Assembly: GCF_002025255.2 (NCBI RefSeq)
Contig: NZ_CP054587.1
Location: forward strand, 62,001 to 126,000
Direction of reading: 5' to 3'
From: Halolamina sp. CBA1230
GTDB lineage: Archaea > Halobacteriota > Halobacteria > Halobacteriales > Haloferacaceae
Length of the DNA stretch: 64,000 bases
The first letter of the stretch is position 1. Each line of letters starts with the position of its first letter. Of the stretch, positions 1 to 64,000 are shown one piece after another. A program made the position numbers and the translations under genes. The notes beneath the pieces are model-generated. The model ran no database searches and had not been told where the DNA came from. It was given only the letters and a program-made list of their open reading frames with translations.

Positions 1-1
1 C

Positions 2-1033
2 GGGCGGCTGAAAGCGAAGCTCGCGGAGAAGAAGGAGAAGCTGGAGAACCAGTCCTCCTCCGGCGGCGGCCACGGCTACGCCGTCGAGAAAACCGGCGAC
101 GCGACGGTCGCGCTGGTCGGGTTCCCCAGCGTCGGCAAGTCGACGCTGATCAACGCGCTCACCAACGCCGAGAGCGAGACCGGCGAGTACGAGTTCACCA
201 CGCTCGACGTCAACCCCGGGATGCTCAAGCATCGCGGCGCGAACATCCAGATCCTCGACGTGCCGGGGCTGATCGAGGGCGCCGCCAGCGGCCGCGGCGG
301 CGGGCAGGAGGTGCTCTCGGTCGTCCGGACTGCGGACCTGGTGGTGTTCATGCTCTCGGTGTTCGAGATCGACCAGTACGAGCGGCTGGCCCACGAGCTC
401 TACGAGAACAAGATCCGGCTGGACACCGAGCCGGCGAGTGTCTCGATCAGTAAGGGCCACACCGGCGGGCTGCAGGTCACCCTCAGCGACTCGGTGTCGA
501 TGGACAAGGAGACGATCAAGGACGTGCTGCGCGAGCACGGCTACGTCAACGCCGAGGTGACCGTCCGCGGCGACCCCTCCATCGACGAACTGATCGACGC
601 GATCATGGACAACCGCGTCTACCTCCCGTCGATCGTCACGGTCAACAAAGCCGACCTGATCGATCAGGACTACCTCCCGACGGTGAAGGAGAACCTCCGG
701 AGCCACGACATCGACCCCGAGGAGGCGATCTTCATCTCCGCCGAGGAGGAGCGCGGGCTCGACGGGCTGAAAGAACGCATCTGGGAGGAGCTGGGCCTGA
801 TCCGGGTGTACATGGACAAGCCCGGCCGCGGCGTCGACTACGAGGAGCCGCTCGTTTTGCCGCCGGAGTCGACCGTCGAGGACGCCTGCCTCGACATCGG
901 CGGCGACGAGTTCCTCGATCGCTTCCGGTTCGGACGGGTGAGCGGGCCGTCCGCGAAACACGACGACCAGCAGGTGGGGAAGGACCACGAGCTGGCGGAC
1001 GAGGACGAACTGCGGATTATTACTCGGAAGTAG
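2..1033 (+). CDS. drg: DRG/Obg-family GTP-binding protein, 5' truncated by window edge
   Basis: The reading frame is open from base 2, so the start lies outside the window; 343 residues are visible. G1 is GFPSVGKS, G3 is DVPGLIEGA followed by a Gly-rich loop, and G4 is NKAD with a later ISAEEERG (G5-like). A basic Lys/Glu-rich helix precedes the G domain. The last ~75 residues, starting near VYMDKPG, fit a TGS domain, which ends many DRG proteins. DRG GTPases are cytosolic and linked to translation and ribosomes in archaea and eukaryotes; that role here is by family. Nothing upstream can be seen and a 0.7 kb non-coding gap follows. Confidence 0.93.
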   Translation, partial: GRLKAKLAEKKEKLENQSSSGGGHGYAVEKTGDATVALVGFPSVGKSTLINALTNAESETGEYEFTTLDVNPGMLKHRGANIQILDVPGLIEGAASGRGGGQEVLSVVRTADLVVFMLSVFEIDQYERLAHELYENKIRLDTEPASVSISKGHTGGLQVTLSDSVSMDKETIKDVLREHGYVNAEVTVRGDPSIDELIDAIMDNRVYLPSIVTVNKADLIDQDYLPTVKENLRSHDIDPEEAIFISAEEERGLDGLKERIWEELGLIRVYMDKPGRGVDYEEPLVLPPESTVEDACLDIGGDEFLDRFRFGRVSGPSAKHDDQQVGKDHELADEDELRIITRK

Positions 1034-1161
1034 TCGTTTTACTGGAACCGCGAACAGCAATAGCGGCTGGATCGTCGACCACTGAGACGGCAACCGCGAC
1101 AGCGACGGTATCTCGAAGCATGTCCACTTGTGACCGCAGTGCGCCGGACACGAGGTCCGTC

Positions 1162-1212
1162 ATCAGAAATCAAAGATTTCTGATTGGCAGACGAGAATCT
1201 TCGATTCTCGTC
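1162..1212 (+). repeat. Two-hairpin repeat element, copy 1
   Basis: Stem 1 (1162-1184) is a perfect 10-bp inverted repeat with an AAA loop. A TGGCA linker (1185-1189) follows, then stem 2 (1190-1212), a perfect 10-bp inverted repeat GACGAGAATC/GATTCTCGTC with loop TTC. A second copy in inverted orientation sits at 6138-6182 with the same stem 2 and linker but a different, still perfectly paired, stem 1. This suggests selection on, or copying of, a folded structure. Confidence 0.8.
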
Positions 1213-1544
1213 GACGGCGCTGGATGGAGTCCCCACCCCTCCCCCCGCGGGCGCGACCGTCGCGCCCGCGAGGCGTCCACCGCGACCGCACCGCTGTGGC
1301 TGTCGGCGCGAAGCGTCGGCGCCTCCGGGCGCCGACCGAGCGCGAGGTCCTCGCGAGTGAAACGAGCGAGGGCACGAGGGAGCTTCGCTCCCTCGGAGGA
1401 CGAACGAGCGAAGTTCTCGTGAACGAAGTGAACGAGAGCACGGCAGAGCTTCGCTCTGCCGGAGCGAGTGAGTCGGCTGGGGAGGTCTGTGGGCTGTGCG
1501 GGGCGGTTGCGGTCACCAGTGGTCATGCTCACTCCGCGGTACTG

Positions 1545-1643
1545 TTCGCGGTCGAAATAGCGATTTCTGCGGTGGCGTTCACAGTCGAAACAGCGATCTC
1601 CTCGGTCGCGTTCGCGGTCGGGCTATCGATCTCGTTTCAACAT
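1545..1643 (+). repeat. 33-bp tandem repeat, three units
   Basis: Three contiguous units start at 1545, 1578 and 1611 with an exact 33-bp period. Each begins TTCGCGGTCG or TTCACAGTCG and contains an AGCGATNTC or ATCGATCTC core; the third diverges at its end. The period is a multiple of three and the frame stays open into the downstream VOC gene. The translated 11-residue repeat is not part of any known VOC domain, so I treat it as intergenic. There are no spacers, so it is not CRISPR. Confidence 0.75.
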
Positions 1644-1754
1644 CGCGCATGCCCACGCGAGCAAGAGACAAAACCCCCGACTAAACCCCTCGATTCGACA
1701 ACCCACCACCGGCTTCGGTACGCTTTTCGCTCCCACGAACCAAACCCCGCCCGT

Positions 1755-2510
1755 ATGAGCCACGAACTTGACCACGTGATGATGCGGGTCGAGGACCTCG
1801 ACGAGTCGCTCGACTGGTACACCACCCATCTCGACTACGAGGAGAAGGGGCGCTGGGAGGCCGACACGTTCACGAACGTCTTCCTCGGGCCCGGGGATGT
1901 CCACGACGACGGCGCGCTGCTCGAGCTCACCTACAACCACGACGGGCGCTCCTACGACATGGGCGACGCGTGGGGCCACATCGCCGTCCGCGTCGAGGAC
2001 GTCGAGGAGGCGTACGCCGAGCTGATGGACGAGGGCGTCGAGGACTACCGCCCGCCGGAGGAGAACCCCGGCTACGCGTTCGTGAAGGATCCCGACGGCC
2101 ACGAGATCGAGATCGTCGAACGCGACCACGGCGCGCGGTGGAGTCTCGACCACACGATGATCCGCGTCGAGGACGCCGACGCCTCGATCGGCTGGTGGAG
2201 CCGGAAGATGGGGTACGAGCCGGCCGGGCGCTGGGAGGCCGACACGTTCGCGAACTACTTCCTCGCGCCCGCGGACGCCGCCGAGGAGGCGATGACCGTC
2301 GAACTCACGTACAACTACGACGGCAGCACGTACGACCAGGGCGACGCGTGGGGCCACCTCGCGGTCGCGTGTGACGATCTGGAGGGGTTCTGGGAGACGC
2401 TGCAGACCCGGGAGGCCGAGGACTACCGCGATCCGGAGTCGTGTGACTACAACTACGCGTTCACGAAGACGTTCGACGGCCACGAAGTGGAAGTGGTGAC
2501 GCGGGAATAA
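1755..2510 (+). CDS. Two-domain VOC (glyoxalase/bleomycin resistance-like) protein
   Basis: A 251-residue protein starting MSHELDHVMMRVEDLDES. Two tandem VOC modules are clear: about residues 1-125 and 133-251, each opening with an LDHxMxRVED strand, carrying the shared GRWEADTF segment, and closing with a DGHE(I/V)E(I/V) strand with the metal-ligand-type Glu. The repeats resemble lactoylglutathione lyase-type domains that bind a divalent metal. The substrate is unknown; haloarchaea lack ordinary glutathione, so a methylglyoxal role with another thiol or a different oxygenase/isomerase activity is possible. I chose the ATG at 1755 because the upstream in-frame sequence is tandem-repeat DNA. 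Confidence 0.88.
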   Translation: MSHELDHVMMRVEDLDESLDWYTTHLDYEEKGRWEADTFTNVFLGPGDVHDDGALLELTYNHDGRSYDMGDAWGHIAVRVEDVEEAYAELMDEGVEDYRPPEENPGYAFVKDPDGHEIEIVERDHGARWSLDHTMIRVEDADASIGWWSRKMGYEPAGRWEADTFANYFLAPADAAEEAMTVELTYNYDGSTYDQGDAWGHLAVACDDLEGFWETLQTREAEDYRDPESCDYNYAFTKTFDGHEVEVVTRE

Positions 2511-2718
2511 CTGGGCGCAACGATCTGCGCCGGTGTATTCACGTACGGCGCGGATCCGGGCTCATAAGCGACGACGCCGCCGGCGTTGAGGCGTGGAAGC
2601 GGGCGACGGCGTTCGACCGCGTTCGGTCGGTCGCGACAGCCACGAGCGGCCCGCGAACCGTCGCGAGGATTCCGGTCGACGCCGCGGCGGTGAGTGGTTC
2701 CTCGTCGCGGTCCCCCTG

Positions 2719-3327
2719 TCACGCGGTTTCTGCGACGACGTCCTCGATACGTTCGAGCAGTTGGTGTTCCGTGGTCCACCGCTCCAGTCGGTCGTTCTCC
2801 GCCATCACGTCGAACAGGGTCCCCATCATCGCGTCGAACTTCTCGTACTCGACGTCGCGCTCGATGGAGACCTCGGCGTAGTCGCGCTTCAACACGTAGG
2901 TGTCCGCGAGCGGAACGCGACCCAGCTCTAACTCGTGCCCGCCGTCGTTGTCCTCCGCGGCGAGGAGGACGTAGTCCGTCCCGATCAGCGCGTAGCGGAA
3001 CTTGAGGTAGAAGTTCGACCAGTGCTCGTTCGCCTCGTCCAGTTCCCCCAGCAGGAACGCACTCGCTGGATGTGGGTGTTGGTTGATGGTGTCCCGAACG
3101 GCCTCGAGACGGTCTTTCGGTCCACGCCGATCCTCGAAGGAGTCGTAGCTGCCGAGCACGAAGTAGCGCGTGTGGGTCGTCGCCGCCATCGCGTCCAGTT
3201 CGTGGAACAGTTTCGTCGCGGCGTCGTGGATATCGGACACTCTCGCGCCACTGTACCCTTCGTAGAGGAAGTCGGCATCCGTGAGCCGTGGGAGGTCGCG
3301 GATGTGGGCGGGCGTGTCGGGCGCCAT
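2719..3327 (-). CDS. Unknown protein, possible nucleoside deoxyribosyltransferase/TIR-like fold
   Basis: A 202-residue acidic protein starting MAPDTPAHIRDLPRLTDA. I do not recognise a named family with certainty. Visible pattern: a strand and turn RYFVLGSYDSFED, then a helix RLEAVRDTIN, then a long AFLL..NFYLKFRYALIGTDYVLLAAEDNDGGHELELG core, then a VLKRDY strand. An alternating strand/helix layout with F..AL...D..v...E..GG.ElG resembles the nucleoside 2-deoxyribosyltransferase/TIR-like fold, where the Glu in a GGxxxELG context can be catalytic. It is transcribed divergently from the winged-helix gene at 3428, sharing about 100 bp of promoter DNA. Fold assignment is inference only. Confidence 0.7.
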   Translation of the reverse strand: MAPDTPAHIRDLPRLTDADFLYEGYSGARVSDIHDAATKLFHELDAMAATTHTRYFVLGSYDSFEDRRGPKDRLEAVRDTINQHPHPASAFLLGELDEANEHWSNFYLKFRYALIGTDYVLLAAEDNDGGHELELGRVPLADTYVLKRDYAEVSIERDVEYEKFDAMMGTLFDVMAENDRLERWTTEHQLLERIEDVVAETA

Positions 3328-3427
3328 ATCGTGGCTCCCGTGATGCCTGACACGGATATACGTCCGTGATCTGTCCTTGTCGACGACCGTCGCAAAAGAT
3401 ATACTGGTGAGGGACCAACGACTGGGT

Positions 3428-3919
3428 ATGTCCCACGAGATCGTCACCACGTCAGTCGGCGATGGAGACGCCGCGGACGCGGCTGGGCACGACGTGGACG
3501 GCAGCCTGATCGACGATCTCCGCGCGATCCTGGGCGAGACGAAGATCCGGCTCCTCCAGCAGATCCTCGCCAGCCCGACCGGCGCGTTGAGTGCGGTCGA
3601 GCTGGCTGCACGGAACTCGATCACGGAGAGCACGATCCGCGACCACCTGCGCGAACTCGCGGAGCGGGAGGAGCCGATCGTGACGACGCTCGACGCCGAG
3701 ACCGACGAGCCGGTCCCCAACGGTGTCCCGCGGAAGTACTACGCCGTCACCGAGCACGGGATCGACCTCCTGAAGCGGGTCGGGCTGTACGAGCAGATCG
3801 GCATCCTCTACGACATGTACGAGGCTGCCGACCTCCGGCTCCCCGACGCGGAGGACCGACCAGTCAGTATCGAGCGTATCGAGGCGTACGAACACCGTCC
3901 GTCGCCGGACTGGCTCTAG
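3428..3919 (+). CDS. Winged-helix DNA-binding transcriptional regulator
   Basis: A 163-residue protein with start MSHEIVTTSVGDG. Residues about 25-115 form a winged-helix domain: ILGETKIRLLQQILASP, then a recognition-helix region TESTIRDHLRELAERE, then a wing with GVPRKYYAVTEHGIDLLKRVG, a pattern typical of ArsR/PadR-like haloarchaeal regulators. The C-terminal part (YEQIGILYDMYEAAD onward) probably mediates dimerisation. It may control itself and the divergent gene at 2719-3327. An upstream in-frame ATG-like start would add 17 residues; the internal ATG gives the better N-terminus. A RelE-like fragment follows the stop codon at once. Confidence 0.8.
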   Translation: MSHEIVTTSVGDGDAADAAGHDVDGSLIDDLRAILGETKIRLLQQILASPTGALSAVELAARNSITESTIRDHLRELAEREEPIVTTLDAETDEPVPNGVPRKYYAVTEHGIDLLKRVGLYEQIGILYDMYEAADLRLPDAEDRPVSIERIEAYEHRPSPDWL

Positions 3920-3920
3920 G

Positions 3921-4051
3921 TTCGCGCTCTGGTCGACTGGAACACGGCGGACGAAGTGCTGTACGCGATCGACGCCTTCGAGCGAACGAACGAGTCCCGC
4001 GAGCTCGGCCGATACCGCGACGTGTGGGGATCGTGGCGGGACGAAGCGTGA
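3921..4051 (+). pseudogene. 3' remnant of a RelE-family toxin gene
   Basis: The frame encodes the last ~43 residues of a RelE-like toxin (VDW..DEVLYAIDAFER..ESRELGRYRDVWGSWRDE, then TGA). It closely matches the end of the intact RelE gene at 6378-6507, differing at a few residues and bases. It begins directly after the stop of the winged-helix gene, with no start codon, antitoxin or N-terminal half. It looks like what was left after a deletion or recombination. Confidence 0.8.
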
Positions 4052-4150
4052 AACGGCGGTACTGCCGTACAGTGTGGTTCCTTTGCTCGATCCTCCGGAG
4101 GACCCCCACCGTTACATCTAAACCGTAACGTAACGTTGGTTCTCGTAACG

Positions 4151-4444
4151 ATGAAGACGGTCACAACTCGGATCCCCGAAGACGACGAGGAAGCGTTGGC
4201 AGAACTCGAAGCAGAGATGACGGCGGACCGGTCGGAGGTGCTTCGTCGTCTCATCCGGCAAGGACTCGCGGACTGGCGGACGGAGCAGGCGCTCGAACGA
4301 CTTCGAGAACACGAGATAACCATCCGTCGTGCGGCAGAGATCGCCGACGTGTCGTACGTCGAGATGCTCACCCTCGCCGCCGAGGAGGGTATCGACGCCG
4401 GATACACGACTGACGAACTCGAACGTGACCTCGGGCGTATTTGA
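4151..4444 (+). CDS. UPF0175/RHH-type antitoxin of a PIN toxin module
   Basis: A 97-residue protein starting MKTVTTRIPEDDEEALAELE. Residues 1-45 look like a ribbon-helix-helix DNA-binding unit (strand TVTTRIP, then two helices with DRSEVLRRLIRQG). The second half, RRAAEIADVSYVEMLTLAAEEGID, matches the UPF0175 helix-turn-helix-like tail common in archaeal antitoxins. The stop overlaps the ATG of the PIN gene by one base (TGATG). A short AT-rich stretch with TAACGTAACGTT just upstream fits a promoter/operator, so the protein probably represses its own operon. A TTG at 4136 is an alternative start. Confidence 0.85.
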   Translation: MKTVTTRIPEDDEEALAELEAEMTADRSEVLRRLIRQGLADWRTEQALERLREHEITIRRAAEIADVSYVEMLTLAAEEGIDAGYTTDELERDLGRI

Positions 4445-4932
4445 TGGTCGTCGTGGATTCCTCCGCGTTGATCCCGCTCGCGTGGGTTGGTCGTCTCGAC
4501 CTCGTTTCGGCGACCTTCGACGAGATACGGACTACTGAGGCAGTGAGAGACGAAGTTCTCACGGAAGGAAAACCAGGAACTGCGTCGCTCAGGTCGTTCC
4601 TCGACGATGTTCCGATTCATGAGACGCCCCCCGAAGCCGAGGAGATCGCATCGTTGGAGGGGATCGCGGTTGCGGATGCGTCCGTGATCCTGCTGGCGGA
4701 CGACGGGGAGGAGGTGCTTCTCGCGAACGACAAGGGGCTCATCACGGTGGCCCGGAGCCACGACGTCGAATGTTGGTGGGTGACAACCGTGTTACTCAGC
4801 TGTACGAAAGACGGGGTGGTGACTGCCTCGGAAGCGATGGATATCCTGTACGACCTCGTGGATGCAGGGATGAATCTACAGCCGAAAGTGTACGCGCAAG
4901 TTCAGCGGAAACTCCGAGAGCTCGGGGAGTGA
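4444..4932 (+). CDS. PIN-domain VapC-like toxin (DUF3368 type)
   Basis: A 162-residue protein starting MVVVDSSALIPLAWVGRLDL. The first acidic residue of the PIN site is in VVDSS, a central Glu is in TEAVRDEVL, and the later acid pair is in VADASVILLA and LLANDKGL. These positions match the four-acid RNase site of the DUF3368 branch of PIN proteins. The expected activity is metal-dependent RNA cleavage, checked by the upstream UPF0175 partner. The C-terminal extension (DAMDILYDLVDAG-like helices) is typical of DUF3368. The start is fixed by the one-base overlap with the antitoxin stop. Confidence 0.85.
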   Translation: MVVVDSSALIPLAWVGRLDLVSATFDEIRTTEAVRDEVLTEGKPGTASLRSFLDDVPIHETPPEAEEIASLEGIAVADASVILLADDGEEVLLANDKGLITVARSHDVECWWVTTVLLSCTKDGVVTASEAMDILYDLVDAGMNLQPKVYAQVQRKLRELGE

Positions 4933-5145
4933 AACGACCTCCGAAACGGTCCTGCCAACTACTGTGACAGCCACGGCGGGTATTTCGCCTGGCATACCGA
5001 GCCGAACCCCAACGTCGAGGGGTGGGGGCAGTTCCGGCGACGGGAGGAGGCGTACAGCTACGAGTCGTACTCGTTCGGCTCGCTTTCGCCGGCGCGGGTC
5101 GTCTGGGAGCTGCTGGCTCGGTTGGCGGAGCGGCTGGACGCGTAA
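4933..5145 (+). pseudogene. Decayed 3' end of an unknown gene (fragment A)
   Basis: Directly after the PIN stop, in the same frame, a 70-codon stretch reads like a real protein end: SHGGYFAWHTEPNP, then RREEAYSYESYSFGSLS, then VVWELLARLAERLDA and a stop. It has no start codon of its own. A shorter related stretch (REEAYSDEAYSFGS) appears at 7573-7629. The two pieces therefore look like remnants of one protein family scattered on either side of the toxin-antitoxin genes. I do not recognise the family. Confidence 0.55.
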
Positions 5146-5190
5146 GGAACTGCAGGGTTTGGGCGGGACAATCGGCGGTGTTGGGAGCAG

Positions 5191-5432
5191 CTACCGGTCG
5201 TAGACGCGATCGCGTTTGTCGATACGGCGGACTCGCAACACGTCCGCATCCTTGTCCCAGTCGATGATGACCCGGTAGTCGCCGACACGGAGTCGATAAA
5301 GGGTCGATCCGGAGGGTAGTGGTCCGGGAAGTCGGTGATCGAGCGAAGCTTTTCAGTAATACGTTCGCGCACGTCCGGTTCGGCGTCGGCGAGCCAGTCG
5401 GCCGCTCGTTCGGAGATCACTACCTCCGTCAT
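5191..5432 (-). pseudogene. RelE/ParE-family toxin gene disrupted by a frameshift
   Basis: The first 40 codons, MTEVVISERAADWLADAEPD then DFPDHYP, match RelE-type toxins. After about 5310 the homology continues only in another frame: LYRLRVGDYRVIIDWDKDADV, then RRIDKRDRVYDR and a TAG at 5191. Joining the frames needs loss of a net single base near 5305-5315, next to the SGST reading. The start overlaps the stop of the winged-helix gene at 5429 (ATGA), so the pair was once a coupled operon. The toxin is probably dead unless the shift is a sequencing error. Confidence 0.82.
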
Positions 5433-5770
5433 TCGTCGAGCTGCTCGTCCAGCTCGTCCATCGAGAGGTAGCGCTCCTCGTCAGCGGTCGCGTCGAGTTC
5501 GTCTTTCAGCTCCGGGTCGAGTTCCGGGGCGACCTCGGCCCACCAGACCACACGGTTGCCGAAGTCCTTCTTCCCCAGATCGCCGTCGCGGTACATCTTC
5601 TCGAGTCGTTCGTGAAGTGCCCGTCGCCCGATTGGGAGTTCCTCGGCGACTTCCGCGGTGGTGAGTGGCTCCTCGTCGGCGAGTCGGTCGAAGACGAGCA
5701 GTATCTCTTGCCGGCTGACGGACTCGCTGAACTCGCCGCCGCTCTCCCGGGCGTACTCGTCGCTGGACAT
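5429..5770 (-). CDS. Winged-helix protein, probable antitoxin/repressor for the adjacent RelE gene
   Basis: A 113-residue acidic protein, MSSDEYARESGGEF. Residues about 18-85 form a winged helix: RQEILLVFDRLADEEPLTTAEVAEELPIGRRALHERLEKMYRDGDL, with the wing KKDFGNRVVWWA. The protein resembles the one at 6581-6940 in layout (LVFD/GVFD, TTAEVAEEL/TTTDVVDAL, RVVWW/QVVLWW). Its 3' end overlaps the RelE-like start by four bases, so it sits in the antitoxin position. It may still act as a DNA-binding regulator although its partner is frameshifted. Confidence 0.8.
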   Translation of the reverse strand: MSSDEYARESGGEFSESVSRQEILLVFDRLADEEPLTTAEVAEELPIGRRALHERLEKMYRDGDLGKKDFGNRVVWWAEVAPELDPELKDELDATADEERYLSMDELDEQLDE

Positions 5771-5876
5771 ACAGACGCGTACTGGCGCGAACCACTTGAC
5801 GGTTTCCTACGTAGGAGATGACCTGCGTCGTTACCCCGGCGACACGCCTTTCCGTACCCTGCACGTACCACGCGCT

Positions 5877-6200
5877 ATGAGCGCGGAGACAGAGGACGGC
5901 GACGACGAGATGGTGAAGCTCAACGTGAAAGTTCCGAAGCGACTTCTGGCGGAACTCGACGAACTCGCCGAGGAGTTGGAGTACCCCAACCGCTCGGAGT
6001 TCGTTCGCGAAGTGCTGCGGGACACTGCCGAGCCGGTGCTGACGTCGGGTGCCGAGGAGGGGATCACGGAGGGGTACGCGGACGTCGCCGCCGGGCGAAC
6101 GATGTCCACTGCTGAGGCCCGCGAGCGACTGGGAATCGACGAGAATCAAAGATTCTCGTCTGCCAATCGGACGCAGTCCGATGACGTCGACGAGGAGTGA
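5877..6200 (+). CDS. Ribbon-helix-helix antitoxin partner of RelE
   Basis: A 107-residue protein starting MSAETEDGDDEMVKLNVKVP. The RHH domain spans about residues 12-50: strand MVKLNVKVPKR, helix LLAELDELAEELEYP, then NRSEFVREVLRDTAE, as in CopG/NikR-type repressors that bind palindromic operators as dimers. The rest wraps the toxin in related modules. The C-terminus IDENQRFSSANRTQSDD is encoded by the two-hairpin repeat (6138-6182), so the repeat seems to have entered the end of the gene in frame. The gene overlaps the toxin start by 20 bases. Confidence 0.85.
   Translation: MSAETEDGDDEMVKLNVKVPKRLLAELDELAEELEYPNRSEFVREVLRDTAEPVLTSGAEEGITEGYADVAAGRTMSTAEARERLGIDENQRFSSANRTQSDDVDEE
6138..6182 (-). 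repeat. Two-hairpin repeat element, copy 2, at an antitoxin/toxin junction
   Basis: Stem 2 (6138-6160) is the 10-bp GACGAGAATC/GATTCTCGTC hairpin, the linker is 6161-6165, and stem 1 (6166-6182) is ATCGGAC/GTCCGAT with a TGC-type loop. Read on the minus strand it has the same order as the copy at 1162-1212. Stem 2 and the linker are nearly identical, while both arms of stem 1 differ together. It covers the last codons of the RHH gene and the ATG of the toxin. Confidence 0.8.
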
Positions 6201-6507
6201 GTCGACGGTGGTACACGACATCGTTCTCACCGAAACGCTCGTCAGTTCTCTCGAACAGTACGAGTCGGAGGATGCCGACCGAATCGTCTCTAAGTTGGAG
6301 GAGATCACGACGTTCCCGGACCACTTTCTCGATCGACTGAAGAGCCATCCGGGGTACAAGCTCCGCGTGGGGGATTTCCGCGTTCTGGTCGACTGGGACA
6401 AGGAGGACGAGGTACTGTACGCGATCGACGCCTTCGAACGGAAGAACGAGTACCGCGAGCTCGGTCGGTACCGCGAAGTGTGGGGATCGTGGCGGGACGA
6501 GGAGTGA
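6181..6507 (+). CDS. relE: RelE-family mRNA interferase-like toxin
   Basis: A protein of 108 residues from ATG 6181, or 99 from GTG 6208 (VVHDIVLTETLVSSLEQ), which may be the true start. It has the RelE/ParE core: helices then LEEITTFPDHFLDRLKSHPG, strands YKLRVGDFRVLVDWDKEDEVLYAIDAF, and a Tyr/Arg-rich tail ELGRYREVWGSW. RelE proteins cut mRNA on the ribosome and are neutralised by the upstream antitoxin. The ATG lies inside the hairpin repeat. The 3' 130 bases are duplicated as a remnant at 3921-4051. Confidence 0.87.
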   Translation: MTSTRSESTVVHDIVLTETLVSSLEQYESEDADRIVSKLEEITTFPDHFLDRLKSHPGYKLRVGDFRVLVDWDKEDEVLYAIDAFERKNEYRELGRYREVWGSWRDEE

Positions 6508-6580
6508 GGCGCGATCAGGGCTCTCGAACAGCGTCGTTAGCACGCGAGAGCTTTTGCCGGAGGACGCACAACGTCGCACC

Positions 6581-6940
6581 ATGAGTAGCGAGAGAACCCG
6601 CGACGATGCGGGGCGGTACGTCTCGGAGGTTTCCGTCGGGGACGTGCTGGGCGTGTTCGACACCGTCGACGGGCCGACGATTACCACGACTGACGTGGTG
6701 GACGCGCTGGGGTGCTCGCGGGCGGTCGCCCGGAGTCGGCTCTCGACGCTAGCCGAGCGCGGGCTGGTCGAGCGTCGCAAGTCGGGCCAGGTCGTGCTCT
6801 GGTGGCGGGTCGACAGCGGTGAGAGCGCCTATCTGCAGGGGTTCGGCGCGCTCGCCGACACGGACGTTCCGGAGGGGATGCGAGCGGAGCGGCAGCGAGC
6901 CAGAGCGGAGTGGGGGGAGGATGGCGACGATCTGTCTTGA
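6581..6940 (+). CDS. Winged-helix regulator, probable antitoxin of the adjacent PIN toxin
   Basis: A 119-residue protein starting MSSERTRDDAGRYVSEVSVG. Residues about 20-85 form a winged helix: GDVLGVFDTVDGPTITTTDVVDAL, recognition helix CSRAVARSRLSTLAERGL, wing ERRKSGQVVLWWRV. The gene overlaps the PIN gene by 20 bases, so the two are probably translated together and the helix protein may repress the operon and bind the toxin. An AT-poor stretch with GAGAGCTTTTGCC upstream is the only promoter hint. Pairs of small haloarchaeal winged-helix proteins with PIN proteins are common. Confidence 0.82.
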   Translation: MSSERTRDDAGRYVSEVSVGDVLGVFDTVDGPTITTTDVVDALGCSRAVARSRLSTLAERGLVERRKSGQVVLWWRVDSGESAYLQGFGALADTDVPEGMRAERQRARAEWGEDGDDLS

Positions 6941-7328
6941 CAACACGTTCGTCAGCGACTACCTGAACGGAGCGCAGTACACGGCGGCGTTCCTCCGCGA
7001 GTTCGGGCCAACGGACACCGTACTGGTCCCGGATATCGTCCGGTTCGAGGCGTTCGTTCCCGCGTTTCGATCAGGGAGCGAACGAACAGCGACGGACGTA
7101 CGACAGGCGCTCGGCGGCTTCCAGTCGGCCGCGTTCGACAGCGACGTCGCCGAAGCGGCCGCCGAAATACGTAGCGATCTCCTGGACGTCGGTGCCCCGG
7201 TCGGCTCGCCCGATGTCCTGATCGCCGGGACGGCTCGCGCACACGGCGCGGATCTCGTGACCGACGACAGGGCGTTCTCCCGGGTCGACGGCCTCACGGT
7301 TCGGAACCCGAAACGGGACGAGGAGTGA
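6921..7328 (+). CDS. vapC: PIN-domain VapC-like toxin
   Basis: A 135-residue protein starting MATICLDNTFVSDYLNG. PIN residues are visible: Asp in CLDNTFVSDYL, Glu in VRFEAFVP, and the later acids in GSPDVLIAGTARAHGADLVTDDRAFSRVDGL, the usual VapC order. Length is normal for VapC RNases. The start is placed where the PIN fold begins, at an ATG 20 bases before the end of the winged-helix gene. The last codons (NPKRDEE) resemble ends of neighbouring toxins. Confidence 0.88.
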   Translation: MATICLDNTFVSDYLNGAQYTAAFLREFGPTDTVLVPDIVRFEAFVPAFRSGSERTATDVRQALGGFQSAAFDSDVAEAAAEIRSDLLDVGAPVGSPDVLIAGTARAHGADLVTDDRAFSRVDGLTVRNPKRDEE

Positions 7329-7332
7329 GACG

Positions 7333-7485
7333 CTACTCGGGTCCCCGCATCTCCCGGACCTCGACGGAGTCGACGTCGATGTCCTCGAACCGCCCGCGCA
7401 GCCGCGTTCCGAGGGGCTCGTCCCGCGTGTCGTCGGGATCATTCCCACGGATGAACGGTTCCATACGCCCAGCAATGATTCCCAT
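7333..7485 (-). CDS. Small acidic protein or gene remnant (50 aa)
   Basis: A 50-codon frame on the minus strand begins MGIIAGRMEPFIRG and ends VEVREMRGPE with a stop. An in-frame TAA lies just upstream, and a second ATG would give 43 residues. The composition (DPDDTRDEP, FEDIDVDSVEV) is typical of haloarchaeal protein ends, which suggests either a small gene or the tail of a lost one. I do not recognise it. It converges on the PIN toxin four bases away. Confidence 0.4.
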   Translation of the reverse strand: MGIIAGRMEPFIRGNDPDDTRDEPLGTRLRGRFEDIDVDSVEVREMRGPE

Positions 7486-7572
7486 ACTTCTCGTTTAGGC
7501 GTGTTTCCGCATAAGGGGTCGGTCGATCGAACTTCCGGCAGTGTACTCCTTACCCCCCCACGTCGATGGATA

Positions 7573-7629
7573 GGACAGCTCCAGCAACGGGAGGAGGCGT
7601 ACAGCGACGAAGCGTACTCGTTCGGCTCG
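7573..7629 (+). pseudogene. Short remnant related to fragment A
   Basis: Nineteen codons read GQLQQREEAYSDEAYSFGS. They line up with GQFRRREEAYSYESYSFGS at 5022-5078, and the DNA also matches closely. No start, stop or longer homologous frame is intact. This supports a duplicated, then decayed, gene on both sides of the toxin-antitoxin patch. Confidence 0.55.
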
Positions 7630-7979
7630 GGTCGTCCGGAGAGTGCTGGCCGATCGGGGGAACGACTCGAAGTGTCGGTGCGTCGCGGTGGAACTCGACA
7701 TGGCCCCGGACCACGCTCCCGACGCAGTCGGCGACAGCGATCCCGCTGTCGGCGCTCGATCGCGACGCACGAGCCGTCGACGCAGTCGCGGGGTAACGTC
7801 CGCGTGCCCGCGCGACCCCCAGCGGCGGGCTGCGTCGACGCCGCGCTCGACGGCCCACCACTGACGGATAAACCCCGGGGGTGGACCCACAGAAGATACT
7901 TAACGGAGAAACCTCGCAGAATCGCTCTCGCGCCCGTTAGCGGGGTTGTGATGGTGTAACACGCCACTCGACTACCCAC

Positions 7980-7995
7980 AAGACATTTATAATCA
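7980..7995 (+). promoter_or_regulatory. Probable S-layer gene promoter (TATA box)
   Basis: CATTTATAAT at about 7985-7993 follows an A-rich ACAAGA stretch that could act as the BRE. Transcription would start near 8015-8020, giving an untypical (for haloarchaea) leader of about 90 bases before ATG 8106. Long leaders are known for highly expressed haloarchaeal S-layer genes. Confidence 0.6.
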
Positions 7996-8105
7996 GGTGC
8001 GTTTGTTTCGAATACCCCTACCCATGGTGGCAACAGTGAGTATCGCCGTTCCGTTCGGCGAGGAAATTGGGGCCGCCGGTTGCGGTGCAGAACCCTAACA
8101 CAACA

Positions 8106-10700
8106 ATGACAGACAACTCAGACAAGATCCGCAGCATCGTTCTGGCTGCGCTGATGGTTTTCTCCGTCTTCGCGGGGACCATCGCGCTGTCCGGAGGCGC
8201 TGCTGCGGCAACCGCTACGACATGGTCGACCACGTCGGCCGACAATGTCGCAATTGGCGAGAGTAGTACCACTCAGGAACTAACCGTTGACTTCGAAATC
8301 GACAACCAGGGAATCGAAAACGTCACGCTGGACCTGAGCGGTTATCAGGACGAGATTGACGTCAGTTCGGCTACTGCGTCGACGGACAACACTAATGTGA
8401 CTGTTGAGGACACGAACCTGGACACGGCGAACGACGAGTACACGTTCGACCTCAACAACTCCGAGTCCTCGGCCCAGGCAGGCACCCTGACCATCGAGCT
8501 AACCCTCGACACTACCGGAGCTTCCACGAACTCCGGCACTAGCCTGACTGTCACTGCCGAGGACGCTGGTAGCGACGGTCAGTTCCAGTTCGACGTACTC
8601 AACGCTGGATCTGACTACGACGGTGTGGTCTCCGACGACCAGACCGGCAACAACTCCATCGTCTTCGCTGGCGAGACCGTCGTCTTCGACGCCGACTCCG
8701 ACGAGGAGAACGGCAACGAGGGCGACTACGTCCTCCGAAGCGGTCAGCCGGACGGGGACAACGAACCCGAGTCGACGCTGAGCATCAACCAGACTACCGG
8801 TGTCGTTAATGTGGACACTAGCGACCTCAGCACGGGTAGCTACTACATCACGAACGACGGTACGGACCAGGCCGACCTCATCTTCGAGGTCATCGAGATG
8901 GACTTCGGTGCGGAGTTCACCGACAGCACTGTCGGTAACCTCGGTGCCGAGTCCAACACGACCGTCGAATTCACGTCCGACAACCGTGGCGGTGAAGCCT
9001 TCTCCGTCTACGTGACCTCGGACGAGTTCGACGATGAGGAGCTCGAGGACATCTTCCCGTCCGCTAGCGATATTGACCCCGCTGAGGAGGACGGCGTCGA
9101 GATCACTGGCGTTAACGCCGGTGAGGAGTTCGACGTGACGTTCGCCGGCTACGAAGCGGGTAACTACTCGTTCGACTTCACCGTCGCTGACACGAGTGCG
9201 ACCGCGGAAGACTCGATCGAAGTCACCGAGACTGGCGAAGGCGCTGCTACCTTCACCAACACCTCCGTGACGGAGGAGCAGGGTGACATCGTCGAGCAGA
9301 CGGTCGAACTCCAAGGCGCTTCCAACACGGCGAGTGTCGTCATCGGCGACCTCGGCGACACGGGTTACCAGGGTAACTTCACCCTCCTCGACGACGACGA
9401 CGACGGTGAGGTGACCTTCTACTTCAACACGTACACGGCCGGTACGGCCCCCGACAACGAAGTAGTCACGCTGGGCGAGGACACTGAGTTCGCCGAGGAC
9501 GGCGAGTTCGAGGAACCGCAGGGTCTCAACGACCTCCTCGACACCGGCGACTACGACATGTACGCGATGGCGGGCGATCAGAGTAACGACTACTCTGAAG
9601 TGCTCAACAGCTACGACTCGGTCGCCACCATCTACCTCCAGGAGCGCTCCACGAACTCGATGACGCTCTGGACGGCGAGCGAAGAGACGACTCTGGATTC
9701 GGTCGATGCCATCTCCTCGGCGGTCGAGGACGATGCCCTGACCGAGAGCCAGGAGATCGCCATGGAGGATCTGATGGTTCACGAGGTTGACGCGACTGGT
9801 CTCAGCGGCGCCTTCGGCGTCGAGGAGAGCGGTGTCGTGACCGAGAGCTTCCTTGACGGGCTCGACACTGGTGCGTACAACCTCACGATGGAGCAGGAGA
9901 ACCCCGCTCCGAACCGAGAAGCGAAGACGCTCAACACGTCCAGCCTGGACGACAGCTCCGTTACGGTGATCGCCAACGCTGAGAGCGACACCTACTACAT
10001 CGCGCTGGACACGCAGCACATCGAGTTCCAGCGTAACGGCAACACGTTCAGCGGCGACGAAGTGGTCGGCGAGGAGTACACTACGGTCTTCTCCGTGCAG
10101 GATCCGGCCCTGCTCGGCATGGACCGTGAGGCGACTCCCGAATCTGACGAGTACGAGACCGTGAACTCGACGGTCACGTTCGCTGACCGCGAGATCACGT
10201 TCGACGAGGATCCGATCACGGTCGGCGCTGCCTCCGAACAGACGATCTCGGGCACGACGACTGTCGCGCCCGGTTCGGAGATCAGCTTCCGCGTGAGCGC
10301 AACTGAAGACACGCAGCCGCGCTTCGTGAAGAACGCTGACGCGACTGTGCAGGCTGACGGCACCTGGTCGGTGACCTTCGACTTCTCCGACCAGAGCGTC
10401 GACGACACGTTCAACGTGAACGCTCGCGGCGCAGTCCCGTCCACGGACATGGCCGGCTCGGTCGTCGAGAGTCCGACGACCGACACGCCGACGGAGGGCA
10501 CGGATACGCCGTCCGAAGGCACTGAGACGGGTACGCCGTCCGAAGGCACGGCCACGCCGTCCGAAGGCACGGCTACGCCGTCCGACGGCACCGACGAGCC
10601 TGACGAGGAGACCACCACGACGACGACGCCCGGCTTCGGCGTCGCTGTCGCGCTGGTCGCCCTGCTCGCCGCTGCCATGCTGGCCGGTCGCCGAGAGTAA
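8106..10700 (+). CDS. csg: Major S-layer glycoprotein with PGF-CTERM signal
   Basis: An 864-residue, very acidic protein. The N-terminus MTDNSDKIRSIVLAALMVFS then GGAAAA is the characteristic haloarchaeal surface-glycoprotein signal peptide. The body is rich in Asp/Glu/Thr/Ser beta-type domains and has at least 12 N-glycosylation sequons (for example ENVT, GNNS, INQT, SNTT, GNYS, GNFT, YNLT). The end has a Thr-rich stretch of repeated TPSEGT units, then PGFGVAVALVALLAAAML and an Arg-containing tail: a PGF-CTERM signal, which archaeosortase A processes with lipid attachment. The ATG at 8106 is chosen because it starts the signal peptide. It forms the cell envelope lattice. The artA gene follows 142 bases downstream. 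Confidence 0.93.
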   Translation: MTDNSDKIRSIVLAALMVFSVFAGTIALSGGAAAATATTWSTTSADNVAIGESSTTQELTVDFEIDNQGIENVTLDLSGYQDEIDVSSATASTDNTNVTVEDTNLDTANDEYTFDLNNSESSAQAGTLTIELTLDTTGASTNSGTSLTVTAEDAGSDGQFQFDVLNAGSDYDGVVSDDQTGNNSIVFAGETVVFDADSDEENGNEGDYVLRSGQPDGDNEPESTLSINQTTGVVNVDTSDLSTGSYYITNDGTDQADLIFEVIEMDFGAEFTDSTVGNLGAESNTTVEFTSDNRGGEAFSVYVTSDEFDDEELEDIFPSASDIDPAEEDGVEITGVNAGEEFDVTFAGYEAGNYSFDFTVADTSATAEDSIEVTETGEGAATFTNTSVTEEQGDIVEQTVELQGASNTASVVIGDLGDTGYQGNFTLLDDDDDGEVTFYFNTYTAGTAPDNEVVTLGEDTEFAEDGEFEEPQGLNDLLDTGDYDMYAMAGDQSNDYSEVLNSYDSVATIYLQERSTNSMTLWTASEETTLDSVDAISSAVEDDALTESQEIAMEDLMVHEVDATGLSGAFGVEESGVVTESFLDGLDTGAYNLTMEQENPAPNREAKTLNTSSLDDSSVTVIANAESDTYYIALDTQHIEFQRNGNTFSGDEVVGEEYTTVFSVQDPALLGMDREATPESDEYETVNSTVTFADREITFDEDPITVGAASEQTISGTTTVAPGSEISFRVSATEDTQPRFVKNADATVQADGTWSVTFDFSDQSVDDTFNVNARGAVPSTDMAGSVVESPTTDTPTEGTDTPSEGTETGTPSEGTATPSEGTATPSDGTDEPDEETTTTTTPGFGVAVALVALLAAAMLAGRRE

Positions 10701-10842
10701 CTGACTCTCGCGACTCCCAGTAGCTAACCACCGGCTCACGCCGGACTTCCCGTTTTCCACTTCTTTCGAGCGCTCAACCGAGTAGCGGCGGCTGTGCCCC
10801 CACAACGGTAAGGGATTTACCCGCGGGTCGTGTTTCTCAGAT

Positions 10843-11895
10843 ATGGCCGGTATCGCGGGCGCCGTTCCGCCGTGGCTGCTCTCCGTCACCGACGTGCTGG
10901 CGTGGGTGGTCATCGGCGCGTTCAGCCTCGGCGCGGCGCTCGAGATCCTCGCACGGCGCCGTGACCGCGACACAGCCGACGGCTCGCTTGCGGCCGCCGT
11001 CGACGCCGGGCGCGAGCAGCTGGCGTACGCCCGCGCCGCCTCGGCGTCGGGCTGGGCGCTGTTCGCGCTGTTCTGGCTGCTGCTGTTCCCCCACTTCGCG
11101 TTCGTCCACAAGAGCTACGTCGAGGGCGTGCTCGCGGCGGTCGCCGTCCCCGCCTGCCTCTACGCGGGCTACCTGCTCTGGACGGGCCGGGACACGCTGT
11201 TCCTGCTCTCCCGCGCGACGGCGATCATGGGGCTGATCTATCTCCCGTTCGAGACGATCCCCGCCGTCGACGTCGCCGGGGTCCGGATCCCCGCGCCGCG
11301 GGAGCTGCTGATCGAGGTCGTCGCCGCCCAGACGGGCTTCTTCATGAGCCTGCTGGGCTCGAACCCAGAACTGATCGCGGGCCCACAGGGGTACATGAAC
11401 ACCTACGAGTTCGTCGCCAGCGACGGGCAGATCCTCCAGTTCTCGGTCGTGCTCGCCTGCACGGGGCTGGGGAGCATCGCCATCTTCGCGGGGCTGATCG
11501 CCGCCGTGCGGGCGCCGCTGGGCCGGAAGCTCCGCGCGCTGGGCGTCGCCGTCCCGATCATCTACGGGCTGAACCTCGTCCGGACGACGTTCATCGGCAT
11601 CGCCTTCGGCGAGCAGCTGCTCCAGATCTACCCCGACCTGGTGCTGTCGATGTTCGGCGGCTCGGACCCGTACCGCGTCTCGTGGTACGTCTCCGACCGC
11701 ATCATCAGCCAGCTGCTCGCGGTGGTCGCGCTGGTCGGCGTCACCTACCTCGTGGTGCGTGAGCTCCCGGAGATCCTGACGATCATCGAGGACGTGCTGT
11801 TCATGGTGACTGGCGACGAGTACGACCTCTCGAACACGCTCGACCTGCCGCGCAGTCAGGTCCGAACGCAGCCCCCCGAGTCCGGCGACGACTGA
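10843..11895 (+). CDS. artA: Archaeosortase A
   Basis: A 350-residue multi-pass membrane protein. The exosortase/archaeosortase core is clear: Cys in VVLACTGLGSIAIF (about C206), Arg in YGLNLVRTTFIG (about R247), and a third conserved Arg in the YRVSWYVSDRII region (R278 or R286). These correspond to the catalytic Cys-Arg-Arg set of ArtA, which cleaves PGF-CTERM tails and links the protein to an archaeal lipid. Putative substrates in this window are the S-layer protein just upstream, the cobalamin-type binding protein at 35088 and the frameshifted protein at 27435. The C-terminal ~45 residues are cytosolic and polar. Confidence 0.93.
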   Translation: MAGIAGAVPPWLLSVTDVLAWVVIGAFSLGAALEILARRRDRDTADGSLAAAVDAGREQLAYARAASASGWALFALFWLLLFPHFAFVHKSYVEGVLAAVAVPACLYAGYLLWTGRDTLFLLSRATAIMGLIYLPFETIPAVDVAGVRIPAPRELLIEVVAAQTGFFMSLLGSNPELIAGPQGYMNTYEFVASDGQILQFSVVLACTGLGSIAIFAGLIAAVRAPLGRKLRALGVAVPIIYGLNLVRTTFIGIAFGEQLLQIYPDLVLSMFGGSDPYRVSWYVSDRIISQLLAVVALVGVTYLVVRELPEILTIIEDVLFMVTGDEYDLSNTLDLPRSQVRTQPPESGDD

Positions 11896-11896
11896 G

Positions 11897-12331
11897 TCAG
11901 TCGCTCCAGAGGGTCGCGATCCGTTCTTCGATCTCGTCGAGCACGAGCGCCACGACGTCGCGATGGTCAGTCGGCCACGACGTGTCCTCGCCGGGCGTCG
12001 AAGCGGCAGGCGGGGGGTGGAAGTGGTTCCGCGTGTTGTGCGGGTTCGGGTGTCGATCCCATCGGCACTCCCAGGCGTGATCCGTGTGACGCTCCCGATA
12101 GTTGATTTTGAAGTCGTCGTTCGTGTACCACCGAACCGTCAACTGCGCGTCGTCGACGGCGTCCGGGTAGTACGACTGCGACATGTCGACCTGCAGCACC
12201 AGGTGACCGCTGGCGTCCGTGACGGTCGCCCCGGAGATCTGTCTCGTGGCCTGGAGTCGTGTCTGGACGAACTCGAGGACCGGACGGTCGATGGGTGCCG
12301 GGCTCCCGCCGTCGTCTGTCGGTGGCGCCAT
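11897..12331 (-). CDS. TumE-like small protein, putative toxin of a two-gene module
   Basis: A 144-residue protein starting MAPPTDDGGSPAPIDRPVLE. The middle has SQSYYPDAVDDAQLTVRWYTNDDF, then WECRWDRHPNPHNTRNHFHPP, and the end VVALVLDEIEERIATLW. This Tyr/Arg/His-rich layout fits the TumE-type (DUF6516-like) toxins I recall from haloarchaeal genomes, but I cannot confirm by search. It lies 8 bases downstream of an HTH gene in the same orientation, a toxin-antitoxin arrangement. The His/Trp-rich WDRHPN motif is the most likely functional site. Its end is one base from the end of artA, convergent. Confidence 0.72.
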   Translation of the reverse strand: MAPPTDDGGSPAPIDRPVLEFVQTRLQATRQISGATVTDASGHLVLQVDMSQSYYPDAVDDAQLTVRWYTNDDFKINYRERHTDHAWECRWDRHPNPHNTRNHFHPPPAASTPGEDTSWPTDHRDVVALVLDEIEERIATLWSD

Positions 12332-12339
12332 CGAGCGAA

Positions 12340-12864
12340 CTACCCGGACGTTCGGTCGCGCTGGGCGCCGGCGTGTTGCTGACGGGCACGTTCGTAGCGC
12401 TCGCGTTCCTCGCGTGCAGTCGCCCAGTCCGCGAGGTCTTCGTACACGTCGTCGATAGGGCGCTCCTCGGCGGCGGCCACCGCGTCCACTGCAGCCGGGG
12501 ATCGGGCGTCGTACGTGGCCTCGTACTCGTCGATGCGCGTCGTCAGCTCACGAACGCGTGCCTGCAGTTCCTCGACGGTGTACTCGGCTGCGAGCTGGTT
12601 GATGCGTCGCCACTCGAAGTACGAATCGTTTCGCTCGTAGGTGACCGGACGACCGTCGTGTCTAGTGACGATACCCAGGTCGTCGAACCACTCCAGATAC
12701 TTGCGAGCGGTTTTGGGGTCACAGTCGGCGGCGTCGGCGATCGCGCTCGCCGCCGTCGGCTCACGAGTCTGCAGGATCGTACCGTAGACCCGCTGTTCGA
12801 CGTCGTCGCCGGTGAACGGCTCGTCGAACGGCGGTGGCCCATCGGCACCGTCTGTCCCGGCCAT
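12340..12864 (-). CDS. HTH protein with coiled C-terminus, probable partner of the TumE-like gene
   Basis: A 174-residue protein starting MAGTDGADGPPPFDEPFTGD. Residues about 20-85 form a winged helix: VEQRVYGTILQTREPTAASAIADAADCDPKTARKYLEWFDDLG, wing IVTRHDGRPVTYERND. Residues about 90-165 are helical, with YTVEELQARVRELTTRIDEYEATY and a charged end EERERYERARQQH. I recall this layout as a haloarchaeal DUF7342-type regulator often next to a TumE-like gene. It is probably the repressor and antitoxin. An AT-rich promoter-like stretch (GTTAATTCTTTC, with AATAATTTCC) lies 30-60 bases upstream. Confidence 0.75.
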   Translation of the reverse strand: MAGTDGADGPPPFDEPFTGDDVEQRVYGTILQTREPTAASAIADAADCDPKTARKYLEWFDDLGIVTRHDGRPVTYERNDSYFEWRRINQLAAEYTVEELQARVRELTTRIDEYEATYDARSPAAVDAVAAAEERPIDDVYEDLADWATAREERERYERARQQHAGAQRDRTSG

Positions 12865-12961
12865 AGCTGAACCTGGCCCTGTACGGAGTTAATTCTTTCT
12901 TCGCGGAATAATTTCCTGCACGCGACACCCGTGGTGGTTTTCCCCGGCAGTACCGGCCGGA

Positions 12962-13768
12962 TCAGGTTTCGTCGAGGAGTTCGTCGGGCGCGCCCGCGAG
13001 CGACGCCAGCGCCTCAGCTTCGAGGTGGTGCGGTTCCGCGGGCACCACCAGCAGGTGGAGCGGCCCGCCGAACTCACGATCGGCCAGCTCGGAGAGCCGG
13101 TCCGCCGCCACGACCGGCTCGTCGCTGCCCGCGCGGGCGACGACGACCGCGAGCTCGTCGGCCCAGTTCGCCGCGAGCAGTTTCGCCGCGAAATCGCCGG
13201 TCATGAACCGCTCGTCCGCCCCCAGCCCGGCCGCGTCCGCGGTGGGGTCGTCGACCTTGATGTCCAGGTAGACCAGCGTGTGGAGGTCGCGTTCGCGGTT
13301 CGCCTCGATCGTCTCGATCACGCTGTCGGGGACGTCGCCGCCGCCGTGGGCGCTCGGGAACGGCAGCGTCGTCGCCTTCCCGAAGCGGTAGTTCTGGAGT
13401 CCCGTCAGCCCCGCGGCGGCCGACTGGGCGGAGACGCCGTGGATCACGCGCGTCTCGATCCCACGCTCGTGGGCGCGCAGGCGCAGATCCACGTGCGTGG
13501 TCGAGATCATCGTATCACCCGCAGTGAGAAAGGCGACGTCCTCCTCCGCGGCGGCGTCGAGGATCGGTTCGGGGTCGCGCTCGACGCCCGCGCGGTCCCG
13601 CACCTCGATCTCGGTGTCGTGGTACGCTTCCAGCTCCGCGACGCTCGTGCCGACGAGCCGGCTGGTGTAGAACTCCGCGAACGCCCGGTCCGCGTCGGCG
13701 AGCGCCTCGGTCCCGGCGACCGTGATCGAGCGCTCGTCGTACAGTCCGAGTCCGATGAACGTGAGCAT
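12962..13768 (-). CDS. dphB: Diphthine synthase
   Basis: A 268-residue SAM-dependent methyltransferase of the tetrapyrrole-methylase fold. The start MLTFIGLGLYDERSITVAG is the classic DphB N-terminus. Later motifs AFLTAGDTMISTTHVDL and GVSAQSAAAGLTGLQNYRFGKATTLPF are diagnostic. The enzyme methylates the modified histidine of elongation factor aEF-2 on the way to diphthamide. The ATG at 13768 is chosen because it starts the SAM-binding strand. It is divergent from the PrsW-like gene with about 100 bases between. Confidence 0.95.
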   Translation of the reverse strand: MLTFIGLGLYDERSITVAGTEALADADRAFAEFYTSRLVGTSVAELEAYHDTEIEVRDRAGVERDPEPILDAAAEEDVAFLTAGDTMISTTHVDLRLRAHERGIETRVIHGVSAQSAAAGLTGLQNYRFGKATTLPFPSAHGGGDVPDSVIETIEANRERDLHTLVYLDIKVDDPTADAAGLGADERFMTGDFAAKLLAANWADELAVVVARAGSDEPVVAADRLSELADREFGGPLHLLVVPAEPHHLEAEALASLAGAPDELLDET

Positions 13769-13868
13769 ACCCGGAGTCGGCGCGCCCGGCCCAAAGCGGT
13801 GTCCATCGACCGCGATCGGGGGTGTCGCGGCGGTAAGGAATACGTAGCTCGGGCGTGCAGGCACAGCC

Positions 13869-14975
13869 ATGACGAACTCAGATCCCGTCGAGGAGTCCGC
13901 GGGGGACGGTCGCGACCTGTACGATATCGCGACCTGGGAGCCCCGGACCGTCCTCGACCGGACGGCGGTCAAGCTCCACAGCGCGCTCGCCGGCGCTGCC
14001 CGGATATCGGTCGTCCTGCTCGCGGCGGTCGTGTTCCTCGCACAGGTGGGCGGAGTGGTCTGGCTGGCGAGCCAGCGGGCGACACTCGGCGCCGTCGCCC
14101 TGCTGTCGGCGGTGCCGGCGTTCCTGTTCGTCGCGTTCGTCTGGCGGCAGGACGTCGTCGAGAAGGAGCCGATCGACACGCTGGCGGTGACGTTCGTGCT
14201 CTCGGTACTGTTCGCCAGCTTCGCGGCGACGGCGAACACGCTGCTGCAGGGCCGGTTCCAGTCGATCCCCCTGATCGGGATGGCGCTGTTTTTCTTCATC
14301 GTCGTCGCGCCCGTCGAGGAGGCGGTGAAGTGGCTCGCGGTCCGGCTCCACGCCTACCGCCAGCCGGAGTTCGACGCCGTGATCGACGGCGCGGTGTACG
14401 GCGCCGTCGCCGGTCTCGGCTTCGCGACCATCGAGAACACCCTCTACGTCGTCCAGGGGTTCCTGCGCGCACAGGAGGCCGGCGCGAGCCAGGCGATCGG
14501 CGCCGCGCTCGGCACCGCCACCTCGCGGGCGCTCGCGGGGCCGGGCCACGTCATCTACTCGGCGTGGGCGGGCTACTACCTCGGCCTCGCGAAGTTCAAC
14601 CGCGAACACCGCGGCCCCCTCGTGGTGAAGGGGCTGCTGATCGCCGCGCTGCTCCACGGCGCCTACAACACGACCGTCACCTACGTCCCCGCGCTGTTCT
14701 CGCTGCCGAACTGGTGGTATCTCGTCTTCGTCGTCGCCTTCGACGGCACGTTCTTCTACCTGCTCTACCGCAAGCTGGCGCGCTACCGGGACAACTACGC
14801 CGACACGGTCGGTGAGGAGGCCGACAGCGACGACGCCGCCGACGGGTCGACGGCTGCCACGGCCGACGGTATCGAGTCGGACGAGGTGTCGGTCGACGAC
14901 CGCGGTCCCGTCTGGGACGCGCCGGAGAGCTCGACCGCGGAAGATGCGGACGAGGACGCCGACCGCGAGCAGTGA
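13869..14975 (+). CDS. PrsW-family intramembrane metalloprotease
   Basis: A 368-residue multi-pass protein starting MTNSDPVEESAGDGRDLYDI. The three PrsW metal-site motifs are in order: PVEEAVKWLAVR, IENTLYVVQGF and HGAYNT, with PGHVIYSAWAGYYLGLA between the last two. About eight membrane segments span residues 45-285, followed by an acidic, probably cytosolic tail of ~80 residues. In Bacillus, PrsW cuts an anti-sigma factor; haloarchaea have many paralogs of unknown substrate. It ends one base before the convergent permease gene. Confidence 0.88.
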   Translation: MTNSDPVEESAGDGRDLYDIATWEPRTVLDRTAVKLHSALAGAARISVVLLAAVVFLAQVGGVVWLASQRATLGAVALLSAVPAFLFVAFVWRQDVVEKEPIDTLAVTFVLSVLFASFAATANTLLQGRFQSIPLIGMALFFFIVVAPVEEAVKWLAVRLHAYRQPEFDAVIDGAVYGAVAGLGFATIENTLYVVQGFLRAQEAGASQAIGAALGTATSRALAGPGHVIYSAWAGYYLGLAKFNREHRGPLVVKGLLIAALLHGAYNTTVTYVPALFSLPNWWYLVFVVAFDGTFFYLLYRKLARYRDNYADTVGEEADSDDAADGSTAATADGIESDEVSVDDRGPVWDAPESSTAEDADEDADREQ

Positions 14976-15950
14976 CTACGCGACGGGGTTGACCCGCGGG
15001 TCGACGTACTCGTAGTAGGCGTCCTGCAGGACGTTCACCGTGACCACTAGCGCGACCGGGAGCAACACCACGCCGAAGATCAGGCCGGGCACCCGGCTGC
15101 CGACCGCGTCGATCGTGAGCGTCCCGAACCCGGGGGTGCGGGTGACCCACTCCACGACGTACAGGCCGACGAGCACGATCCCGAGCATCTCGGAACACAG
15201 AAGCGTCGCCAGTCGTGCGGCGGAGTGGGGGAACACGTGCCGGCAGATCCCCAGCAGCCCAACCCCTTTCGCGCGGGCGGTCTTGACGAACGGCTCGTTG
15301 GCGTACTGCTCCAGATCCGTCCCGGCCGCCCGGAGCTGGATCGCGAACAGGTAGAACGTCATCGTCAGGAACGGCCACAGCGTCGCCCCGAGGTTCTGGG
15401 GCGCGAACAGCCCCTTCGACGTGTCATACCCCAGCTCCACGATCGAGTCGGCCAGTTCGAACACGACGATGGGGAGGTAGATGTGGACCAGGTACGCGAA
15501 CAGGAACACCGGGGTCGCGACCGCCGCCGCCCCGAGCAGCGTCGTCTTCCGCGTCAGGTCGCCACGCTCGATCGCGACCGCGAGGAGCTGGACCAGGGTG
15601 CCGCCGACGACGGCGATGACCGTCGCCGGGACGAGATAGAACAGCGTGATCGTGACCGAGTCGACCAGCAACGCGGTGACGCTGACCACGCCCTCGCCGG
15701 TCTCGACGCTGCCCAGATCCAGCGTGAGCAGCCGCACCGCCCAGTCCAGATACTGGGAGAGCAACGGCTCGGCCTGGGCGGCGAACCGCAGCTCCGGGTT
15801 CGTGGAGCGGAACGACCGCGGGAGATAGGCTTGCGACAGCGTGTGGGGGTTCTTCGTGTACGCCATCGCCAGGAACGCGACGGTGTAGGCGACGACCATC
15901 GAGAACACCCCACGCCCGACGCGGCGCAGCAGGGCGGCGGCGCTACCCAT
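14976..15950 (-). CDS. ABC transporter permease, DppB/OppB type (copy 1)
   Basis: A 324-residue membrane protein starting MGSAAALLRRVGRGVFSMVV. It has about six membrane segments and the permease cytoplasmic loop NEPFVKTARAKGVGLLGICRHVFPHS, which contacts the ATPase. The segment EWVTRTPGFGTLTIDAVGSRVPG is typical of DppB. It forms a divergent pair with the DppC-type gene at 16097 and is a close paralog of the gene at 17281-18264. No ATPase or binding-protein gene is adjacent. The substrate is unknown; peptides or nickel are family possibilities. Confidence 0.88.
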   Translation of the reverse strand: MGSAAALLRRVGRGVFSMVVAYTVAFLAMAYTKNPHTLSQAYLPRSFRSTNPELRFAAQAEPLLSQYLDWAVRLLTLDLGSVETGEGVVSVTALLVDSVTITLFYLVPATVIAVVGGTLVQLLAVAIERGDLTRKTTLLGAAAVATPVFLFAYLVHIYLPIVVFELADSIVELGYDTSKGLFAPQNLGATLWPFLTMTFYLFAIQLRAAGTDLEQYANEPFVKTARAKGVGLLGICRHVFPHSAARLATLLCSEMLGIVLVGLYVVEWVTRTPGFGTLTIDAVGSRVPGLIFGVVLLPVALVVTVNVLQDAYYEYVDPRVNPVA

Positions 15951-16052
15951 CGTGCCGGTCGCGCTGTCGCCTGGTGGTGACCGCTCGCTGTACGCTCGGG
16001 GAGTGGAGGGCTGCTCGCTGGCGGGACATCCGTGTGCCGTGTCAGAAACACC

Positions 16053-16063
16053 CAAGCTATTAG
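16053..16063 (+). promoter_or_regulatory. Core promoter of DppC-type copy 1
   Basis: CAAGCTATTAG ends 33 bases before ATG 16097, a spacing that would give a leaderless or nearly leaderless transcript. The same 11 bases occur at 18352-18362 with the same distance to the copy-2 ATG. It may also serve the divergent permease gene. Confidence 0.6.
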
Positions 16064-16096
16064 TCGTGTCGGCTCGGTGACGCCGATGCCCTCCAC

Positions 16097-17284
16097 ATGA
16101 GCGACGAGTCCGCCACCGACACCGGACGGTTCGAGACGATCGACTGGAACGAGTTCGATCCGGACGACGCAACGGTCGGCACCCCGACGTGGCTGCCCGC
16201 GACGGCGGCAGTGCTCCTGCTCGCGTTCTGTTACGACTACCTCACGGCCGAGGGGCTCCCCGTCGAGATCACCGGCCTCGACTGGCTGCTGATCGCGGGG
16301 CTGTTCGTCGTCGGCTCGCTGGTCGTGCTGCCGGTAATGGAGAACCCCGAGCAGATCCGGACGTACTGGGAGGGGTTCCGCGAGGACCGCCTCGCGGTCG
16401 CCTGCCTGGCGTATCTGGGGCTGTTCCTCGCCGTCGGGCTGGTCGGCCCGTTCTACTTCAACGACCCGCGGCTCCACATCCTCTACTCCTCCCAGCCGCC
16501 GATCTGGGGGAGCATCGACCCGATCTACGTCCCACGATGTTACGGCCCCGTCGTCGACGGGCGATGCCAGGGGACGTGGACGTTCCCGCTGGGCACCAAC
16601 GCCATCGCGGGGAAGAACGTCGTGACGCTGCTCGTCCTGGGGACGCGGACCAGCCTGAGCGTCGTCCTCGGCGCGGCGGCGATCGTCGTCCCGACGGGCG
16701 TCGGCGTCGGCGTGGCGGCGGCGGAGATCGGCGGTCGCGTGGAGACGGCGCTGATGTGGCTGGCCGAACAGCTCCAGACGTTCCCCGCGATCCTGATCTA
16801 CTTCCTGCTGTTCTGGTGGATCGTCGAGGGGCGGCTCCGTCTGCTGATCGCGGTGCTCGGCCTGGTGAGCTGGGGCGGGCTGGCCAGGCTCGTCAGGAAC
16901 GAGATCCGGGTGCGCCGGAGCAAGCAGTACGTCCAGGCCGCCCACCTCGGCGGTGTCGGCGACCGACGGCTGCTCGTGCGCCACCTCCTCCCCAACGTCG
17001 CGCCGTCGGTGCTGACGAACGTCACGCTCCAGGTACCGCTGTTCGTGCTCGTCGAGGTGTCGGTGTCGTTCGTCCAGATCTCGCTCGCGGGCGGCACGTC
17101 GACGCTGGGCGACCCGACCAACTACTCGTGGGGCGAGCAGATCTACGACTCGCTGTTCACGGTCGGCGCGCCGGCGGCGTGGTGGCTTGCGGGGTTCCCC
17201 CTCGCCATGCTGTTCCTGACGGTGTTCGCGTTCAACGTCGTCGGCGACGCGATGGTCGACGCGCTGGAGCCACGGAGCGACTAG
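16097..17284 (+). CDS. ABC transporter permease, DppC/OppC type (copy 1)
   Basis: A 395-residue membrane protein starting MSDESATDTGRFETIDWNEF. Two segments near residues 35-75 and a longer extracytoplasmic loop (HILYSSQPPIWGSIDPIYVP, with a Cys pair CYG..GRCQG) precede the core permease domain. The ATPase-contact loop is NEIRVRRSKQYVQAAHLGG, with DRRLLVRHLLPN. The extra N-terminal membrane part makes it longer than bacterial DppC (~300). It probably works with the divergent DppB gene at 14976. It overlaps the end of the copy-2 DppB gene by four bases, convergent. Confidence 0.87.
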   Translation: MSDESATDTGRFETIDWNEFDPDDATVGTPTWLPATAAVLLLAFCYDYLTAEGLPVEITGLDWLLIAGLFVVGSLVVLPVMENPEQIRTYWEGFREDRLAVACLAYLGLFLAVGLVGPFYFNDPRLHILYSSQPPIWGSIDPIYVPRCYGPVVDGRCQGTWTFPLGTNAIAGKNVVTLLVLGTRTSLSVVLGAAAIVVPTGVGVGVAAAEIGGRVETALMWLAEQLQTFPAILIYFLLFWWIVEGRLRLLIAVLGLVSWGGLARLVRNEIRVRRSKQYVQAAHLGGVGDRRLLVRHLLPNVAPSVLTNVTLQVPLFVLVEVSVSFVQISLAGGTSTLGDPTNYSWGEQIYDSLFTVGAPAAWWLAGFPLAMLFLTVFAFNVVGDAMVDALEPRSD

Positions 17285-18264
17285 CTGCCGGGGGTCGTCT
17301 CCACCCGCGGGTCGACCACCTCGTAGTAGGCGTCCTGTAGCGCGTTGACCGCGGTCACGACCAGCACCGGCAGCAACACGACGGCGAAGATCAGGCCGGG
17401 GATCCGGCTCCCGGCGGCGTCGATGGTGAGCGTGCCGAACCCGGGCGTCTCGGTGACCCACTCGACCGCGTACAGGCCGACGAGCACGACCCCGAGCATC
17501 TCCGAGGAGAGCAGCGTCAGCAGCCGCGCGGCGGAGTGGGGGAACACGTGCCGGCAGATCCCCAGCAGCCCCACCCCTTTCGCGCGGGCGGTCTTGACGA
17601 ACGGCTCGTTGGCGTACTGTTCGAGGTCGGTGCCGGCGACCCGGAGCTGGATCGCGAACAGGTACAGCCCCATCGTCAGGCTCGGCCAGACCGCCGCCCG
17701 GAGGTTCTTCGGCGCGAACGGCCCCGCCGTCTCGTCGTACCCCATGTCGGCGATCTCGCCGGAGACGTCGATCACCAGCACCGGGAGGTACACCTGCAGC
17801 AGGTACGCGACCAGGAACACCGGCACCGAGATGGCGGCCGCGCCGAGCAGCTTGGTTTTCGCGCTCGCGTCGCCGTACTCGACGGCGACGGCCAGCAGCT
17901 GGACCAGCGTCCCGAGCACGACTGCGATCACCATCGCGGGGACGAGGTGGATCAGCGTGACCGTTGCCGCCTCGGCGACGATATCGGTGACGACGACGGT
18001 CCGCTCCCCGAACCCGACCCGGCCGAGATCCAGCGTGAGCACGCGGCCGATCCAGTCGACGTACTGGGCGAACAGCGGCTCCGATCGCGCGGCCAACCGA
18101 GGCTGGCGCGAGATGGCCTCGAACAGCCGCGGCCGGTAGGCCACCCGTAGCCGGTGTGGGTTCGGCACGAACGCGAGCGCGACGAACACACCCGTGAACA
18201 CGAGCCACAGCGTCACCACGAGCCGGGCGAGACGGCCGGCCAGCGCCACGAGGAGGCTACGCAT
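17281..18264 (-). CDS. ABC transporter permease, DppB/OppB type (copy 2)
   Basis: A 327-residue membrane protein starting MRSLLVALAGRLARLVVTLW. It shares long identical blocks with copy 1, including the loop NEPFVKTARAKGVGLLGICRHVFPHSAARL and FGTLTIDA, and differs more in the periplasmic parts. It is divergent from the DppC gene at 18396. The high identity in the middle of both genes suggests a fairly recent segmental duplication or ongoing gene conversion. Confidence 0.87.
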   Translation of the reverse strand: MRSLLVALAGRLARLVVTLWLVFTGVFVALAFVPNPHRLRVAYRPRLFEAISRQPRLAARSEPLFAQYVDWIGRVLTLDLGRVGFGERTVVVTDIVAEAATVTLIHLVPAMVIAVVLGTLVQLLAVAVEYGDASAKTKLLGAAAISVPVFLVAYLLQVYLPVLVIDVSGEIADMGYDETAGPFAPKNLRAAVWPSLTMGLYLFAIQLRVAGTDLEQYANEPFVKTARAKGVGLLGICRHVFPHSAARLLTLLSSEMLGVVLVGLYAVEWVTETPGFGTLTIDAAGSRIPGLIFAVVLLPVLVVTAVNALQDAYYEVVDPRVETTPGS

Positions 18265-18351
18265 CGCCGGGTGGTCGCCGTCGGTTGGGGGGCGTCGCGG
18301 TCGCGTGGTGGGGAGCCGTCCGGAGCATCGCTCGGCTGTGACACATGGTCA

Positions 18352-18362
18352 CAAGCTATTAG
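18352..18362 (+). promoter_or_regulatory. Core promoter of DppC-type copy 2
   Basis: CAAGCTATTAG, identical to 16053-16063 and with the same spacing to the ATG at 18396, inside otherwise diverged sequence. The conservation marks it as the functional promoter element of the duplicated pair. Confidence 0.6.
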
Positions 18363-18395
18363 GTTTTGCTCACCACTGTTGCTCGTAGCCCCGCT

Positions 18396-19577
18396 ATGAG
18401 CGAGCCCTCCCCGCCCGACGCCGGCCGTTTCGCGACGGTCGACTGGACCGAGTTCGACGAGGACGCGGCCGCGCCGGCGCTGCCCCGCTGGCTCCCGATC
18501 AGCGCCGTGGCCGTCCTCGCGGCGTTCTGTTACGACTACGTCGCGGGGTTCCCGTTCCCGATGACCGGCCTCGACTGGCTGCTGATCGTAGGGCTGTACA
18601 TGTTCGGCTCCTTCGGACTGGCGGCGCTGCTCGGCGCGCCGAAACAGGTCGCCCACTACTTGGACCAGTTCCGCACCGACCCCATCGCGGTCGCGTGTCT
18701 GGGCTTCCTGACCCTGTTCGTCGGCGTCGGGCTGGTCGGCCCGTTCCTCGTCAGCGAGCCGGAGGTGAACATCCTCTACTCCTCCCAGCCGCCGATATGG
18801 GGGAGCATCGACACCACGTTCGTTCCGCAGTGTCACGGTCCGGTCGTCGACGGTCGGTGTCACGGCTCGTGGCGCTACCCGCTCGGGACGACCGCCATCG
18901 GCGGGAAGGACCTGCTCGTACTGCTGGTGCTGGGGACGCGGACGAGCCTGAGCGTCGCGGTCGGCGCCGCGGCGCTGATCGTCCCCGCCGGCGTCGGGGT
19001 CGGCGTCGTTGCCGCCACGGTCGGCGGCCGCGTCGAGACGGCGCTGATGTGGCTGGCCGAGCAGCTCCAGTCGGTGCCCGCGATCCTGATCTACCTGGTG
19101 CTGTTCTACTGGCTGGTCGAGGGACGGCTCCGCCTCCTGATCGGCGCGCTCGGGCTGGTCAGCTGGGGCGGGCTCGCGCGGATGGTCCGCGACGAGATCA
19201 GGGTGCAGCAGAACGAACAGTACGTGCACGCGGCCCAGATCGGCGGCGTGGGCGATCGGCGGCTGGTGGGCCGGCACCTGCTGCCGAACGTTGTCCCGTC
19301 GGTGCTGTCGAACGTGACCCTGCAGATCCCGCTGTTCGTCCTGATCGAGGCGACGATCTCGTTCATCCAGATCCCGGTGACGACCGGGCCGTCGTCGCTG
19401 GGCGACCCCAGCCACTTCTCGTGGGGCCAGCAGATCTACAACTCGCTGTTCACGGTCGGGCTCCCCGCCGCGTGGTGGCTCGCCGGCCTGCCGCTGCTGC
19501 TGCTGTCGGTGACGGTGTTCGCGTTCACGGTCGTCGGCGACGCGATGGTCGAGGCGCTGGAGCCGCGTGGCGGCTGA
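18396..19577 (+). CDS. ABC transporter permease, DppC/OppC type (copy 2)
   Basis: A 393-residue paralog of the gene at 16097, starting MSEPSPPDAGRFATVDWTEF. It keeps the N-terminal DAGRFxTVDW motif, the NILYSSQPPIWGSIDTTFVP loop, a Cys pair (CHG..GRCHG) and the ATPase loop NEQYVHAAQIGG. The start is chosen to match copy 1. It presumably pairs with the DppB copy 2. As in copy 1, no ATP-binding or solute-binding gene is found nearby, so these must be encoded elsewhere. Confidence 0.87.
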   Translation: MSEPSPPDAGRFATVDWTEFDEDAAAPALPRWLPISAVAVLAAFCYDYVAGFPFPMTGLDWLLIVGLYMFGSFGLAALLGAPKQVAHYLDQFRTDPIAVACLGFLTLFVGVGLVGPFLVSEPEVNILYSSQPPIWGSIDTTFVPQCHGPVVDGRCHGSWRYPLGTTAIGGKDLLVLLVLGTRTSLSVAVGAAALIVPAGVGVGVVAATVGGRVETALMWLAEQLQSVPAILIYLVLFYWLVEGRLRLLIGALGLVSWGGLARMVRDEIRVQQNEQYVHAAQIGGVGDRRLVGRHLLPNVVPSVLSNVTLQIPLFVLIEATISFIQIPVTTGPSSLGDPSHFSWGQQIYNSLFTVGLPAAWWLAGLPLLLLSVTVFAFTVVGDAMVEALEPRGG

Positions 19578-19619
19578 CGCTTCCGACACCGCCTTTTCGC
19601 TCCGGCCCCTGGAACGGCC

Positions 19620-19901
19620 GTGACCGAACGGATCGAGGCCGAAGTGATCCACGCCGTGGCGCCCGAAGAGTTCGGCGAGCACGATCTCGACCCCGAACTC
19701 GAGTCGCTGGCCGACTCCCGGCACGTCGTCGTCTGTCGGCGCGGCGGCCACCCGTCGATCTTCGAACTCGCGTGGGCGATGCTCCGCCGGAAGCCGATCG
19801 AGCCGGTGACGCTGCTCAGCGAGAACCGGGTAGCGGAGGGCGAGATCGTCGACGTCGCGGTCGAGGAGACGTCGATCGCGGGCGTCTACCGCGTGGTGTA
19901 G
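19620..19901 (+). CDS. Conserved small haloarchaeal protein of unknown function
   Basis: A 93-residue protein with a GTG start, TERIEAEVIHAVAPEEFGEH. It is acidic, with predicted beta strands (HVVVCRRGG, EPVTLLSENR, GEIVDVAVEETSIAGVYRVV) that suggest a small beta-rich domain. I recall similar proteins in haloarchaeal genomes but cannot name a function. It converges on the membrane-protein gene at 19886, overlapping its end by 16 bases. Confidence 0.7.
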   Translation: MTERIEAEVIHAVAPEEFGEHDLDPELESLADSRHVVVCRRGGHPSIFELAWAMLRRKPIEPVTLLSENRVAEGEIVDVAVEETSIAGVYRVV

Positions 19902-20554
19902 CGCCGGAGCGGCCGCGCGGCGAGGAGCCACGCCGCCAGGACGTACGCGGCCGTCCCGAGCAGGTACGTCCCGCCGCCGACGCTGAGCCCCACCCCCGCG
20001 CCGCCCAGCGCGCCCGCGAGGCTCCCGAGCAGCGGGAGCGCACAGCCCGCACACGACCCCAGCGCGACGATCCCCCCGACGCCCGCCGAGAGCCCTTCTT
20101 CGAGGACGTTCCGGGCCGCGAGCGAGACCAGATACGCCAGCGCGAGCACGCCGACCGCACGGTACGGGACGAGCGTGAACGCGACCCCGGCGCCGCTGAA
20201 CCGCACGACTGGCCCCCACCCTGGCGGCAGGAAGACGAGATCGACGCCGGCCCCACCCATCGCGGGGCCGACGACGCCGATCAGCCACGCGAGGGCGAGC
20301 GCGTACAGGATGCCGACGCCTCTGCCGAGCCAGCGGCTCGCCCGGCCGACTGCGGGCCGTTCCGCGTGCCGGACCGCGACCGCGGCGGCGGTGAGCCAGA
20401 TGAACGGCACCGCGAGCATCGACGGCGCCGCCAGCCCCGCGTCGGTGGCGAGCAGGTAGGCCAGCGCCAGCGCGGACTGGGCACCGAGCGCGAGCACGGC
20501 AGTCCGGACCGGCCCGGGGATCGACCGCGAACGCACCCCAGCTACGACGCTCAC
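19886..20554 (-). CDS. Multi-pass membrane protein with a CxxC, linked to the copper ATPase gene
   Basis: A 222-residue protein starting MSVVAGVRSRSIPGPVRTAV with about six membrane segments. A LGSCAGCALPLLGSLAGALGG segment places two cysteines (CAGC) in or near a membrane helix, a layout that could bind copper or take part in thiol exchange. It overlaps the start of the P-type ATPase gene by four bases (ATGA-type), so both are probably one transcript. The context with oxidase genes suggests a role in copper delivery; this is inference. Confidence 0.75.
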   Translation of the reverse strand: MSVVAGVRSRSIPGPVRTAVLALGAQSALALAYLLATDAGLAAPSMLAVPFIWLTAAAVAVRHAERPAVGRASRWLGRGVGILYALALAWLIGVVGPAMGGAGVDLVFLPPGWGPVVRFSGAGVAFTLVPYRAVGVLALAYLVSLAARNVLEEGLSAGVGGIVALGSCAGCALPLLGSLAGALGGAGVGLSVGGGTYLLGTAAYVLAAWLLAARPLRRYTTR

Positions 20555-22989
20555 TCCCGTTCACCCCCGTCGGCGACCGCGGCGTTTCGACGGTCGGTGC
20601 GCTCGGTCGCCGACGGATCGAGGTCGTCCTCGGACCCGAGCGGTCGCGTCGTGTTCCCCACGACGAGCAGGCTCGACGCCGCCATCGCGACCGCGGCGAT
20701 CAGCGGCGTGATGACCCCAAGCGCCGCGGCTGGCACCGCGACCGCGTTGTAGCAGAACGCCCACGCGAGGTTCTCACGGACGCGCCGGCGCGTGGCCGCG
20801 AGCGTCGCGAGCGCGCGGTCGACGGCCGCGAGATCCCGACCCACCAGCACCGCGTCGGCCGCGTCGGCGGCGAGCTCGGTCCCCGACGCGACCGCGATCC
20901 CCAGATCCGCCGCGGCGAGTGCGGGCGCGTCGTTGCTCCCGTCGCCGACCATCGCGACGGTCCCCTCGCTCCGGAGGCGGCGGACCGTCTCGGTCTTCCC
21001 GGCGGGCGGGAGCCCGGCGTACACCTCGTCGATCCCCGGCACCTCGCGGAAGCGGTCGGCGGCGGGCCCCTCGTCACCCGTGAGAACGACCACGCGGCGG
21101 TCGTCGCTCAGTTTCTCGACCGCCTCGCGCCAGCCGGGCCGGGGGTCGTCACCGGCGACGATGACGCCCCGGACTGCGCCGTCCCAGCCGACGTACGCCG
21201 CGAGGTGGCCCGAGGCCTCGGCGTCGGCGTAGCGCTCGCGCAGTTCCGCGGGGATCTCGCCGTCCGCGAACAGCGACTCGTCGCCGACGGTCACCCGCGA
21301 CTCCCCGGCCACTCGTCCCGAGACACCGCGACCAGGGTGTGCCTCGTACTCGGTGACGGTGGAGTCGGGGCCGATCCTGGTGTCGATCTCGTCCGCGGCG
21401 TCGACGACCGCGTCGGCGACAGGGTGGTCCGAACGTGCTTCGACTGCCGCCGCGCGGCCGAGAAGTGCTCCGCGGTCAGTTCCGTCGGCACGCTCGACGT
21501 CCAGCAGCGCCATCGAGCCCGTCGTGAGCGTGCCGGTCTTGTCGAGCGCGACCACATCGACTTCCTGGGCCGTCTCGACGGCGCTCCCGTCGGTGAGCAC
21601 GACGCCGTCTTCGAGCAGCGACCGCGTGCCTGCCGCGATCGCCAGCGGCGTCGCGAGCCCCAGCGCGCAGGGACAGGAGACCACGAGCACCGTCAACCCC
21701 GTCAGCAGCGCCGCGGTCGGGGACGCACCGAGCAGCAGGTGGGCGACGAACGCGAGCGTTCCGAGCACGAGCACCGCGGGGACGAAGATCGTCGCCAGCG
21801 CGTCGGCAAGCCGCTGGGGTGCGCCCTCCCCGCGCACGTCCCAGAGCAGCGAGACCACGCGGTCGAGCGTGCGTTCGGCGCCGTCGGCCGCGCGGACCAC
21901 CAGCCGACCGTCCGAGACGACCGTCCCGCCGCGGAGTTCGTCGCCCTCGCCGCGTCGGACGGGCAGGGACTCGCCGGTCACGAGCGACTCGTCGACCGCC
22001 GCGGTTCCCTCCAGCACCTCGCCGTCGACGGGGACGCGTTCGCCCGAGCGGACGATCAGTTCGTCGCCGCCCTCGACAGCCTCGACGGGGACGGTATCGG
22101 TCCCATCGAGCGTGCGGATCCGGGCTTCCTCGACGCGGTCGCGCGTGAGGTCGGTGAGTTTGCCGACCGCCTGCTGCTTGATCCGCTCCTCGTAGTAGCT
22201 CCCGACCGTGACCGCGAGCACGACGACGATGGTCACGTCGAAGTACACCTCGATCCGCCCCGTGAACACCGCCAGCCCGCTGTACAGGTAGGCGGTCGTC
22301 GCGGCGAGGGTGACGAGTAGGTCCATGTTGGGCTGGCGCGTTCGGACGGCGACGTAGGCGCCCCGGAGCAGCGGCGCGCCGGTGTAGCCGAGCACGACCG
22401 TCGCCGAGAGCCAGACGTTGGCGAGCAGAAATCGCCCGGCGCCGTCGCGCAGATCGAACAGCAGCGCCTCCGGTGGCAGCCCGAAGTAGACAGGGTAGAG
22501 AAACAGGACGTACCACAGCATCGCCATCATCCCGAAGAAGCCGCCGACGAGCAGGCGCCCGACCGTGCCGTCGTCGGTCCGCTCCTCGGTCGACGGCGCG
22601 GCCGTGTAGCCGACGCCCGAGACAGCCTCGGCGATCGATTCGGGGCCGGTCGCGTCGGGGTCGTACTGGACCCGCATCGCGTCGGCCGGGAAGTTCGCGT
22701 CCGCCGCGGCGACGCCGTCGGTCCCGGTCGCGCGGCGTTCGAGGAACGCCTCACAGCTGGCGCAGTGCATCCCGTCGACCTGGAGGTACGCGGTCTCGGC
22801 GTCGTCGGGAACGGACGCGTCGTCCCCTCGAACCGCGTCGCGGGCCGTCTCAGCGTCGGCTGTCGTCGGATCGTCGAGGCTCCGGGCGACTTCGAGACAG
22901 CCCCGACAGCAGAACACGCCGTCGACGGCGTCGGCCGTCACCGGGGGGTCCGGCGTCGCGAGCCCACAGAGCGTGCAGTCGTCGCTCAT
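20551..22989 (-). CDS. copA: Heavy-metal (copper) P-type ATPase, FixI/CopA-like
   Basis: An 812-residue protein. An N-terminal Cys-rich part has CTLCG (C5, C8) and FCCRGC (C27-C31), followed by an HMA domain with GMHCASCE (C76, C79). The membrane metal site is SCPCALG (C439, C441). TGES is at 338-341 and the phosphorylated Asp is in DKTGTLTTG (D483); later GDGSNDAPAL is present. The Cys-rich start and the oxidase neighbours fit the CcoI/FixI subgroup that supplies Cu to haem-copper oxidases, rather than general copper efflux. The direction of transport cannot be read from sequence. Confidence 0.92.
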   Translation of the reverse strand: MSDDCTLCGLATPDPPVTADAVDGVFCCRGCLEVARSLDDPTTADAETARDAVRGDDASVPDDAETAYLQVDGMHCASCEAFLERRATGTDGVAAADANFPADAMRVQYDPDATGPESIAEAVSGVGYTAAPSTEERTDDGTVGRLLVGGFFGMMAMLWYVLFLYPVYFGLPPEALLFDLRDGAGRFLLANVWLSATVVLGYTGAPLLRGAYVAVRTRQPNMDLLVTLAATTAYLYSGLAVFTGRIEVYFDVTIVVVLAVTVGSYYEERIKQQAVGKLTDLTRDRVEEARIRTLDGTDTVPVEAVEGGDELIVRSGERVPVDGEVLEGTAAVDESLVTGESLPVRRGEGDELRGGTVVSDGRLVVRAADGAERTLDRVVSLLWDVRGEGAPQRLADALATIFVPAVLVLGTLAFVAHLLLGASPTAALLTGLTVLVVSCPCALGLATPLAIAAGTRSLLEDGVVLTDGSAVETAQEVDVVALDKTGTLTTGSMALLDVERADGTDRGALLGRAAAVEARSDHPVADAVVDAADEIDTRIGPDSTVTEYEAHPGRGVSGRVAGESRVTVGDESLFADGEIPAELRERYADAEASGHLAAYVGWDGAVRGVIVAGDDPRPGWREAVEKLSDDRRVVVLTGDEGPAADRFREVPGIDEVYAGLPPAGKTETVRRLRSEGTVAMVGDGSNDAPALAAADLGIAVASGTELAADAADAVLVGRDLAAVDRALATLAATRRRVRENLAWAFCYNAVAVPAAALGVITPLIAAVAMAASSLLVVGNTTRPLGSEDDLDPSATERTDRRNAAVADGGERE

Positions 22990-23035
22990 GGCGGGAACAC
23001 CTCCTGCCGGGTCGACGACCCAACTCCGGCCATGC

Positions 23036-23230
23036 TCAGACGCCGCCCACAGCGGTCTCGTCCTCGTCGTGGGGGCCGAACATCATGTACAGCCCGGCGA
23101 CGATCAGCAGCACGCAGGTGGTCGACGCCAGCGCGACGCCGACACCGCCGCTGACGCCCAGAGCGTACAGCCACACCGGGACGATCGCTGCGAGCGCGAT
23201 GGCGATCAGCTTCCGTGCGGATACGGACAT
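23036..23230 (-). CDS. Small two-helix membrane protein beside the oxidase genes
   Basis: A 64-residue protein starting MSVSARKLIAIALAAIVPVW. Two membrane helices (residues about 8-28 and 32-52) are joined by a short Gly-rich turn and end in FGPHDEDETAVGGV. It lies 46 bases upstream of the P-type ATPase gene on the same strand and is divergent from the halocyanin gene. A start 24 bases upstream is possible but adds only polar residues. Function unknown; an oxidase assembly role would fit the place. Confidence 0.68.
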   Translation of the reverse strand: MSVSARKLIAIALAAIVPVWLYALGVSGGVGVALASTTCVLLIVAGLYMMFGPHDEDETAVGGV

Positions 23231-23329
23231 ACCTCGCTGTACGGTGTGATCCACGTAGGGCGCTCCGCCGATTCCTACGCCGTGGGAACTGGCGGGCCGG
23301 GTTAATCAGTCGGGGCGTAAGACCCCCCT

Positions 23330-24529
23330 ATGGCACCGAACGCGGACAGCCAACCACGGCCGACACGGCGACGGCTCCTCGCCGCCGGCGGCGCGGCGGC
23401 GACCGGCGCGCTGCTCGGCGCGGCCGGCCCCGCGGCGGCCCAGTCGTCGTTCGACGGCTGGTTCGACGGCGTCTCGAACTACGACGGCGTCGCGGACCGC
23501 ACCGGCGAGTCGGAGGTGACCGTCGAGGTCGGCGTCGACAACGGCGGGCAGCCGTACGGGTTCGGCCCGGCGGCGGTCAGGGTCGACCCGGGGACGACGG
23601 TCGTCTGGGAGTGGACCGGGCGGGGTGGATCGCACAACGTCGTCGCAGAGAACGGCGCCTTCGAGTCGGAGATGTCCTCGGAGGAGGGACACACGTTCAG
23701 CCACACGTTCGAGGAGGAGGGGACGTTCAGGTACGTCTGCACCCCCCACCAGTCACTCGGGATGAAGGCGGCCGTCGTCGTCGGCTCCGGCGGCGGCGTC
23801 TCCGAGCCCGACTACGGCGGCTGGTTCGACGGCGTTTCCAACTACGACGAGACCGTCGACGAGCGCGGAAGCTCGGAGGTGACCGTCGAGGTCGGCGTCG
23901 ACAACGGCGGACAGCCGTACGGGTTCGGCCCGGCGGCGGTCCGGATCGACCCGGGGACGACGGTCGTCTGGGAGTGGACCGGCCGCGGCGGGTCGCACAA
24001 CGTCGTCGCACAGGACGGATCGTTCGAGTCCGACCTCTCCTCGGAAGGGGGGCACACGTTCAGCCACACGTTCGAGGAGGAGGGCGTCTACCGCTACGTC
24101 TGCACGCCCCACCAGTCACTCGGGATGAAGGGCGCCATCGTCGTCGGGGACGTGAGCGGCGGTGGCGGGGACGGCGGCGAGGAAACCGAGGGCGGTGGAG
24201 AGGAAGCCGGCGGCAGCCTGCTCCCGATGCCTTCGGACTTCGTCGGCTGGCTGGCGCTGCTGATGGGCGGCGGCGGCGGGCTCGCGGTGTCGATGGTGCT
24301 CGGTGCCGAGTCCTACGCCGCCTACCGCGAGCACGAACGGGCCGAGCGGAGCTACGTCGGCGAACAGGCCACGGAGGCCGTCGGAACCGAGCCGGTCGAG
24401 GAGATCGACGACGGGTACGATCCGGTCGGGACGGCCGCGCTCGTCACGGGCTACTTCGTCCTGATCGCGCTGCTGTGGGTGTTCATGTACTTCGTCGAGT
24501 TCATCGGCGGGCCGACGATCACGGGGTAA
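23330..24529 (+). CDS. Tat-exported double-domain halocyanin with a C-terminal membrane anchor
   Basis: A 399-residue protein. A Tat signal (PTRRRLLAAGGAAATG) is followed by two near-identical blue-copper domains, about residues 40-150 and 165-270, each starting FDGWFDGVSNYD or YGGWFDGVSNYD and carrying the type I copper ligands in GGSHNVV and YVCTPHQSLGMK (His...Cys..His...Met). A Gly/Glu-rich linker leads to a membrane segment at ~305, a polar stretch and a last helix GYFVLIALLWVFMYFV. It is four bases upstream of oxidase subunit II. Halocyanin carries electrons at the membrane, here probably to the ba3 oxidase. Confidence 0.92.
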   Translation: MAPNADSQPRPTRRRLLAAGGAAATGALLGAAGPAAAQSSFDGWFDGVSNYDGVADRTGESEVTVEVGVDNGGQPYGFGPAAVRVDPGTTVVWEWTGRGGSHNVVAENGAFESEMSSEEGHTFSHTFEEEGTFRYVCTPHQSLGMKAAVVVGSGGGVSEPDYGGWFDGVSNYDETVDERGSSEVTVEVGVDNGGQPYGFGPAAVRIDPGTTVVWEWTGRGGSHNVVAQDGSFESDLSSEGGHTFSHTFEEEGVYRYVCTPHQSLGMKGAIVVGDVSGGGGDGGEETEGGGEEAGGSLLPMPSDFVGWLALLMGGGGGLAVSMVLGAESYAAYREHERAERSYVGEQATEAVGTEPVEEIDDGYDPVGTAALVTGYFVLIALLWVFMYFVEFIGGPTITG

Positions 24530-24532
24530 CTC

Positions 24533-25054
24533 ATGCACGTACATCGATTCGAGAGACTCTGGTTCGGCGCATCGCTCGTCCTGATCGTGGCGTTCATCGG
24601 GACCATCGTCTACGGCGCGGTCGGCCCCGGGGTGGCGATGGTCGACGACAGCGGCGGCACGGTCGAACCGTCGGTGATCGCCGACGGGAACTACGACCAA
24701 GTGGACAACTTCCGCGAGCCGGGCGTGTACGACACCGACGACGGGGTCGAGGTGTACGTCGTCGCCCGGCAGTACCTGTTCCAGCCCGGCACCTCCGAGG
24801 CGATCGAGGTGCCCGCGGGCGAACCGGTGACGTTCCACGTCACCTCGCCCGACGTGACACACGGGTTCAACCTCGCGGGCACGAACGTGAACTCGATGGT
24901 GATCCCCGGCCAGATCGCGGAGTTCACCGTCACGTTCGACGAACCCGGCGAGCACGGCATCGTCTGCCACGAGTACTGCGGCGACGGCCACCACACGATG
25001 GAGGGACAGGTCGTCGTCGTCGAGGAGTCGCAGTTCGACGGGGGTGACAGCTGA
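24533..25054 (+). CDS. cbaB: ba3-type cytochrome oxidase subunit II
   Basis: A 173-residue protein starting MHVHRFERLWFGASLVLIVA, a single N-terminal membrane helix. The rest is a cupredoxin domain with the dinuclear CuA site: a His in SPDVTHGFNL and the loop CHEYCGDGHHTM, which supplies two Cys, Glu-backbone, His and Met. CuA takes electrons from a carrier such as the upstream halocyanin. One transmembrane helix instead of two is normal for ba3 enzymes. The stop overlaps the start of subunit I by one base. Confidence 0.95.
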   Translation: MHVHRFERLWFGASLVLIVAFIGTIVYGAVGPGVAMVDDSGGTVEPSVIADGNYDQVDNFREPGVYDTDDGVEVYVVARQYLFQPGTSEAIEVPAGEPVTFHVTSPDVTHGFNLAGTNVNSMVIPGQIAEFTVTFDEPGEHGIVCHEYCGDGHHTMEGQVVVVEESQFDGGDS

Positions 25055-26811
25055 TGGCGACTGAACACGGCAGCGAAACCGGGTTCGAAACGGAGCAGGA
25101 GTACGTGGAGACCGACGACGGGACGCGCCGACGGCTGGCGTTCGTCGATCGGTACCCCGCGGCGGCCCGGACCGCCCGGATCTGTCTCTGGATCGCCTTT
25201 GCGGCGTTCGGCGTCGGCGCGCTGTTCGGCCTGATTCAGGCGCTCCACCGCACGAACACGCTGCGGATCATCCCCTCGGCGGACTACTACACGATCCTGA
25301 CCGGCCACGGGGTGCTGCTGGGGCTGGTGTTCACCACGTTCGGCATCGCCGGCCTGTTCCACTGGGCGAACACGCGGAGCTTGGGCGTCGCACCGACGAA
25401 CGAGCGGCTGACGCAGGGCTGGCTGTGGACGATGACGATCGGCACCGTGCTCGCCGCGGCGACGATCCTCGCCGGCCTGTTCGACTGGATCCCGGCGAGC
25501 GCGGACGTGCTGTACACCTTCTACGCGCCGCTGGAGGCGCATCCGCTGTTCTACATCGGCGCCGCGCTGCTGATCGTCGGCTCGTGGGGCGCGGGGCTCG
25601 ACTGGTTCCTCCAGTACCGCGAGTGGCGCGAGTCGAACCCGGACGCGCGCATCCCGCTGCAGTCCTTCATGGTGCTGACGACGATGCTGATGTGGTACCT
25701 CTGCTCGCTGGGCGTGGCGATCGAGGTCGTCGTGTTCCTGATCCCGTGGTCGCTCGGCCTGATCAGTCAGGTCGACCCGCTGCTGACCCGGACGCTGTTC
25801 TGGTACTTCGGCCACCCCGTGGTGTACTTCTGGCTGCTGCCGGCGTACCTCGTCTGGTACACCGTGCTCCCGAAGCTCTCGGGCGGCCGGCTGTTCAGCG
25901 ACCCGCTCGCGCGGGTGACGTTCGTCCTCTTCCTGCTGCTGTCGACGCCGGTGGGGTTCCACCACCAGTACACCGACCCCGGGATCGCCTCGGGGTACAA
26001 GCTGGTGGCGATGACGAACACGTTCTTCCTGCTGTTGCCGTCGTTACTGACGCTGTTCACCGTCGTCGCGAGCATGGAACACGGCGCGCGACAGCAGGGC
26101 GCGGGCGGTCGGCTCGCCTGGCTGACGAATCTCCCGTGGGAGCGCCCGGAGTTCTCCGGCGTCGCACTCGCGGGGATCATGTTCGCCGCCGGCGGGTTCT
26201 CGGGGATGATCAACGCCGGGATGAACATCAACTACCTCATCCACAACACCATCTGGGTGCCGGGCCACTTCCACCTCACCGTCGGGACGGCGTACGCGCT
26301 GACGCTGATGGCGATCTCCTACTGGCTGATCCCGCAGCTCACGGGCAAACGCCTCCAGTTCCGCGGGCTGGCGGCGATCCAGCCGTTCGTCTGGTTCGTC
26401 GGCATGGTGCTGATGTCGAACGCGATGCACCGCGGCGGCCTCGCGGGGATCCCGCGGCGCACCGCCGAACCGCAGTACGAGCAGGTCAGCTTCGACGCCG
26501 TCGTCGGGACGGTCGGCGAGATGCGGATCCAGATCGCGATCGGCGGGACGCTGCTGTTCCTCGGCGCGGTGATGTTCCTTGCGGTGATGTTCGGGACGTG
26601 GGCGCTCGGGAAACCCGACAGCCAGCTCCGGGTCAACGGCTCGATCCCCGAGCCGCTCTCCGGGGCCGAGGAGTCACCGCGCGTGCTCGACAACCTCGTG
26701 CTCTGGACCGCCATCGCGGTCGCGCTGGTGCTGCTTGCCTACGGCGTCCCGCTGTACGACATGGTCGCCGACGGGATCCACTTCCCCGGGAGCGCACCGT
26801 TCCCGGAGTAG
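25054..26811 (+). CDS. cbaA: ba3-type cytochrome oxidase subunit I
   Basis: A 585-residue protein with about 13 membrane helices. A low-spin haem ligand is in LTGHGVLLGL, the CuB ligands with the linked Tyr in WYFGHPVVYFWLLPAY and GFHHQYTDPG, and the haem a3/low-spin ligands in VPGHFHLTVGTA. These motifs and the length match ba3 (type B) oxidases, which reduce O2 to water and pump protons. It lies in one transcript with halocyanin and subunit II (one-base overlap). Confidence 0.95.
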   Translation: MATEHGSETGFETEQEYVETDDGTRRRLAFVDRYPAAARTARICLWIAFAAFGVGALFGLIQALHRTNTLRIIPSADYYTILTGHGVLLGLVFTTFGIAGLFHWANTRSLGVAPTNERLTQGWLWTMTIGTVLAAATILAGLFDWIPASADVLYTFYAPLEAHPLFYIGAALLIVGSWGAGLDWFLQYREWRESNPDARIPLQSFMVLTTMLMWYLCSLGVAIEVVVFLIPWSLGLISQVDPLLTRTLFWYFGHPVVYFWLLPAYLVWYTVLPKLSGGRLFSDPLARVTFVLFLLLSTPVGFHHQYTDPGIASGYKLVAMTNTFFLLLPSLLTLFTVVASMEHGARQQGAGGRLAWLTNLPWERPEFSGVALAGIMFAAGGFSGMINAGMNINYLIHNTIWVPGHFHLTVGTAYALTLMAISYWLIPQLTGKRLQFRGLAAIQPFVWFVGMVLMSNAMHRGGLAGIPRRTAEPQYEQVSFDAVVGTVGEMRIQIAIGGTLLFLGAVMFLAVMFGTWALGKPDSQLRVNGSIPEPLSGAEESPRVLDNLVLWTAIAVALVLLAYGVPLYDMVADGIHFPGSAPFPE

Positions 26812-26829
26812 CCCTCTCCCGTCCCCTCT

Positions 26830-27414
26830 ATGACTGACTCACCGGCCGACACCGACGGACCACCTGCCGCAGCCGAGGACGACGAGATCGACCGCCGGCG
26901 GCTGATCCGTTGGATCGCGCTGCTGGCGTTCGGCGTCCCGGTCGTCGTCGAGGCGCTGACGTTCGGTAACATCATCGGCGACGAACTGCTCGGCGGCGGC
27001 GAGAACGAGGCGGCCGCGACCGACGACGGGACCGACACGGCGACGGACCACGCCGACGCGGTCGGTGTCGACGACGAACTCCTCCCGGGGACGGCGGCGT
27101 CGGAGACCGTCACGACCTCCGAAGTCCGGCAGTCCGATGACGGCCGGACGTACGTGTTCGGCGTCGACGTCGAGAACGACACCGACGCGACGGTCGAACT
27201 CCGGACCCGCCGGCTGCGGCTGCGCGACGACTCGGCCGTCGACGGCGTGTCGAGCACGGGGCCGATCGACCCCGGCGGGTCGGGGATGATGACCGCCGCG
27301 TGGGAGTTCGAGCAGGGTGCGATGCCCGAGTCCGTGGAGTGTGTGGCGCTGCGTGGCGGGGAGACCGTGTTCGAGGGGTTCGTGGCCGTGGAGCGGCCGC
27401 CGGTGGTCGGCTAA
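26830..27414 (+). CDS. Oxidase-linked membrane-anchored protein of unknown function
   Basis: A 194-residue protein starting MTDSPADTDGPPAAAEDDEID. One membrane helix (about residues 28-48, RRLIRWIALLAFGVPVVVEAL) is followed by an acidic linker and a beta-rich outer domain with VFGVDVENDTDATVELRTRRLRLR and FEQGAMPESVECVALRGG. The domain resembles a small immunoglobulin-like fold. It follows subunit I by 18 bases, so it is probably an accessory or assembly factor of the oxidase. No metal-binding motif is seen. Confidence 0.75.
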   Translation: MTDSPADTDGPPAAAEDDEIDRRRLIRWIALLAFGVPVVVEALTFGNIIGDELLGGGENEAAATDDGTDTATDHADAVGVDDELLPGTAASETVTTSEVRQSDDGRTYVFGVDVENDTDATVELRTRRLRLRDDSAVDGVSSTGPIDPGGSGMMTAAWEFEQGAMPESVECVALRGGETVFEGFVAVERPPVVG

Positions 27415-27415
27415 G

Positions 27416-27434
27416 AAAAAAGCGGGGCGGGGCG
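27416..27434 (-). terminator. T-run terminator of the PGF-CTERM gene
   Basis: On the minus strand, right after the TGA of the gene at 27435, a GC-rich CGCCCCGCCCCGC run is followed by six T (A27416-A27421 on the plus strand). Archaeal transcription usually ends at such T-runs. It also overlaps the end of the convergent accessory gene. Confidence 0.5.
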
Positions 27435-28780
27435 TCAGTTCCCGCGCCGGAGCGCGAGAACGACCGCGATCAGCGCGAGAAGCGCGGCGCCGACGCCGAA
27501 CCCGGGCGCAGTGGTCGCCGTCTCGATGCCCGGGCCCTCGGCTCGAACCGTCGTCCCTGCGGAGGTGGTCGGCCGCTCCGTGGACGCGCTGGTCGCCGCC
27601 GGGGTCGAACCCTGCCGCGCCGTATCGGCGGCGGCGTCCGTCCCGGTACTTTCCTCGTCGACGGTACTCTCGTCAGCAGTGTTCCCGTCGCCGTCCGTTG
27701 TCTCGACGGCGTCCCCGTCGCTGTCCCCGCTAGTCGCGCCGTCGTCGTTGCTGCCGCTCTGTTGGCCGCCGTCGCCGCCGCTCTGTTGACCGCCGTCGGG
27801 CGCCGCGGTGGGCGTCCCGTCGTCGCCGGTGTCGGTCGAACTCTCGGCTTCGAGGACGGTCACCTCCGTCCCCTGAGCGGTCGTCGTGTAGCTGTGCCCC
27901 TGCTCGTCGCCGAGTGCGGTCACCGTCAGATCGAGGTCGGCCGACCCCGCCGCCTCACCGCGAAGCGTGACGGTCGCGATCCGGACGTTCCCGGAGTCGG
28001 CGGTGTCCGCCATCGCCACGATCATCGTCGCCGCCGACCCCTCGGAGCCGATCTCCACCTGGGACGTCTCGGCGGGCGGATCGCCGTGGAGTTCGACGTC
28101 GACGATCTCCGCGGCGCCGGGCTCGAAGTCGGTGAACTCGATCGTCAACACGTCGTACCCGTCCGAGCCGTTCACGCCGTTGTGGGGCTGGCTGAACACG
28201 TCGGCGTCGTCGGTGCTGACGACACCGACGCCGTCACCGGTCTGGGAGTCGATGTTCAGCCCCTTCGCGGCCGAGTCGCCAGCGGTCCCTTCGGGATCGA
28301 ACACCACGTCGGGCATCGCCGACGACGAGAGGTCGAAGCTCACCGACGTATCTGCTGCTCGCCGGTGTTCTCGACCGTGAACGATCCGCCAGTGTAGGTG
28401 CTGGCCTCGGTGCCGGTGTCGGGCGTCAGTTCGACCGTGGCGGAACCGGGCTGCTGGTCGCCGTAGCGTTCGGTCTGGAACACGTCCGCGGGCGTGCCGG
28501 ACGGGGCCGACCCGTCGAGCGTGATCGAGTCGCCCGTGTCGTAGCTCTGGTCGCTCCCGCTCACCGAGACGCCGCTCGTCGATCCCGGTGGTGTCCAGTC
28601 GGGGCCGCCATCGACGGCCATGACCGTCGATCCGCCTGCGTTCACTCGATACTGTACGTCCTGACTCGTCTGTGCTTCGACGGTCCCCGCTCCGAGCGCG
28701 ACCGTGGTCACGCCGACGGACGTGACCATCAGTAGCGCGAAGAGAACCGCGAACGCTTTCCTCGCTCGTGTCGGTGGCAT
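27435..28780 (-). pseudogene. PGF-CTERM secreted protein split by a frameshift
   Basis: The N-terminal piece starts MPPTRARKAFAVLFALLMVT, a signal peptide, and runs to GGSFTVENTGEQQ near 28346, where its frame ends in IRR and a stop. The other frame continues the same kind of sequence: ADTSVSFDLSSSAMPD, cohesin-like beta strands (DVLTIEFTDFEPGAAEIVDV, RIATVTLRGEAAGSADLDL), a long Ser/Thr/Asp/Gly-rich linker, then PGFGVGAALLALIAVVLAL and RRGN, a PGF-CTERM signal. Joining needs a shift near 28343-28350. Total length would be about 448 residues. A sequencing error is possible. An ATG at 28813 is an alternative start. Confidence 0.78.
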
Positions 28781-29135
28781 GGTGGTTGCCACTGCCGACC
28801 GCTCCGTGACCACGCTCTGGCCGCCGGCCGGTCGAACGACAAGTCAACTGACTAACGACACCGCCTGTAACAATGAGTCGACTAACCGGGACGTAAGATA
28901 CTGAATAACGACGGTTATTTATACATAACTATCCTCAGACGGCTACCTCTCGTTCAGTAGTCTGTCGTGAAAAGGCGAACAGACGGGCTCGTGGGAAGCT
29001 AGTAGCGGATTCGAACCACGGTCGGACGTGCTCGGCTCGCTCGCTGCAAGCGCGACCTCCCTGATTCAGATCCAACGTGCGGCTCTTCGTCTCACTTCGT
29101 TCGACAGAAGAGCCGAGGAGAGTCGTGAACCACGG
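28781..29135. other. Intergenic region with AT-rich promoter-like island and repeat
   Basis: About 350 bases without a supported gene. GGTTATTTATACATAACTAT at 28913-28932 is the most AT-rich part and contains TATA-like sequences on both strands; on the minus strand it could drive the PGF-CTERM gene. Further on are a 41-bp repeat (29075-29115) and a sequence resembling a degraded tRNA 3' end (about 29112-29140). Confidence 0.5.
29075..29115 (+). repeat. 41-bp direct repeat, distal copy (possible att-like site)
   Basis: Forty of 41 bases match 31361-31401. It holds a stem GGCTCTTC/GAAGAGCC around TTCGTTCGA. In the other copy the repeat runs into the 3' end of tRNA-Thr. Here it is followed by a degraded stretch (GAGGAGAGTCGTGAACC) that still resembles the tRNA end. 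Confidence 0.75.
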
Positions 29136-29393
29136 TCAGGAAGTACTCCTGAGTCGTTCGCACATGCTGCAGGGCACCTTGTTCCGTTCCTGGGCCTCCT
29201 CGATCGTCATCACCTCCAGGTCCCCCGTCTGTGGTCGGCAACGGGGCGACCCATCGGCTGTGAGGTCGTGATAGGCGTAGCCGTAGTTGGCGCTGCCGCG
29301 TGAGTCAGCTAACACGCCCGTGTCGTCAGATCTCTCTTCGGAACGCTGCAACCGATCTCGTTCGCGCCGACCCGGCCGACCGTTTTGGGCCAT
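29136..29393 (-). CDS. Small putative zinc-binding protein
   Basis: An 85-residue protein, MAQNGRPGRRERDRLQRSEE, probably with a shorter true N-terminus because the first 30 residues are low-complexity and Arg-rich. The part from YAYHDLTADGSPRC to KVPCSMCERL has a His and three Cys in the order H-C-CxxC, like many small haloarchaeal zinc proteins that have a T-x-EEA helix before the CxxC. Function unknown. It lies in the segment between the direct repeats and is divergent from the large membrane protein. Confidence 0.6.
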   Translation of the reverse strand: MAQNGRPGRRERDRLQRSEERSDDTGVLADSRGSANYGYAYHDLTADGSPRCRPQTGDLEVMTIEEAQERNKVPCSMCERLRSTS

Positions 29394-29554
29394 ACGACCC
29401 GCTTCTACACGTGCACAGAAACTTATCCACCATATAACTCCGGGGCGGCCGGAGCTACGGACGAGCTAGCCCGTTTGGAGACGTGATCGCGTCGTGATCG
29501 TTTCCCAGCTCTAGCTACCGAGTAAGTAAGTCAAAGCTGGGCAAACAATCGGCA

Positions 29555-31282
29555 GTGAGTGTTCGAGACGCGCTGATAGGCTGGCTCACGGATGTCGCCA
29601 ACCTCGCGATCGAGAAATTTGACTCGACGCGGGGGTGGCTACTGCTGGCGGTTAGTGCCGGTCTAGTCGTCCATCTCTCCTACCTGCAAACACACGCTCA
29701 TCCTGCGTACGAGGGCGGACTGTTCCTTCAGATCGCCGAGGTGATCCGGGCGGAAACCCCTCGGCTCCCGGAATCGATCCCGTACTACACTGCGAACGGA
29801 GTTCCGTTCGCGTATCCGCCGCTCATGTTCTATGTTACTGCACTGTTCCTGACACTGGTACCCGTCGACCCAGTCACGTTCTCCCTCGTGGCACCTGGCC
29901 TGGTCGTGGTGGCCACCACGGTGCCGTATTTTGGGCTCACACGGCGATTGCTCCCCTCGACTCGTCAAGCAGGGCTGGCGACAACGCTGTACACTGTCGC
30001 GCCGCCGGTGCTGAAGTGGCACATCTCCGCTGGTGGTGTGGTCCGTGCCCCCGCTGCTGCGCTGACAGTTGTCGGTCTCTACACCGGCTTACGCACGTTC
30101 GAATCGCACGAGTGGCGCTGGACGCTGGCAACGGCTGTCCTGTTCGCTCTGGTCGTTCTCTCCCATCCGGTGTATCCGGTGTTTTTCGGGACGACGTGTC
30201 TCCTGTTCTACGCGGCGAAAGACCGCTCGGTCCGTGGGTTCGTTCTCGGCTCGGTTGTCGTCGTCGTCGCGTTCGTGCTGACAGCACCGTGGTGGCTGCA
30301 GGTCGCCGCCACGCACGGCTTCGATATCTTCCTCGGCGCGGCCGGGACGCGGACGACACTGGGTGGAGGCCACTCCCGGTTTATGGTGCAGTTCGTCCAA
30401 CCGATAACGCGGTTCGAGCCCGTCACGTTCTTCTACGTCCTCGCGTTCGCTGGGGCCCTCTACGGGGTAGCGAAACGGCGCTTCCTCCTTCCTGTGTGGC
30501 TCGTCGTGTCCAGTTATCTACTCGGCGAACAGCGGTTCACGTTCGTCGCTGGAGCGATGCTGAGTGCCGTGCTCGTGTTCGAGGTTCTCGTTCCCGCGTT
30601 GCGGGGCGACGGTGGGGGGGCGGACGGAACCGATGCGAGTACGTCGCCGACGCTCGGGTCCGCGACGGCACGCGGCTCGTCGTCGGAACGCGTTCGAGCG
30701 GTTCTCGTCGTTGCGGTCGTCGTCATCTCGGCGGTGGTCGTCGGTACGGCTTTCGCCGGCAGCGCACTACAGACCACACACCAGGCAAGTACGACGCTCC
30801 CACAGACGGTGGACGCGGCAGACCAGGATGCGATGGCGTGGGTACAGGCGAACACCGACGAGGGCGCGGAATTCGTGGTGCTTGGCGATGCTGCTGAGTG
30901 GGTTCCGTACTACACGCAACGGACCATCCTCGTGACGCCCTGGGGAACAGAGTGGGAGGGGCAGCAACGGTTCCACTACCACCTGGACCGGTATACGGAA
31001 CTCTCGGAGTGTCCGGATGCGACCTGTCTCGACCGGGAGCTCTCCGCAGTCGAGACCCAGCCCGACTATCTCTACATCCCGAAAGGCGAATACACGATTC
31101 GCGGCGCCGAGTCTCATCAGTCTGCCCGGATGCGACGGTCGTTGATAGAGTCGCGGCGCTACGACATCGTCTTCGAAAATGACGGTGTGATTATCGTCCG
31201 CGTCTACCCGTCTTCTACTGTCCGGTCGAGCCACCGACCTGAGTCAGCTCCCTCTCCAGGATCTTTTGGGCACGGCGTGTGA
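29555..31282 (+). CDS. GT-C-like multi-pass membrane protein, putative glycosyltransferase
   Basis: A 575-residue protein with a GTG start (SVRDALIGWLTDVANLA). About ten membrane helices cover residues 25-400. The first outer loop has HPAYEGGLFLQIAEVIRAE with an acidic residue, then GVPFAYPPLMFYVTALF, a layout seen in GT-C enzymes that use dolichol- or polyprenyl-linked sugars (PMT, ArnT, AglB-like). A soluble outer domain of ~170 residues at the end starts near DAADQDAMAWVQANTDEGAEF, as in many archaeal GT-C-like proteins. It may act in surface glycosylation. It lies within the segment bounded by 41-bp repeats. Confidence 0.72.
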   Translation: MSVRDALIGWLTDVANLAIEKFDSTRGWLLLAVSAGLVVHLSYLQTHAHPAYEGGLFLQIAEVIRAETPRLPESIPYYTANGVPFAYPPLMFYVTALFLTLVPVDPVTFSLVAPGLVVVATTVPYFGLTRRLLPSTRQAGLATTLYTVAPPVLKWHISAGGVVRAPAAALTVVGLYTGLRTFESHEWRWTLATAVLFALVVLSHPVYPVFFGTTCLLFYAAKDRSVRGFVLGSVVVVVAFVLTAPWWLQVAATHGFDIFLGAAGTRTTLGGGHSRFMVQFVQPITRFEPVTFFYVLAFAGALYGVAKRRFLLPVWLVVSSYLLGEQRFTFVAGAMLSAVLVFEVLVPALRGDGGGADGTDASTSPTLGSATARGSSSERVRAVLVVAVVVISAVVVGTAFAGSALQTTHQASTTLPQTVDAADQDAMAWVQANTDEGAEFVVLGDAAEWVPYYTQRTILVTPWGTEWEGQQRFHYHLDRYTELSECPDATCLDRELSAVETQPDYLYIPKGEYTIRGAESHQSARMRRSLIESRRYDIVFENDGVIIVRVYPSSTVRSSHRPESAPSPGSFGHGV

Positions 31283-31360
31283 CTCCGCTTTCCGAAGACT
31301 GAGGCGGGATTGTGAACTACGCCCGAACTCGCTTCACTCGTCCGGTCTCGTTCAAATCCC

Positions 31361-31401
31361 ACGTGCCGCTCTTCGTCTCACTTCGTTCGACAGAAGAGCC
31401 G
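31361..31401 (+). repeat. 41-bp direct repeat, tRNA-proximal copy
   Basis: Differs from 29075-29115 at one base. Its last bases form the 3' end of the tRNA-Thr gene on the minus strand. The hairpin inside it would be transcribed just after the tRNA and could help end transcription. Confidence 0.75.
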
Positions 31402-31469
31402 GAGGAGGGATTTGAACCCTCGACCTATTCCTTACGAAGGAATCGCTCTGCCAGCTGAGCTACTCCGGC
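31397..31469 (-). tRNA. tRNA-Thr (CGU)
   Basis: A 72-nt cloverleaf plus discriminator reads on the minus strand: 7-bp acceptor GCCGGAG/CTCCGGC, D arm with AGCTGGCAG, anticodon stem ATTCC/GGAAT with loop TTCGTAA (anticodon CGU, codon ACG, threonine), T arm GAGGG/CCCTC with loop TTCAAAT, discriminator U. CCA is not encoded and no intron is seen. The 3' end overlaps a repeat found again at 29075, a usual site for integrating elements. A TTAT-type element about 35 bases upstream could be the promoter. Confidence 0.95.
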
Positions 31470-31525
31470 GCGTCCACCCCCACGTACCGGCAAGGCGGAC
31501 ATAAGGGTTCCGAAACCCGGTGCAG

Positions 31526-32530
31526 TCAGTCGATCCGGTCGAGCCGCGCGTCCAGACAGACGTTCACCTCGTGGGGCGCGTACGACCGCACGACGCGCTC
31601 CTCCAGCGTCGTCACCTCGTACTCGTCGCCGGCCGCGTCCGAAAGCGCCGTCCGCCCGCGCTCGAACGGGTCGTCCTCGTGCTGGATGTCGTAGAGGTGG
31701 ACCACGCAGGAGTCCCCGGCGAACGCCACCGCCGCGTCGGCGAACTCCGCCGCCGTGTGGGGGAGGTTCATCACCAGCCGATCCGCCCAGTCGGCGTACT
31801 CCTCGGTCAGCTCCCGCACGTCGCCGACGTGGGTGGTGATCCGGTCCTCGACGCCGTTGCGCCGGGCGTTCTCCTCCAGATACCTGATCGCGTCGGGGTT
31901 GAGGTCACAGGCGACTACCTCCGCGCCCGCGTCGGCCATGGGGATCGCGTACGGGCCGACGCCGGCGAACATGTCGAGGACGTGCTCGCCGGGTTCGACC
32001 TGCTCGACGACGCGGTGGCGTTCGGTCGCGAGTCGCGGGGAGAAGTACACTTCGGCGACGTCGACGGCGAACTCGTGGCCGTACTCGCGGTGGACCGTCT
32101 CAGTGGGGGGCTGGTCCTCCTCGCCCTCGTCGGCCAGCACCTTCCAGTCCCGGACGCGCGTCTCGCCTTTCACTTTCGAGTCCCGATTGAGCACGCTCCG
32201 GACGGGGATGTCCGACGCGACGACCGCCTCGGCGATCTCCGTCGCTCGTTCGGGGTCGTCCTCGTCGACGAGCACCACGTCGCCCAGTCGCTCGTACGTC
32301 GGCTCGTCGCCGAGCAGGTCCGCGGGCGTTCGCTGGGGGGTGCGCGCGGGGACGTCCCGACGCACGAGATCCAGGTCCTCGGGGACTGCGTCAGGGTCGG
32401 TAACGGGGATGTGCAGGTCGCCGTCGGAGACTTCGATGCCGAACTCCTCGTCGATCAGGTCCGCCTCGGCGAGACGCTGTCGTGTCGCCTCGCCGTCCTC
32501 GCGGGCGACGACGACGCAGGGCCGCTCCAT
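31526..32530 (-). CDS. trm5: tRNA (guanine-37 N1)-methyltransferase Trm5
   Basis: A 334-residue protein starting MERPCVVVAREDGEATRQRL. The N-terminal half has a Trm5-type domain with YERLGDVVLVDEDD and SDIPVRSVLNRDSKVKGETRV. The Rossmann methyltransferase domain follows: FSPRLATERHRV, SAM site LDMFAGVGPYAIPMA, acidic EVVACDLNPDA, and the NLPHTA motif of this family. It makes m1G37 next to the anticodon, preventing frameshifts, and lies beside a tRNA gene by chance or history. Confidence 0.93.
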   Translation of the reverse strand: MERPCVVVAREDGEATRQRLAEADLIDEEFGIEVSDGDLHIPVTDPDAVPEDLDLVRRDVPARTPQRTPADLLGDEPTYERLGDVVLVDEDDPERATEIAEAVVASDIPVRSVLNRDSKVKGETRVRDWKVLADEGEEDQPPTETVHREYGHEFAVDVAEVYFSPRLATERHRVVEQVEPGEHVLDMFAGVGPYAIPMADAGAEVVACDLNPDAIRYLEENARRNGVEDRITTHVGDVRELTEEYADWADRLVMNLPHTAAEFADAAVAFAGDSCVVHLYDIQHEDDPFERGRTALSDAAGDEYEVTTLEERVVRSYAPHEVNVCLDARLDRID

Positions 32531-32595
32531 ACCGGCGTTCGGCGCCCGGCGGGAGTAAGCATGACGGATGGCGTTTCGGCCCTCACCGTCCGCCC

Positions 32596-32686
32596 AGCGC
32601 CGGCGAGCACTACGCCCACGCCGGCCGACCAGCGCCGGCGAGCACTACGCCCACACCGGCAGACCATCGCCGGCGAGCACTACGCC
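32596..32686 (+). repeat. 35-bp tandem repeat, 2.6 units, overlapping the end of the ABC ATPase gene
   Basis: Units start at 32596, 32631 and 32666. Each has the core CGCCGGCGAGCACTACGCC. The third, partial unit contains the TAG stop of the ATPase gene on the minus strand (32680-32682), so the array may have grown by repeated copying of the gene's 3' boundary. There are no spacers. Confidence 0.72.
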
Positions 32687-33966
32687 AGCGCGTCCAGCAG
32701 CTCCGGCGTCGACGCCGCAACGTCCGCGTCACCGACGCGGAGTCGCTTGTACGCCTCGGCGGCCTCCTCCGACACCGTCCGGTCGCCCACCGAACGCTCC
32801 TCGACGCAGTACACGGGCTTCTCGGTCTCCGCGACCGCCGAGAGCACCGGCGTCACCCCGACGGTGAGATCGATGTCGGCGACGACGACCGCGTCGGCGC
32901 GCTCGATCAGCGTTCTGGTCCGGTCGAGTACGGCGGTGTCGACGTCGTCGAGCGCACCGATTTCGAGCGTCTCCATCCCCAGCGTGTCGGCGACCGCGGC
33001 GTCGGTGTCGCCCGCCTGGAGAGGACCGACGGAGGCCTCGACGCCGGCGCGGTCGAGTCGCGTCAGCAGGGGACCTGCGCGGCCGCCGCCGGCGACGACA
33101 TGGACGCGGTCGACCGGCGGGATCTCGGGGTCGTCCCCGAGGTCGTCCGGGAGCGCGGTCACGCGCGGGCGCTGAGTGACCGGGTCGTCGGTGACCACCG
33201 CATCGACGTCGAACGCGTGCCCGATCGTCGCGCCCGTCAGGACGGACTCCGGCGGGCCGTCGGCGACGATCCCGCCGTCCGCGACGACGACGATCCGGTC
33301 GCAGTACCGCGCCGCCGTGTCGAGGTCGTGGATCGCCGCGACCGCGGCCCGCCCCTCGTCGACCAGCGCCGAGACCGTCTCGAACGTCCGCAGTCGGTGG
33401 TTCGGGTCGAGGCTCGCGGTCGGTTCGTCGAGGAGGAGCAACGGAGTGTCCTGGGCGAGCGCGCGGGCGAGCAGCACCCGCGAGCGCTCGCCGCCGGAGA
33501 TCTCGGTCACGGGACGGTCCGCGAACTCGGTGACTTCGGTGCGTTCCATCGCACGCTCGACGGCCGCGTGGTCGGCCTCGTCCATCGCGCCGAACCGCGG
33601 GACGTGGGGCGTCCGACCCATCTCGACGATCTCCCGGACGGAGAAGGAGAAGGAGATCGAGGTGTCCTGTGGCACCGTCGCGACCCGCCGGCCGATCTCT
33701 TTCGCCGAGAGGTCGTCGACGGCCTCACCTTCGATCCTGACCTGTCCCGAATCCGGGGCGAGCGTCCCGCGAGCGTTCCGGAGCAGCGTCGTCTTCCCCG
33801 CGCCGTTCGGGCCGACGAGGCCAACGAGCTCCCCGCGTTCCACGTCGAGGCTCACGCCCGCAAGCACGTCGGTCTCCCCCAGGGTGACCGAGAGGTCGGC
33901 GATCGACAGCACTGGTCCGTCGGTCGCGATGTCGCTGTCGGTTTCGGTGGCGTGGTGGCGGCTCAT
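32680..33966 (-). CDS. btuD: ABC transporter ATP-binding protein, cobalamin/haem type, with C-terminal domain
   Basis: A 428-residue protein. The ATPase part (about residues 18-255) has Walker [11 protein letters not shown]-loop VPQDTS, signature SGGERSR, Walker [13 protein letters not shown] and H-loop AIHDLD. A second domain of ~165 residues starts near [14 protein letters not shown] and has Rossmann-like features ([24 protein letters not shown]); it is common in haloarchaeal BtuD but its job is not known. The start overlaps the permease stop by four bases. It energises uptake of cobalamin or a related corrinoid/metal chelate with the next two genes. Confidence 0.88.
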
Positions 33967-35036
33967 AGCTCGTGGACCCTCCGTTTGCGCAGCAGGAACA
34001 GGAAGAACGGTGCGCCGACGGCCGCGGTCACGATCCCCACCGGGAGCTCCTGGGGGGCGCTCCGGGCCGCGGTGTCCGCGGCGACGAGAAACGCCGAGCC
34101 AGTCAGCGCGGCCGTCGGCAGCAGGATCCGGTGGTCCGGCCCGACCACCAGCCGCATGACGTGGGGGACGATCAGGCCGACGAAGCCGATCACGCCCGAC
34201 ACCGCGACGCCGGCGCCGGTGATCACTGCCGAGATCGCGAGCAGCAGGCGCTTGGTGCGTTCGACCTCGATCCCGAGCCCGCCGGCCTCCTCCTCGCCCA
34301 GCAGCAGGACGTTCAGATCCCGCGCGTAAGCCAGCAGAACGAGGAAACAGCAGAGCACGAACAGCGGGAGCAGCGGCACGCCGGCGACGGGGACGAAGTC
34401 GCTCCAGCTCGCGTTGTCGAGGTGGCCCATCAGCCAGTAGACGACCCGGCGCATGCTCTCGCCGGACTGCAGCAGGAGAAACGAGGTGACCGCCCCCAGC
34501 AGCGTCTGGACCGCGACGCCCGCGAGCAGCAGCGTCGCCACCGGCGTCCTCCCACCCTCGGTCGCGACGGCGTAGACGCCGAACGCCGTGATCAGCGCGC
34601 CCGCGAACGCCGCGGGTTCGAGCCCCAGCCCGAACGGGATCGCCGCCGGCGCGACGATCGAGGCGACCGCCCCCACCGCCGCACCGGAGGAGACGCCGAT
34701 GATCGACGGGTCGGCCATCGGGTTCCGGAAAAAGCCCTGCATCACCGTTCCGGCGGCGCCGAGCGCGAACCCCACGAGCGCGCCGAGGGCGATCCGGGGT
34801 AGCCGGATGCGCATCACGATCGCGCGGTGGGAGTCACGCAGCGGGAACGCGAGCGGGTGGCGCCAGGCAAGCTCGCCGCCGACGAGGGTCGGCACCGCGA
34901 TCGCCTCCAGCACGGCTTTGACGACCGTCTCGGCGGGCACCGACACCGGGCCGATCCCGGCGCTGACGACCATCACGCCGGCGAGTGCTGCCGCCAGCCC
35001 CGCCGACCAGCCGGTCGCGCGTCGTGCCACGCTCAT
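33963..35036 (-). CDS. btuC: ABC transporter permease, BtuC/FecCD type
   Basis: A 357-residue protein with about ten helices, starting [20 protein letters not shown]. FecCD motifs are present: [58 protein letters not shown], and the ATPase-contact/late segment [28 protein letters not shown]. The ATG at 35036 is chosen because upstream in-frame sequence is antisense to the binding-protein gene. It is divergent from that gene across 51 bases. Confidence 0.92.
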
Positions 35037-35087
35037 ACACACAAAGCTGAGTTGGGTTAGACAAATACTTGTTGCACTAGCCGCCAG

Positions 35088-36263
35088 ATGCAGTCGATGC
35101 GAACGCGCACGACGCTGTTGATCGTACTGTGTACACTGCTTGCGGGCGTCGCGCCCGCCGGCGCGGTCGGCGCCGAGGCGCCGACGACCCACGCCGTCGA
35201 CGACGCGGCGTTCCAGCAGGAGGCGCCGGAGTGTTCCTACCCGTTTACGGCGACCGACGCCACCGGGACCGAGGTGACCGTCGAGGAGGCGCCCGAGACG
35301 GTGACGACGCTGGGACCGAGCGAAGCCCAGACCATGTGGGAGATCGGCGGGAAGGAGCAGGTCGTCGGCCTGGGCAGTAACGCCGACTACCTCGCCGGCG
35401 CCGACAGCCGGACCAACGTCTCCGCCAGCGGCTTCGGTTACAGCACCGAGGTCGTCGTCGGCACCGAAGCGGATCTGGTGCTCGCGGCCAACATCGTCCC
35501 ACCGGAGACCGTGACCGCGCTGCGGGACGCCGGGATGACGGTGTACAAGTTCCGTGCCGCCTCCTCGATCGAGGACGTGGCGAACAAGACGACGTTGGTC
35601 GGCCAGCTCACCGGCAACTGTGAGGGCGCAGCCGAGACCAACGAGTGGATGACCGCGAACGTCGAGACCGCACAGGATGTGACCGCCGACGTGGACCGCC
35701 CCGAACTGCTGGTCCCGCTGGGCGCCTCCTCGCTCGCGGGCGGGGGCACGTTCATCAACTCGATGGTCGAGGCCGCAGGCGGCACCAACCTCGCCGTCGA
35801 GGCGTTCAACAGCTCCTACCCCTACCAGGTCTCCGACGAGACCATCGTCGAACTGAACCCCGAGATGCTCGTGCTGCAGGAGGGCTCCGAGGACCTGATC
35901 GATCAGCAGCCCTACTCCGTGACGACCGCCGGCGAGAACGACGCCAGCGTGATCGTGAACGGTGACTACCTGAGCCAGCCCGCCCCGCGCTCGGTGGTGT
36001 ACACCACCCGGAACCTGACTGAAGGGTTCCATCCCGACGCGGCCGCGAGCGCGGAGTGGACGACGCGGAGCGACGTGAGCGTCGAGTCCGGGACGGCGAC
36101 TGCGACGGCAACGGCGACCGCGACGGGAGCGGTGACCGAGACGACCGAGGCCACGCAGACGACCCCCGAGACGAACACGACGACCGAGGCGCCCGGCTTC
36201 GGTGCGGGTGCTGCCGTCGCCGCCCTCGGTGCGGGCGCGGCGCTACTCGCCCGACGCGACTGA
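35088..36263 (+). CDS. btuF: Cobalamin-type solute-binding protein anchored by PGF-CTERM
   Basis: A 391-residue exported protein starting [20 protein letters not shown] with a Sec signal. The class III binding-protein fold shows in [51 protein letters not shown] and [13 protein letters not shown] Thr-rich linker leads to [22 protein letters not shown] and an RRD tail, a PGF-CTERM signal; most haloarchaeal binding proteins use a lipobox instead. It would catch a corrinoid, haem or siderophore outside the cell for BtuC/BtuD. Divergent promoter region 35037-35087 contains AAATACTTGTTG-type sequence. Confidence 0.87.
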
Positions 36264-36307
36264 GCGGCACCAAAACCGCTTTCCCGGCCGACGGCTTCTT
36301 CTCTCGC

Positions 36308-36586
36308 ATGATCGAGAACGTCGTCTACCCCGCGTACCTCGACGCGGCGTACAGTCGCTCGGAGGGCCGGCGCGTGCCCGAGGGCGAGGCGGTCGAGGAC
36401 CCCACCGTCGACGAGATCGCGAAGGCGGTCCAGCAGGTGGGGTACGACGCGGTCGTCGAGCGGGACAAAACCTACTCCCGGGAGTACGAACAGCGCGGAC
36501 GCGTGCTCGTCCAGGGCGCCGACGACGCGTCGAAGAACGATCTCGTGCAGGCGATCGCGGCGTACGTCGCGATCCTGCGGGACTGA
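36308..36586 (+). CDS. srp19: Signal recognition particle subunit SRP19
   Basis: A 92-residue protein, [40 protein letters not shown] and [17 protein letters not shown] match archaeal SRP19, which binds 7S RNA and prepares it for SRP54 in membrane targeting. Length is typical. The stop overlaps the start of gar1 by one base, so the two are co-translated. Confidence 0.93.
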
Positions 36587-36813
36587 TGGAGCGAGTCGGT
36601 ACGGTCTCCCGGACCGCACAGGGGCTCGCGATCGCGCGCTGTCCGGACGCTGACCATCCCCCGATCGGCCGCACGGTCGTCGACGAGAGCCTCGACACGG
36701 TCGGGCGCGTCGTCGACGTGTTCGGTCCCGTCGACCAGCCGTACGTCGCCGTGACGCCGAACGACCGCTCGGGGCTGGCCGCGCTCGTGGGCCAGAAGCT
36801 GTACGCCCGCTGA
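36586..36813 (+). CDS. gar1: H/ACA ribonucleoprotein subunit Gar1
   Basis: A 75-residue protein, [20 protein letters not shown]. The beta-barrel core IGRTVVDESLDTVGRVVDVFGPVDQPYVAVTP is diagnostic for Gar1, which with Cbf5, Nop10 and L7Ae guides pseudouridine formation in rRNA. The one-base overlap with srp19 fits the common archaeal srp19-gar1 arrangement. Confidence 0.93.
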   Translation: MERVGTVSRTAQGLAIARCPDADHPPIGRTVVDESLDTVGRVVDVFGPVDQPYVAVTPNDRSGLAALVGQKLYAR

Positions 36814-36861
36814 CGCGGCGGGACCACAACGGCCAAACGGCTCCCGGGAGAACTGCGGGCA

Positions 36862-37860
36862 ATGAGTTCCCGTGCGTTCCGTGGGACGGCCGCTGCCGCC
36901 CTCGTCTTCCTGCTCGTCCAGCTGGGCGCGCTGGCGCTGGTGCCCTCCTTCGAGGCCAGCGGCTATCAGCAGTTCGAGAACCCACAGGACCCGACGAACA
37001 GCCTCGTCTACATCCTGCTGATCCTGGTGATGACCGGGCTGATGCTCGCGGCGTTCAAGTACGACTTCGACTGGGTCGTCCGCGCCTTTGTCGTGTTCAC
37101 GAGCGGCCTGCTGGGCTGGTACGTGCTGGGGGTGTTCCTCCCCGACGTCGTCGCGATCCCGCTGTCGGCGCTGATCGCGGTCGCGCTCTGGGTGTACCCG
37201 GAGTGGTACGTCATCGACGCCGCCGGGGTGGTGATGGGCGCCGGCGCGGCCGGGCTGTTCGGCATCAGCTTCGGCATCCTCCCGGCGATCCTCCTGCTCG
37301 CGGTGCTGGCGGTGTACGACGCCGTCTCGGTGTACGGCACCGAGCACATGCTCGACCTCGCTGAGGGCGTGATGGATCTCCGGATCCCGGTGGTGCTGGT
37401 GATCCCGCTCACGCTGGGGTTCTCGATCCTGCCCGAGGACGGCGACGGCGCCGAGAGCGACGGCGGGACCGAGGAGGGCGACCGGAGCGACGACGAGGGA
37501 AGCGAGGTCCAGGAGGCTGTCTCCGACGAGTCAGCCGTCGAGGGCGAGGCGCCGGACGTGGCCGACCGCGACGCCTTCTTCATCGGTCTCGGCGACGCCG
37601 TGATGCCGACGGTGCTCGTCGCTAGCGCCGCGCACTTCTCGCCCGCTGCGCCCCTGGATCTCGGGATCGACTTCGCGCTCAACCTCCCCGCGCTGACCGC
37701 GATGGTCGGGACGTTCCTCGGCCTGTTCGTCCTCCTGCGGATGGTGTTCGCGGGTCGCGCCCACGCGGGCCTGCCGTTGCTGAACGGCGGCGCCATCGGT
37801 GGTTACCTGCTCGGCTCGGTCGCTGCGGGTGTTCCGATTCTGACAGCGCTTGGACTGTGA
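36862..37860 (+). CDS. Presenilin-like intramembrane aspartyl protease
   Basis: A 332-residue protein with nine predicted helices, starting MSSRAFRGTAAAALVFLLVQ. The two catalytic Asp are in VYDAVSVYGTEHML and FIGLGDAVMPTVL, and the PAL motif is in LNLPALTAMVG. A polar acidic loop (about residues 195-235) lies between helices 6 and 7, as in presenilin-type A22 proteases. They cut transmembrane segments; substrates in haloarchaea are not known. It is 48 bases after gar1 and may have its own promoter. Confidence 0.9.
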   Translation: MSSRAFRGTAAAALVFLLVQLGALALVPSFEASGYQQFENPQDPTNSLVYILLILVMTGLMLAAFKYDFDWVVRAFVVFTSGLLGWYVLGVFLPDVVAIPLSALIAVALWVYPEWYVIDAAGVVMGAGAAGLFGISFGILPAILLLAVLAVYDAVSVYGTEHMLDLAEGVMDLRIPVVLVIPLTLGFSILPEDGDGAESDGGTEEGDRSDDEGSEVQEAVSDESAVEGEAPDVADRDAFFIGLGDAVMPTVLVASAAHFSPAAPLDLGIDFALNLPALTAMVGTFLGLFVLLRMVFAGRAHAGLPLLNGGAIGGYLLGSVAAGVPILTALGL

Positions 37861-38164
37861 GAGATTTCTAGAAATTGTTGAGTGGGCGCGAAACGCGAGC
37901 GCCTCCGTGCGCGAGCAAGCGCGAGGGACGACCGACTGAGCGAAGCGAAGGAGGGAGTCGGTTGGGGAGGCGTGTGGGCTGTACGGGCGGGTGGGACTGA
38001 AAGGGGCTGCCCGCTCGGCGAAGGCGGCCGAAGTAAGCACCGCAGGGAGCGAAGCGACCGAGGAGCACAGCGATGCCCCCGAGCCGAGCGGGCAGGGGCT
38101 TTCACGGTGTTGTTGACACCAATATCGACGCAAACATCGATCTACCGAACGAACAGAACGAACC
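37861..38164. repeat. Intergenic palindrome cluster related to the 1.2-1.5 kb region
   Basis: It begins with the palindrome ATTTCTAGAAAT just after the protease stop. It then has several GAGCGAAGCGA-type inverted repeats. A block TTGGGGAGGCGTGTGGGCTG at about 37962 matches CTGGGGAGGTCTGTGGGCTG at about 1475. A long imperfect inverted repeat pairs GGGGCTGCCCGCTCGG near 38005 with CCGAGCGGGCAGGGGC near 38088. No gene is supported. Confidence 0.6.
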
Positions 38165-38647
38165 CTACGAAGAATCCACGTACTCCTCGACGCCCTCCCG
38201 GACCATCACCGCCATCCCCGTAGAGAAGTCGAGTATCTCCGAGGCCGACAGCTCCGCCCGGCCCACGCCCAACAACTCCCCCCCCTCGTGGACTACCATC
38301 ACCTCGTCGCCCGCCCGGATCTCCCCACCACACTCACCCACGAACTTCGCGAACGTGTTCTCCCCCTCCCGCACGAACGGTTCGGACTCGTCGCCGACGA
38401 ACACGCGATAGGCCGGTGCGTCCAGATGATCGTGCAACCGCCGCCCGCCCGCGAAACCCAGCGTAAAGCGGCCGTCGGTGCCCATCGACGCCAGCCGGCC
38501 GTCCGGGGCGTGGATCTGGCTCGGCCGGCCGCCGGTGGAGTAGTCGATCTCCAGATGCGCTTCCGCGGGGAACAACGCCTCGCCGGCGCCGCGGCCGAAC
38601 TGGTAGTCGGCCGTGGTCCGCAGGTCCGCACGCGAGGTCTTGGCCAT
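38165..38647 (-). CDS. PUA-domain RNA-binding protein
   Basis: A 160-residue protein from MAKTSRADLRTTADYQFGRG. The N-terminal part (RGAGEALFPAEAHLEI) resembles domains found with archaeosine transglycosylase proteins. Residues about 75-155 form a PUA domain: YRVFVGDESEPFVREGENTFAKFVGECGGEIRAGDEVMVVHEGGELLGVGRAELSA. The Gly-rich VVxxGE...GVG strand is diagnostic. It probably binds tRNA or rRNA; no catalytic domain is present. The internal ATG is preferred over one 69 bases upstream. Confidence 0.82.
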   Translation of the reverse strand: MAKTSRADLRTTADYQFGRGAGEALFPAEAHLEIDYSTGGRPSQIHAPDGRLASMGTDGRFTLGFAGGRRLHDHLDAPAYRVFVGDESEPFVREGENTFAKFVGECGGEIRAGDEVMVVHEGGELLGVGRAELSASEILDFSTGMAVMVREGVEEYVDSS

Positions 38648-38728
38648 AATCGAGTAGGCGGCGGCTCCGGGGAAAAGCGTCTCGAAGCCCCCTTCGGACG
38701 GGCGTGGCTCGACCACGCCGTCGGCGGC

Positions 38729-40240
38729 TCAGTCGTCAGCCCCGGATAGCGTGAACCAGACGTCGACGGTGATGCTGTCGGTCTGTACCTCGTTCCCGGT
38801 CGATCCGGGGAGGCGGTACTCGACGACCAGTTCGACCCGTTCGTCCGACGCCAGCCGGCCGAGCGAGAGGGGGCCGTCAGCGAGCGCGCCGATGGGGCGG
38901 AACGCCGTCCCGTCGCCGAACACCCACACCCGGCTGCCGTCGGCACGCTCGATCGACAGCCGGAGTTCGAGGGCGTTCTGGAGCTCACCCGCCCCGCGGC
39001 CGGGATCGCCGCCCGTGGCGTCGACCGCCGACTCCGGGCCGGTGCGCCCGTTCTCGAAGGAGAGGATCGAGACGCTCGACAGCGACAGTGTGCCTGACCC
39101 CGAGCCACGGTTCCTGATGGGGACGGTGTTCGTCCCGCTCGATCCCGGTTCGATCGCCCCCGGCCCCCCGTCCGCGGTGCCGTCGCCCGATCGCAGGCCG
39201 TCGGTGCCGAACAGCGACCCCGCTGCCGCGCCGTCGCCGAGCACCAGATCACCCGACGGGGCGGCGAGGTTCGTGACGCGCAGCGTGTAGCCGTCAGTCG
39301 CCGACAGGCGCCCGATCTCCTGCCCGCCGTCGAACATCACCGCGGTCACCGACACCCGTCCCCGGAACGCCGCGGTCGTGCCGTCGTTGGGGTTGTCGAA
39401 GCCGGCGGCCCGACCGTTGGCGGCGAGCACGACCTCGCCGAACAGGTCGCCCAGCGAGACCGTGTCGCCCGTCGATCGGGACGTCGACGTGACCTCCGCC
39501 CAGCCGTGTCCCGGCACCCACGACTGGACCACGACGACGACCGAGTCCGCACGGCCGTCCGCGGTGACGTTCCCGGTCAGGGCCGCGGATACGGTCGTCG
39601 GGCGGCCGTCCCGCTGGCGCACCGCCGCGGGGTCCGCGACCGATACGTCGATACTTCCCTCCGAAGCTCGTGTCGTCTCGGGCGTTCCCGATCCGTCCAC
39701 CGGCGGCGTCGCCGTCACCGGTAGCGGGGGTGTCGGTGTCGACGGCGGCGTGTACTCGCCCGGGGTCGCCCCGACGAGGCTCGCATCCGTCGTGGCGTCG
39801 CTGTCGTCGGGGTCGAACCCACTGATCCCCGCGCCGACGAGCGCCAACACGAGCACGAGCGCCAGAACGGCCGAGCGGGGGAGCCTGTCGGCGGGTACCA
39901 ACGACTGAAGCCACGGAACGAGCGCCGAACGGCCGACGCGAACGACGACTGGCGCGTTCCGGAGCGTCTCGTCGGCGCGAGTTCGCCCGCCGATGCGTGC
40001 CGGTCGGCGGTCGCCGTCCGCGTCCTCGAGAACTGCATCTCCGTGAGTCGGCGCAGCCACGCCGGCGAGATCCGCCGCCGACAGCGTCGCGTTCGCTATC
40101 CGACCGTCGACGCCCACTCGCCCGCCGGGCAGCACGAGCACGTGATCACCCTGCGAGAGGGCCGACCGATCGACGGACTCGGTCCGCAGCGGGGACGCGT
40201 TCGGGTCCTCGACGCGACGCAGGCTCACGGCCTCGCTCAT
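38729..40240 (-). CDS. Membrane-anchored protein of unknown function with a beta-rich outer domain
   Basis: A 503-residue protein starting MSEAVSLRRVEDPNASPLRT. Residues 1-118 are soluble and include QGDHVLVLPGGRVGVDGRIA, which loosely recalls signal-peptidase-like beta strands. One membrane helix lies near 122-142 (AVLALVLVLALVGAGISGF). A Pro/Thr-rich linker (STPTPPLPVTATPP) leads to a beta domain. The last ~120 residues, with LSSVSILSFENGRTGPESAV, LRLSIERADGS and a closing GNEVQTDSITVDVWFTLSG, resemble haloarchaeal SipW/TasA-like secreted proteins. I do not recognise the whole protein. Confidence 0.7.
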   Translation of the reverse strand: MSEAVSLRRVEDPNASPLRTESVDRSALSQGDHVLVLPGGRVGVDGRIANATLSAADLAGVAAPTHGDAVLEDADGDRRPARIGGRTRADETLRNAPVVVRVGRSALVPWLQSLVPADRLPRSAVLALVLVLALVGAGISGFDPDDSDATTDASLVGATPGEYTPPSTPTPPLPVTATPPVDGSGTPETTRASEGSIDVSVADPAAVRQRDGRPTTVSAALTGNVTADGRADSVVVVVQSWVPGHGWAEVTSTSRSTGDTVSLGDLFGEVVLAANGRAAGFDNPNDGTTAAFRGRVSVTAVMFDGGQEIGRLSATDGYTLRVTNLAAPSGDLVLGDGAAAGSLFGTDGLRSGDGTADGGPGAIEPGSSGTNTVPIRNRGSGSGTLSLSSVSILSFENGRTGPESAVDATGGDPGRGAGELQNALELRLSIERADGSRVWVFGDGTAFRPIGALADGPLSLGRLASDERVELVVEYRLPGSTGNEVQTDSITVDVWFTLSGADD

Positions 40241-40438
40241 TCCCGCGCCTCGCGTCGGCCCGGGCCGGGGAGCCGTCCGGGCCCCGTCGTTCGTCCCTGT
40301 TTCATGAGGTATGTATACCGGTAGGAAGCGTAAAGCTACCGTGAGATACTCTATCTCGTGTGAAACAACGCGCCTCCGATGACGCCGCTCACGGCACCGA
40401 GATCGACTCGGCGCCCTGCACCGTTTTCCCGGCCGACG

Positions 40439-40936
40439 CTACAGGAGGAACTCCTCCTCGCGCTCGGCCATGTCGTGGAACGCGTCGGCGGCGTCGATCA
40501 GCTCCTCCGCGGTCGAACTCTCGAAGCAGAACACCTCGACGCGGACCCCTTCGTGGCGCAGGTGTGAGCAGAGGCGGGCGAAGTCGCCGTCGCCGCTGGC
40601 GAGCACCAGTGTGTCCACCTTCTCCGCCAGCGTCACGGCGTCGAGCACGATCCCCACGTCCCAGTCGGCCTTCTGGGAGCCGTCGCCGAACGTCTTGATC
40701 TCCTTGATCTTGCGCTCGAAGCCGATCTCCTCCAGCGCGTCGAAGAAGGACTCCTCCTCCGGGGAGTCCGCGCGGATCACGTACGCCAGCGCACGGACGA
40801 GTTCGCGGTCCATCACCGACTTCTCCAGCAGCGCCGAGTAGTCGATGTTCCGGGAGTAGAGGCTCTGGGCCGTGTGGTAGAGGTTCTGCGCGTCGGCGAG
40901 CACTGCGACGCGCTGGCCCTCGTGGATCTCGGTCAT
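40439..40936 (-). CDS. NYN-domain (LabA/PIN-like) putative ribonuclease
   Basis: A 165-residue protein from MTEIHEGQRVAVLADAQNLY. The NYN acids are in VAVLADAQNLYHTAQ, DWDVGIVLDAV and LVLASGDGDFARLC, matching the LabA/DUF88 type of PIN-like nucleases, with FERKIKEIKTFGD before the middle acid. Such proteins are predicted metal-dependent RNases. A start 21 bases upstream (MPSEERT) is also possible. The ~200 bases after it to the next gene on the same strand show no feature. Confidence 0.85.
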   Translation of the reverse strand: MTEIHEGQRVAVLADAQNLYHTAQSLYSRNIDYSALLEKSVMDRELVRALAYVIRADSPEEESFFDALEEIGFERKIKEIKTFGDGSQKADWDVGIVLDAVTLAEKVDTLVLASGDGDFARLCSHLRHEGVRVEVFCFESSTAEELIDAADAFHDMAEREEEFLL

Positions 40937-41210
40937 TGTCCGTTCCTCGCTCGGCATCCGTTAAAAAATGCCGTCTCCCGGGCCGGCCGGAGTCAGAACC
41001 GTTATGGTCGTCGGCGCTCCCGTACCAGCCGTGACGCGACCGCCGGCGATCGACGGCGCCGCCGCCCGCCGAGCCCCGGCTGTCGCACCCCGCCGCAGCA
41101 AACGCGACAAACGCTGATTTCTCCCGCTCTCGGCCGGGTAGCGTCCGGTCGTTGGCGACTTTCGATCGTACCGTGAAGCGACTGCTACACGCCACAGCCG
41201 ACCACACCCA

Positions 41211-42113
41211 ATGAGCACACCGTTCGGCGGGGTCTACCCCGCCATGACCACTCCCTTCCGGGAGGACCGAAGCATCGACCACGACCGCCTTGCTGCCGAC
41301 GCCCAGCGCCTCGAAGCCGCCGGCGTCGACGGCCTCGTCCCCGTCGGCTCCACGGGCGAGTCCGCGACGCTGACCCACGACGAGCACGCACAGGTCGTCG
41401 AAACCGTCGTCGACGCCGTCGAGGACGTACCCGTTATCGCCGGTGCAGGGTCGAACGCGACCCACGAGGCCATCAGTCTCGCCGAGGACGCCGAAGCGGC
41501 CGGCGCCGACGCCATCCTGCTGATCTCGCCGTACTACAACAAGCCCGAGGCTGAGGGGTACATCGATCACTACCGCACCATCGCCGACAGCGTCGACCTG
41601 CCGGGGATCGTCTACAACGTTCCCTCGCGCACGGGCCGGAACGTCCCCGTCGACGTGGTGGCCGAACTCGCCGAGCACCCCAACGTCCAGGGGTACAAGG
41701 CCGCCAGCGGCGACCTCGGCCGCGTCTCCGAGGTGATCGAACGCACCCGCCACGAGGCGTTCTCGGTGCTCTCCGGCGACGACGGGCTCACACTGCCCAT
41801 CTGCTCGCTGGGTGGCACGGGGACGATCAGCGTCGTCGCCAACCTCGAACCCGAGCGCACCGGCGCGATGGTCGGCGCCGCGACGGCCGACGACATGGGC
41901 CGCGCCCGCGACCTCCACTACGAACTCGCGCCGCTGGTCCGCGAGCTGTTCACCGAGACCAACCCCATCCCCGTGACGGAGGCGATGGCGATCCGCGAGG
42001 ACCACCCGCCGTACGTTCGATCGCCGCTGACGCGGCTCTCGGAGGACTACCGCGAGCAACTCCGCGAGGTGCTGGCCGACCTCGCTGGCGACGCGCCGGA
42101 GGTGACCGCCTGA
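41211..42113 (+). CDS. dapA: 4-hydroxy-tetrahydrodipicolinate synthase
   Basis: A 300-residue TIM-barrel protein. N-terminal GVYPAMTTPF, GSTGESATLTHDEH, the active-site Tyr in LISPYYNKPE, and the Schiff-base Lys in VQGYKAASGDL are all present. It condenses pyruvate with aspartate semialdehyde. It is the first gene of the lysine run; about 250 bases upstream to the divergent NYN gene must hold the promoter. The stop overlaps dapB by one base. Confidence 0.93.
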   Translation: MSTPFGGVYPAMTTPFREDRSIDHDRLAADAQRLEAAGVDGLVPVGSTGESATLTHDEHAQVVETVVDAVEDVPVIAGAGSNATHEAISLAEDAEAAGADAILLISPYYNKPEAEGYIDHYRTIADSVDLPGIVYNVPSRTGRNVPVDVVAELAEHPNVQGYKAASGDLGRVSEVIERTRHEAFSVLSGDDGLTLPICSLGGTGTISVVANLEPERTGAMVGAATADDMGRARDLHYELAPLVRELFTETNPIPVTEAMAIREDHPPYVRSPLTRLSEDYREQLREVLADLAGDAPEVTA

Positions 42114-42901
42114 TGTCGACCACCGCCGACCCGACACGGATCGTCGTCACCGGTGCGACCGGCCGGATGGGCGAGGAACTGCTCGACGCTGCGGGCGACC
42201 GGGCCGACGTTCTGGTCGTCGCCGCCGTCTCCCGGACGCCCGGGTCCGTCACTGCCGAAGCCGCGGTCGGAACGCACCTCGACGCGACGCTTTCCGACGA
42301 GGAGCACGTCGACGCTGTCGTCGACTTCACCGCGCCGGAAGCGACGGCCGAGTACGCCGAGGTCGCCGCCGACCACGGCGTCGCGTTCGTCACCGGCACG
42401 ACGGGGCTGGAGGGCCACGACGCCGACCCGCTCGGTGCGCTCGACGCTGCGAGCGAGTCGGTGGCGGTGCTCCACGCCAGCAACTTCTCGCGAGGGATCG
42501 CCGTGCTCCGGGGAGCGATCCGGGAGGCTGCGGCCTCGCTGCCGGGGTACGACGTGGAGGTCACGGAGACCCACCACGACGGCAAGCGCGACGCGCCCAG
42601 CGGCACCGCACGCACGCTCGTCGAAGACGTTCAGGACGAACGCCCGGATCTGACCGAGCGCCAGCACGGCCGCGAGGGCGAGCAGCCCCGCGACGCCGAC
42701 GAGATCGGCGTCCACGCCCGCCGCGCCGGCGACGTGACCGGCGAGCACGAAGTGCTGTTCGCGGGCAACCGCGAGACCCTCTCGCTGTCGCACTCGGCGG
42801 GCGACCGCGGCGTGTTCGCCGAGGGGGCGCTCGACGCCGCCGTCGCCCTCGTGGATCGTGAGCCCGGCCGCTACCAGTTCGCTGAACTACTGGGGGAGTA
42901 A
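42113..42901 (+). CDS. dapB: 4-hydroxy-tetrahydrodipicolinate reductase
   Basis: A 262-residue protein. The NAD(P)H-binding loop is VVTGATGRMGEELL, then VVDFTAPEATAEYAEVA and VTGTTGL. The catalytic motif is ETHHDGKRDAPSGTA. It reduces the DapA product to tetrahydrodipicolinate. The start is fixed by the TGATG overlap with dapA; dapD starts 11 bases after the stop. Confidence 0.93.
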   Translation: MSTTADPTRIVVTGATGRMGEELLDAAGDRADVLVVAAVSRTPGSVTAEAAVGTHLDATLSDEEHVDAVVDFTAPEATAEYAEVAADHGVAFVTGTTGLEGHDADPLGALDAASESVAVLHASNFSRGIAVLRGAIREAAASLPGYDVEVTETHHDGKRDAPSGTARTLVEDVQDERPDLTERQHGREGEQPRDADEIGVHARRAGDVTGEHEVLFAGNRETLSLSHSAGDRGVFAEGALDAAVALVDREPGRYQFAELLGE

Positions 42902-42912
42902 CCACGCTACCA

Positions 42913-43746
42913 ATGAGCCTCGAAACCGAGATCTCGGAGCTGTGGAACCGCTACGAAGACGGACTGACCGCTGAGGAGGCGGGCAGCAGCGAACTGGAGA
43001 CGCTCGACGCGTTCCTCGCCGCGCTCGAAGCGGGGGAGTACCGCGCCGCCGAGAAAGTCGGGCCCGCGGAGTGGGAGGCCGTCGAGTGGGTGAAGCGCGG
43101 CGTCCTGCTCAACTTCGGCCTGCGCGAGACCACGCCCCGGACGTACGGCGGCGTCGACTACTACGACGTGCTCCCGCTGCGCTCGACCGACGACCTCGCG
43201 GACCGCAGCGCGCGCAACACGCCGGACGGAACGGTCCTCCGCCCGGGATCCTACCTCGGCGAGGACGTGATCATGATGTCGCCCAGCTTCGTCAACATCG
43301 GCGCGTACGTCGGCGACGACAGCCTCGTCGACTCCAACGACGTGGTGGGCTCCTGCGCCCAGATCGGCGACGGTGTCAAGATCGGCGCCAACACGCTGAT
43401 CGGCGGCGTGCTCGAACCCGTCGAGGACGCGCCGGTGGTCGTCGAGGACGGCGTCTCGCTCGGCGCCGGCTGTCGGGTCACCTCGGGGTTCGTCGTCGGC
43501 GAGAACGCCGTCGTCGGCGAAGACACGCTGCTGACCCCGCGGATTCCGGTTTACGACCTCGTCGAGGAGGAGGTCCACTACGGCCGGCTGCCGCCGGAGC
43601 GCCGTGCGTTCCAGCGCTACGTCGAGTCCTCCGTCTCCGAGGAGGCGCTGATCCCCGGGAAGGCGTACAAGCCCGCGGTCGTCGCCACGAGTCTTGAGGA
43701 GGAGACGCTGGAGGCGACCCAGCGCGAAGGAGCGCTCCGGGAATGA
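42913..43746 (+). CDS. dapD: Tetrahydrodipicolinate N-succinyltransferase
   Basis: A 277-residue acyltransferase. The N-terminal ~85 residues are helical. The left-handed beta-helix of hexapeptide repeats runs from VLRPGSYLGEDVIMMSPSF through GSCAQIGDGVKIGANTLIGG to GVSLGAGCRVTSGFVVGENAVVGEDT. It commits the pathway to succinylated intermediates, rather than acetylated ones or direct dehydrogenation. The end overlaps lysA by four bases (ATGA). Confidence 0.92.
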   Translation: MSLETEISELWNRYEDGLTAEEAGSSELETLDAFLAALEAGEYRAAEKVGPAEWEAVEWVKRGVLLNFGLRETTPRTYGGVDYYDVLPLRSTDDLADRSARNTPDGTVLRPGSYLGEDVIMMSPSFVNIGAYVGDDSLVDSNDVVGSCAQIGDGVKIGANTLIGGVLEPVEDAPVVVEDGVSLGAGCRVTSGFVVGENAVVGEDTLLTPRIPVYDLVEEEVHYGRLPPERRAFQRYVESSVSEEALIPGKAYKPAVVATSLEEETLEATQREGALRE

Positions 43747-45038
43747 GCTCTGACGAGCGCACGGACGAAACCGACGGCGGTCCGGCAGTCCGCCGGCTCA
43801 CGGACTGGGACGGCGACCGCCTCGACGAACTGGCTGACGAGTACGGGACGCCGCTGTACGTGTTCGACCCCGTACGGGTCCGCGAGAACTGCCGGCGGCT
43901 CCGGGCGGCGTTCCCCGACGCCGAGATCCAGTACGCCGCGAAGGCTCACACCGCCCGCGAGACGCTCCGGACCGTCCACGACGAGGGGCTGGCGATCGAG
44001 TGCGCCTCGGCGGGTGAGGTCCGGCGCGCGCTCGATGCGGGCGTTCCCGGCCGGGACGTGACCTACACCGCGGTCAACCCACCTGCCCGCGACCTCGAGG
44101 TGGTGGTCGACGCGTGGCGGTCGAACCCGGAGCTCACGATCACCGCCGGCGCCGCGAACACGGTCGACCGCCTCGAAGAACGGGGGTTCGACGGCCGCCT
44201 GCGTCTCCGCGTCAACCCCGGCGTCGGCGCCGGCCACCACGAGAAGGTGGTGACGGGCGGCCACCCCAAGTTCGGCGTCGGGCTCGACCGCGCGCCGGCG
44301 CTCGCGGCGCGTGCGGCCGACACCTTCGAGTTCGCGGGGATCCACGCCCACGCCGGCTCCGGGATCTCGGGTGAGGACCTCGCGGACCACCGCGAACTGG
44401 TCCGCCGGCTGGGCGACCTCGCCCGCGACCTCGAAGCGGACGGGATCCCTGTCGAGACGGTCGACGTCGGCGGCGGCTTCGGCGTCCCGTACCGCGAGGA
44501 GGCGCCGGCGCTGGACCTCGACGCGGTCGCAGAGGCGACCCGCGAGGCGCTCGGGGAGATCGACGGTCGACTCGCGGTCGAACCCGGCCGCTACGTCGTC
44601 GCCGACGCGGGGGTCCTGCTGACTCGGGTGAACACCGTGAAGGAGGCGCCGTCGACCGTCGTCGCGGGCGTCGACGCCGGGATGACGACGCTGCTGCGCC
44701 CGGCGATGTACGACGCCTACCACGCGGTTCGGAACCCGGACGCAATAGGCCAGGAACGTGACACGGTCGGCGTCACGATCGCCGGCCCGGTGTGTGAGAC
44801 CGCCGACCTGCTCTGTGAGAACCGGCCGCTGCCCAGGCCCGAACGCGGCGACCTGCTCGCGGTCGGCAACGCCGGCGCGTACGGCTACGAGATGGCCTCG
44901 ACGTACAACTCCCGCCCTAGGCCAGCGGAGGTGACGCTCGACGGCGAGCTGCTCCGCCGGCGCGAGACGCTCGCGGACGTGAGCCGGTTCGACCGGGCGA
45001 AAGACTCGACCCCGCGGCGCCCGGAGGAGGAGCCATGA
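43743..45038 (+). CDS. lysA: Diaminopimelate decarboxylase
   Basis: A 431-residue PLP enzyme of the alanine-racemase-like barrel type. The PLP Lys is in IQYAAKAHT. HAGSGISG, VDVGGGFGVPY and the substrate-site EPGRYVV are present, and the active-site Cys is in GPVCETADLL. It makes L-lysine from meso-diaminopimelate. In the run it precedes dapF and dapE, so gene order does not follow reaction order. It overlaps dapF by four bases. Confidence 0.93.
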   Translation: MSSDERTDETDGGPAVRRLTDWDGDRLDELADEYGTPLYVFDPVRVRENCRRLRAAFPDAEIQYAAKAHTARETLRTVHDEGLAIECASAGEVRRALDAGVPGRDVTYTAVNPPARDLEVVVDAWRSNPELTITAGAANTVDRLEERGFDGRLRLRVNPGVGAGHHEKVVTGGHPKFGVGLDRAPALAARAADTFEFAGIHAHAGSGISGEDLADHRELVRRLGDLARDLEADGIPVETVDVGGGFGVPYREEAPALDLDAVAEATREALGEIDGRLAVEPGRYVVADAGVLLTRVNTVKEAPSTVVAGVDAGMTTLLRPAMYDAYHAVRNPDAIGQERDTVGVTIAGPVCETADLLCENRPLPRPERGDLLAVGNAGAYGYEMASTYNSRPRPAEVTLDGELLRRRETLADVSRFDRAKDSTPRRPEEEP

Positions 45039-45994
45039 GCGCGGTCGCTTTCGAGAAGTACGACGGCGCGGGCAACGACTTCGTGGTGGTTGACGTCGAC
45101 GGCGATTCGGTCGAGGACCGTGCCGCGTTCGCCCGCGTCCACTGCGACCGCGAGCTCGGCGTCGCGGACGACTCCGGCACGCGCCACGGCGCCGACGGCG
45201 TCCTCTTCCTTTCGCTCGAGGAGGGCGCCGACCCGTCGCGGGTGACGATGACGCTGATCCAGCCCGACGGCTCGATCGCGGAGATGTGCGGCAACGGTGC
45301 GCGCTGTGTGGCCGCGTGGGCCGCCGACCGATCCGGGGAGTCGACGTTCGACATCGAGACGCCCGCCGGCACTCGCCGCGCGGTCGTCGACGACGACACA
45401 GTCGCCGTGGAGATGGGCGTGCCGACGGTCGCCCCCGAGGACGTCCCGCTCGCGGGTGACGAACCGCTGATCGACGACACGCTCGACGAACTCGACGGGA
45501 CGCCTGCCGTGAATCTCGACGTGACGGCGGTGAACACCGGCGTCCCCCACGCGGTCGCCTTCGTCGACGACGTGGACGACGTGGCGATCGACGCCGTCGC
45601 GCCGCCGATCCGCCACGCCGAGGCGTTCCCGGAGGGTGCGAACGTGACGTTCGCCTCGCCCGACGACGATGGGTTCCGCCAGCGCACCTACGAGCGCGGC
45701 GTCGAAGGGGAGACTCGGGCCTGCGGCACGGGCGCGGTCGCGGTCGCCGCGGCGGCGAAGCGGCTCGGCCGCCTCGGGACCGACGAGGAGTGGATCACCG
45801 TCACCCCGCCGGGCGGCGATCTCGCCGTCTCGGTGCCCGACGACCGCCCGGCACGGCTGCGTGGCCCCGCCGAGAAGCGGTTCGCGGGGGAGCTACCCGT
45901 CCCCGAGGACGACCGCCTCGCCGGCATTACCGGCGAGGCCGCGCTCGGCGCGGACCGCGTCGACGACGCATCGAGCGGGGGGGCCGAGCAGTGA
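45035..45994 (+). CDS. dapF: Diaminopimelate epimerase
   Basis: A 319-residue protein. YDGAGNDFVVVDVDG starts the first half of the pseudo-symmetric fold. The two catalytic Cys are in EMCGNGARC and TRACGTGAVA. It converts LL- to meso-diaminopimelate. It is about 40 residues longer than bacterial DapF, the extra lying in an acidic tail (ADRVDDASSGG). It overlaps the next gene by four bases with a GTG start. Confidence 0.93.
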   Translation: MSAVAFEKYDGAGNDFVVVDVDGDSVEDRAAFARVHCDRELGVADDSGTRHGADGVLFLSLEEGADPSRVTMTLIQPDGSIAEMCGNGARCVAAWAADRSGESTFDIETPAGTRRAVVDDDTVAVEMGVPTVAPEDVPLAGDEPLIDDTLDELDGTPAVNLDVTAVNTGVPHAVAFVDDVDDVAIDAVAPPIRHAEAFPEGANVTFASPDDDGFRQRTYERGVEGETRACGTGAVAVAAAAKRLGRLGTDEEWITVTPPGGDLAVSVPDDRPARLRGPAEKRFAGELPVPEDDRLAGITGEAALGADRVDDASSGGAEQ

Positions 45995-47160
45995 GTTTCG
46001 ACCCCGTCACGTTCCTCGAACGGGCCGTACAGGACGACTCGACCGAGGGGGTGAGCGGCACCCGCGACCTGCTGATCGACACACTCCGTGAGGCGGGACA
46101 CGACCCACGGGTCGACGCCGCCGGGAACGTCCGGGCCAGCCGTGGCTCCGGATCACCCCACCTCGTCTTCAACACCCACGTCGACACTGTCGCACCGCAC
46201 CTCCCTTTCGAGCGTGAGGGTGACAGGATCCGCGGGCGCGGCGCCTGCGATGCGAAGGGGCCGCTGGCCGCGCTGCTGTCGGGCTTTCTCGACGCCGAGA
46301 TCGGGCAGGGAACGCTCACGCTCGCGGTCACGCCCGACGAGGAGACGCTCTCGACCGGCGCGCACGCGCTGCTGACCGGCGAAGTGGTCCCCGGCGGCCC
46401 GGGCGAGACGGGCGAGAGCGTCGATCCACTCCCGGCGGCCGACCCCGAACCGGACGCCTACGTCGTCGGCGAGCCGACGGGGCTCGACGTCTGCACCGCC
46501 GCACGCGGGCGGTTCGAGGGGACGGTGACCGTCGAGGGTGTCGCGGCCCACGCCGCCAGCCCCGGTTCGGGCGTGAACGCCGTCTCGGCGGCTGGTCGGC
46601 TGCTGGGAGCGCTGGAGTCGTTCGAGAACGTCGACGCTCACCCGCAGTTGGGCGCGGCGACGCTAGTCCCCACGGGGATCGACGGTGGCGAGTCGTCGAA
46701 CCAGGTGCCCGCCCGCTGTGCGATCACGATCGACCGACGGAGCGTTCCCCCGGAGACGGCCGAGGGGTTCCGTGCAGCGCTCGAAACACACCTCTCGGGC
46801 GTGCTCGGCGGCGACGCCGCCGAGCTGTCGGTATCGCTGACCGAGCGGGAGACGCCGTTCCTCGAAGCGTTCGCGACCGACACCGACGAGCCGGTCGTCG
46901 ACGCCATCGCGGATGCGGCCGCGAGCGCGAGCGAGGCGGCGGGGCTGGGCGAACGCGGCGAGGTCCGGCCGTTCGGCGCGGCGACGGAGGCGTCGTACTT
47001 CGCGCCCGCCCCGACGGTGGTGTTCGGTCCCGGCCACCTCGCGGACGACGACGGGGCGGTCGCCCACGCGGAACGGGAGTACGTCGACGCCGCGTCGGTG
47101 CGGGCGGCGGCGACGGCGGTTCGGGAAGCGGCGGAGCGGCTGCTGGACGGCGGCGGGTAG
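45991..47160 (+). CDS. dapE: M20-family succinyl-diaminopimelate desuccinylase
   Basis: A 389-residue metallopeptidase-fold protein with GTG start (SFDPVTFLERAVQDD). Zn ligands appear in VFNTHVDTV and RGACDAKGPLAALL, the general base in TPDEETLSTG, and the dimerisation lid in GVAAHAASPGSGVN. Substrate cannot be told from sequence alone (M20 members also include ArgE), but the place at the end of the dap run makes DapE most likely. The GTG start overlaps the dapF stop. Confidence 0.88.
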   Translation: MSFDPVTFLERAVQDDSTEGVSGTRDLLIDTLREAGHDPRVDAAGNVRASRGSGSPHLVFNTHVDTVAPHLPFEREGDRIRGRGACDAKGPLAALLSGFLDAEIGQGTLTLAVTPDEETLSTGAHALLTGEVVPGGPGETGESVDPLPAADPEPDAYVVGEPTGLDVCTAARGRFEGTVTVEGVAAHAASPGSGVNAVSAAGRLLGALESFENVDAHPQLGAATLVPTGIDGGESSNQVPARCAITIDRRSVPPETAEGFRAALETHLSGVLGGDAAELSVSLTERETPFLEAFATDTDEPVVDAIADAAASASEAAGLGERGEVRPFGAATEASYFAPAPTVVFGPGHLADDDGAVAHAEREYVDAASVRAAATAVREAAERLLDGGG

Positions 47161-47231
47161 TTCTCACCCCGACGGCGACGGAATCGAGCGTCACACGCGG
47201 GTTTTTGTCCGAGCCCTGTGTTCCCTAGGGC

Positions 47232-47666
47232 GTGACTCGGTTCGTCGACGGCACCCGACTGGGCCGGGTGCTCGCGCTGGTGGTCGCCTCGACGCTCGCG
47301 CTGACCGCGAGCTTCGTGGGTATCGTCGCGCTGGTCCGCGGCGAGGTCCGGGGGATGGGCGGGCGCCTGCCGATCTACGCGGCGACGACAGCGCTCGTGT
47401 TCGTCGGCGGGGTGGTCGGGTTCGAGCCCCGCTATCGGGGGACGCGCTCGCTCAGTTCGGCCACCGTTGTCGCGGTCGCCGCGCTGCTGGTCACCGGGCT
47501 CGGGAGTGAGGGGCTCGTCTACGCGTGGGACCACCCCGCCGACGTGTTCGAGATCCAGCTGCTGGGCTACCTGCTGTCGGCGGCGCTGATGGGCACGGGG
47601 GTCGGCTACTGGTCGGTTCGGAACCTCGACGTGCTGCGGGCAGGTGGGCTGAGGGACGCGCTGTGA
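47232..47666 (+). CDS. Four-helix membrane protein of unknown function
   Basis: A 144-residue protein, GTG start (TRFVDGTRLGRVLALVV). Four hydrophobic segments cover most of the length: residues about 12-36, 48-65, 75-95 and 112-132. No conserved motif is recognised. It follows dapE by 71 bases and could be read through from it, but the function is unrelated as far as I can see. Confidence 0.7.
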   Translation: MTRFVDGTRLGRVLALVVASTLALTASFVGIVALVRGEVRGMGGRLPIYAATTALVFVGGVVGFEPRYRGTRSLSSATVVAVAALLVTGLGSEGLVYAWDHPADVFEIQLLGYLLSAALMGTGVGYWSVRNLDVLRAGGLRDAL

Positions 47667-47762
47667 CCGCCAACGCCCGAAATTGGTGGAATTTCTGGCC
47701 TGTGCCCGTCGTGGAGGATTCACTGCGAGTGGCTTATGTGGATGGGGCAAAACGCTACCCGT

Positions 47763-48560
47763 ATGAGTGAGGATGGGACCCCGAACGGGCGGCCAGTGCT
47801 GGGGACGCTGCTCGACCCGTCGGGCGACTCACAGGCACGCGAACTCTCGCTGGCGCTGGCGCGGGAGGCGGGCGAGCCCGTCCGCTTCCTCTCACCGCTT
47901 CGTGCCCCCGACACACAGGGGGTATCAGCGCCCGCGACGCCGGCCGACGGTCCGCCGGTTCGGTTCGCGTGCACCGAACGCACGGCCGGGACGGGGCGAT
48001 CGCCGGCCGACATCGTCGCGGCGGACGCGACCGAAGTGGGCGCCGACGTCGTGACGCTCGAACGCCCGGCCTCGGAGTCCTCCGGCGCGGGGATCCGCCG
48101 CGGGACGACCGACCGGATCGTCGCCAACAGCCCGGTCGACACCGTCGTCGCCAACGGCTGTGGCGACCTGGAGGGGCTGGCGTCGATCCTCGTCCCCGTC
48201 TCCGGCGGCCCCCACACCGAACTCACGGTGCGGGTGGCCCGGGCGCTGGCCGAGCACGAGAACGCCTGGATCGAACTGTTCACGGTCGTTCCCGAGGACG
48301 CCGACGCGGACCAGCGCTCCGAGGGCGCGGAGCATCTCGCGGAAGCGCGCCGCTGTCTCGGCGAGTTCGAGGAGTTCGACACGTGGCTGTATGAGGCCGA
48401 CGACCCCGCGGCCGCGATCGCCGAGCAGTCGGCGTACTACGACGCCGTCGTGATCGGCGCGCCGACGGAGAGCCGGCTGAAGCGGATCGTGTTCGGCTCG
48501 ACGCCCGACAGCGTCGACGAACGCGTCGATATCCCCGTGATCACCGCGGCCTCGAAGTAG
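47763..48560 (+). CDS. Universal stress protein (UspA) family
   Basis: A 265-residue protein starting MSEDGTPNGRPVLGTLLDPS. It appears to hold two Usp-like halves. The second is clearer: LASILVPVSGGPHTELTVRVARALAEHENAWIELFTVVPED, and at the end YYDAVVIGAPTESRLKRIVFGSTPDSVDERVDIPVITA, which is the GxxxxxxxxxxGS/T nucleotide-binding region. The first half lacks that loop. Usp proteins bind ATP or act as dimers in stress survival. A TATA-like CTTATG sits about 30 bases before the ATG. Confidence 0.85.
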   Translation: MSEDGTPNGRPVLGTLLDPSGDSQARELSLALAREAGEPVRFLSPLRAPDTQGVSAPATPADGPPVRFACTERTAGTGRSPADIVAADATEVGADVVTLERPASESSGAGIRRGTTDRIVANSPVDTVVANGCGDLEGLASILVPVSGGPHTELTVRVARALAEHENAWIELFTVVPEDADADQRSEGAEHLAEARRCLGEFEEFDTWLYEADDPAAAIAEQSAYYDAVVIGAPTESRLKRIVFGSTPDSVDERVDIPVITAASK

Positions 48561-48785
48561 CTACCCGAGGAACAGGTCGACCATGTTCCCCGAACTAGTC
48601 CCCTTGTACAGCTCCGAGTAGCCACAGTTCGAGCAGGTCACCACCTTGAAGCTGCGGTTCTGGACGTCGAACATCTTCGAGAGCCCCGTCCCACTGGTGG
48701 CGATCTCGTCGATCTCCGTCTCGCTGTGACCACATTTCGGGCAGCCGCTCTCGTCGTCGCCGAGGTCGTCGGTCGGAGGGCACAT
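48561..48785 (-). CDS. Small zinc-ribbon nucleic-acid-binding protein
   Basis: A 74-residue protein starting MCPPTDDLGDDESGCPKCGH. Two CxxC knuckles (GCPKCGHSETEIDEI and VVTCSNCGYSELYKG) form a rubredoxin-like zinc ribbon. The spacer with GLSKMFDVQNRSF is typical of a small family (zinc_ribbon_13-like) found in bacteria and archaea. Function unknown. It is convergent with the Usp gene with no gap. Confidence 0.85.
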   Translation of the reverse strand: MCPPTDDLGDDESGCPKCGHSETEIDEIATSGTGLSKMFDVQNRSFKVVTCSNCGYSELYKGTSSGNMVDLFLG

Positions 48786-48868
48786 ACGACCCCTCGTTAG
48801 ACCGAGGCCAGCAAAAAACTACCCCAGACGCCGAAACCGATTTCGGGAGCGCGCCCCGTCCTCGAACC

Positions 48869-49108
48869 ATGCCCGCCGCTGGAGCGCTGTTCGCCCTCCT
48901 GCTCGTCGCGTCGATCGCTGGGACGATCGGGCTCTGGTACGTGATCGACCGCGAGACCGACGACAACCCGCGGATGGATTGGTCCGACGCCGAACGCGCG
49001 GTGCGCCAGGACACCGACGAGAGTGGCGAGAGCGACGCCCGAACCGACGTTGGTGACGACTGGGGGAGTGACGCGGAGTGGGGTGTCGAAACGGACGATC
49101 GGCGGTAG
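48869..49108 (+). CDS. Small single-helix membrane protein
   Basis: A 79-residue protein starting MPAAGALFALLLVASIAGTI. One membrane helix (residues 3-24) precedes an acidic polar tail (DRETDDNPRMDWSDAERAVRQD). No family recognised. It lies in the gap between the zinc-ribbon gene and purB, facing purB. Confidence 0.6.
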   Translation: MPAAGALFALLLVASIAGTIGLWYVIDRETDDNPRMDWSDAERAVRQDTDESGESDARTDVGDDWGSDAEWGVETDDRR

Positions 49109-49117
49109 CGCAGGCGG

Positions 49118-50509
49118 CTACCCGTCCAGTTCGTCGACCAGGTCGTCGGCGACGCCGGTGTAGCCCGCGGGCGTGAGGTCGCGGAGCTCCTGCCGAACGT
49201 CCTCGTCGACGTCGAGGTCGTCGAACAGCTCCCGGAAGTCGGCGAGCGTCACCCGGCGGCCGCGGGTGAGCTCCTTCACGCGCTCGTACGCCTCGGTGTC
49301 GCCCTCGCGGCGGAGGATCGTCTGGACCGCCTCGCCGATGATCTCGGGGGTGTTCTCGAGCTCCTCGCGCATCACCTGCTCGTTGGGGACGACTTTCCCG
49401 AGCCCGGCGGCGGTCTTCCGGTAGCCGAGCAGGCAGTGGGCGAACGAGGCGCCGACGTTGCGCTTCACGGTGGAGTCCGAGAGGTCGCGCTGGAGCCGGG
49501 AGGAGGTGACGTAGTCACGGAGGAAGGTGAGGTCCGAGTTCGCCTTCGAGAGGTTCCCCTCGCTGTTCTCGAAGTCGATGGGGTTCACCTTGTGGGGCAT
49601 CGTCGACGACCCCGTCTCGGAGTTCTCGCTCTCCTGGCCGAGGTAGCGGTCCGACACGTAGCGCCAGATATCCCGGTCGAGGTCGAGCAGGACGTTGTTC
49701 ACGCCCGAGAGCGCGTCGAACAGCGCCGCGAGATCGTCACAGGGGTTGATCTGCGTGGCCAGCGGTGTGTGCTCGAGGCCGAGACTGTGGACGAACGCCG
49801 TCGAGAACGCGCGCCAGTCGATGTCGGGGTAGGCGGCGACGTGGGCGGCGTACGTTCCCGAGGCGCCGGCGAGCTTCCCGGAGAGCTCGTCGGCTGCCTC
49901 TCGGACGCGTGCCTCCGCGCGGCCGAGGCGGGCGGCGAACACGGCCATCTCCTTGCCGAACGTCGTCGGCGTCGCGGGCTGGCCGTGGGTGCGCGCGAGC
50001 ATCGGCACGTCGCGGTGGTCGCGGGCCATCGCAGTCAGCGATTCTCGCACGTCCTCGATCGCGGGCAGGAGTACGTCCTCGACGGCACCTTTCGCGTTCA
50101 GTCGGTGGGCGAGGTTGTTCACGTCCTCGCTGGTGAGCCCGAAGTGGATCCACGGGTGGAGGCGCTCGGGCGTCTCGGTCCGGAGGAAGTACTCGACCGC
50201 TTTCACGTCGTGGTTGGTCGCCGCGAACTCGTCGGTGCCCTCCGTCTCGATCCGTTTCACCCGCGCGGCGTCGTCGGCGTCGAACTCGTCGACGACGTCA
50301 CAGAGGTGGCTGCGATCGGCAGTACTGACCTCGCAGTCGACGCCGTCGCGATCCGTCAGGGCGAGCAGGTACTCCACCTCGACGCGCAGGCGGGCCTCGA
50401 TCAGTGCGGCCTCGCCCGCGTACGGCACCAGATCCGCGGTCTTGCCGGCGTACCGGCCGTCGAGCGGCGAGACGGCCGCCAGCGGCGACTCCCGGGGGAG
50501 ATCGTGCAT
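49118..50509 (-). CDS. purB: Adenylosuccinate lyase
   Basis: A 463-residue protein. The start LAAVSPLDGRYAGKTADL is typical. The fumarase-superfamily signature is GSSTMPHKVNPIDFENSEG, and GLTSEDVNNLAHRLN and MLARTHGQPATPTTFGKEM are also present. The enzyme splits SAICAR and adenylosuccinate in purine synthesis. It is divergent from the transformylase fusion across 177 bases, so a shared purine-responsive control region is possible. Confidence 0.95.
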   Translation of the reverse strand: MHDLPRESPLAAVSPLDGRYAGKTADLVPYAGEAALIEARLRVEVEYLLALTDRDGVDCEVSTADRSHLCDVVDEFDADDAARVKRIETEGTDEFAATNHDVKAVEYFLRTETPERLHPWIHFGLTSEDVNNLAHRLNAKGAVEDVLLPAIEDVRESLTAMARDHRDVPMLARTHGQPATPTTFGKEMAVFAARLGRAEARVREAADELSGKLAGASGTYAAHVAAYPDIDWRAFSTAFVHSLGLEHTPLATQINPCDDLAALFDALSGVNNVLLDLDRDIWRYVSDRYLGQESENSETGSSTMPHKVNPIDFENSEGNLSKANSDLTFLRDYVTSSRLQRDLSDSTVKRNVGASFAHCLLGYRKTAAGLGKVVPNEQVMREELENTPEIIGEAVQTILRREGDTEAYERVKELTRGRRVTLADFRELFDDLDVDEDVRQELRDLTPAGYTGVADDLVDELDG

Positions 50510-50686
50510 GGCGAACGCTCGCCCGGGCAGTCACAAAACCCTGCCGGAGCACCGCCGCCCGTGTCGCACTTCCGTGCATACGTGTGGCGCTCGACGGACG
50601 AATCACCTCCGAATCTATGCTCGAACGTGGTTATCGTCGCTCGCACGATCGCAACGCTCTTTGCGCGTTCGGCCCCGGAGACGCAC

Positions 50687-52303
50687 ATGAAGATCGCCGG
50701 CATCGCGGGCAACCGTGGTCGAAACCTCCTGCACATTGCGGACATCGCGCCCGGCGGCGCCGAGCTCTCGGTCGTCGTCGCGAACGGCGAGGACGCGCCG
50801 GTGCTGGACGGCGCACAAGAGCGCGACATCCCGAACGTCGCGGTCGAGCGCGGGCCCGACGAGTCCCGCGAATCCCACGAGGAGCGCATCCTCGACGTCC
50901 TGGCGGAGCACGAGTTCGACCTCGTCTGCCTGGACGGGTTCATGCGGATCCTGAGTCCGGAATTTCTGGACAGTGTGAACACTGTGCTCAACGTCCACCC
51001 GTCGTTGCTGCCGGCGTTCCCCGGCGCCGACGCCCACGGGCAGGTGATCGACGCGGACGTCCGGACGGCCGGCGCGACGGTCCACGTCGCCACCGAGGCG
51101 CTCGACGAGGGGCCGATCGTCACCCAGGAGTCCGTGCCGGTGTTCGAGGACGACGACGAAGGCTCGCTGAAGGAGCGGGTGCTGTACGAGGCGGAGTTCG
51201 AGGCGTACCCTCGGGCGATCCGGTGGTTCGCCGAGGGGAAGGTCGAAATCCAGCGCAACGAACAGGGCGACCCCGTCGACGTCGACATCGCGAGCGACAC
51301 GAAGGGTGACCTCCCGACGCGCCGGACGGTCTCGAACCGCCGCGAGGACACGCTGCGCTACGGCGAGAACCCCCATCAGGACGCCGCGGTGTACGCAAGC
51401 GACGCGAGCGAGGAGCCGAGCGTCGTCCACGCAGCACAGCGCAACGAGGGCGCGAAGGATCTCTCCTACAACAACTACAACGACGCCGACGCCGCGCTGA
51501 GCCTCGTCAAGGAGTTCGAGGCGCCCGCGGCGGCGGTGATCAAACACACCAACCCCGCGGGCTGTGCGACCGCCGACTCGCTGGCCGAGGCGTACCGCGA
51601 CGCGCTCTCGACCGACGCGAAGTCCGCCTTCGGCGGCATCGTCGCGCTCAACCGCGAGTGCGACGCCGAGACGGCCGCGGCGGTCGCCGACTCGTTCAAG
51701 GAGGTCGTCGTCGCGCCGGGGTACACCGACGACGCGCTCGACGCGCTGACCGAGAAGGAGAACCTCCGTGTGCTCGACGTCGGGAACCGCGCCGAGAACG
51801 GCCGACTTGGCCCCGAGGACCGCACCGAGCGCTTCAGCGAGAAGGCGCTCGTCGGCGGGCGACTCGTCCAAGAGCGCGATCGGTCGACGCTGACCCGCGA
51901 TGATCTGGAGGTCGTCACGGAGCGCGAACCCACCGACGAGCAGATCGAGACGATGCTGTTCGCCTGGAAGACGCTCAAACACGTCAAGTCCAACGGCATC
52001 CTGATCGCCGACGGCACCGAGACCGTCGGCGTCGGGATGGGACAGGTGTCCCGCGTCGACGCGGTGACGCTGGCGGCGATGAAAGCCGAGAACGACGCCG
52101 AGGGGAAATCCGCCGAGGGCGCGGTCGTCGCCTCGGACGCGTTCTTCCCGTTCCCCGACGCCGTCGAGGAGGCCGCGGAAGCGGGCGTCGAGGCGGTGAT
52201 CCAGCCCGGCGGCTCGGTGAACGACGACGACGTGATCGAGGCCGCGAACGAACTGGGGCTGGCGATGGTGTTCACGGGCCAGCGCGCGTTCCGGCACGAC
52301 TGA
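50687..52303 (+). CDS. purH: PurN-PurH fusion: GAR transformylase plus AICAR transformylase
   Basis: A 538-residue protein starting MKIAGIAGNRGRNLLHIADI. Residues about 1-190 are a PurN-type formyltransferase: VCLDGFMRILSPEFLD, catalytic NVHPSLLPAFPG, and ATVHVATEALDEGPIVTQE. Residues about 205-538 are the AICAR transformylase of PurH: LRYGENPHQDAAVY, LSYNNYNDADAA, KHTNPAGCA, KSAFGGIVALN and FFPFPDAVEEAA. The IMP cyclohydrolase domain that normally begins PurH is absent, so the last ring closure must come from elsewhere (archaea often use PurO). Formyl-tetrahydrofolate dependence links it to the folate gene downstream. Confidence 0.92.
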   Translation: MKIAGIAGNRGRNLLHIADIAPGGAELSVVVANGEDAPVLDGAQERDIPNVAVERGPDESRESHEERILDVLAEHEFDLVCLDGFMRILSPEFLDSVNTVLNVHPSLLPAFPGADAHGQVIDADVRTAGATVHVATEALDEGPIVTQESVPVFEDDDEGSLKERVLYEAEFEAYPRAIRWFAEGKVEIQRNEQGDPVDVDIASDTKGDLPTRRTVSNRREDTLRYGENPHQDAAVYASDASEEPSVVHAAQRNEGAKDLSYNNYNDADAALSLVKEFEAPAAAVIKHTNPAGCATADSLAEAYRDALSTDAKSAFGGIVALNRECDAETAAAVADSFKEVVVAPGYTDDALDALTEKENLRVLDVGNRAENGRLGPEDRTERFSEKALVGGRLVQERDRSTLTRDDLEVVTEREPTDEQIETMLFAWKTLKHVKSNGILIADGTETVGVGMGQVSRVDAVTLAAMKAENDAEGKSAEGAVVASDAFFPFPDAVEEAAEAGVEAVIQPGGSVNDDDVIEAANELGLAMVFTGQRAFRHD

Positions 52304-52351
52304 CCGGCCGCGTCCGAAACGGCCAAACGCCCACCGGCCGCAACGTCGACC

Positions 52352-54934
52352 ATGCAGTACCACGAGGCCGCGAACTTCCTGTTCGACCTCCGGCGGTTCG
52401 GGGTGGACCCCGGGGTCGAGGCGGTGCAGGACCTCCTCGCGGCGGTGGACGTCGATACAGGCTCGCCGGCAACGGGAGCCGGCGAGGACCACGAGGCCGA
52501 GGGTTCGGGCCCCGCCTACGTCCAGGTCGCCGGCACCAACGGGAAAGGGAGCACCGCCCGCATGGTCGAGTCGGCGCTGCGGGAGGCCGGGCTCTCCGTC
52601 GGCCTGTACACCTCCCCGCATCTCGAAGCGCTCACCGAGCGCGTCCGGATCGACGGCCGGGAGATGCCCCGTTCTGCGGTCGCCGAGTTCGTCGAGGGGG
52701 CCAAACCGTGGCTGGTCGACCGCGCGGCCGACGGCGCGCCGCTCACCTTCTTCGAGGTCGTCACGGGGATGGGCATCTGGCAGTTCGAGCGATCCGACGT
52801 GGACGTGGCCGTCCTCGAAGTCGGCCTCGGCGGCGAACTCGACGCCACTTCCGCGGTCGACCCCGTCGCCAGCGCGGTCACGAACGTCTCGCTGGAGCAC
52901 ACGGGCGTGCTGGGCGAGACGGTCGAGGAGATCGCGGCGACGAAGGCACACGTCGCCCCGGAGGGCCGGCGACTCGTCACGGGCACGCAGGGCGCAGCGC
53001 TGTCGACGGTCCGTGACGTGGCGGGACAAGTCGATGCGAGCGGCGTGATCACTGTCGGCGACGACCAGTGGAAAGGTGAGGGTGCGACCGAGAGCGACGG
53101 CCACGCTGGCGGCGACGCTGCCGCCAGCGGCGCGCATCCTGACGTGACCGTGAGCTACGACGGCCGCGTCACCCACCAGCAGGCAGCGGTCAGCGTGGCG
53201 GCCGACGACTGGGCCGTCGACGCCGAGATCCCGCTGCTCGGCGAGCATCAAGCAGAGAACGCCGGGATCGCCTGCGTACTCGCGCGACAGGTCGGCGACG
53301 AACTCGGCGTCGACGTGGACCGGACCGCGCTGGAGCGCGGGCTCGCACGCGCGGACTGGCCCGCCCGGTTCGAGGTGATGGCGCAGTCGCCGCTGACGGT
53401 GCTCGACGGCGCGCACAACCCCGAGGCCTGCGGAACCGTGACGGCGACGCTGTCGACGTTCGACTACGACGACTGCCACCTCGTCGTCGCGGCGATGCAC
53501 GACAAGGACACCGCCGAGATGGCCGCCGCGCTGCCCGACGGCGCGCGAGTGACCACCTGCGCGCCAGCGACCGACCGCGCGGAGGACCCCGAGGTGCTCG
53601 CCCGCACGTTCGAGGAGGCGGGGTACGACGACGTGCGCTCGACAGGCTCCGTGGCGAACGCGCTCTCGCTGGCCCGCGAGGACGCCGACGAGGGTGACGC
53701 GCTGCTGGTGACTGGCTCGCTGTACGCCGTCGCGGAGGCGCGAGCGACGTGGACCAGACTCCAGATTCCCAAACGTGTCGACTCGATCGACGAGGCCGAG
53801 ACCGTCCTCCGCGACGCGCAGGTCTCCGAACCCGGCATCTGGCGGATGCGCGGGAAGGCCGACCACCGCGTGCTGCACACCCGCGTCCAGCAGCGCCAGG
53901 CCGAGTACCTCAAACAGGAGATGCTCTCGCTCGACGGGGAGTGCTCCGCCTCCGCGCTGCGCGCCGGCGGCGAACTCCACGACGTGGTGCTCTCGGGGAC
54001 GATGGCGCAGTTCAAGCGCCTCGGCGAGAAGCTTCAGGGCCAGCCGTGGGGACTCTCCGAACTGGGCGCGGAGATCCGCGAGTCGCTGGGGATCCAGCAC
54101 AGTCCGCCCGAGCGCGACCTCCCGTGGCCCCAGGACCGAACGGCGGTGATGGGTGTGCTGAACGTCACGCCGGACTCGTTCCACGACGGCGGCAAGCACT
54201 ACGACGTCGAGGACGCGGTGGAACAGGCCGAGGCGATGGCTGAGGCCGGCGCCGACGTGATCGACGTGGGTGGGGAGAGCACCCGCCCCGGCGCTGACCC
54301 CGTCGAGATCGAGGAGGAACTGGATCGCGTGCTGCCGGTCGTCGAGGAACTGGCCGGACTCGACGTACCGATCTCGGTCGACACGCGCCGGCCCGAGGTG
54401 GCCCGCGCGGTCGTCGACGCCGGCGCCGACGTGCTCAACGACGTGGAGGGGCTACAGGACCCCGAGATGCGCCGCGTGGTCGCCGAGACGGGGGTGCCGG
54501 TCGTGCTGATGCACTCCATTGAGGCGCCCGTGGACCCGAGCACGGAGGTCCACTACGACGACGTGGTCGAGGAGACGATCCGTGCGCTGGGTGACCGGCT
54601 GCTGGCCGCCGAGAAGGCCGGCGTCGACCGCGAGCAGGTGATCGTCGACCCCGGGATCGGCTTCGGGAAGACGGCGCGGGAGTCGTTCGAACTGCTCGAT
54701 CGCCTGGGGGAGTTCGAGGCGCTGGGCTGTCCGCTGCTGTTCGGCCACTCCCACAAGTCGATGTTCGAACTGACCGGCGAGGAAGCGGGCGACGCGCCGC
54801 ACTCCACGGTCGCCGCGACGGCACTCGCGGCCCGGAACGGCGCGGATATCGTCCGCGTCCACGACGTGGCCGAGAACGTCGCTGCGGTGAACGTCGCCGA
54901 CGCCGCCGATGATCCGGAGGGGTTCGAGCCGTGA
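52352..54934 (+). CDS. folCP: FolC-FolP fusion: folylpolyglutamate synthase plus dihydropteroate synthase
   Basis: An 860-residue protein. Residues about 1-440 are FolC/Mur-ligase like: VAGTNGKGSTARMVE, YTSPHLEALTERVRI, VSLEHTGVLGETVEEIA, LDGAHNPEACG. A helical linker of ~120 residues (RVDSIDEAETVLRDAQVS to GLSELGAEIRESLG) follows. Residues ~590-860 are DHPS: AVMGVLNVTPDSFHDGG, DVIDVGGESTRPGADPV, PISVDTRRPEVA, DPGIGFGKT and GHSHKSMFEL. This fusion is known from other haloarchaea. It makes dihydropteroate and dihydrofolate. Confidence 0.94.
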   Translation: MQYHEAANFLFDLRRFGVDPGVEAVQDLLAAVDVDTGSPATGAGEDHEAEGSGPAYVQVAGTNGKGSTARMVESALREAGLSVGLYTSPHLEALTERVRIDGREMPRSAVAEFVEGAKPWLVDRAADGAPLTFFEVVTGMGIWQFERSDVDVAVLEVGLGGELDATSAVDPVASAVTNVSLEHTGVLGETVEEIAATKAHVAPEGRRLVTGTQGAALSTVRDVAGQVDASGVITVGDDQWKGEGATESDGHAGGDAAASGAHPDVTVSYDGRVTHQQAAVSVAADDWAVDAEIPLLGEHQAENAGIACVLARQVGDELGVDVDRTALERGLARADWPARFEVMAQSPLTVLDGAHNPEACGTVTATLSTFDYDDCHLVVAAMHDKDTAEMAAALPDGARVTTCAPATDRAEDPEVLARTFEEAGYDDVRSTGSVANALSLAREDADEGDALLVTGSLYAVAEARATWTRLQIPKRVDSIDEAETVLRDAQVSEPGIWRMRGKADHRVLHTRVQQRQAEYLKQEMLSLDGECSASALRAGGELHDVVLSGTMAQFKRLGEKLQGQPWGLSELGAEIRESLGIQHSPPERDLPWPQDRTAVMGVLNVTPDSFHDGGKHYDVEDAVEQAEAMAEAGADVIDVGGESTRPGADPVEIEEELDRVLPVVEELAGLDVPISVDTRRPEVARAVVDAGADVLNDVEGLQDPEMRRVVAETGVPVVLMHSIEAPVDPSTEVHYDDVVEETIRALGDRLLAAEKAGVDREQVIVDPGIGFGKTARESFELLDRLGEFEALGCPLLFGHSHKSMFELTGEEAGDAPHSTVAATALAARNGADIVRVHDVAENVAAVNVADAADDPEGFEP

Positions 54935-55677
54935 GCGACGGTTCCGGCGACGGCGAAGTCGGGAACGAGAGCGACGACGAGTTCGGCCCCTACGAGGCGG
55001 TGTACGCTCACCCCGAGGGCGACTCGACGGTCGCTCGACAGGTCAAGACCGCCGCGGAGTACGGGTTCGAGGGGGTGGTCGTCCGCACGCGCGAGGCCGA
55101 GTACGATCCGGGGACGCTGGCCGAGCGCCACGGGATCGACGTGGTTCGCGGGGTCGAGATCGACGCCGAGGACCCGCAGGGCGCCAGCGGCGCAGTCGGC
55201 AACCATCGGGGCGACTGCACCGTCCTGCTGGTCCGCGGCGGGACGGACGCGCTCAACCGCTTCGCGGTCGAGCAGAACCGCGTCGACGTGCTGACCCGGC
55301 CGTTCGACGGCGAGGGCGACGTGAACCACGTGCTCGTGAAGGCGGCGATCGACCACGACGTCCGGATCGAGTTCGACCTCGGCGCCGTGCTCCGCGACGA
55401 CGGCGGGACACGGGTCCGACGGCTCAGAAAACTCCGGAAACTCCGCGAACTGGTGGAGTACTTCGACGCGCCGTACGTCGTGAGCGCGACGCCGACTTCC
55501 CACCTCCGACTGCGCGCGCCGCGGGAGCTCGCGGCAGTGGGCGAGCAGATCGGCCTCGGTGCCGAGGCGGTCCGCGACGGGCTGGCGGAGTGGGGTCGGA
55601 TGGCGGCACGGAACCGCGAACGCACGTCCGATTCCTTCATCTCTCCGGGGGTCCGACGTGGGAGGCACGAGGAATGA
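54931..55677 (+). CDS. rnp3: RNase P protein component 3 (Rpp30)
   Basis: A 248-residue protein with GTG start (SDGSGDGEVGNESDDEFG) overlapping the folCP stop by four bases. Rpp30-type PHP-like barrel features: YEAVYAHPEGDSTVARQV, GFEGVVVRTREAEYD, VDVLTRPFDGEGDVNHVLVKAA, HDVRIEFDLGAVLRDDG and RKLRELVEYFDAPYVVSATPTSHLRLRAPRELAAVGE. It pairs with Pop5 (encoded at 56273) on the catalytic RNA that matures tRNA 5' ends. Confidence 0.92.
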   Translation: MSDGSGDGEVGNESDDEFGPYEAVYAHPEGDSTVARQVKTAAEYGFEGVVVRTREAEYDPGTLAERHGIDVVRGVEIDAEDPQGASGAVGNHRGDCTVLLVRGGTDALNRFAVEQNRVDVLTRPFDGEGDVNHVLVKAAIDHDVRIEFDLGAVLRDDGGTRVRRLRKLRKLRELVEYFDAPYVVSATPTSHLRLRAPRELAAVGEQIGLGAEAVRDGLAEWGRMAARNRERTSDSFISPGVRRGRHEE

Positions 55678-56276
55678 AACGCTCTATCGAGGAACACGCC
55701 GAGCGGTTCTCCGCCGCGGCCGCGGAGTACGACGAACAGCAGGACAGCGAGGAGTACGGCGCCTGTGCGTCGATGGTGATCGAGGCTGCCAACCCCGGGC
55801 CCGAGGAGACGGTGCTCGACCTCGGGACTGGCACGGGCGCGATCGCGCTCGCGCTGGCGTCCGACGCCGGGCGCGTGCTCGGCCGGGACATCAGCGAGGG
55901 GATGCTCGCCGAAGCCCGGGGGAAGGCCGAGGAGGCCGGCCACGAGAACGTCGCGTTCGGCGAGGGCCGGTTCCGTGAGCCGAACGTCGACGACCCGATC
56001 GACGTGGTCGTCTCGAACTTCGCGATGCACCACCTCGCCGACGAGGAGAAGCGCGAGGCGATCCAGGTCATCGCCGACCTCGAGCCGCGGCGGTTCGTGC
56101 TCGGCGACGTGATGCTCTCGGCGGCGATCCCCGATGGCGAGGAGGCGTACTCGCCGGAGGTCGACGACCCCGCGACCGTCGGCGTGCTGGTCGAGGCGCT
56201 GACCGACGCCGGGTTCACCGTCGCCGACGCGACGCTCGTGAGCGACCAGTACGGGGTGCTCGTCGCCGAACGATGA
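55674..56276 (+). CDS. SAM-dependent class I methyltransferase in the RNase P operon
   Basis: A 200-residue protein starting MKRSIEEHAERFSAAAAEYD. SAM motif I is VLDLGTGTGAIALALASD, followed by VLGRDISEGMLAEARGKAEE and post-II VVVSNFAMHHLADEEKREA. It overlaps rnp3 by four bases and pop5 by four bases. Tight overlap suggests an RNA or ribosome-related substrate, but the fold does not show it; small-molecule methylation is also possible. Confidence 0.85.
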   Translation: MKRSIEEHAERFSAAAAEYDEQQDSEEYGACASMVIEAANPGPEETVLDLGTGTGAIALALASDAGRVLGRDISEGMLAEARGKAEEAGHENVAFGEGRFREPNVDDPIDVVVSNFAMHHLADEEKREAIQVIADLEPRRFVLGDVMLSAAIPDGEEAYSPEVDDPATVGVLVEALTDAGFTVADATLVSDQYGVLVAER

Positions 56277-56752
56277 AACACCTCCCCAAACACCTCCAGC
56301 CGCGCTGGCGCTACCTCGCAGTGGCGATCGAGACGTGGCCCGACGCCGAGGTCGGGCGACGCTCGTTCCAGCGCGAACTCTGGTACGCGGGCCAGAACCT
56401 GCTGGGCGACCCGGGCAGCGCCGACGCCGATCTGCGGCTGCTGCGCTACGACGTGGCCGAGGGCAGCGGCGGCGCGATCGTCCGCGTCCGGCGTGGCGAG
56501 GTCGACGCCGCGCGGGCGGCGATCGCCTGCGTCGACGAGGTGAACGGCCATCCGATCGGCCTGCGCGTCACCGGCGTCTCGGGCAGCGTCGACGCGGCTT
56601 CGGAAAGCTATTTAGGCGATCCAGCCGGCAGTTCCACACAGAGAGAGGTCGCGTTCGAGGGTGCCGACTACCCGGCCCGGATCCGCAACGGCGTCGTCGA
56701 CGTCGAGGCCGAGGCGGGCCCCATCGGCGCGACCGTTCACGATATCGAGTGA
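56273..56752 (+). CDS. rnp2: RNase P protein component 2 (Pop5)
   Basis: A 159-residue protein starting MKHLPKHLQPRWRYLAVAIE. The Pop5 core RWRYLAVAIETW, FQRELWYAGQNLLGDPGSADADLRLLRYDVAEGSGGAIVRVRRGEVDAARAAIA is clear. The C-terminal ~45 residues (ESYLGDPAGSSTQREVAFEG) are a haloarchaeal tail. Partner of Rpp30 in RNase P. psmA starts two bases after the stop codon. Confidence 0.92.
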   Translation: MKHLPKHLQPRWRYLAVAIETWPDAEVGRRSFQRELWYAGQNLLGDPGSADADLRLLRYDVAEGSGGAIVRVRRGEVDAARAAIACVDEVNGHPIGLRVTGVSGSVDAASESYLGDPAGSSTQREVAFEGADYPARIRNGVVDVEAEAGPIGATVHDIE

Positions 56753-56754
56753 CC

Positions 56755-57525
56755 ATGCAAGGACAACAACAGCAGGCCTACGACCGCGGTATCACCATCT
56801 TCTCGCCCGACGGGCGCCTCTACCAGGTCGAGTACGCCCGCGAGGCGGTCAAACGCGGGACGCCGAGCGTCGGCGTCCGAACGCCGGAGGGCGTCGTGCT
56901 CGCGGCGGACAAGCGCCGCCGCTCGAAGATGATCGAGCCGGATTCGGTCGAGAAGCTCCACAAGGCCGACGAGCACATCGGCATCGCCAGCGCCGGCCAC
57001 GTCGCCGACGCGCGCAAACTCATCGACGTCGCCCGCCGGGAGGCACAGGTCAACCGCCTGCGCTACGGCGAGCCGATCACCGTCGAGACCCTCGCGAAGA
57101 CGGTGACGGACTTCATCCAGCAGTACACGCAGTACGGCGGCGCCCGCCCGTTCGGCGTCTCGCTGATCGTCGGCGGCGTGACGAACGGCCGCCCGCGCCT
57201 GTTCGAGTGCGACCCCAGCGGCACCCCCTACGAGTGGCAGGCGCTCTCCGTCGGCGCGAACCGCACGGACATCCGCGACCACCTCGAAGCCGAGTACGAG
57301 GACGACATGACGCTCTCGGAGGGCGTCGACCTCGCGCTCTCGGCGCTGTCGGTCCACGACGACGAGGAGATGACCCCCGAGGGCGTCGACCTCGCGACCA
57401 TCGACGCCGACACCGAGGAGTACGTCCACCTGCCGCCCGAGGAGGTCCAGACCCATCTCGCCGAGCGGGATCTGCTGGCCGAGGACGTCGACGACGAGGA
57501 GCCGGACGACGACGCGGCCGAGTAA
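56755..57525 (+). CDS. psmA: 20S proteasome alpha subunit
   Basis: A 256-residue protein. N-terminal QQAYDRGITIFSPDGRLYQVEYAREAVKRGTPSVGVRTPEGVVLAADKR is the alpha-subunit signature with the gate-forming start. RPFGVSLIVGGV and an acidic end (DVDDEEPDDDAAE) are present. Fourteen alpha subunits cap the proteolytic beta rings and control entry. Its place after rnp3/methyltransferase/rnp2 is the usual archaeal translation-degradation gene string. Confidence 0.95.
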   Translation: MQGQQQQAYDRGITIFSPDGRLYQVEYAREAVKRGTPSVGVRTPEGVVLAADKRRRSKMIEPDSVEKLHKADEHIGIASAGHVADARKLIDVARREAQVNRLRYGEPITVETLAKTVTDFIQQYTQYGGARPFGVSLIVGGVTNGRPRLFECDPSGTPYEWQALSVGANRTDIRDHLEAEYEDDMTLSEGVDLALSALSVHDDEEMTPEGVDLATIDADTEEYVHLPPEEVQTHLAERDLLAEDVDDEEPDDDAAE

Positions 57526-57532
57526 CGCCGCG

Positions 57533-57942
57533 ATGGCGTACGAACCCGCGAATCGCCCCCGACGGTCGACCGTTTTCTGGAGCTCCGCGACGCCGCCGAG
57601 ATGGCCGAACGCTCGCGCGAGGCAGTCGAACGTGGACTCCCGAACAGCCTCTACGCCGTGACGGTCGTCGACGACGTGGGCGAGACGGTGGGGATGGCCC
57701 GGATCGTCGGCGACAGGGGGAGCGTGTTCCACGTCTGCGACATGGCGGTCCATCCGGACCACCAGCGACAGAGGCTGGGGAGCCGGATGATGGATGCGCT
57801 GATGGACTGGATCGACGAGAACGCACCCCCGACGGCGTACGTGAACCTCATGGCTGACGTCGACGGCTTCTACGAGCAGTGGGGGTTCGAGCGGACGGCG
57901 CCCGCCTCCAAGGGGATGTACTACCGCGTTCCCGGGGAGTAG
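57533..57942 (+). pseudogene. GNAT-family N-acetyltransferase gene with a probable N-terminal frameshift
   Basis: From ATG 57601 the frame gives 113 residues of a GNAT fold: YAVTVVDDVGETVGMARIVG, then the acetyl-CoA loop DMAVHPDHQRQRLGSRMMDALMDW, and FYEQWGFERTAP. The usual ~25 residues before it are encoded in the same frame upstream (RESPPTVDRFLELRDAAE) but have no start codon, whereas ATG 57533 (MAYEP) is in another frame. A single missing base near 57545 would join them. It may be a mutated gene, a sequencing error, or a gene that starts late at 57601. Confidence 0.68.
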
Positions 57943-57999
57943 CGTCGGCGTACGGCGGGCTGTCGAGGTTCTCTTTGGCGCGTCCGTGATCGGCCAGAA

Positions 58000-58363
58000 C
58001 ACGATCGCGGCGTGGCGCTCGTTGACGGCGGTACAGAGACCGCCGTGGCTCGCGAGCCGCGATCTATCAGTACACGATCACGGCATGGGTTCTGTCGTCG
58101 CACGCCGGAGCGCGCGACAGGTCACGCGCCGTGATCGGTTAGTAACACGACCGCGGCGGAGACTCCGTGTTCGCGACACGGAGGTCGCTCACGGTCGTTC
58201 GCCGCGGTCTATCAGAACACGATCACGGCATGGGCTCCGTCGTCGCACGGCGGAGCGCGCGACAGGTCACGCGCCGCGATCGGTCAGAAACACGATCACG
58301 GCATTGGTTCGGTCACGGCGACACGGGGGTCGCCGTAGCTCACGCGCCGCGATCGGTTAATAC
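58000..58363 (+). repeat. Five tandem ~73-bp palindromic repeats
   Basis: Units start at 58000, 58073, 58146, 58218 and 58291. Each begins CACGA(T/C)C(A/G)CGGC and ends in CGCG(A/G)TC(T/G)(A/G)T(C/T)AG-type sequence, so every junction has an inverted repeat GCCGCGATC...GATCACGGC. Units 2 and 4 are nearly the same (GTCGTCGCACGCCGGAGCGC or variant), units 1 and 3 less so, unit 5 mixed. The last unit includes the stop codon of the HTH gene at 58357. There are no spacers and no tRNA cloverleaf. Confidence 0.8.
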
Positions 58364-58704
58364 TCCTCGTACGCGAGGTTCATCAACCACTGCGAGAACG
58401 CGTCGGACTGCTCGTCGATCTCCTCCTCGCCGATGAACGGGGTGAGCATATCCCCGGCCATCAGCAGCGAGAAGTCCAGATCCCGCGTGCGTGGCTTGAG
58501 GAGGTACGTGTTGTGCCCGTCGTACACCGCTTCCTCGCGCTGGATCAGCTCCTCCTCGGCGAGCCCCTCCGCGATGCGGCTCCCCTTCCGGGAGGAGATG
58601 TCCAGTTCCTTCCAGAAGTCGCTCTGGTAGATGCCGCCGGAGTCACGGATCAGCTCCAGGGCCCGCCGCTCGTCTTCGCTGAGGTCGTACTCGGCCGCGC
58701 TCAT
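58357..58704 (-). CDS. Small winged-helix protein (MarR/Lrp-like HTH)
   Basis: A 115-residue protein starting MSAAEYDLSEDERRALELIR. The HTH is SGGIYQSDFWKELDISSRKGSRIAEGLAEEELIQREE with a wing VYDGHNTYLLKPR. The tail (DLDFSLLMAGDMLTPFIGEE...SQWLMNLAYEEY) is probably for dimerisation. Similar proteins occur throughout haloarchaea, often as single genes near core genes. It is convergent with the GNAT gene across the repeat array and divergent from the glutaredoxin gene. Confidence 0.82.
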   Translation of the reverse strand: MSAAEYDLSEDERRALELIRDSGGIYQSDFWKELDISSRKGSRIAEGLAEEELIQREEAVYDGHNTYLLKPRTRDLDFSLLMAGDMLTPFIGEEEIDEQSDAFSQWLMNLAYEEY

Positions 58705-58792
58705 GTGTGTCCCGGTTCACGGGCCGGAGGTTAAAGGCTACCGTCCCCACGGCGCAACCGTTATCCGAGCCAGCCTCCTACCTTGTACCGAA

Positions 58793-59134
58793 ATGAGCTC
58801 CCAGAGCGAACTCACCGAGGAGGAGGTCCGCGAACGGGTCGAGGAGGTCCTCGACGAGAACGAGGTCGTCCTGTTCATGAAGGGGAACCGCCTGATGCCC
58901 CAGTGTGGCTACTCTCAGCGCGCGGTCCAGCTGCTCTCGCAGCACCGCGCGGAGTTCGAGACCATCGACGTGCTGCCCGCGCTCCCGCAGTATCGGGCCG
59001 TGCTCGAGGAGAAGTCCAGCTGGGAGACCATCCCGCAGACGTTCGTCGACGGCGAGTTCGTCGGCGGCAGCGACATCCTCGCCGAACTCGACGAGCGCGA
59101 CGAGCTCGCCGAGACGGTCAACGCTAGCGCCTGA
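58793..59134 (+). CDS. Monothiol glutaredoxin-like protein (CGYS type)
   Basis: A 113-residue protein starting MSSQSELTEEEVRERVEEVL. The Grx4/CGFS-type core is VVLFMKGNRLMPQCGYSQRAVQLL, with a CGYS in place of CGFS, then SSWETIPQTFVDGEFVGGSDIL. In other organisms these proteins carry [2Fe-2S] clusters with glutathione; haloarchaea use gamma-glutamylcysteine, so the cofactor would differ. Next genes read the same way but lie over 100 bases away. Confidence 0.9.
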   Translation: MSSQSELTEEEVRERVEEVLDENEVVLFMKGNRLMPQCGYSQRAVQLLSQHRAEFETIDVLPALPQYRAVLEEKSSWETIPQTFVDGEFVGGSDILAELDERDELAETVNASA

Positions 59135-59246
59135 ACGCGCGCAACAACAGCTAAAAGGCTAGACGGCCTAGCAACCGGCGTACTCGCCCGGTTTCGCCGC
59201 TCGCCGGCCATCGAACTCCCACACCAAACCCATCCCACACCCACAA

Positions 59247-59810
59247 ATGACTGGTCGCGTATTTCGACTCCACTCGACCCTCGAACTGCCACTCGAAGAC
59301 CTCGAAGAGTTCCTCGAAGACCCGGATCTTCCACCTGAACTCGACGACGTCGAACTGACCCGCAGGAACAACACCCTGATCCTGAAAGCCGTCGCGGAGG
59401 ACGCGGACATCGGGAAGTACACCCCGACCGCACAGCTGAAAGCCAGCGTCTCCGAGACGCGTGTCTACGAGGAGGAGCCGCCCAAAACCGCCCCGACGTG
59501 GGGCCAGGAGGAGGAGGAGGAGGAGATCCCCTCCGAGCTCGTCGAGTTCGCCTGCTTCAAGGGCGACCGCGAGACGGTGCTCCAGAACAGCGCGCTGCGG
59601 TTCCCGATGTTCCTCGTGCTGCGGGAGCTCGCGCTCATCTCCGAGAAGGGGACCCTCACCGCCGTGCTCGAGAAGGACGACGACCTCCAGGCGGTCCGCA
59701 TCGTCGAAGGCGAGGAGCGCCCCGCGAGCGTCGAAGTCGTCGAGAACCCACGCCAGGGCAACGGCGAGGACGGCGGCGTCAACTGGCGGGACAACGAGTT
59801 CATCAGCTAA
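59247..59810 (+). CDS. Conserved haloarchaeal protein of unknown function
   Basis: A 187-residue acidic protein starting MTGRVFRLHSTLELPLEDLE. The N-terminal ~70 residues look like a small alpha/beta unit (NNTLILKAVAEDADIGKYTPT). A run of eight Glu follows (about 92-99), then a helical part FACFKGDRETVLQNSALRFPMFLVLRELALISEKGTL. I recall similar proteins in other haloarchaea but no function. The promoter region has a small inverted repeat GCTAG/CTAGC around 59158-59172. Confidence 0.72.
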   Translation: MTGRVFRLHSTLELPLEDLEEFLEDPDLPPELDDVELTRRNNTLILKAVAEDADIGKYTPTAQLKASVSETRVYEEEPPKTAPTWGQEEEEEEIPSELVEFACFKGDRETVLQNSALRFPMFLVLRELALISEKGTLTAVLEKDDDLQAVRIVEGEERPASVEVVENPRQGNGEDGGVNWRDNEFIS

Positions 59811-59872
59811 CGCGGCGACTTTTCCTCCGGCTCGGCGGGCCGTATCGAACACAAGAGCTTTCAGCGCCCCGC

Positions 59873-59888
59873 TAATTAGATGTAATTA
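59873..59888 (+). promoter_or_regulatory. Symmetric TAATTA-GATG-TAATTA element before the PAPS-reductase-like gene
   Basis: Two TAATTA boxes with a 4-base spacer end three bases before the ATG at 59892. Each box is its own palindrome and the pair has dyad symmetry. It stands out against the GC-rich background and could be an operator or part of the initiation region; its closeness to the ATG suggests repression. Confidence 0.45.
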
Positions 59889-59891
59889 CCG

Positions 59892-60860
59892 ATGAGCGAG
59901 TTCCCCGACTACCTGGACGTCGATTACACCGACGGCGAGGGTGAGTCCCCCGAGGACTACCCGAGCCTCGAGCACAAGATCGAGAAGGCTATCGAGGTCA
60001 CCCGGCAGGGGCTGGAGCAGTACGAGAACCCCGCGATCATGTGGACCGGCGGGAAGGACTCAACGCTCACGCTGTACTTCGTGAAGGAGGTCGCCGAGCG
60101 CCACGACCTCGAAGTGCCGCCCGCCGTCTTCCTCGACCACTACCAGCATTTCGACGAACTCATCGACTTCGTCGAGCGCTGGGCCGACGAGTGGGATCTC
60201 GACGTCTACTTCGCCCGGAACGAGGATATCGGCGAGTACGTCGACGAGCACGGCCTCGAGCCCGGCGACGACATCGATATCTCGGAGCTCAACGAGCAGA
60301 ACCGCCACCACGTCGAGAACATCCTCGAGTACGAGGAGGAGACGTTCCCGTTCCTGCTCGACACGTACGTCGGCAACCACCTGCTGAAGACGGTGCCGCT
60401 GAACAACGCGATCGAGGACCTGGAGATCGACGGCATCGTCTCGGGCGTGCGCTGGGACGAGCAGGAGGCCCGCGCCGACGAGACGTTCTTCAGCCCGCGC
60501 CACGACCCCGACATCTACCCGCCCCACGACCGCATCCAGCCGATCCTCCAGTTCGACGAGCGCGCCGTCTGGGACTGTTTCTGGCACTACGTCGTGCCCG
60601 ACACCGTCGAGGACTACCCCGACGAGGGGCACGTCCCCGACGACGCCGACGACCTGCCCAACGGACTCACGCAGGACGACATCCCGGTCTCGCCCAAGTA
60701 CTTCGCCGGCTTCCGCTCGCTGGGCTCGGAGATCTCGACCGAGAAGAGCGAGGAGGAGCCCGCGTGGCATCAGGACCTCGAGAACACGACCGAACGCGCC
60801 GGCCGCGCCCAGGACAAGGAGGACCTCATGGAGCGCCTCCGCGACCTGGGCTACATGTAA
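59892..60860 (+). CDS. PAPS/APS-reductase-family PP-loop protein
   Basis: A 322-residue protein starting MSEFPDYLDVDYTDGEGESP. The PP-loop is AIMWTGGKDSTLTLYFV. Then AVFLDHYQHFDELIDFVERWADEW, VGNHLLKTVPLNNAIEDLEIDGIVSGVRWDEQEARADETFFSPRHD, and RIQPILQFDERAVWDCFWHYV fit the PAPS reductase/CysD-like fold. No CysH C-terminal ECG-x-H Cys motif is seen, so it may be a CysD-type or a tRNA/other adenylating relative instead of a true reductase. Confidence 0.85.
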   Translation: MSEFPDYLDVDYTDGEGESPEDYPSLEHKIEKAIEVTRQGLEQYENPAIMWTGGKDSTLTLYFVKEVAERHDLEVPPAVFLDHYQHFDELIDFVERWADEWDLDVYFARNEDIGEYVDEHGLEPGDDIDISELNEQNRHHVENILEYEEETFPFLLDTYVGNHLLKTVPLNNAIEDLEIDGIVSGVRWDEQEARADETFFSPRHDPDIYPPHDRIQPILQFDERAVWDCFWHYVVPDTVEDYPDEGHVPDDADDLPNGLTQDDIPVSPKYFAGFRSLGSEISTEKSEEEPAWHQDLENTTERAGRAQDKEDLMERLRDLGYM

Positions 60861-60939
60861 CGCCGGCGGCGCCACCTGCCGCCGTCAGCCGCTGGAACTA
60901 TCTTTTTCGCGCCCGTGGGTGGAGTATTTTTGCTACATT

Positions 60940-60975
60940 ACTACCTACCTGAATGTTTAAGATATATTTTTGTTA
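60940..60975 (+). promoter_or_regulatory. Very AT-rich promoter of the 46-residue membrane peptide
   Basis: 60926-60990 is among the most AT-rich parts of the window. AAGATATATTTT at 60959-60970 is a strong TATA box about 27-32 bases before ATG 60997, so the transcript would be leaderless or nearly so. TTTAAGATA just upstream could include the BRE. Confidence 0.6.
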
Positions 60976-60996
60976 GAATAGATACAGTAATGAAAC

Positions 60997-61137
60997 ATGG
61001 AATCAAACAGTTCCAGCGTGGCGGCGTACCTGGCGGAGCACCCGAAGATGGCGGGCGTCCTGTTCACGGCGACGCTCCTGCTCTCACAGGCGGGGACTGC
61101 CGTGGCGGGAACTGGGGGGACGACGAACGGGCCGTAG
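60997..61137 (+). CDS. Small membrane peptide (46 aa), DUF7503-like
   Basis: MESNSSSVAAYLAEHPKMAG, then VLFTATLLLSQAGTAVAG, a Gly/Thr-rich end and TAG. The pattern (short polar start, EHPKM, one hydrophobic helix with LLSQAG, short tail) recurs in very small haloarchaeal proteins I recall as DUF7503. Function is not known. Its promoter is unusually strong-looking. An alternative ATG six bases earlier is in another frame. Confidence 0.72.
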   Translation: MESNSSSVAAYLAEHPKMAGVLFTATLLLSQAGTAVAGTGGTTNGP

Positions 61138-61184
61138 TTCCGGAAATGTGAGGCGAAAGCCTCGGCTTCAGCGCGGGAGCTATG

Positions 61185-62039
61185 TCAAAAGAGCGGGTCC
61201 GGCGTCGCCGGCGGCGTCCGCTTGTGCTCGCTCTCCTCGTGCATCTGTACGACGTACTCGACGTCATCAAGCGCGGTGTCGGTGAGTCGCGCGGTCGCCT
61301 CGGCGGGGACGCCGCCGTCGACGTGGAGCGCGAGGATGGCGTCGAGCGTGTCGTAGTCGACACCGAACTCCTCCTCGTCGGTCCCGTAGTCGACCATCCC
61401 ACCGGTCGGCGTCTTCTGGACGAGGTCCGTGTCGACGCCGAGGTGGGCGGCGACCTGCCGCACCTGCTGTTTGTAGAGGTTACCGAGCGGGTTGCAGTCG
61501 ACGCCGCCGTCGCCGTACTTCGTCACGTAGCCGGTCCCGAGCTCGGCGCGGTTGCCCGTGCCGAGGACGAGTTTGTTCTCGAAGTTGCCGACGAGGTAGT
61601 TGAGCGTCATCCGGACGCGAGCGCTCGTGTTGCCGACGTAGCGCCCCTCCCAGCGTCCCTCGGACTCGTCGTCGTGTTCGGCGTCGTACGTGTCCAGGAT
61701 TTCCTCGACGATCGAGTCGACTCCGAGGACGTCGTAGGTGATGCCGAGGTCCTGGGCGACCTGCTCGGCGTCGCTCATGTTCTCCTCCTCGTTGACCTCC
61801 TTCGGGAGGAGCAGCCCGTGAACGGCGTCGGCACCGAGCGCCTCGACCGCGAGGTGAGCGGTCGTCGTGCTGTCGATCCCACCCGAGAGGGCGATGAGCG
61901 CACCGTCGACGTCCGCCATCTCGACCCGCTCGCGGATGAACGCGGTGAGGTGGTCGACGCGCGCTTCGATCTCCTCCTCGGAGAACCGGAGGTCGATCGG
62001 CTCGATCTCGTCTTGGGTCTGCTCGTAGAGATTCGCCAT
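61185..62039 (-). CDS. nadE: NH3-dependent NAD+ synthetase
   Basis: A 284-residue protein from MANLYEQTQDEIEPIDLRFS. The PP-loop is ALSGGIDSTTTAHLAVEAL. The NAD-site motif is LVLGTGNRAELGTGYVTKYGDGGVDCNPLGNLYKQQVR, followed by KTPTGGMVDYGTDEEEFGVDYDTLDAIL. No glutaminase domain is present, so it uses free ammonia. A start 18 bases upstream is possible; the chosen ATG fits usual lengths. It may be co-transcribed with the CHAT gene 90 bases upstream. Confidence 0.94.
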   Translation of the reverse strand: MANLYEQTQDEIEPIDLRFSEEEIEARVDHLTAFIRERVEMADVDGALIALSGGIDSTTTAHLAVEALGADAVHGLLLPKEVNEEENMSDAEQVAQDLGITYDVLGVDSIVEEILDTYDAEHDDESEGRWEGRYVGNTSARVRMTLNYLVGNFENKLVLGTGNRAELGTGYVTKYGDGGVDCNPLGNLYKQQVRQVAAHLGVDTDLVQKTPTGGMVDYGTDEEEFGVDYDTLDAILALHVDGGVPAEATARLTDTALDDVEYVVQMHEESEHKRTPPATPDPLF

Positions 62040-62129
62040 CGATTCAGGGAGGAACACTTCACGACGGAAAAGCCGTACGAAAACGCGACCCCTCCTCCCG
62101 ACCAGTCGTGAGAGACAGCCCTCGAGGGG

Positions 62130-63968
62130 TCAGGGGAAGCGGTCGTAGGTGTCCGTCCACTGGAGCCCCTCGTCGACGAGGAGGGGCGCGCGCTCGTTTT
62201 CGAACGTCTCCGCGAACTCCTCCCTGCTGAGCGTGTAGCTACCGAGCTCCCCGACCGTGATCCGCTGTTTCCCCCCGTCGGAGGCGTACGTTCTGCCGAT
62301 CGAGCCGATGTCGTACGCCCGAGTGGGGTACACCGTACAGTCGAACGAGATCGAATCCTCGTCCACGTCGGTCACCTCGTATATGTACAGCGCGCCGGCG
62401 TCGGACTGTGAGACCGTCACCCGGCCGTCGCCGACGACGACGTAGTTCTGTCGCGAGATCCGTATCCGCCGGATCACGTCGAGCGCGCCGTGGAAGTCGA
62501 AGCCGATGTCGAGCAGCTGTGCCAGATGCCGGCCGGTCTCCGTGGCTTTCGCGTTGCTCACGCTGGTGAGCGTTACCACCCCACCGAACGCGCCGGCGTC
62601 GACCAGCGCCTGCCCCTGCTCGTAGGAGGTACAGCCGTTGAGCAGGAACGCGTCCACCCCCGTCCCCGAGAGCGTCCGCAGATCGAGGTAGCCGTCCGCA
62701 CACTGCACCCCCTCGTCCTCGACGTGGCCGACGTAGTGGAGGAAGCTCGTCTCCTCACGCAGGACCTCCCGGAGTTCGGCCGTCGTCAGGTCGTGGTGGC
62801 TCCGGATCTCGAACCGGAGCATATCGAAGAACCCGTACAGCCCCTCGTCCATCTCTTCGAGCATCTCCTCGTCGTTGCAGACGAGCGTCACCGTCGTCGT
62901 GCTGTCGTCGGCCGGCTGGCGGTCCAGCCGTCGCTCGTACGCCTCCACGGTCGGCTTCGACGCACCCATCGGGAACTGCTCGCCCACCCAGACGTGGCCG
63001 TACGTCTCGGTGTCGATCGGGGAGCGCACCGACTCGCCGAGCGCGTCGGCGTTCTGGGTGGTCCGGGTCGACCGGAGCAGCCCCCGTGGCTCGTCGGTTC
63101 GGAAGAACTCCTCGAGCTCGTCGGGTTCGGCCGGCGCGTCCCCCCGGTCGGCGATCGGCGTCGGCGACCGAACGATCGCGAGGTCGTCGACGACGAACGG
63201 GAGTATCTCCGCGTTCCGGGCGGTCGGCTCGACGTCCGCGGTGAGATGCCACTCCAACAGGTCGTCGGTGGCGTCCCGCGGCACCGAGAGGTACGCCGCC
63301 GTCCGGCGGTCAACGGGCATCTCGTACCAGCGCTCGGGGGCGATCGCCGTCCGCTCGGCCAGCAGCTCACGTTCGTGGAGTTGGACGGAGTAGAGCCCTT
63401 CCGTTCGGGTGACGCAGTCGAGCAGGAGGCAGTGCGTTAGCGTGTCGGCGGTGGCCTCGCGCAGGTCGCCCGAAAGCGGGAACGACTCGCCGTCGGCGAC
63501 CAGGTGTGGCGTCTCGGCGCCGGTGTGGACGGCAGCACCCAGGTAGTACGACAGCGGCGCGACGGTGAACACGCTGCTGTACTCCTCGGGGACGTGGATC
63601 TCGATCCCCGTCGCCGGCCGTTCGAGCCCGTCGGCGTCGAACGTGTCGCCGAACTCGAGCAGGGGTGGGTGGCCACGGAGCGTGGGGAACGCTCGCTCGG
63701 GCGAGGTGGTCTTGAGCGCCGACGCGAACAGCGAGACCCCCCGTGCGACGCCGGCCGGGGTCTCCGGGACGGTGACGGTGCCGGCCGGCTGCTGGTGGAG
63801 CGAACGGGCACCGACGACGACTGACGACCCCTCCTCGACGCTGATCCGGGTACCGTGCTTGGCCTCCGTGATCGTCGCGGGCCCGTCGAAGCGGAGGTAG
63901 AGCTTCATCGGGGTGTTGGTCGCCTCGAGAACCGTGCTCCCGGTCACCGACTGCTCGTCGCCCGCCAT
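62130..63968 (-). CDS. CHAT-domain (caspase-like) putative cysteine protease
   Basis: A 612-residue protein starting MAGDEQSVTGSTVLEATNTP. The C-terminal half has the CHAT layout: ETSFLHYVGHVEDEG with the candidate His (H415), then VDAFLLNGCTSYEQGQALVDAGAFGGVVTL with the candidate Cys (C446) in NGC. The first ~330 residues form an unrecognised beta-rich part, with no TPRs. A late beta region (ALYIYEVTDVDEDSISFDC) follows. CHAT proteases act in defence systems and separase-like cleavage; role here unknown. The start overlaps the end of an upstream frame by one base (TGATG). Confidence 0.8.
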   Translation of the reverse strand: MAGDEQSVTGSTVLEATNTPMKLYLRFDGPATITEAKHGTRISVEEGSSVVVGARSLHQQPAGTVTVPETPAGVARGVSLFASALKTTSPERAFPTLRGHPPLLEFGDTFDADGLERPATGIEIHVPEEYSSVFTVAPLSYYLGAAVHTGAETPHLVADGESFPLSGDLREATADTLTHCLLLDCVTRTEGLYSVQLHERELLAERTAIAPERWYEMPVDRRTAAYLSVPRDATDDLLEWHLTADVEPTARNAEILPFVVDDLAIVRSPTPIADRGDAPAEPDELEEFFRTDEPRGLLRSTRTTQNADALGESVRSPIDTETYGHVWVGEQFPMGASKPTVEAYERRLDRQPADDSTTTVTLVCNDEEMLEEMDEGLYGFFDMLRFEIRSHHDLTTAELREVLREETSFLHYVGHVEDEGVQCADGYLDLRTLSGTGVDAFLLNGCTSYEQGQALVDAGAFGGVVTLTSVSNAKATETGRHLAQLLDIGFDFHGALDVIRRIRISRQNYVVVGDGRVTVSQSDAGALYIYEVTDVDEDSISFDCTVYPTRAYDIGSIGRTYASDGGKQRITVGELGSYTLSREEFAETFENERAPLLVDEGLQWTDTYDRFP

Positions 63969-64000
63969 CAGCTGTCGCTCCCCGTCCTTTCGGAGGTGGT
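63968..64000 (-). CDS. Possible 3' end of an upstream gene (window edge)
   Basis: On the minus strand the last bases read TTSERTGSDS and TGA, with the TGA sharing its A with the ATG of the CHAT gene. This hydrophilic ending and the TGATG junction resemble haloarchaeal operon borders. Only eleven codons are visible, so neither product nor reality can be proven. Confidence 0.35.
   Translation of the reverse strand, partial: TTSERTGSDS

Follow-up and report, generated by a model that had tools for sequence, protein, structure and literature searches.

Nested palindromic repeats positioned directly behind stop codons form a REP-like family specific to Halolamina

Genomes of the haloarchaeal genus Halolamina carry a dispersed family of short nested palindromes that stand directly behind stop codons, in arrays of one to five head-to-tail copies leading away from the upstream gene. 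In 85 of the 112 arrays of three genomes, the first unit starts between -6 and +4 nt from the stop of the gene upstream. On balance, we favour the explanation that these are genus-specific, REP-like elements which, if transcribed, would form a stack of hairpins in the 3' untranslated region (UTR), and which probably originated at the end of a helicase gene. One array lies in the window, that is, the 64,000-nucleotide stretch of Halolamina sp. CBA1230 that was analysed here; the genome to which it belongs is referred to below as the home genome. The genus is taken to be Halolamina because the winged-helix protein encoded next to this array has its four closest relatives, with 90-93% identity, in named Halolamina strains.

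The array in the window consists of five head-to-tail minus-strand units of 71-73 bp each and a truncated sixth, and spans positions 57984-58359 (Table 1). Three methods agree with an earlier note, made from the sequence alone, in which five tandem repeats of about 73 bp were recognized: Tandem Repeats Finder delimited an array at 57979-58357 with a period of 73 and 5.2 copies, a repeat search placed four units at spacings of 73, 72 and 73, and a covariance model (R1, see below) produced five minus-strand matches with starts 73, 72, 73 and 72 apart, so that the spacing originally read (73, 73, 72, 73) was about right but one base off. Alternating units had also been thought to be more alike and, indeed, units 2 and 4 are 92% alike in the repeat search, compared with 60% and 75% for other units; because, in addition, a 145-bp period (2.6 copies) outscores the 73-bp period in Tandem Repeats Finder, a two-unit duplication is likely. 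The inverted repeats that the note assigned to the junctions are present, but the hairpin forms inside each unit, and what looks like a junction palindrome is made up of one hairpin's right arm, a linker and the following hairpin's left arm.

Table 1. The array in the window and the genes on either side of it
Feature	Position in window	Strand	Description	R1 score (bits)
Upstream gene	58357..58704	-	115-aa winged-helix protein, DUF7343/MarR-like, just below both cut-offs	
Unit 1	58289..58359	-	Nearest the upstream gene; first 3 bases are its TAA stop	80.7
Unit 2	58216..58286	-		81.0
Unit 3	58144..58214	-		67.4
Unit 4	58071..58141	-	92% identical to unit 2	81.8
Unit 5	57998..58069	-		64.6
Truncated left arm of a sixth unit	~57984..57997	-	Sequence by eye; the Tandem Repeats Finder array begins at 57979	
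Convergent neighbour	57601..57942	+	GNAT acetyltransferase, 113 aa counted from the first in-frame ATG	

As described in the note, the array fills the gap between two convergent genes, whose ends lie at 57942 and 58357, and takes in a stop codon, the TAA of the minus-strand winged-helix gene, in which it begins before running towards the GNAT gene. The latter (window 57526-57942) had been suspected of being broken; it does have no in-frame ATG at the place where its Halolamina orthologues start, but translation from the next ATG leaves the GNAT domain intact, and its 5' end seems to be shifted relative to the orthologues. Comparison of the array with phage and plasmid collections by blastn gave no match, and an origin from such elements was rejected. 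So was membership in a known RNA family: the only Rfam match above the gathering score in the whole window was a tRNA at 31397-31469, and the array remained unmatched. Two other repeats were observed in the window, a 363-bp repeat in two tandem copies at 23455-24147 (87% matches, in-frame length) and 3.1 copies of a 35-bp repeat at 32579-32686 (90% matches).

Each unit is a nested palindrome, with stems of 10 bp (outer) and about 7 bp (inner). In the reading direction of the upstream gene, the outer left arm, in the window array mostly CGATCACGGC or CGATCGCGGC, is followed by a stretch of 8-9 nt and the inner stem, whose loop is often CTCCGTG; then come the stretch CACGGAG, the outer right arm GCCGTGATCG and TGT. 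The palindromic core CGGC/GCCG is nearly invariant across units and the outer arms vary widely. The five window units fold more stably than expected by chance, with RNA fold z-scores of -3.4 to -5.1 in the sense orientation and -3.5 to -5.6 on the other strand. A pseudoknot between the CTCCGTG loop and the downstream CACGGAG, which are paired in 77% of the cells of alignment A1, was considered and rejected, double changes being found in just 2 of 7 pairs. At five loci of the home genome (L002, L004, L021, L028 and L033), units harbour a 56-nt insert with two hairpins that starts GTTAACGAGA and is located at much the same point of the inner stem in units whose outer arms differ; this element behaves like a small mobile repeat (SMR) targeting palindromes. 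Clusters of other short hairpins, for example those around GAAATCAGAGATTTC, interrupt units at L020/L030 (C1:2651865-2652045) and L028 and make up a further repeat family.

The model R1, built from 32 home-genome units (alignment A1), detected 73 units in 38 arrays in that genome, 72 of them on contig C1 and one on C2, with 15 single, 15 double, 5 triple and 2 quadruple arrays and one array of five units, the one in the window. The other six Halolamina genomes contain 15, 69, 60, 65, 100 and 63 units. The genome search that the note had proposed thus revealed a dispersed family, and the case that it named as refuting, a single locus with random copy changes, is excluded by the 73 units together with the presence, in each of the four named strains, of an array at this stop codon; a product of slippage at a single locus was likewise rejected, the family being genome-wide. 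R1 matched all 7 genomes of the genus and none of 33 genomes of other genera. A family-wide scan matched 11 of 170 genomes (the seven of the genus, three g38 genomes and one weak match), and an order-wide scan 6 of 293 (three of the genus, one g38 genome and two with weak single matches). The weak single matches outside the genus are in G173, where the match looks coding, G236 and G390; these large scans scored only part of the first-look candidates, 17-150 in each genome, and may have overlooked weak members beyond the genus. Outside Halolamina, clear members were seen at one gene end only, that of a HerA-like helicase. One Halolamina genome, G001, has just the 15 units, none of them at the helicase end, and the family is therefore not essential for the genus. 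The home genome has 10 Y1_Tnp matches, only one of which, located on C2, has a unit less than 1 kb away, and the survey of these matches yielded no enzyme or route for dispersal; mobilisation of the IS200/RAYT kind was rejected, as no association of the units with Y1_Tnp genes was seen in this genome. Next to the sole C2 unit (L164, C2:173233-173811), at a distance of about 160 bp, there is an IS200-type Y1 transposase gene.

Anchoring at the stop codon is similar in all three genomes analysed for it, with 30 of 38 arrays anchored in the home genome, 25 of 34 in G004 and 30 of 40 in G002, where only stops of coding-like frames were counted, by a home-made coding score trained on 22 window frames. 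The offsets are mostly 0, -1 or -2, with each of the three stop codons in use. Control positions shifted by 30-300 nt had a stop in range in 15 of 4032 cases, and the far end of the arrays, examined on the other strand, in 2 of 112 (one in the home genome, one in G004 and none in G002). Among the 27 misses are a locus shared across the genomes (L013, L195, L239), with the stop at -15 or -16, the helicase end (L161, L206, L250), where the stop falls inside the unit, and arrays broken by other hairpins (L020, L162, L185). The arrays are always head-to-tail and sense-oriented, pointing away from the upstream gene.

The anchoring, the polarity and the stable folds make the 3' UTR the likeliest site of action. 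A unit transcribed with its gene would fold into a stacked hairpin, so that a row of hairpins would start the 3' UTR of the mRNA. Stable hairpins can protect the ends of messages against exonucleases, and the likeliest effect would be that 3'-to-5' decay is slowed or RNA polymerase is paused; the terminating ribosome might possibly be slowed as well. Haloferax 3' UTRs have a reported median length of 97 nt (PMC7237163), and E. coli REPs located at most 15 nt from a stop are reported to stall ribosomes (PMC12306157). The hairpins could also themselves end transcription, the terminator block envisaged in the note: hairpin clusters near bacterial stops have been reported as terminators (PMC8355165), and a hairpin motif taken from a coding region ended 59% of the transcripts of a Haloferax volcanii reporter (PMC7237163). 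Against this, TTTT is found inside none of the 112 arrays, leaving a U-tract terminator unsupported, and within 150 nt downstream it is found at 27 arrays, with AAAA at 12; at one locus, a TTTTT lies downstream in a species that has the unit and also in one that lacks it; and 22 of the 38 home-genome arrays precede a co-directional gene, by a rough coding score. We consider a terminator block highly improbable.

At the window locus, the four named Halolamina strains have 2, 4, 3 and 2 units, compared with 5 here, each array beginning at the stop codon of the same winged-helix gene, so that the strain comparison suggested in the note shows copy numbers differing between 2 and 5; the remaining 60 loci compared had no match better than E 0.1. 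Copy number changes through tandem duplication and loss. Recombination, another of the note's proposals, or slippage accounts for the copy number and the alternating units. Of the 38 home-genome arrays, 27 have a counterpart behind the orthologous gene in G004 (19), G002 (22) or both (14), and the arrays at these ends differ in copy number. At eight gene ends without a shared array, inspection by eye of 30 orthologous ends showed a few units, a few decayed remnants and, at most ends, neither; where the protein C-terminus was compared, it had the same or nearly the same length, and the sole clean empty site that was compared had no visible target duplication.

An alternative is a purely selfish short mobile repeat inserted by an enzyme at gene 3' ends without host function, similar to the SMRs of Haloquadratum, which are described as 80-110 bp long with inverted repeats, no target duplication and no known mover (PMC3119063). 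The confinement of the burst to one genus, and the present or absent loci and decayed remnants seen by eye between species, fit this alternative. It does not readily accommodate the use of all three stop codons, which means that no fixed target sequence explains the anchoring, or the fact that most of the arrays, the 27 shared ones, are old. Together with the pattern of stem changes considered next, these points lead us to regard a purely selfish repeat as possible but rather unlikely.

The stems change rapidly in sequence, yet their arms keep pairing. Because the 32 units of A1 were chosen by a pairing filter, covariation in that alignment is inflated and is not independent evidence; we therefore used 127 units from G004 and G002, none of them in A1, that were collected with a sequence-only profile (129 matches spanned the model and two were dropped for length). 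In this set, Watson-Crick cells number 576, against 432 in shuffles, for the six variable outer pairs, and 788 against 439 for the inner stem. Between orthologous first units (34 pairs with alignable units out of 36 listed, mean identity 0.70), the outer stem has 37 double changes preserving the Watson-Crick pair and 41 changes on one side only, and the inner stem 93 and 38, respectively; with the best-matching unit pair per locus there are fewer changes, and at least one compensated inner pair in 20 of 34. Compensated changes thus match one-sided ones in frequency in the outer stem and outnumber them in the inner stem, which is more than the decay of a selfish repeat would leave. Likeness is 0.68 within arrays (shared arrays of the home genome; 0.75 for neighbouring units in all three genomes), 0.68 between orthologous arrays and 0.62 between random unit pairs. 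As orthologous units are only about 70% identical, any function should reside in shape rather than in sequence.

Pairing that is kept by selection on sense RNA should tolerate G-U mismatches but not A-C, and the acceptor and T stems of 29 home-genome tRNAs indeed contain 9 G-U and no A-C. The outer stem has no such signature: among 187 model-found units (of 207, the 20 outside 68-75 nt being omitted), it has 84 A-C and 81 G-U mismatches, and the sequence-only set has 61 and 66 for the same two classes, about equal in both cases. The inner stem has at most a modest sense-RNA signature, with G-U exceeding A-C by 68 to 35 in the 187 units and by 45 to 29 in the sequence-only set, or, when one unit per array is counted, by 40 to 21 (p 0.02, model-found) and 21 to 16 (sequence-only). 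Unlike in tRNA stems, then, what keeps the outer stem paired is a process at the level of DNA, or copying, and not sense-RNA selection alone; the strand symmetry of its mismatches is also that of neutral decay, as a selfish repeat would have it. Template switching during DNA replication is reported to be able to form stems and to preserve them, with compensatory changes of several bases included (PMC8794818), and haloarchaea are reported to be polyploid with efficient gene conversion (PMC8223754, PMC11276520). From the mismatch pattern, we infer that template switching and gene conversion of DNA may keep the arms complementary as the sequence changes. Some inner stems are found again at further loci, joined to different outer arms (14 pairs in the home genome, with outer mismatches of 0-6 of 20, 8 in G004 and 1 in G002), a pattern that fits ectopic gene conversion. 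The comparison of G-U with A-C is a caution against taking covariation as proof of RNA function.

The strand-symmetric outer stem and the nearly invariant palindromic core would also be expected if the inverted repeats acted as DNA, as boundary sites at gene ends that are bound by a protein, as in the protein-binding array that the note envisaged, or extruded as cruciforms, with RNA being irrelevant. A symmetric site, however, has no obvious use for a fixed orientation and a near base-exact distance from the stop; the wide variation of the outer arms is unlike a binding motif, and the inner-stem excess of G-U in the model-found set points to RNA. A DNA boundary site appears quite improbable to us, and we return to the REP-like family behind stops and its origin.

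A candidate founder can be seen at the HerA-like helicase gene, for which the Pfam HerA_C match is just under its cut-off. Units are present at this gene end in 6 of 7 Halolamina genomes, in all three matching genomes of g38 and in one g16 genome of the two viewed. In most genera looked at, the last codons of the gene ahead of its stop encode TRHGE or TRHGD, and the DNA that encodes these residues resembles the left arm of the unit, also where the array is absent. In g38, the helicase gene is followed by a degenerate tandem array of related hairpins with a similar period (L176-L178). This array shares with the Halolamina units the architecture, the gene end and related sequence and differs in that no second locus matched below 0.001 in the three g38 genomes. 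The element was probably born where the helicase gene ends and would then have spread in the Halolamina lineage; the units at the helicase end could instead have come by insertion at this gene in an ancestor.

Among known systems, the family resembles the REP/BIME elements (GTAG and CGTC super-families), which are likewise short dispersed extragenic palindromes, single or in tandem, species- or genus-specific and, in some cases, close behind stops (PMC3733652, PMC12306157). The Halolamina unit is twice as long as a REP of 20-40 bp, and nested; by eye, its consensus ends CC..GTGT without a GTAG or CGTC tag; GTAG-type REPs flank RAYT, a Y1 transposase, whereas no RAYT was seen beside Halolamina units; and the units are archaeal, always head-to-tail and sense-oriented. 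Anchoring is far tighter, at 85 of 112 within -6 to +4 nt, compared with the 446 of 4,072 E. coli REPs reported within 15 nt of a stop (PMC12306157). The SMRs of Haloquadratum walsbyi are also haloarchaeal and consist of inverted repeats in tens of copies with, as reported, no known transposase (PMC3119063); both have inverted arms, in 80-110 bp and 71-73 bp, respectively, but SMRs insert in other mobile elements whereas the Halolamina units are tandem arrays at the stops of cellular genes. The 56-nt hairpin insert comes nearer to the behaviour of SMRs than the units themselves. The bacterial hairpin-cluster terminators share the location within tens of bases of the stop, but the Halolamina units are homologous to one another genome-wide, and in the bacterial study the sequence near the stop is reported not to be conserved (PMC8355165). 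A search of the open-access literature found no description of the Halolamina unit family. Resembling REPs and haloarchaeal SMRs but failing a defining feature of each, it is a variant apart from both.

A bolder version of our reading, clearly unlikely to hold in full, is that of a lineage-specific archaeal 3'-UTR module positioned by translation termination, in which the number of units tunes the outcome, template switching keeps the hairpins perfect while leaving their sequence free to change, and the helicase gene's own 3' end is the founder. If this were true, the first hairpin would stand a few nucleotides past the stop, where the terminating ribosome must meet it, and the family would represent a regulatory element of recent birth, with its founder still visible. 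REP-like elements have long been catalogued and their function is disputed. The Halolamina family combines near base-exact anchoring, an age of one genus, a candidate birthplace and copy-number variants of the same gene end in sister species, and these four traits make three questions testable: whether such elements act in the message or in DNA, how they land at stops, and whether compensatory changes in their stems can come from DNA copying instead of RNA selection.
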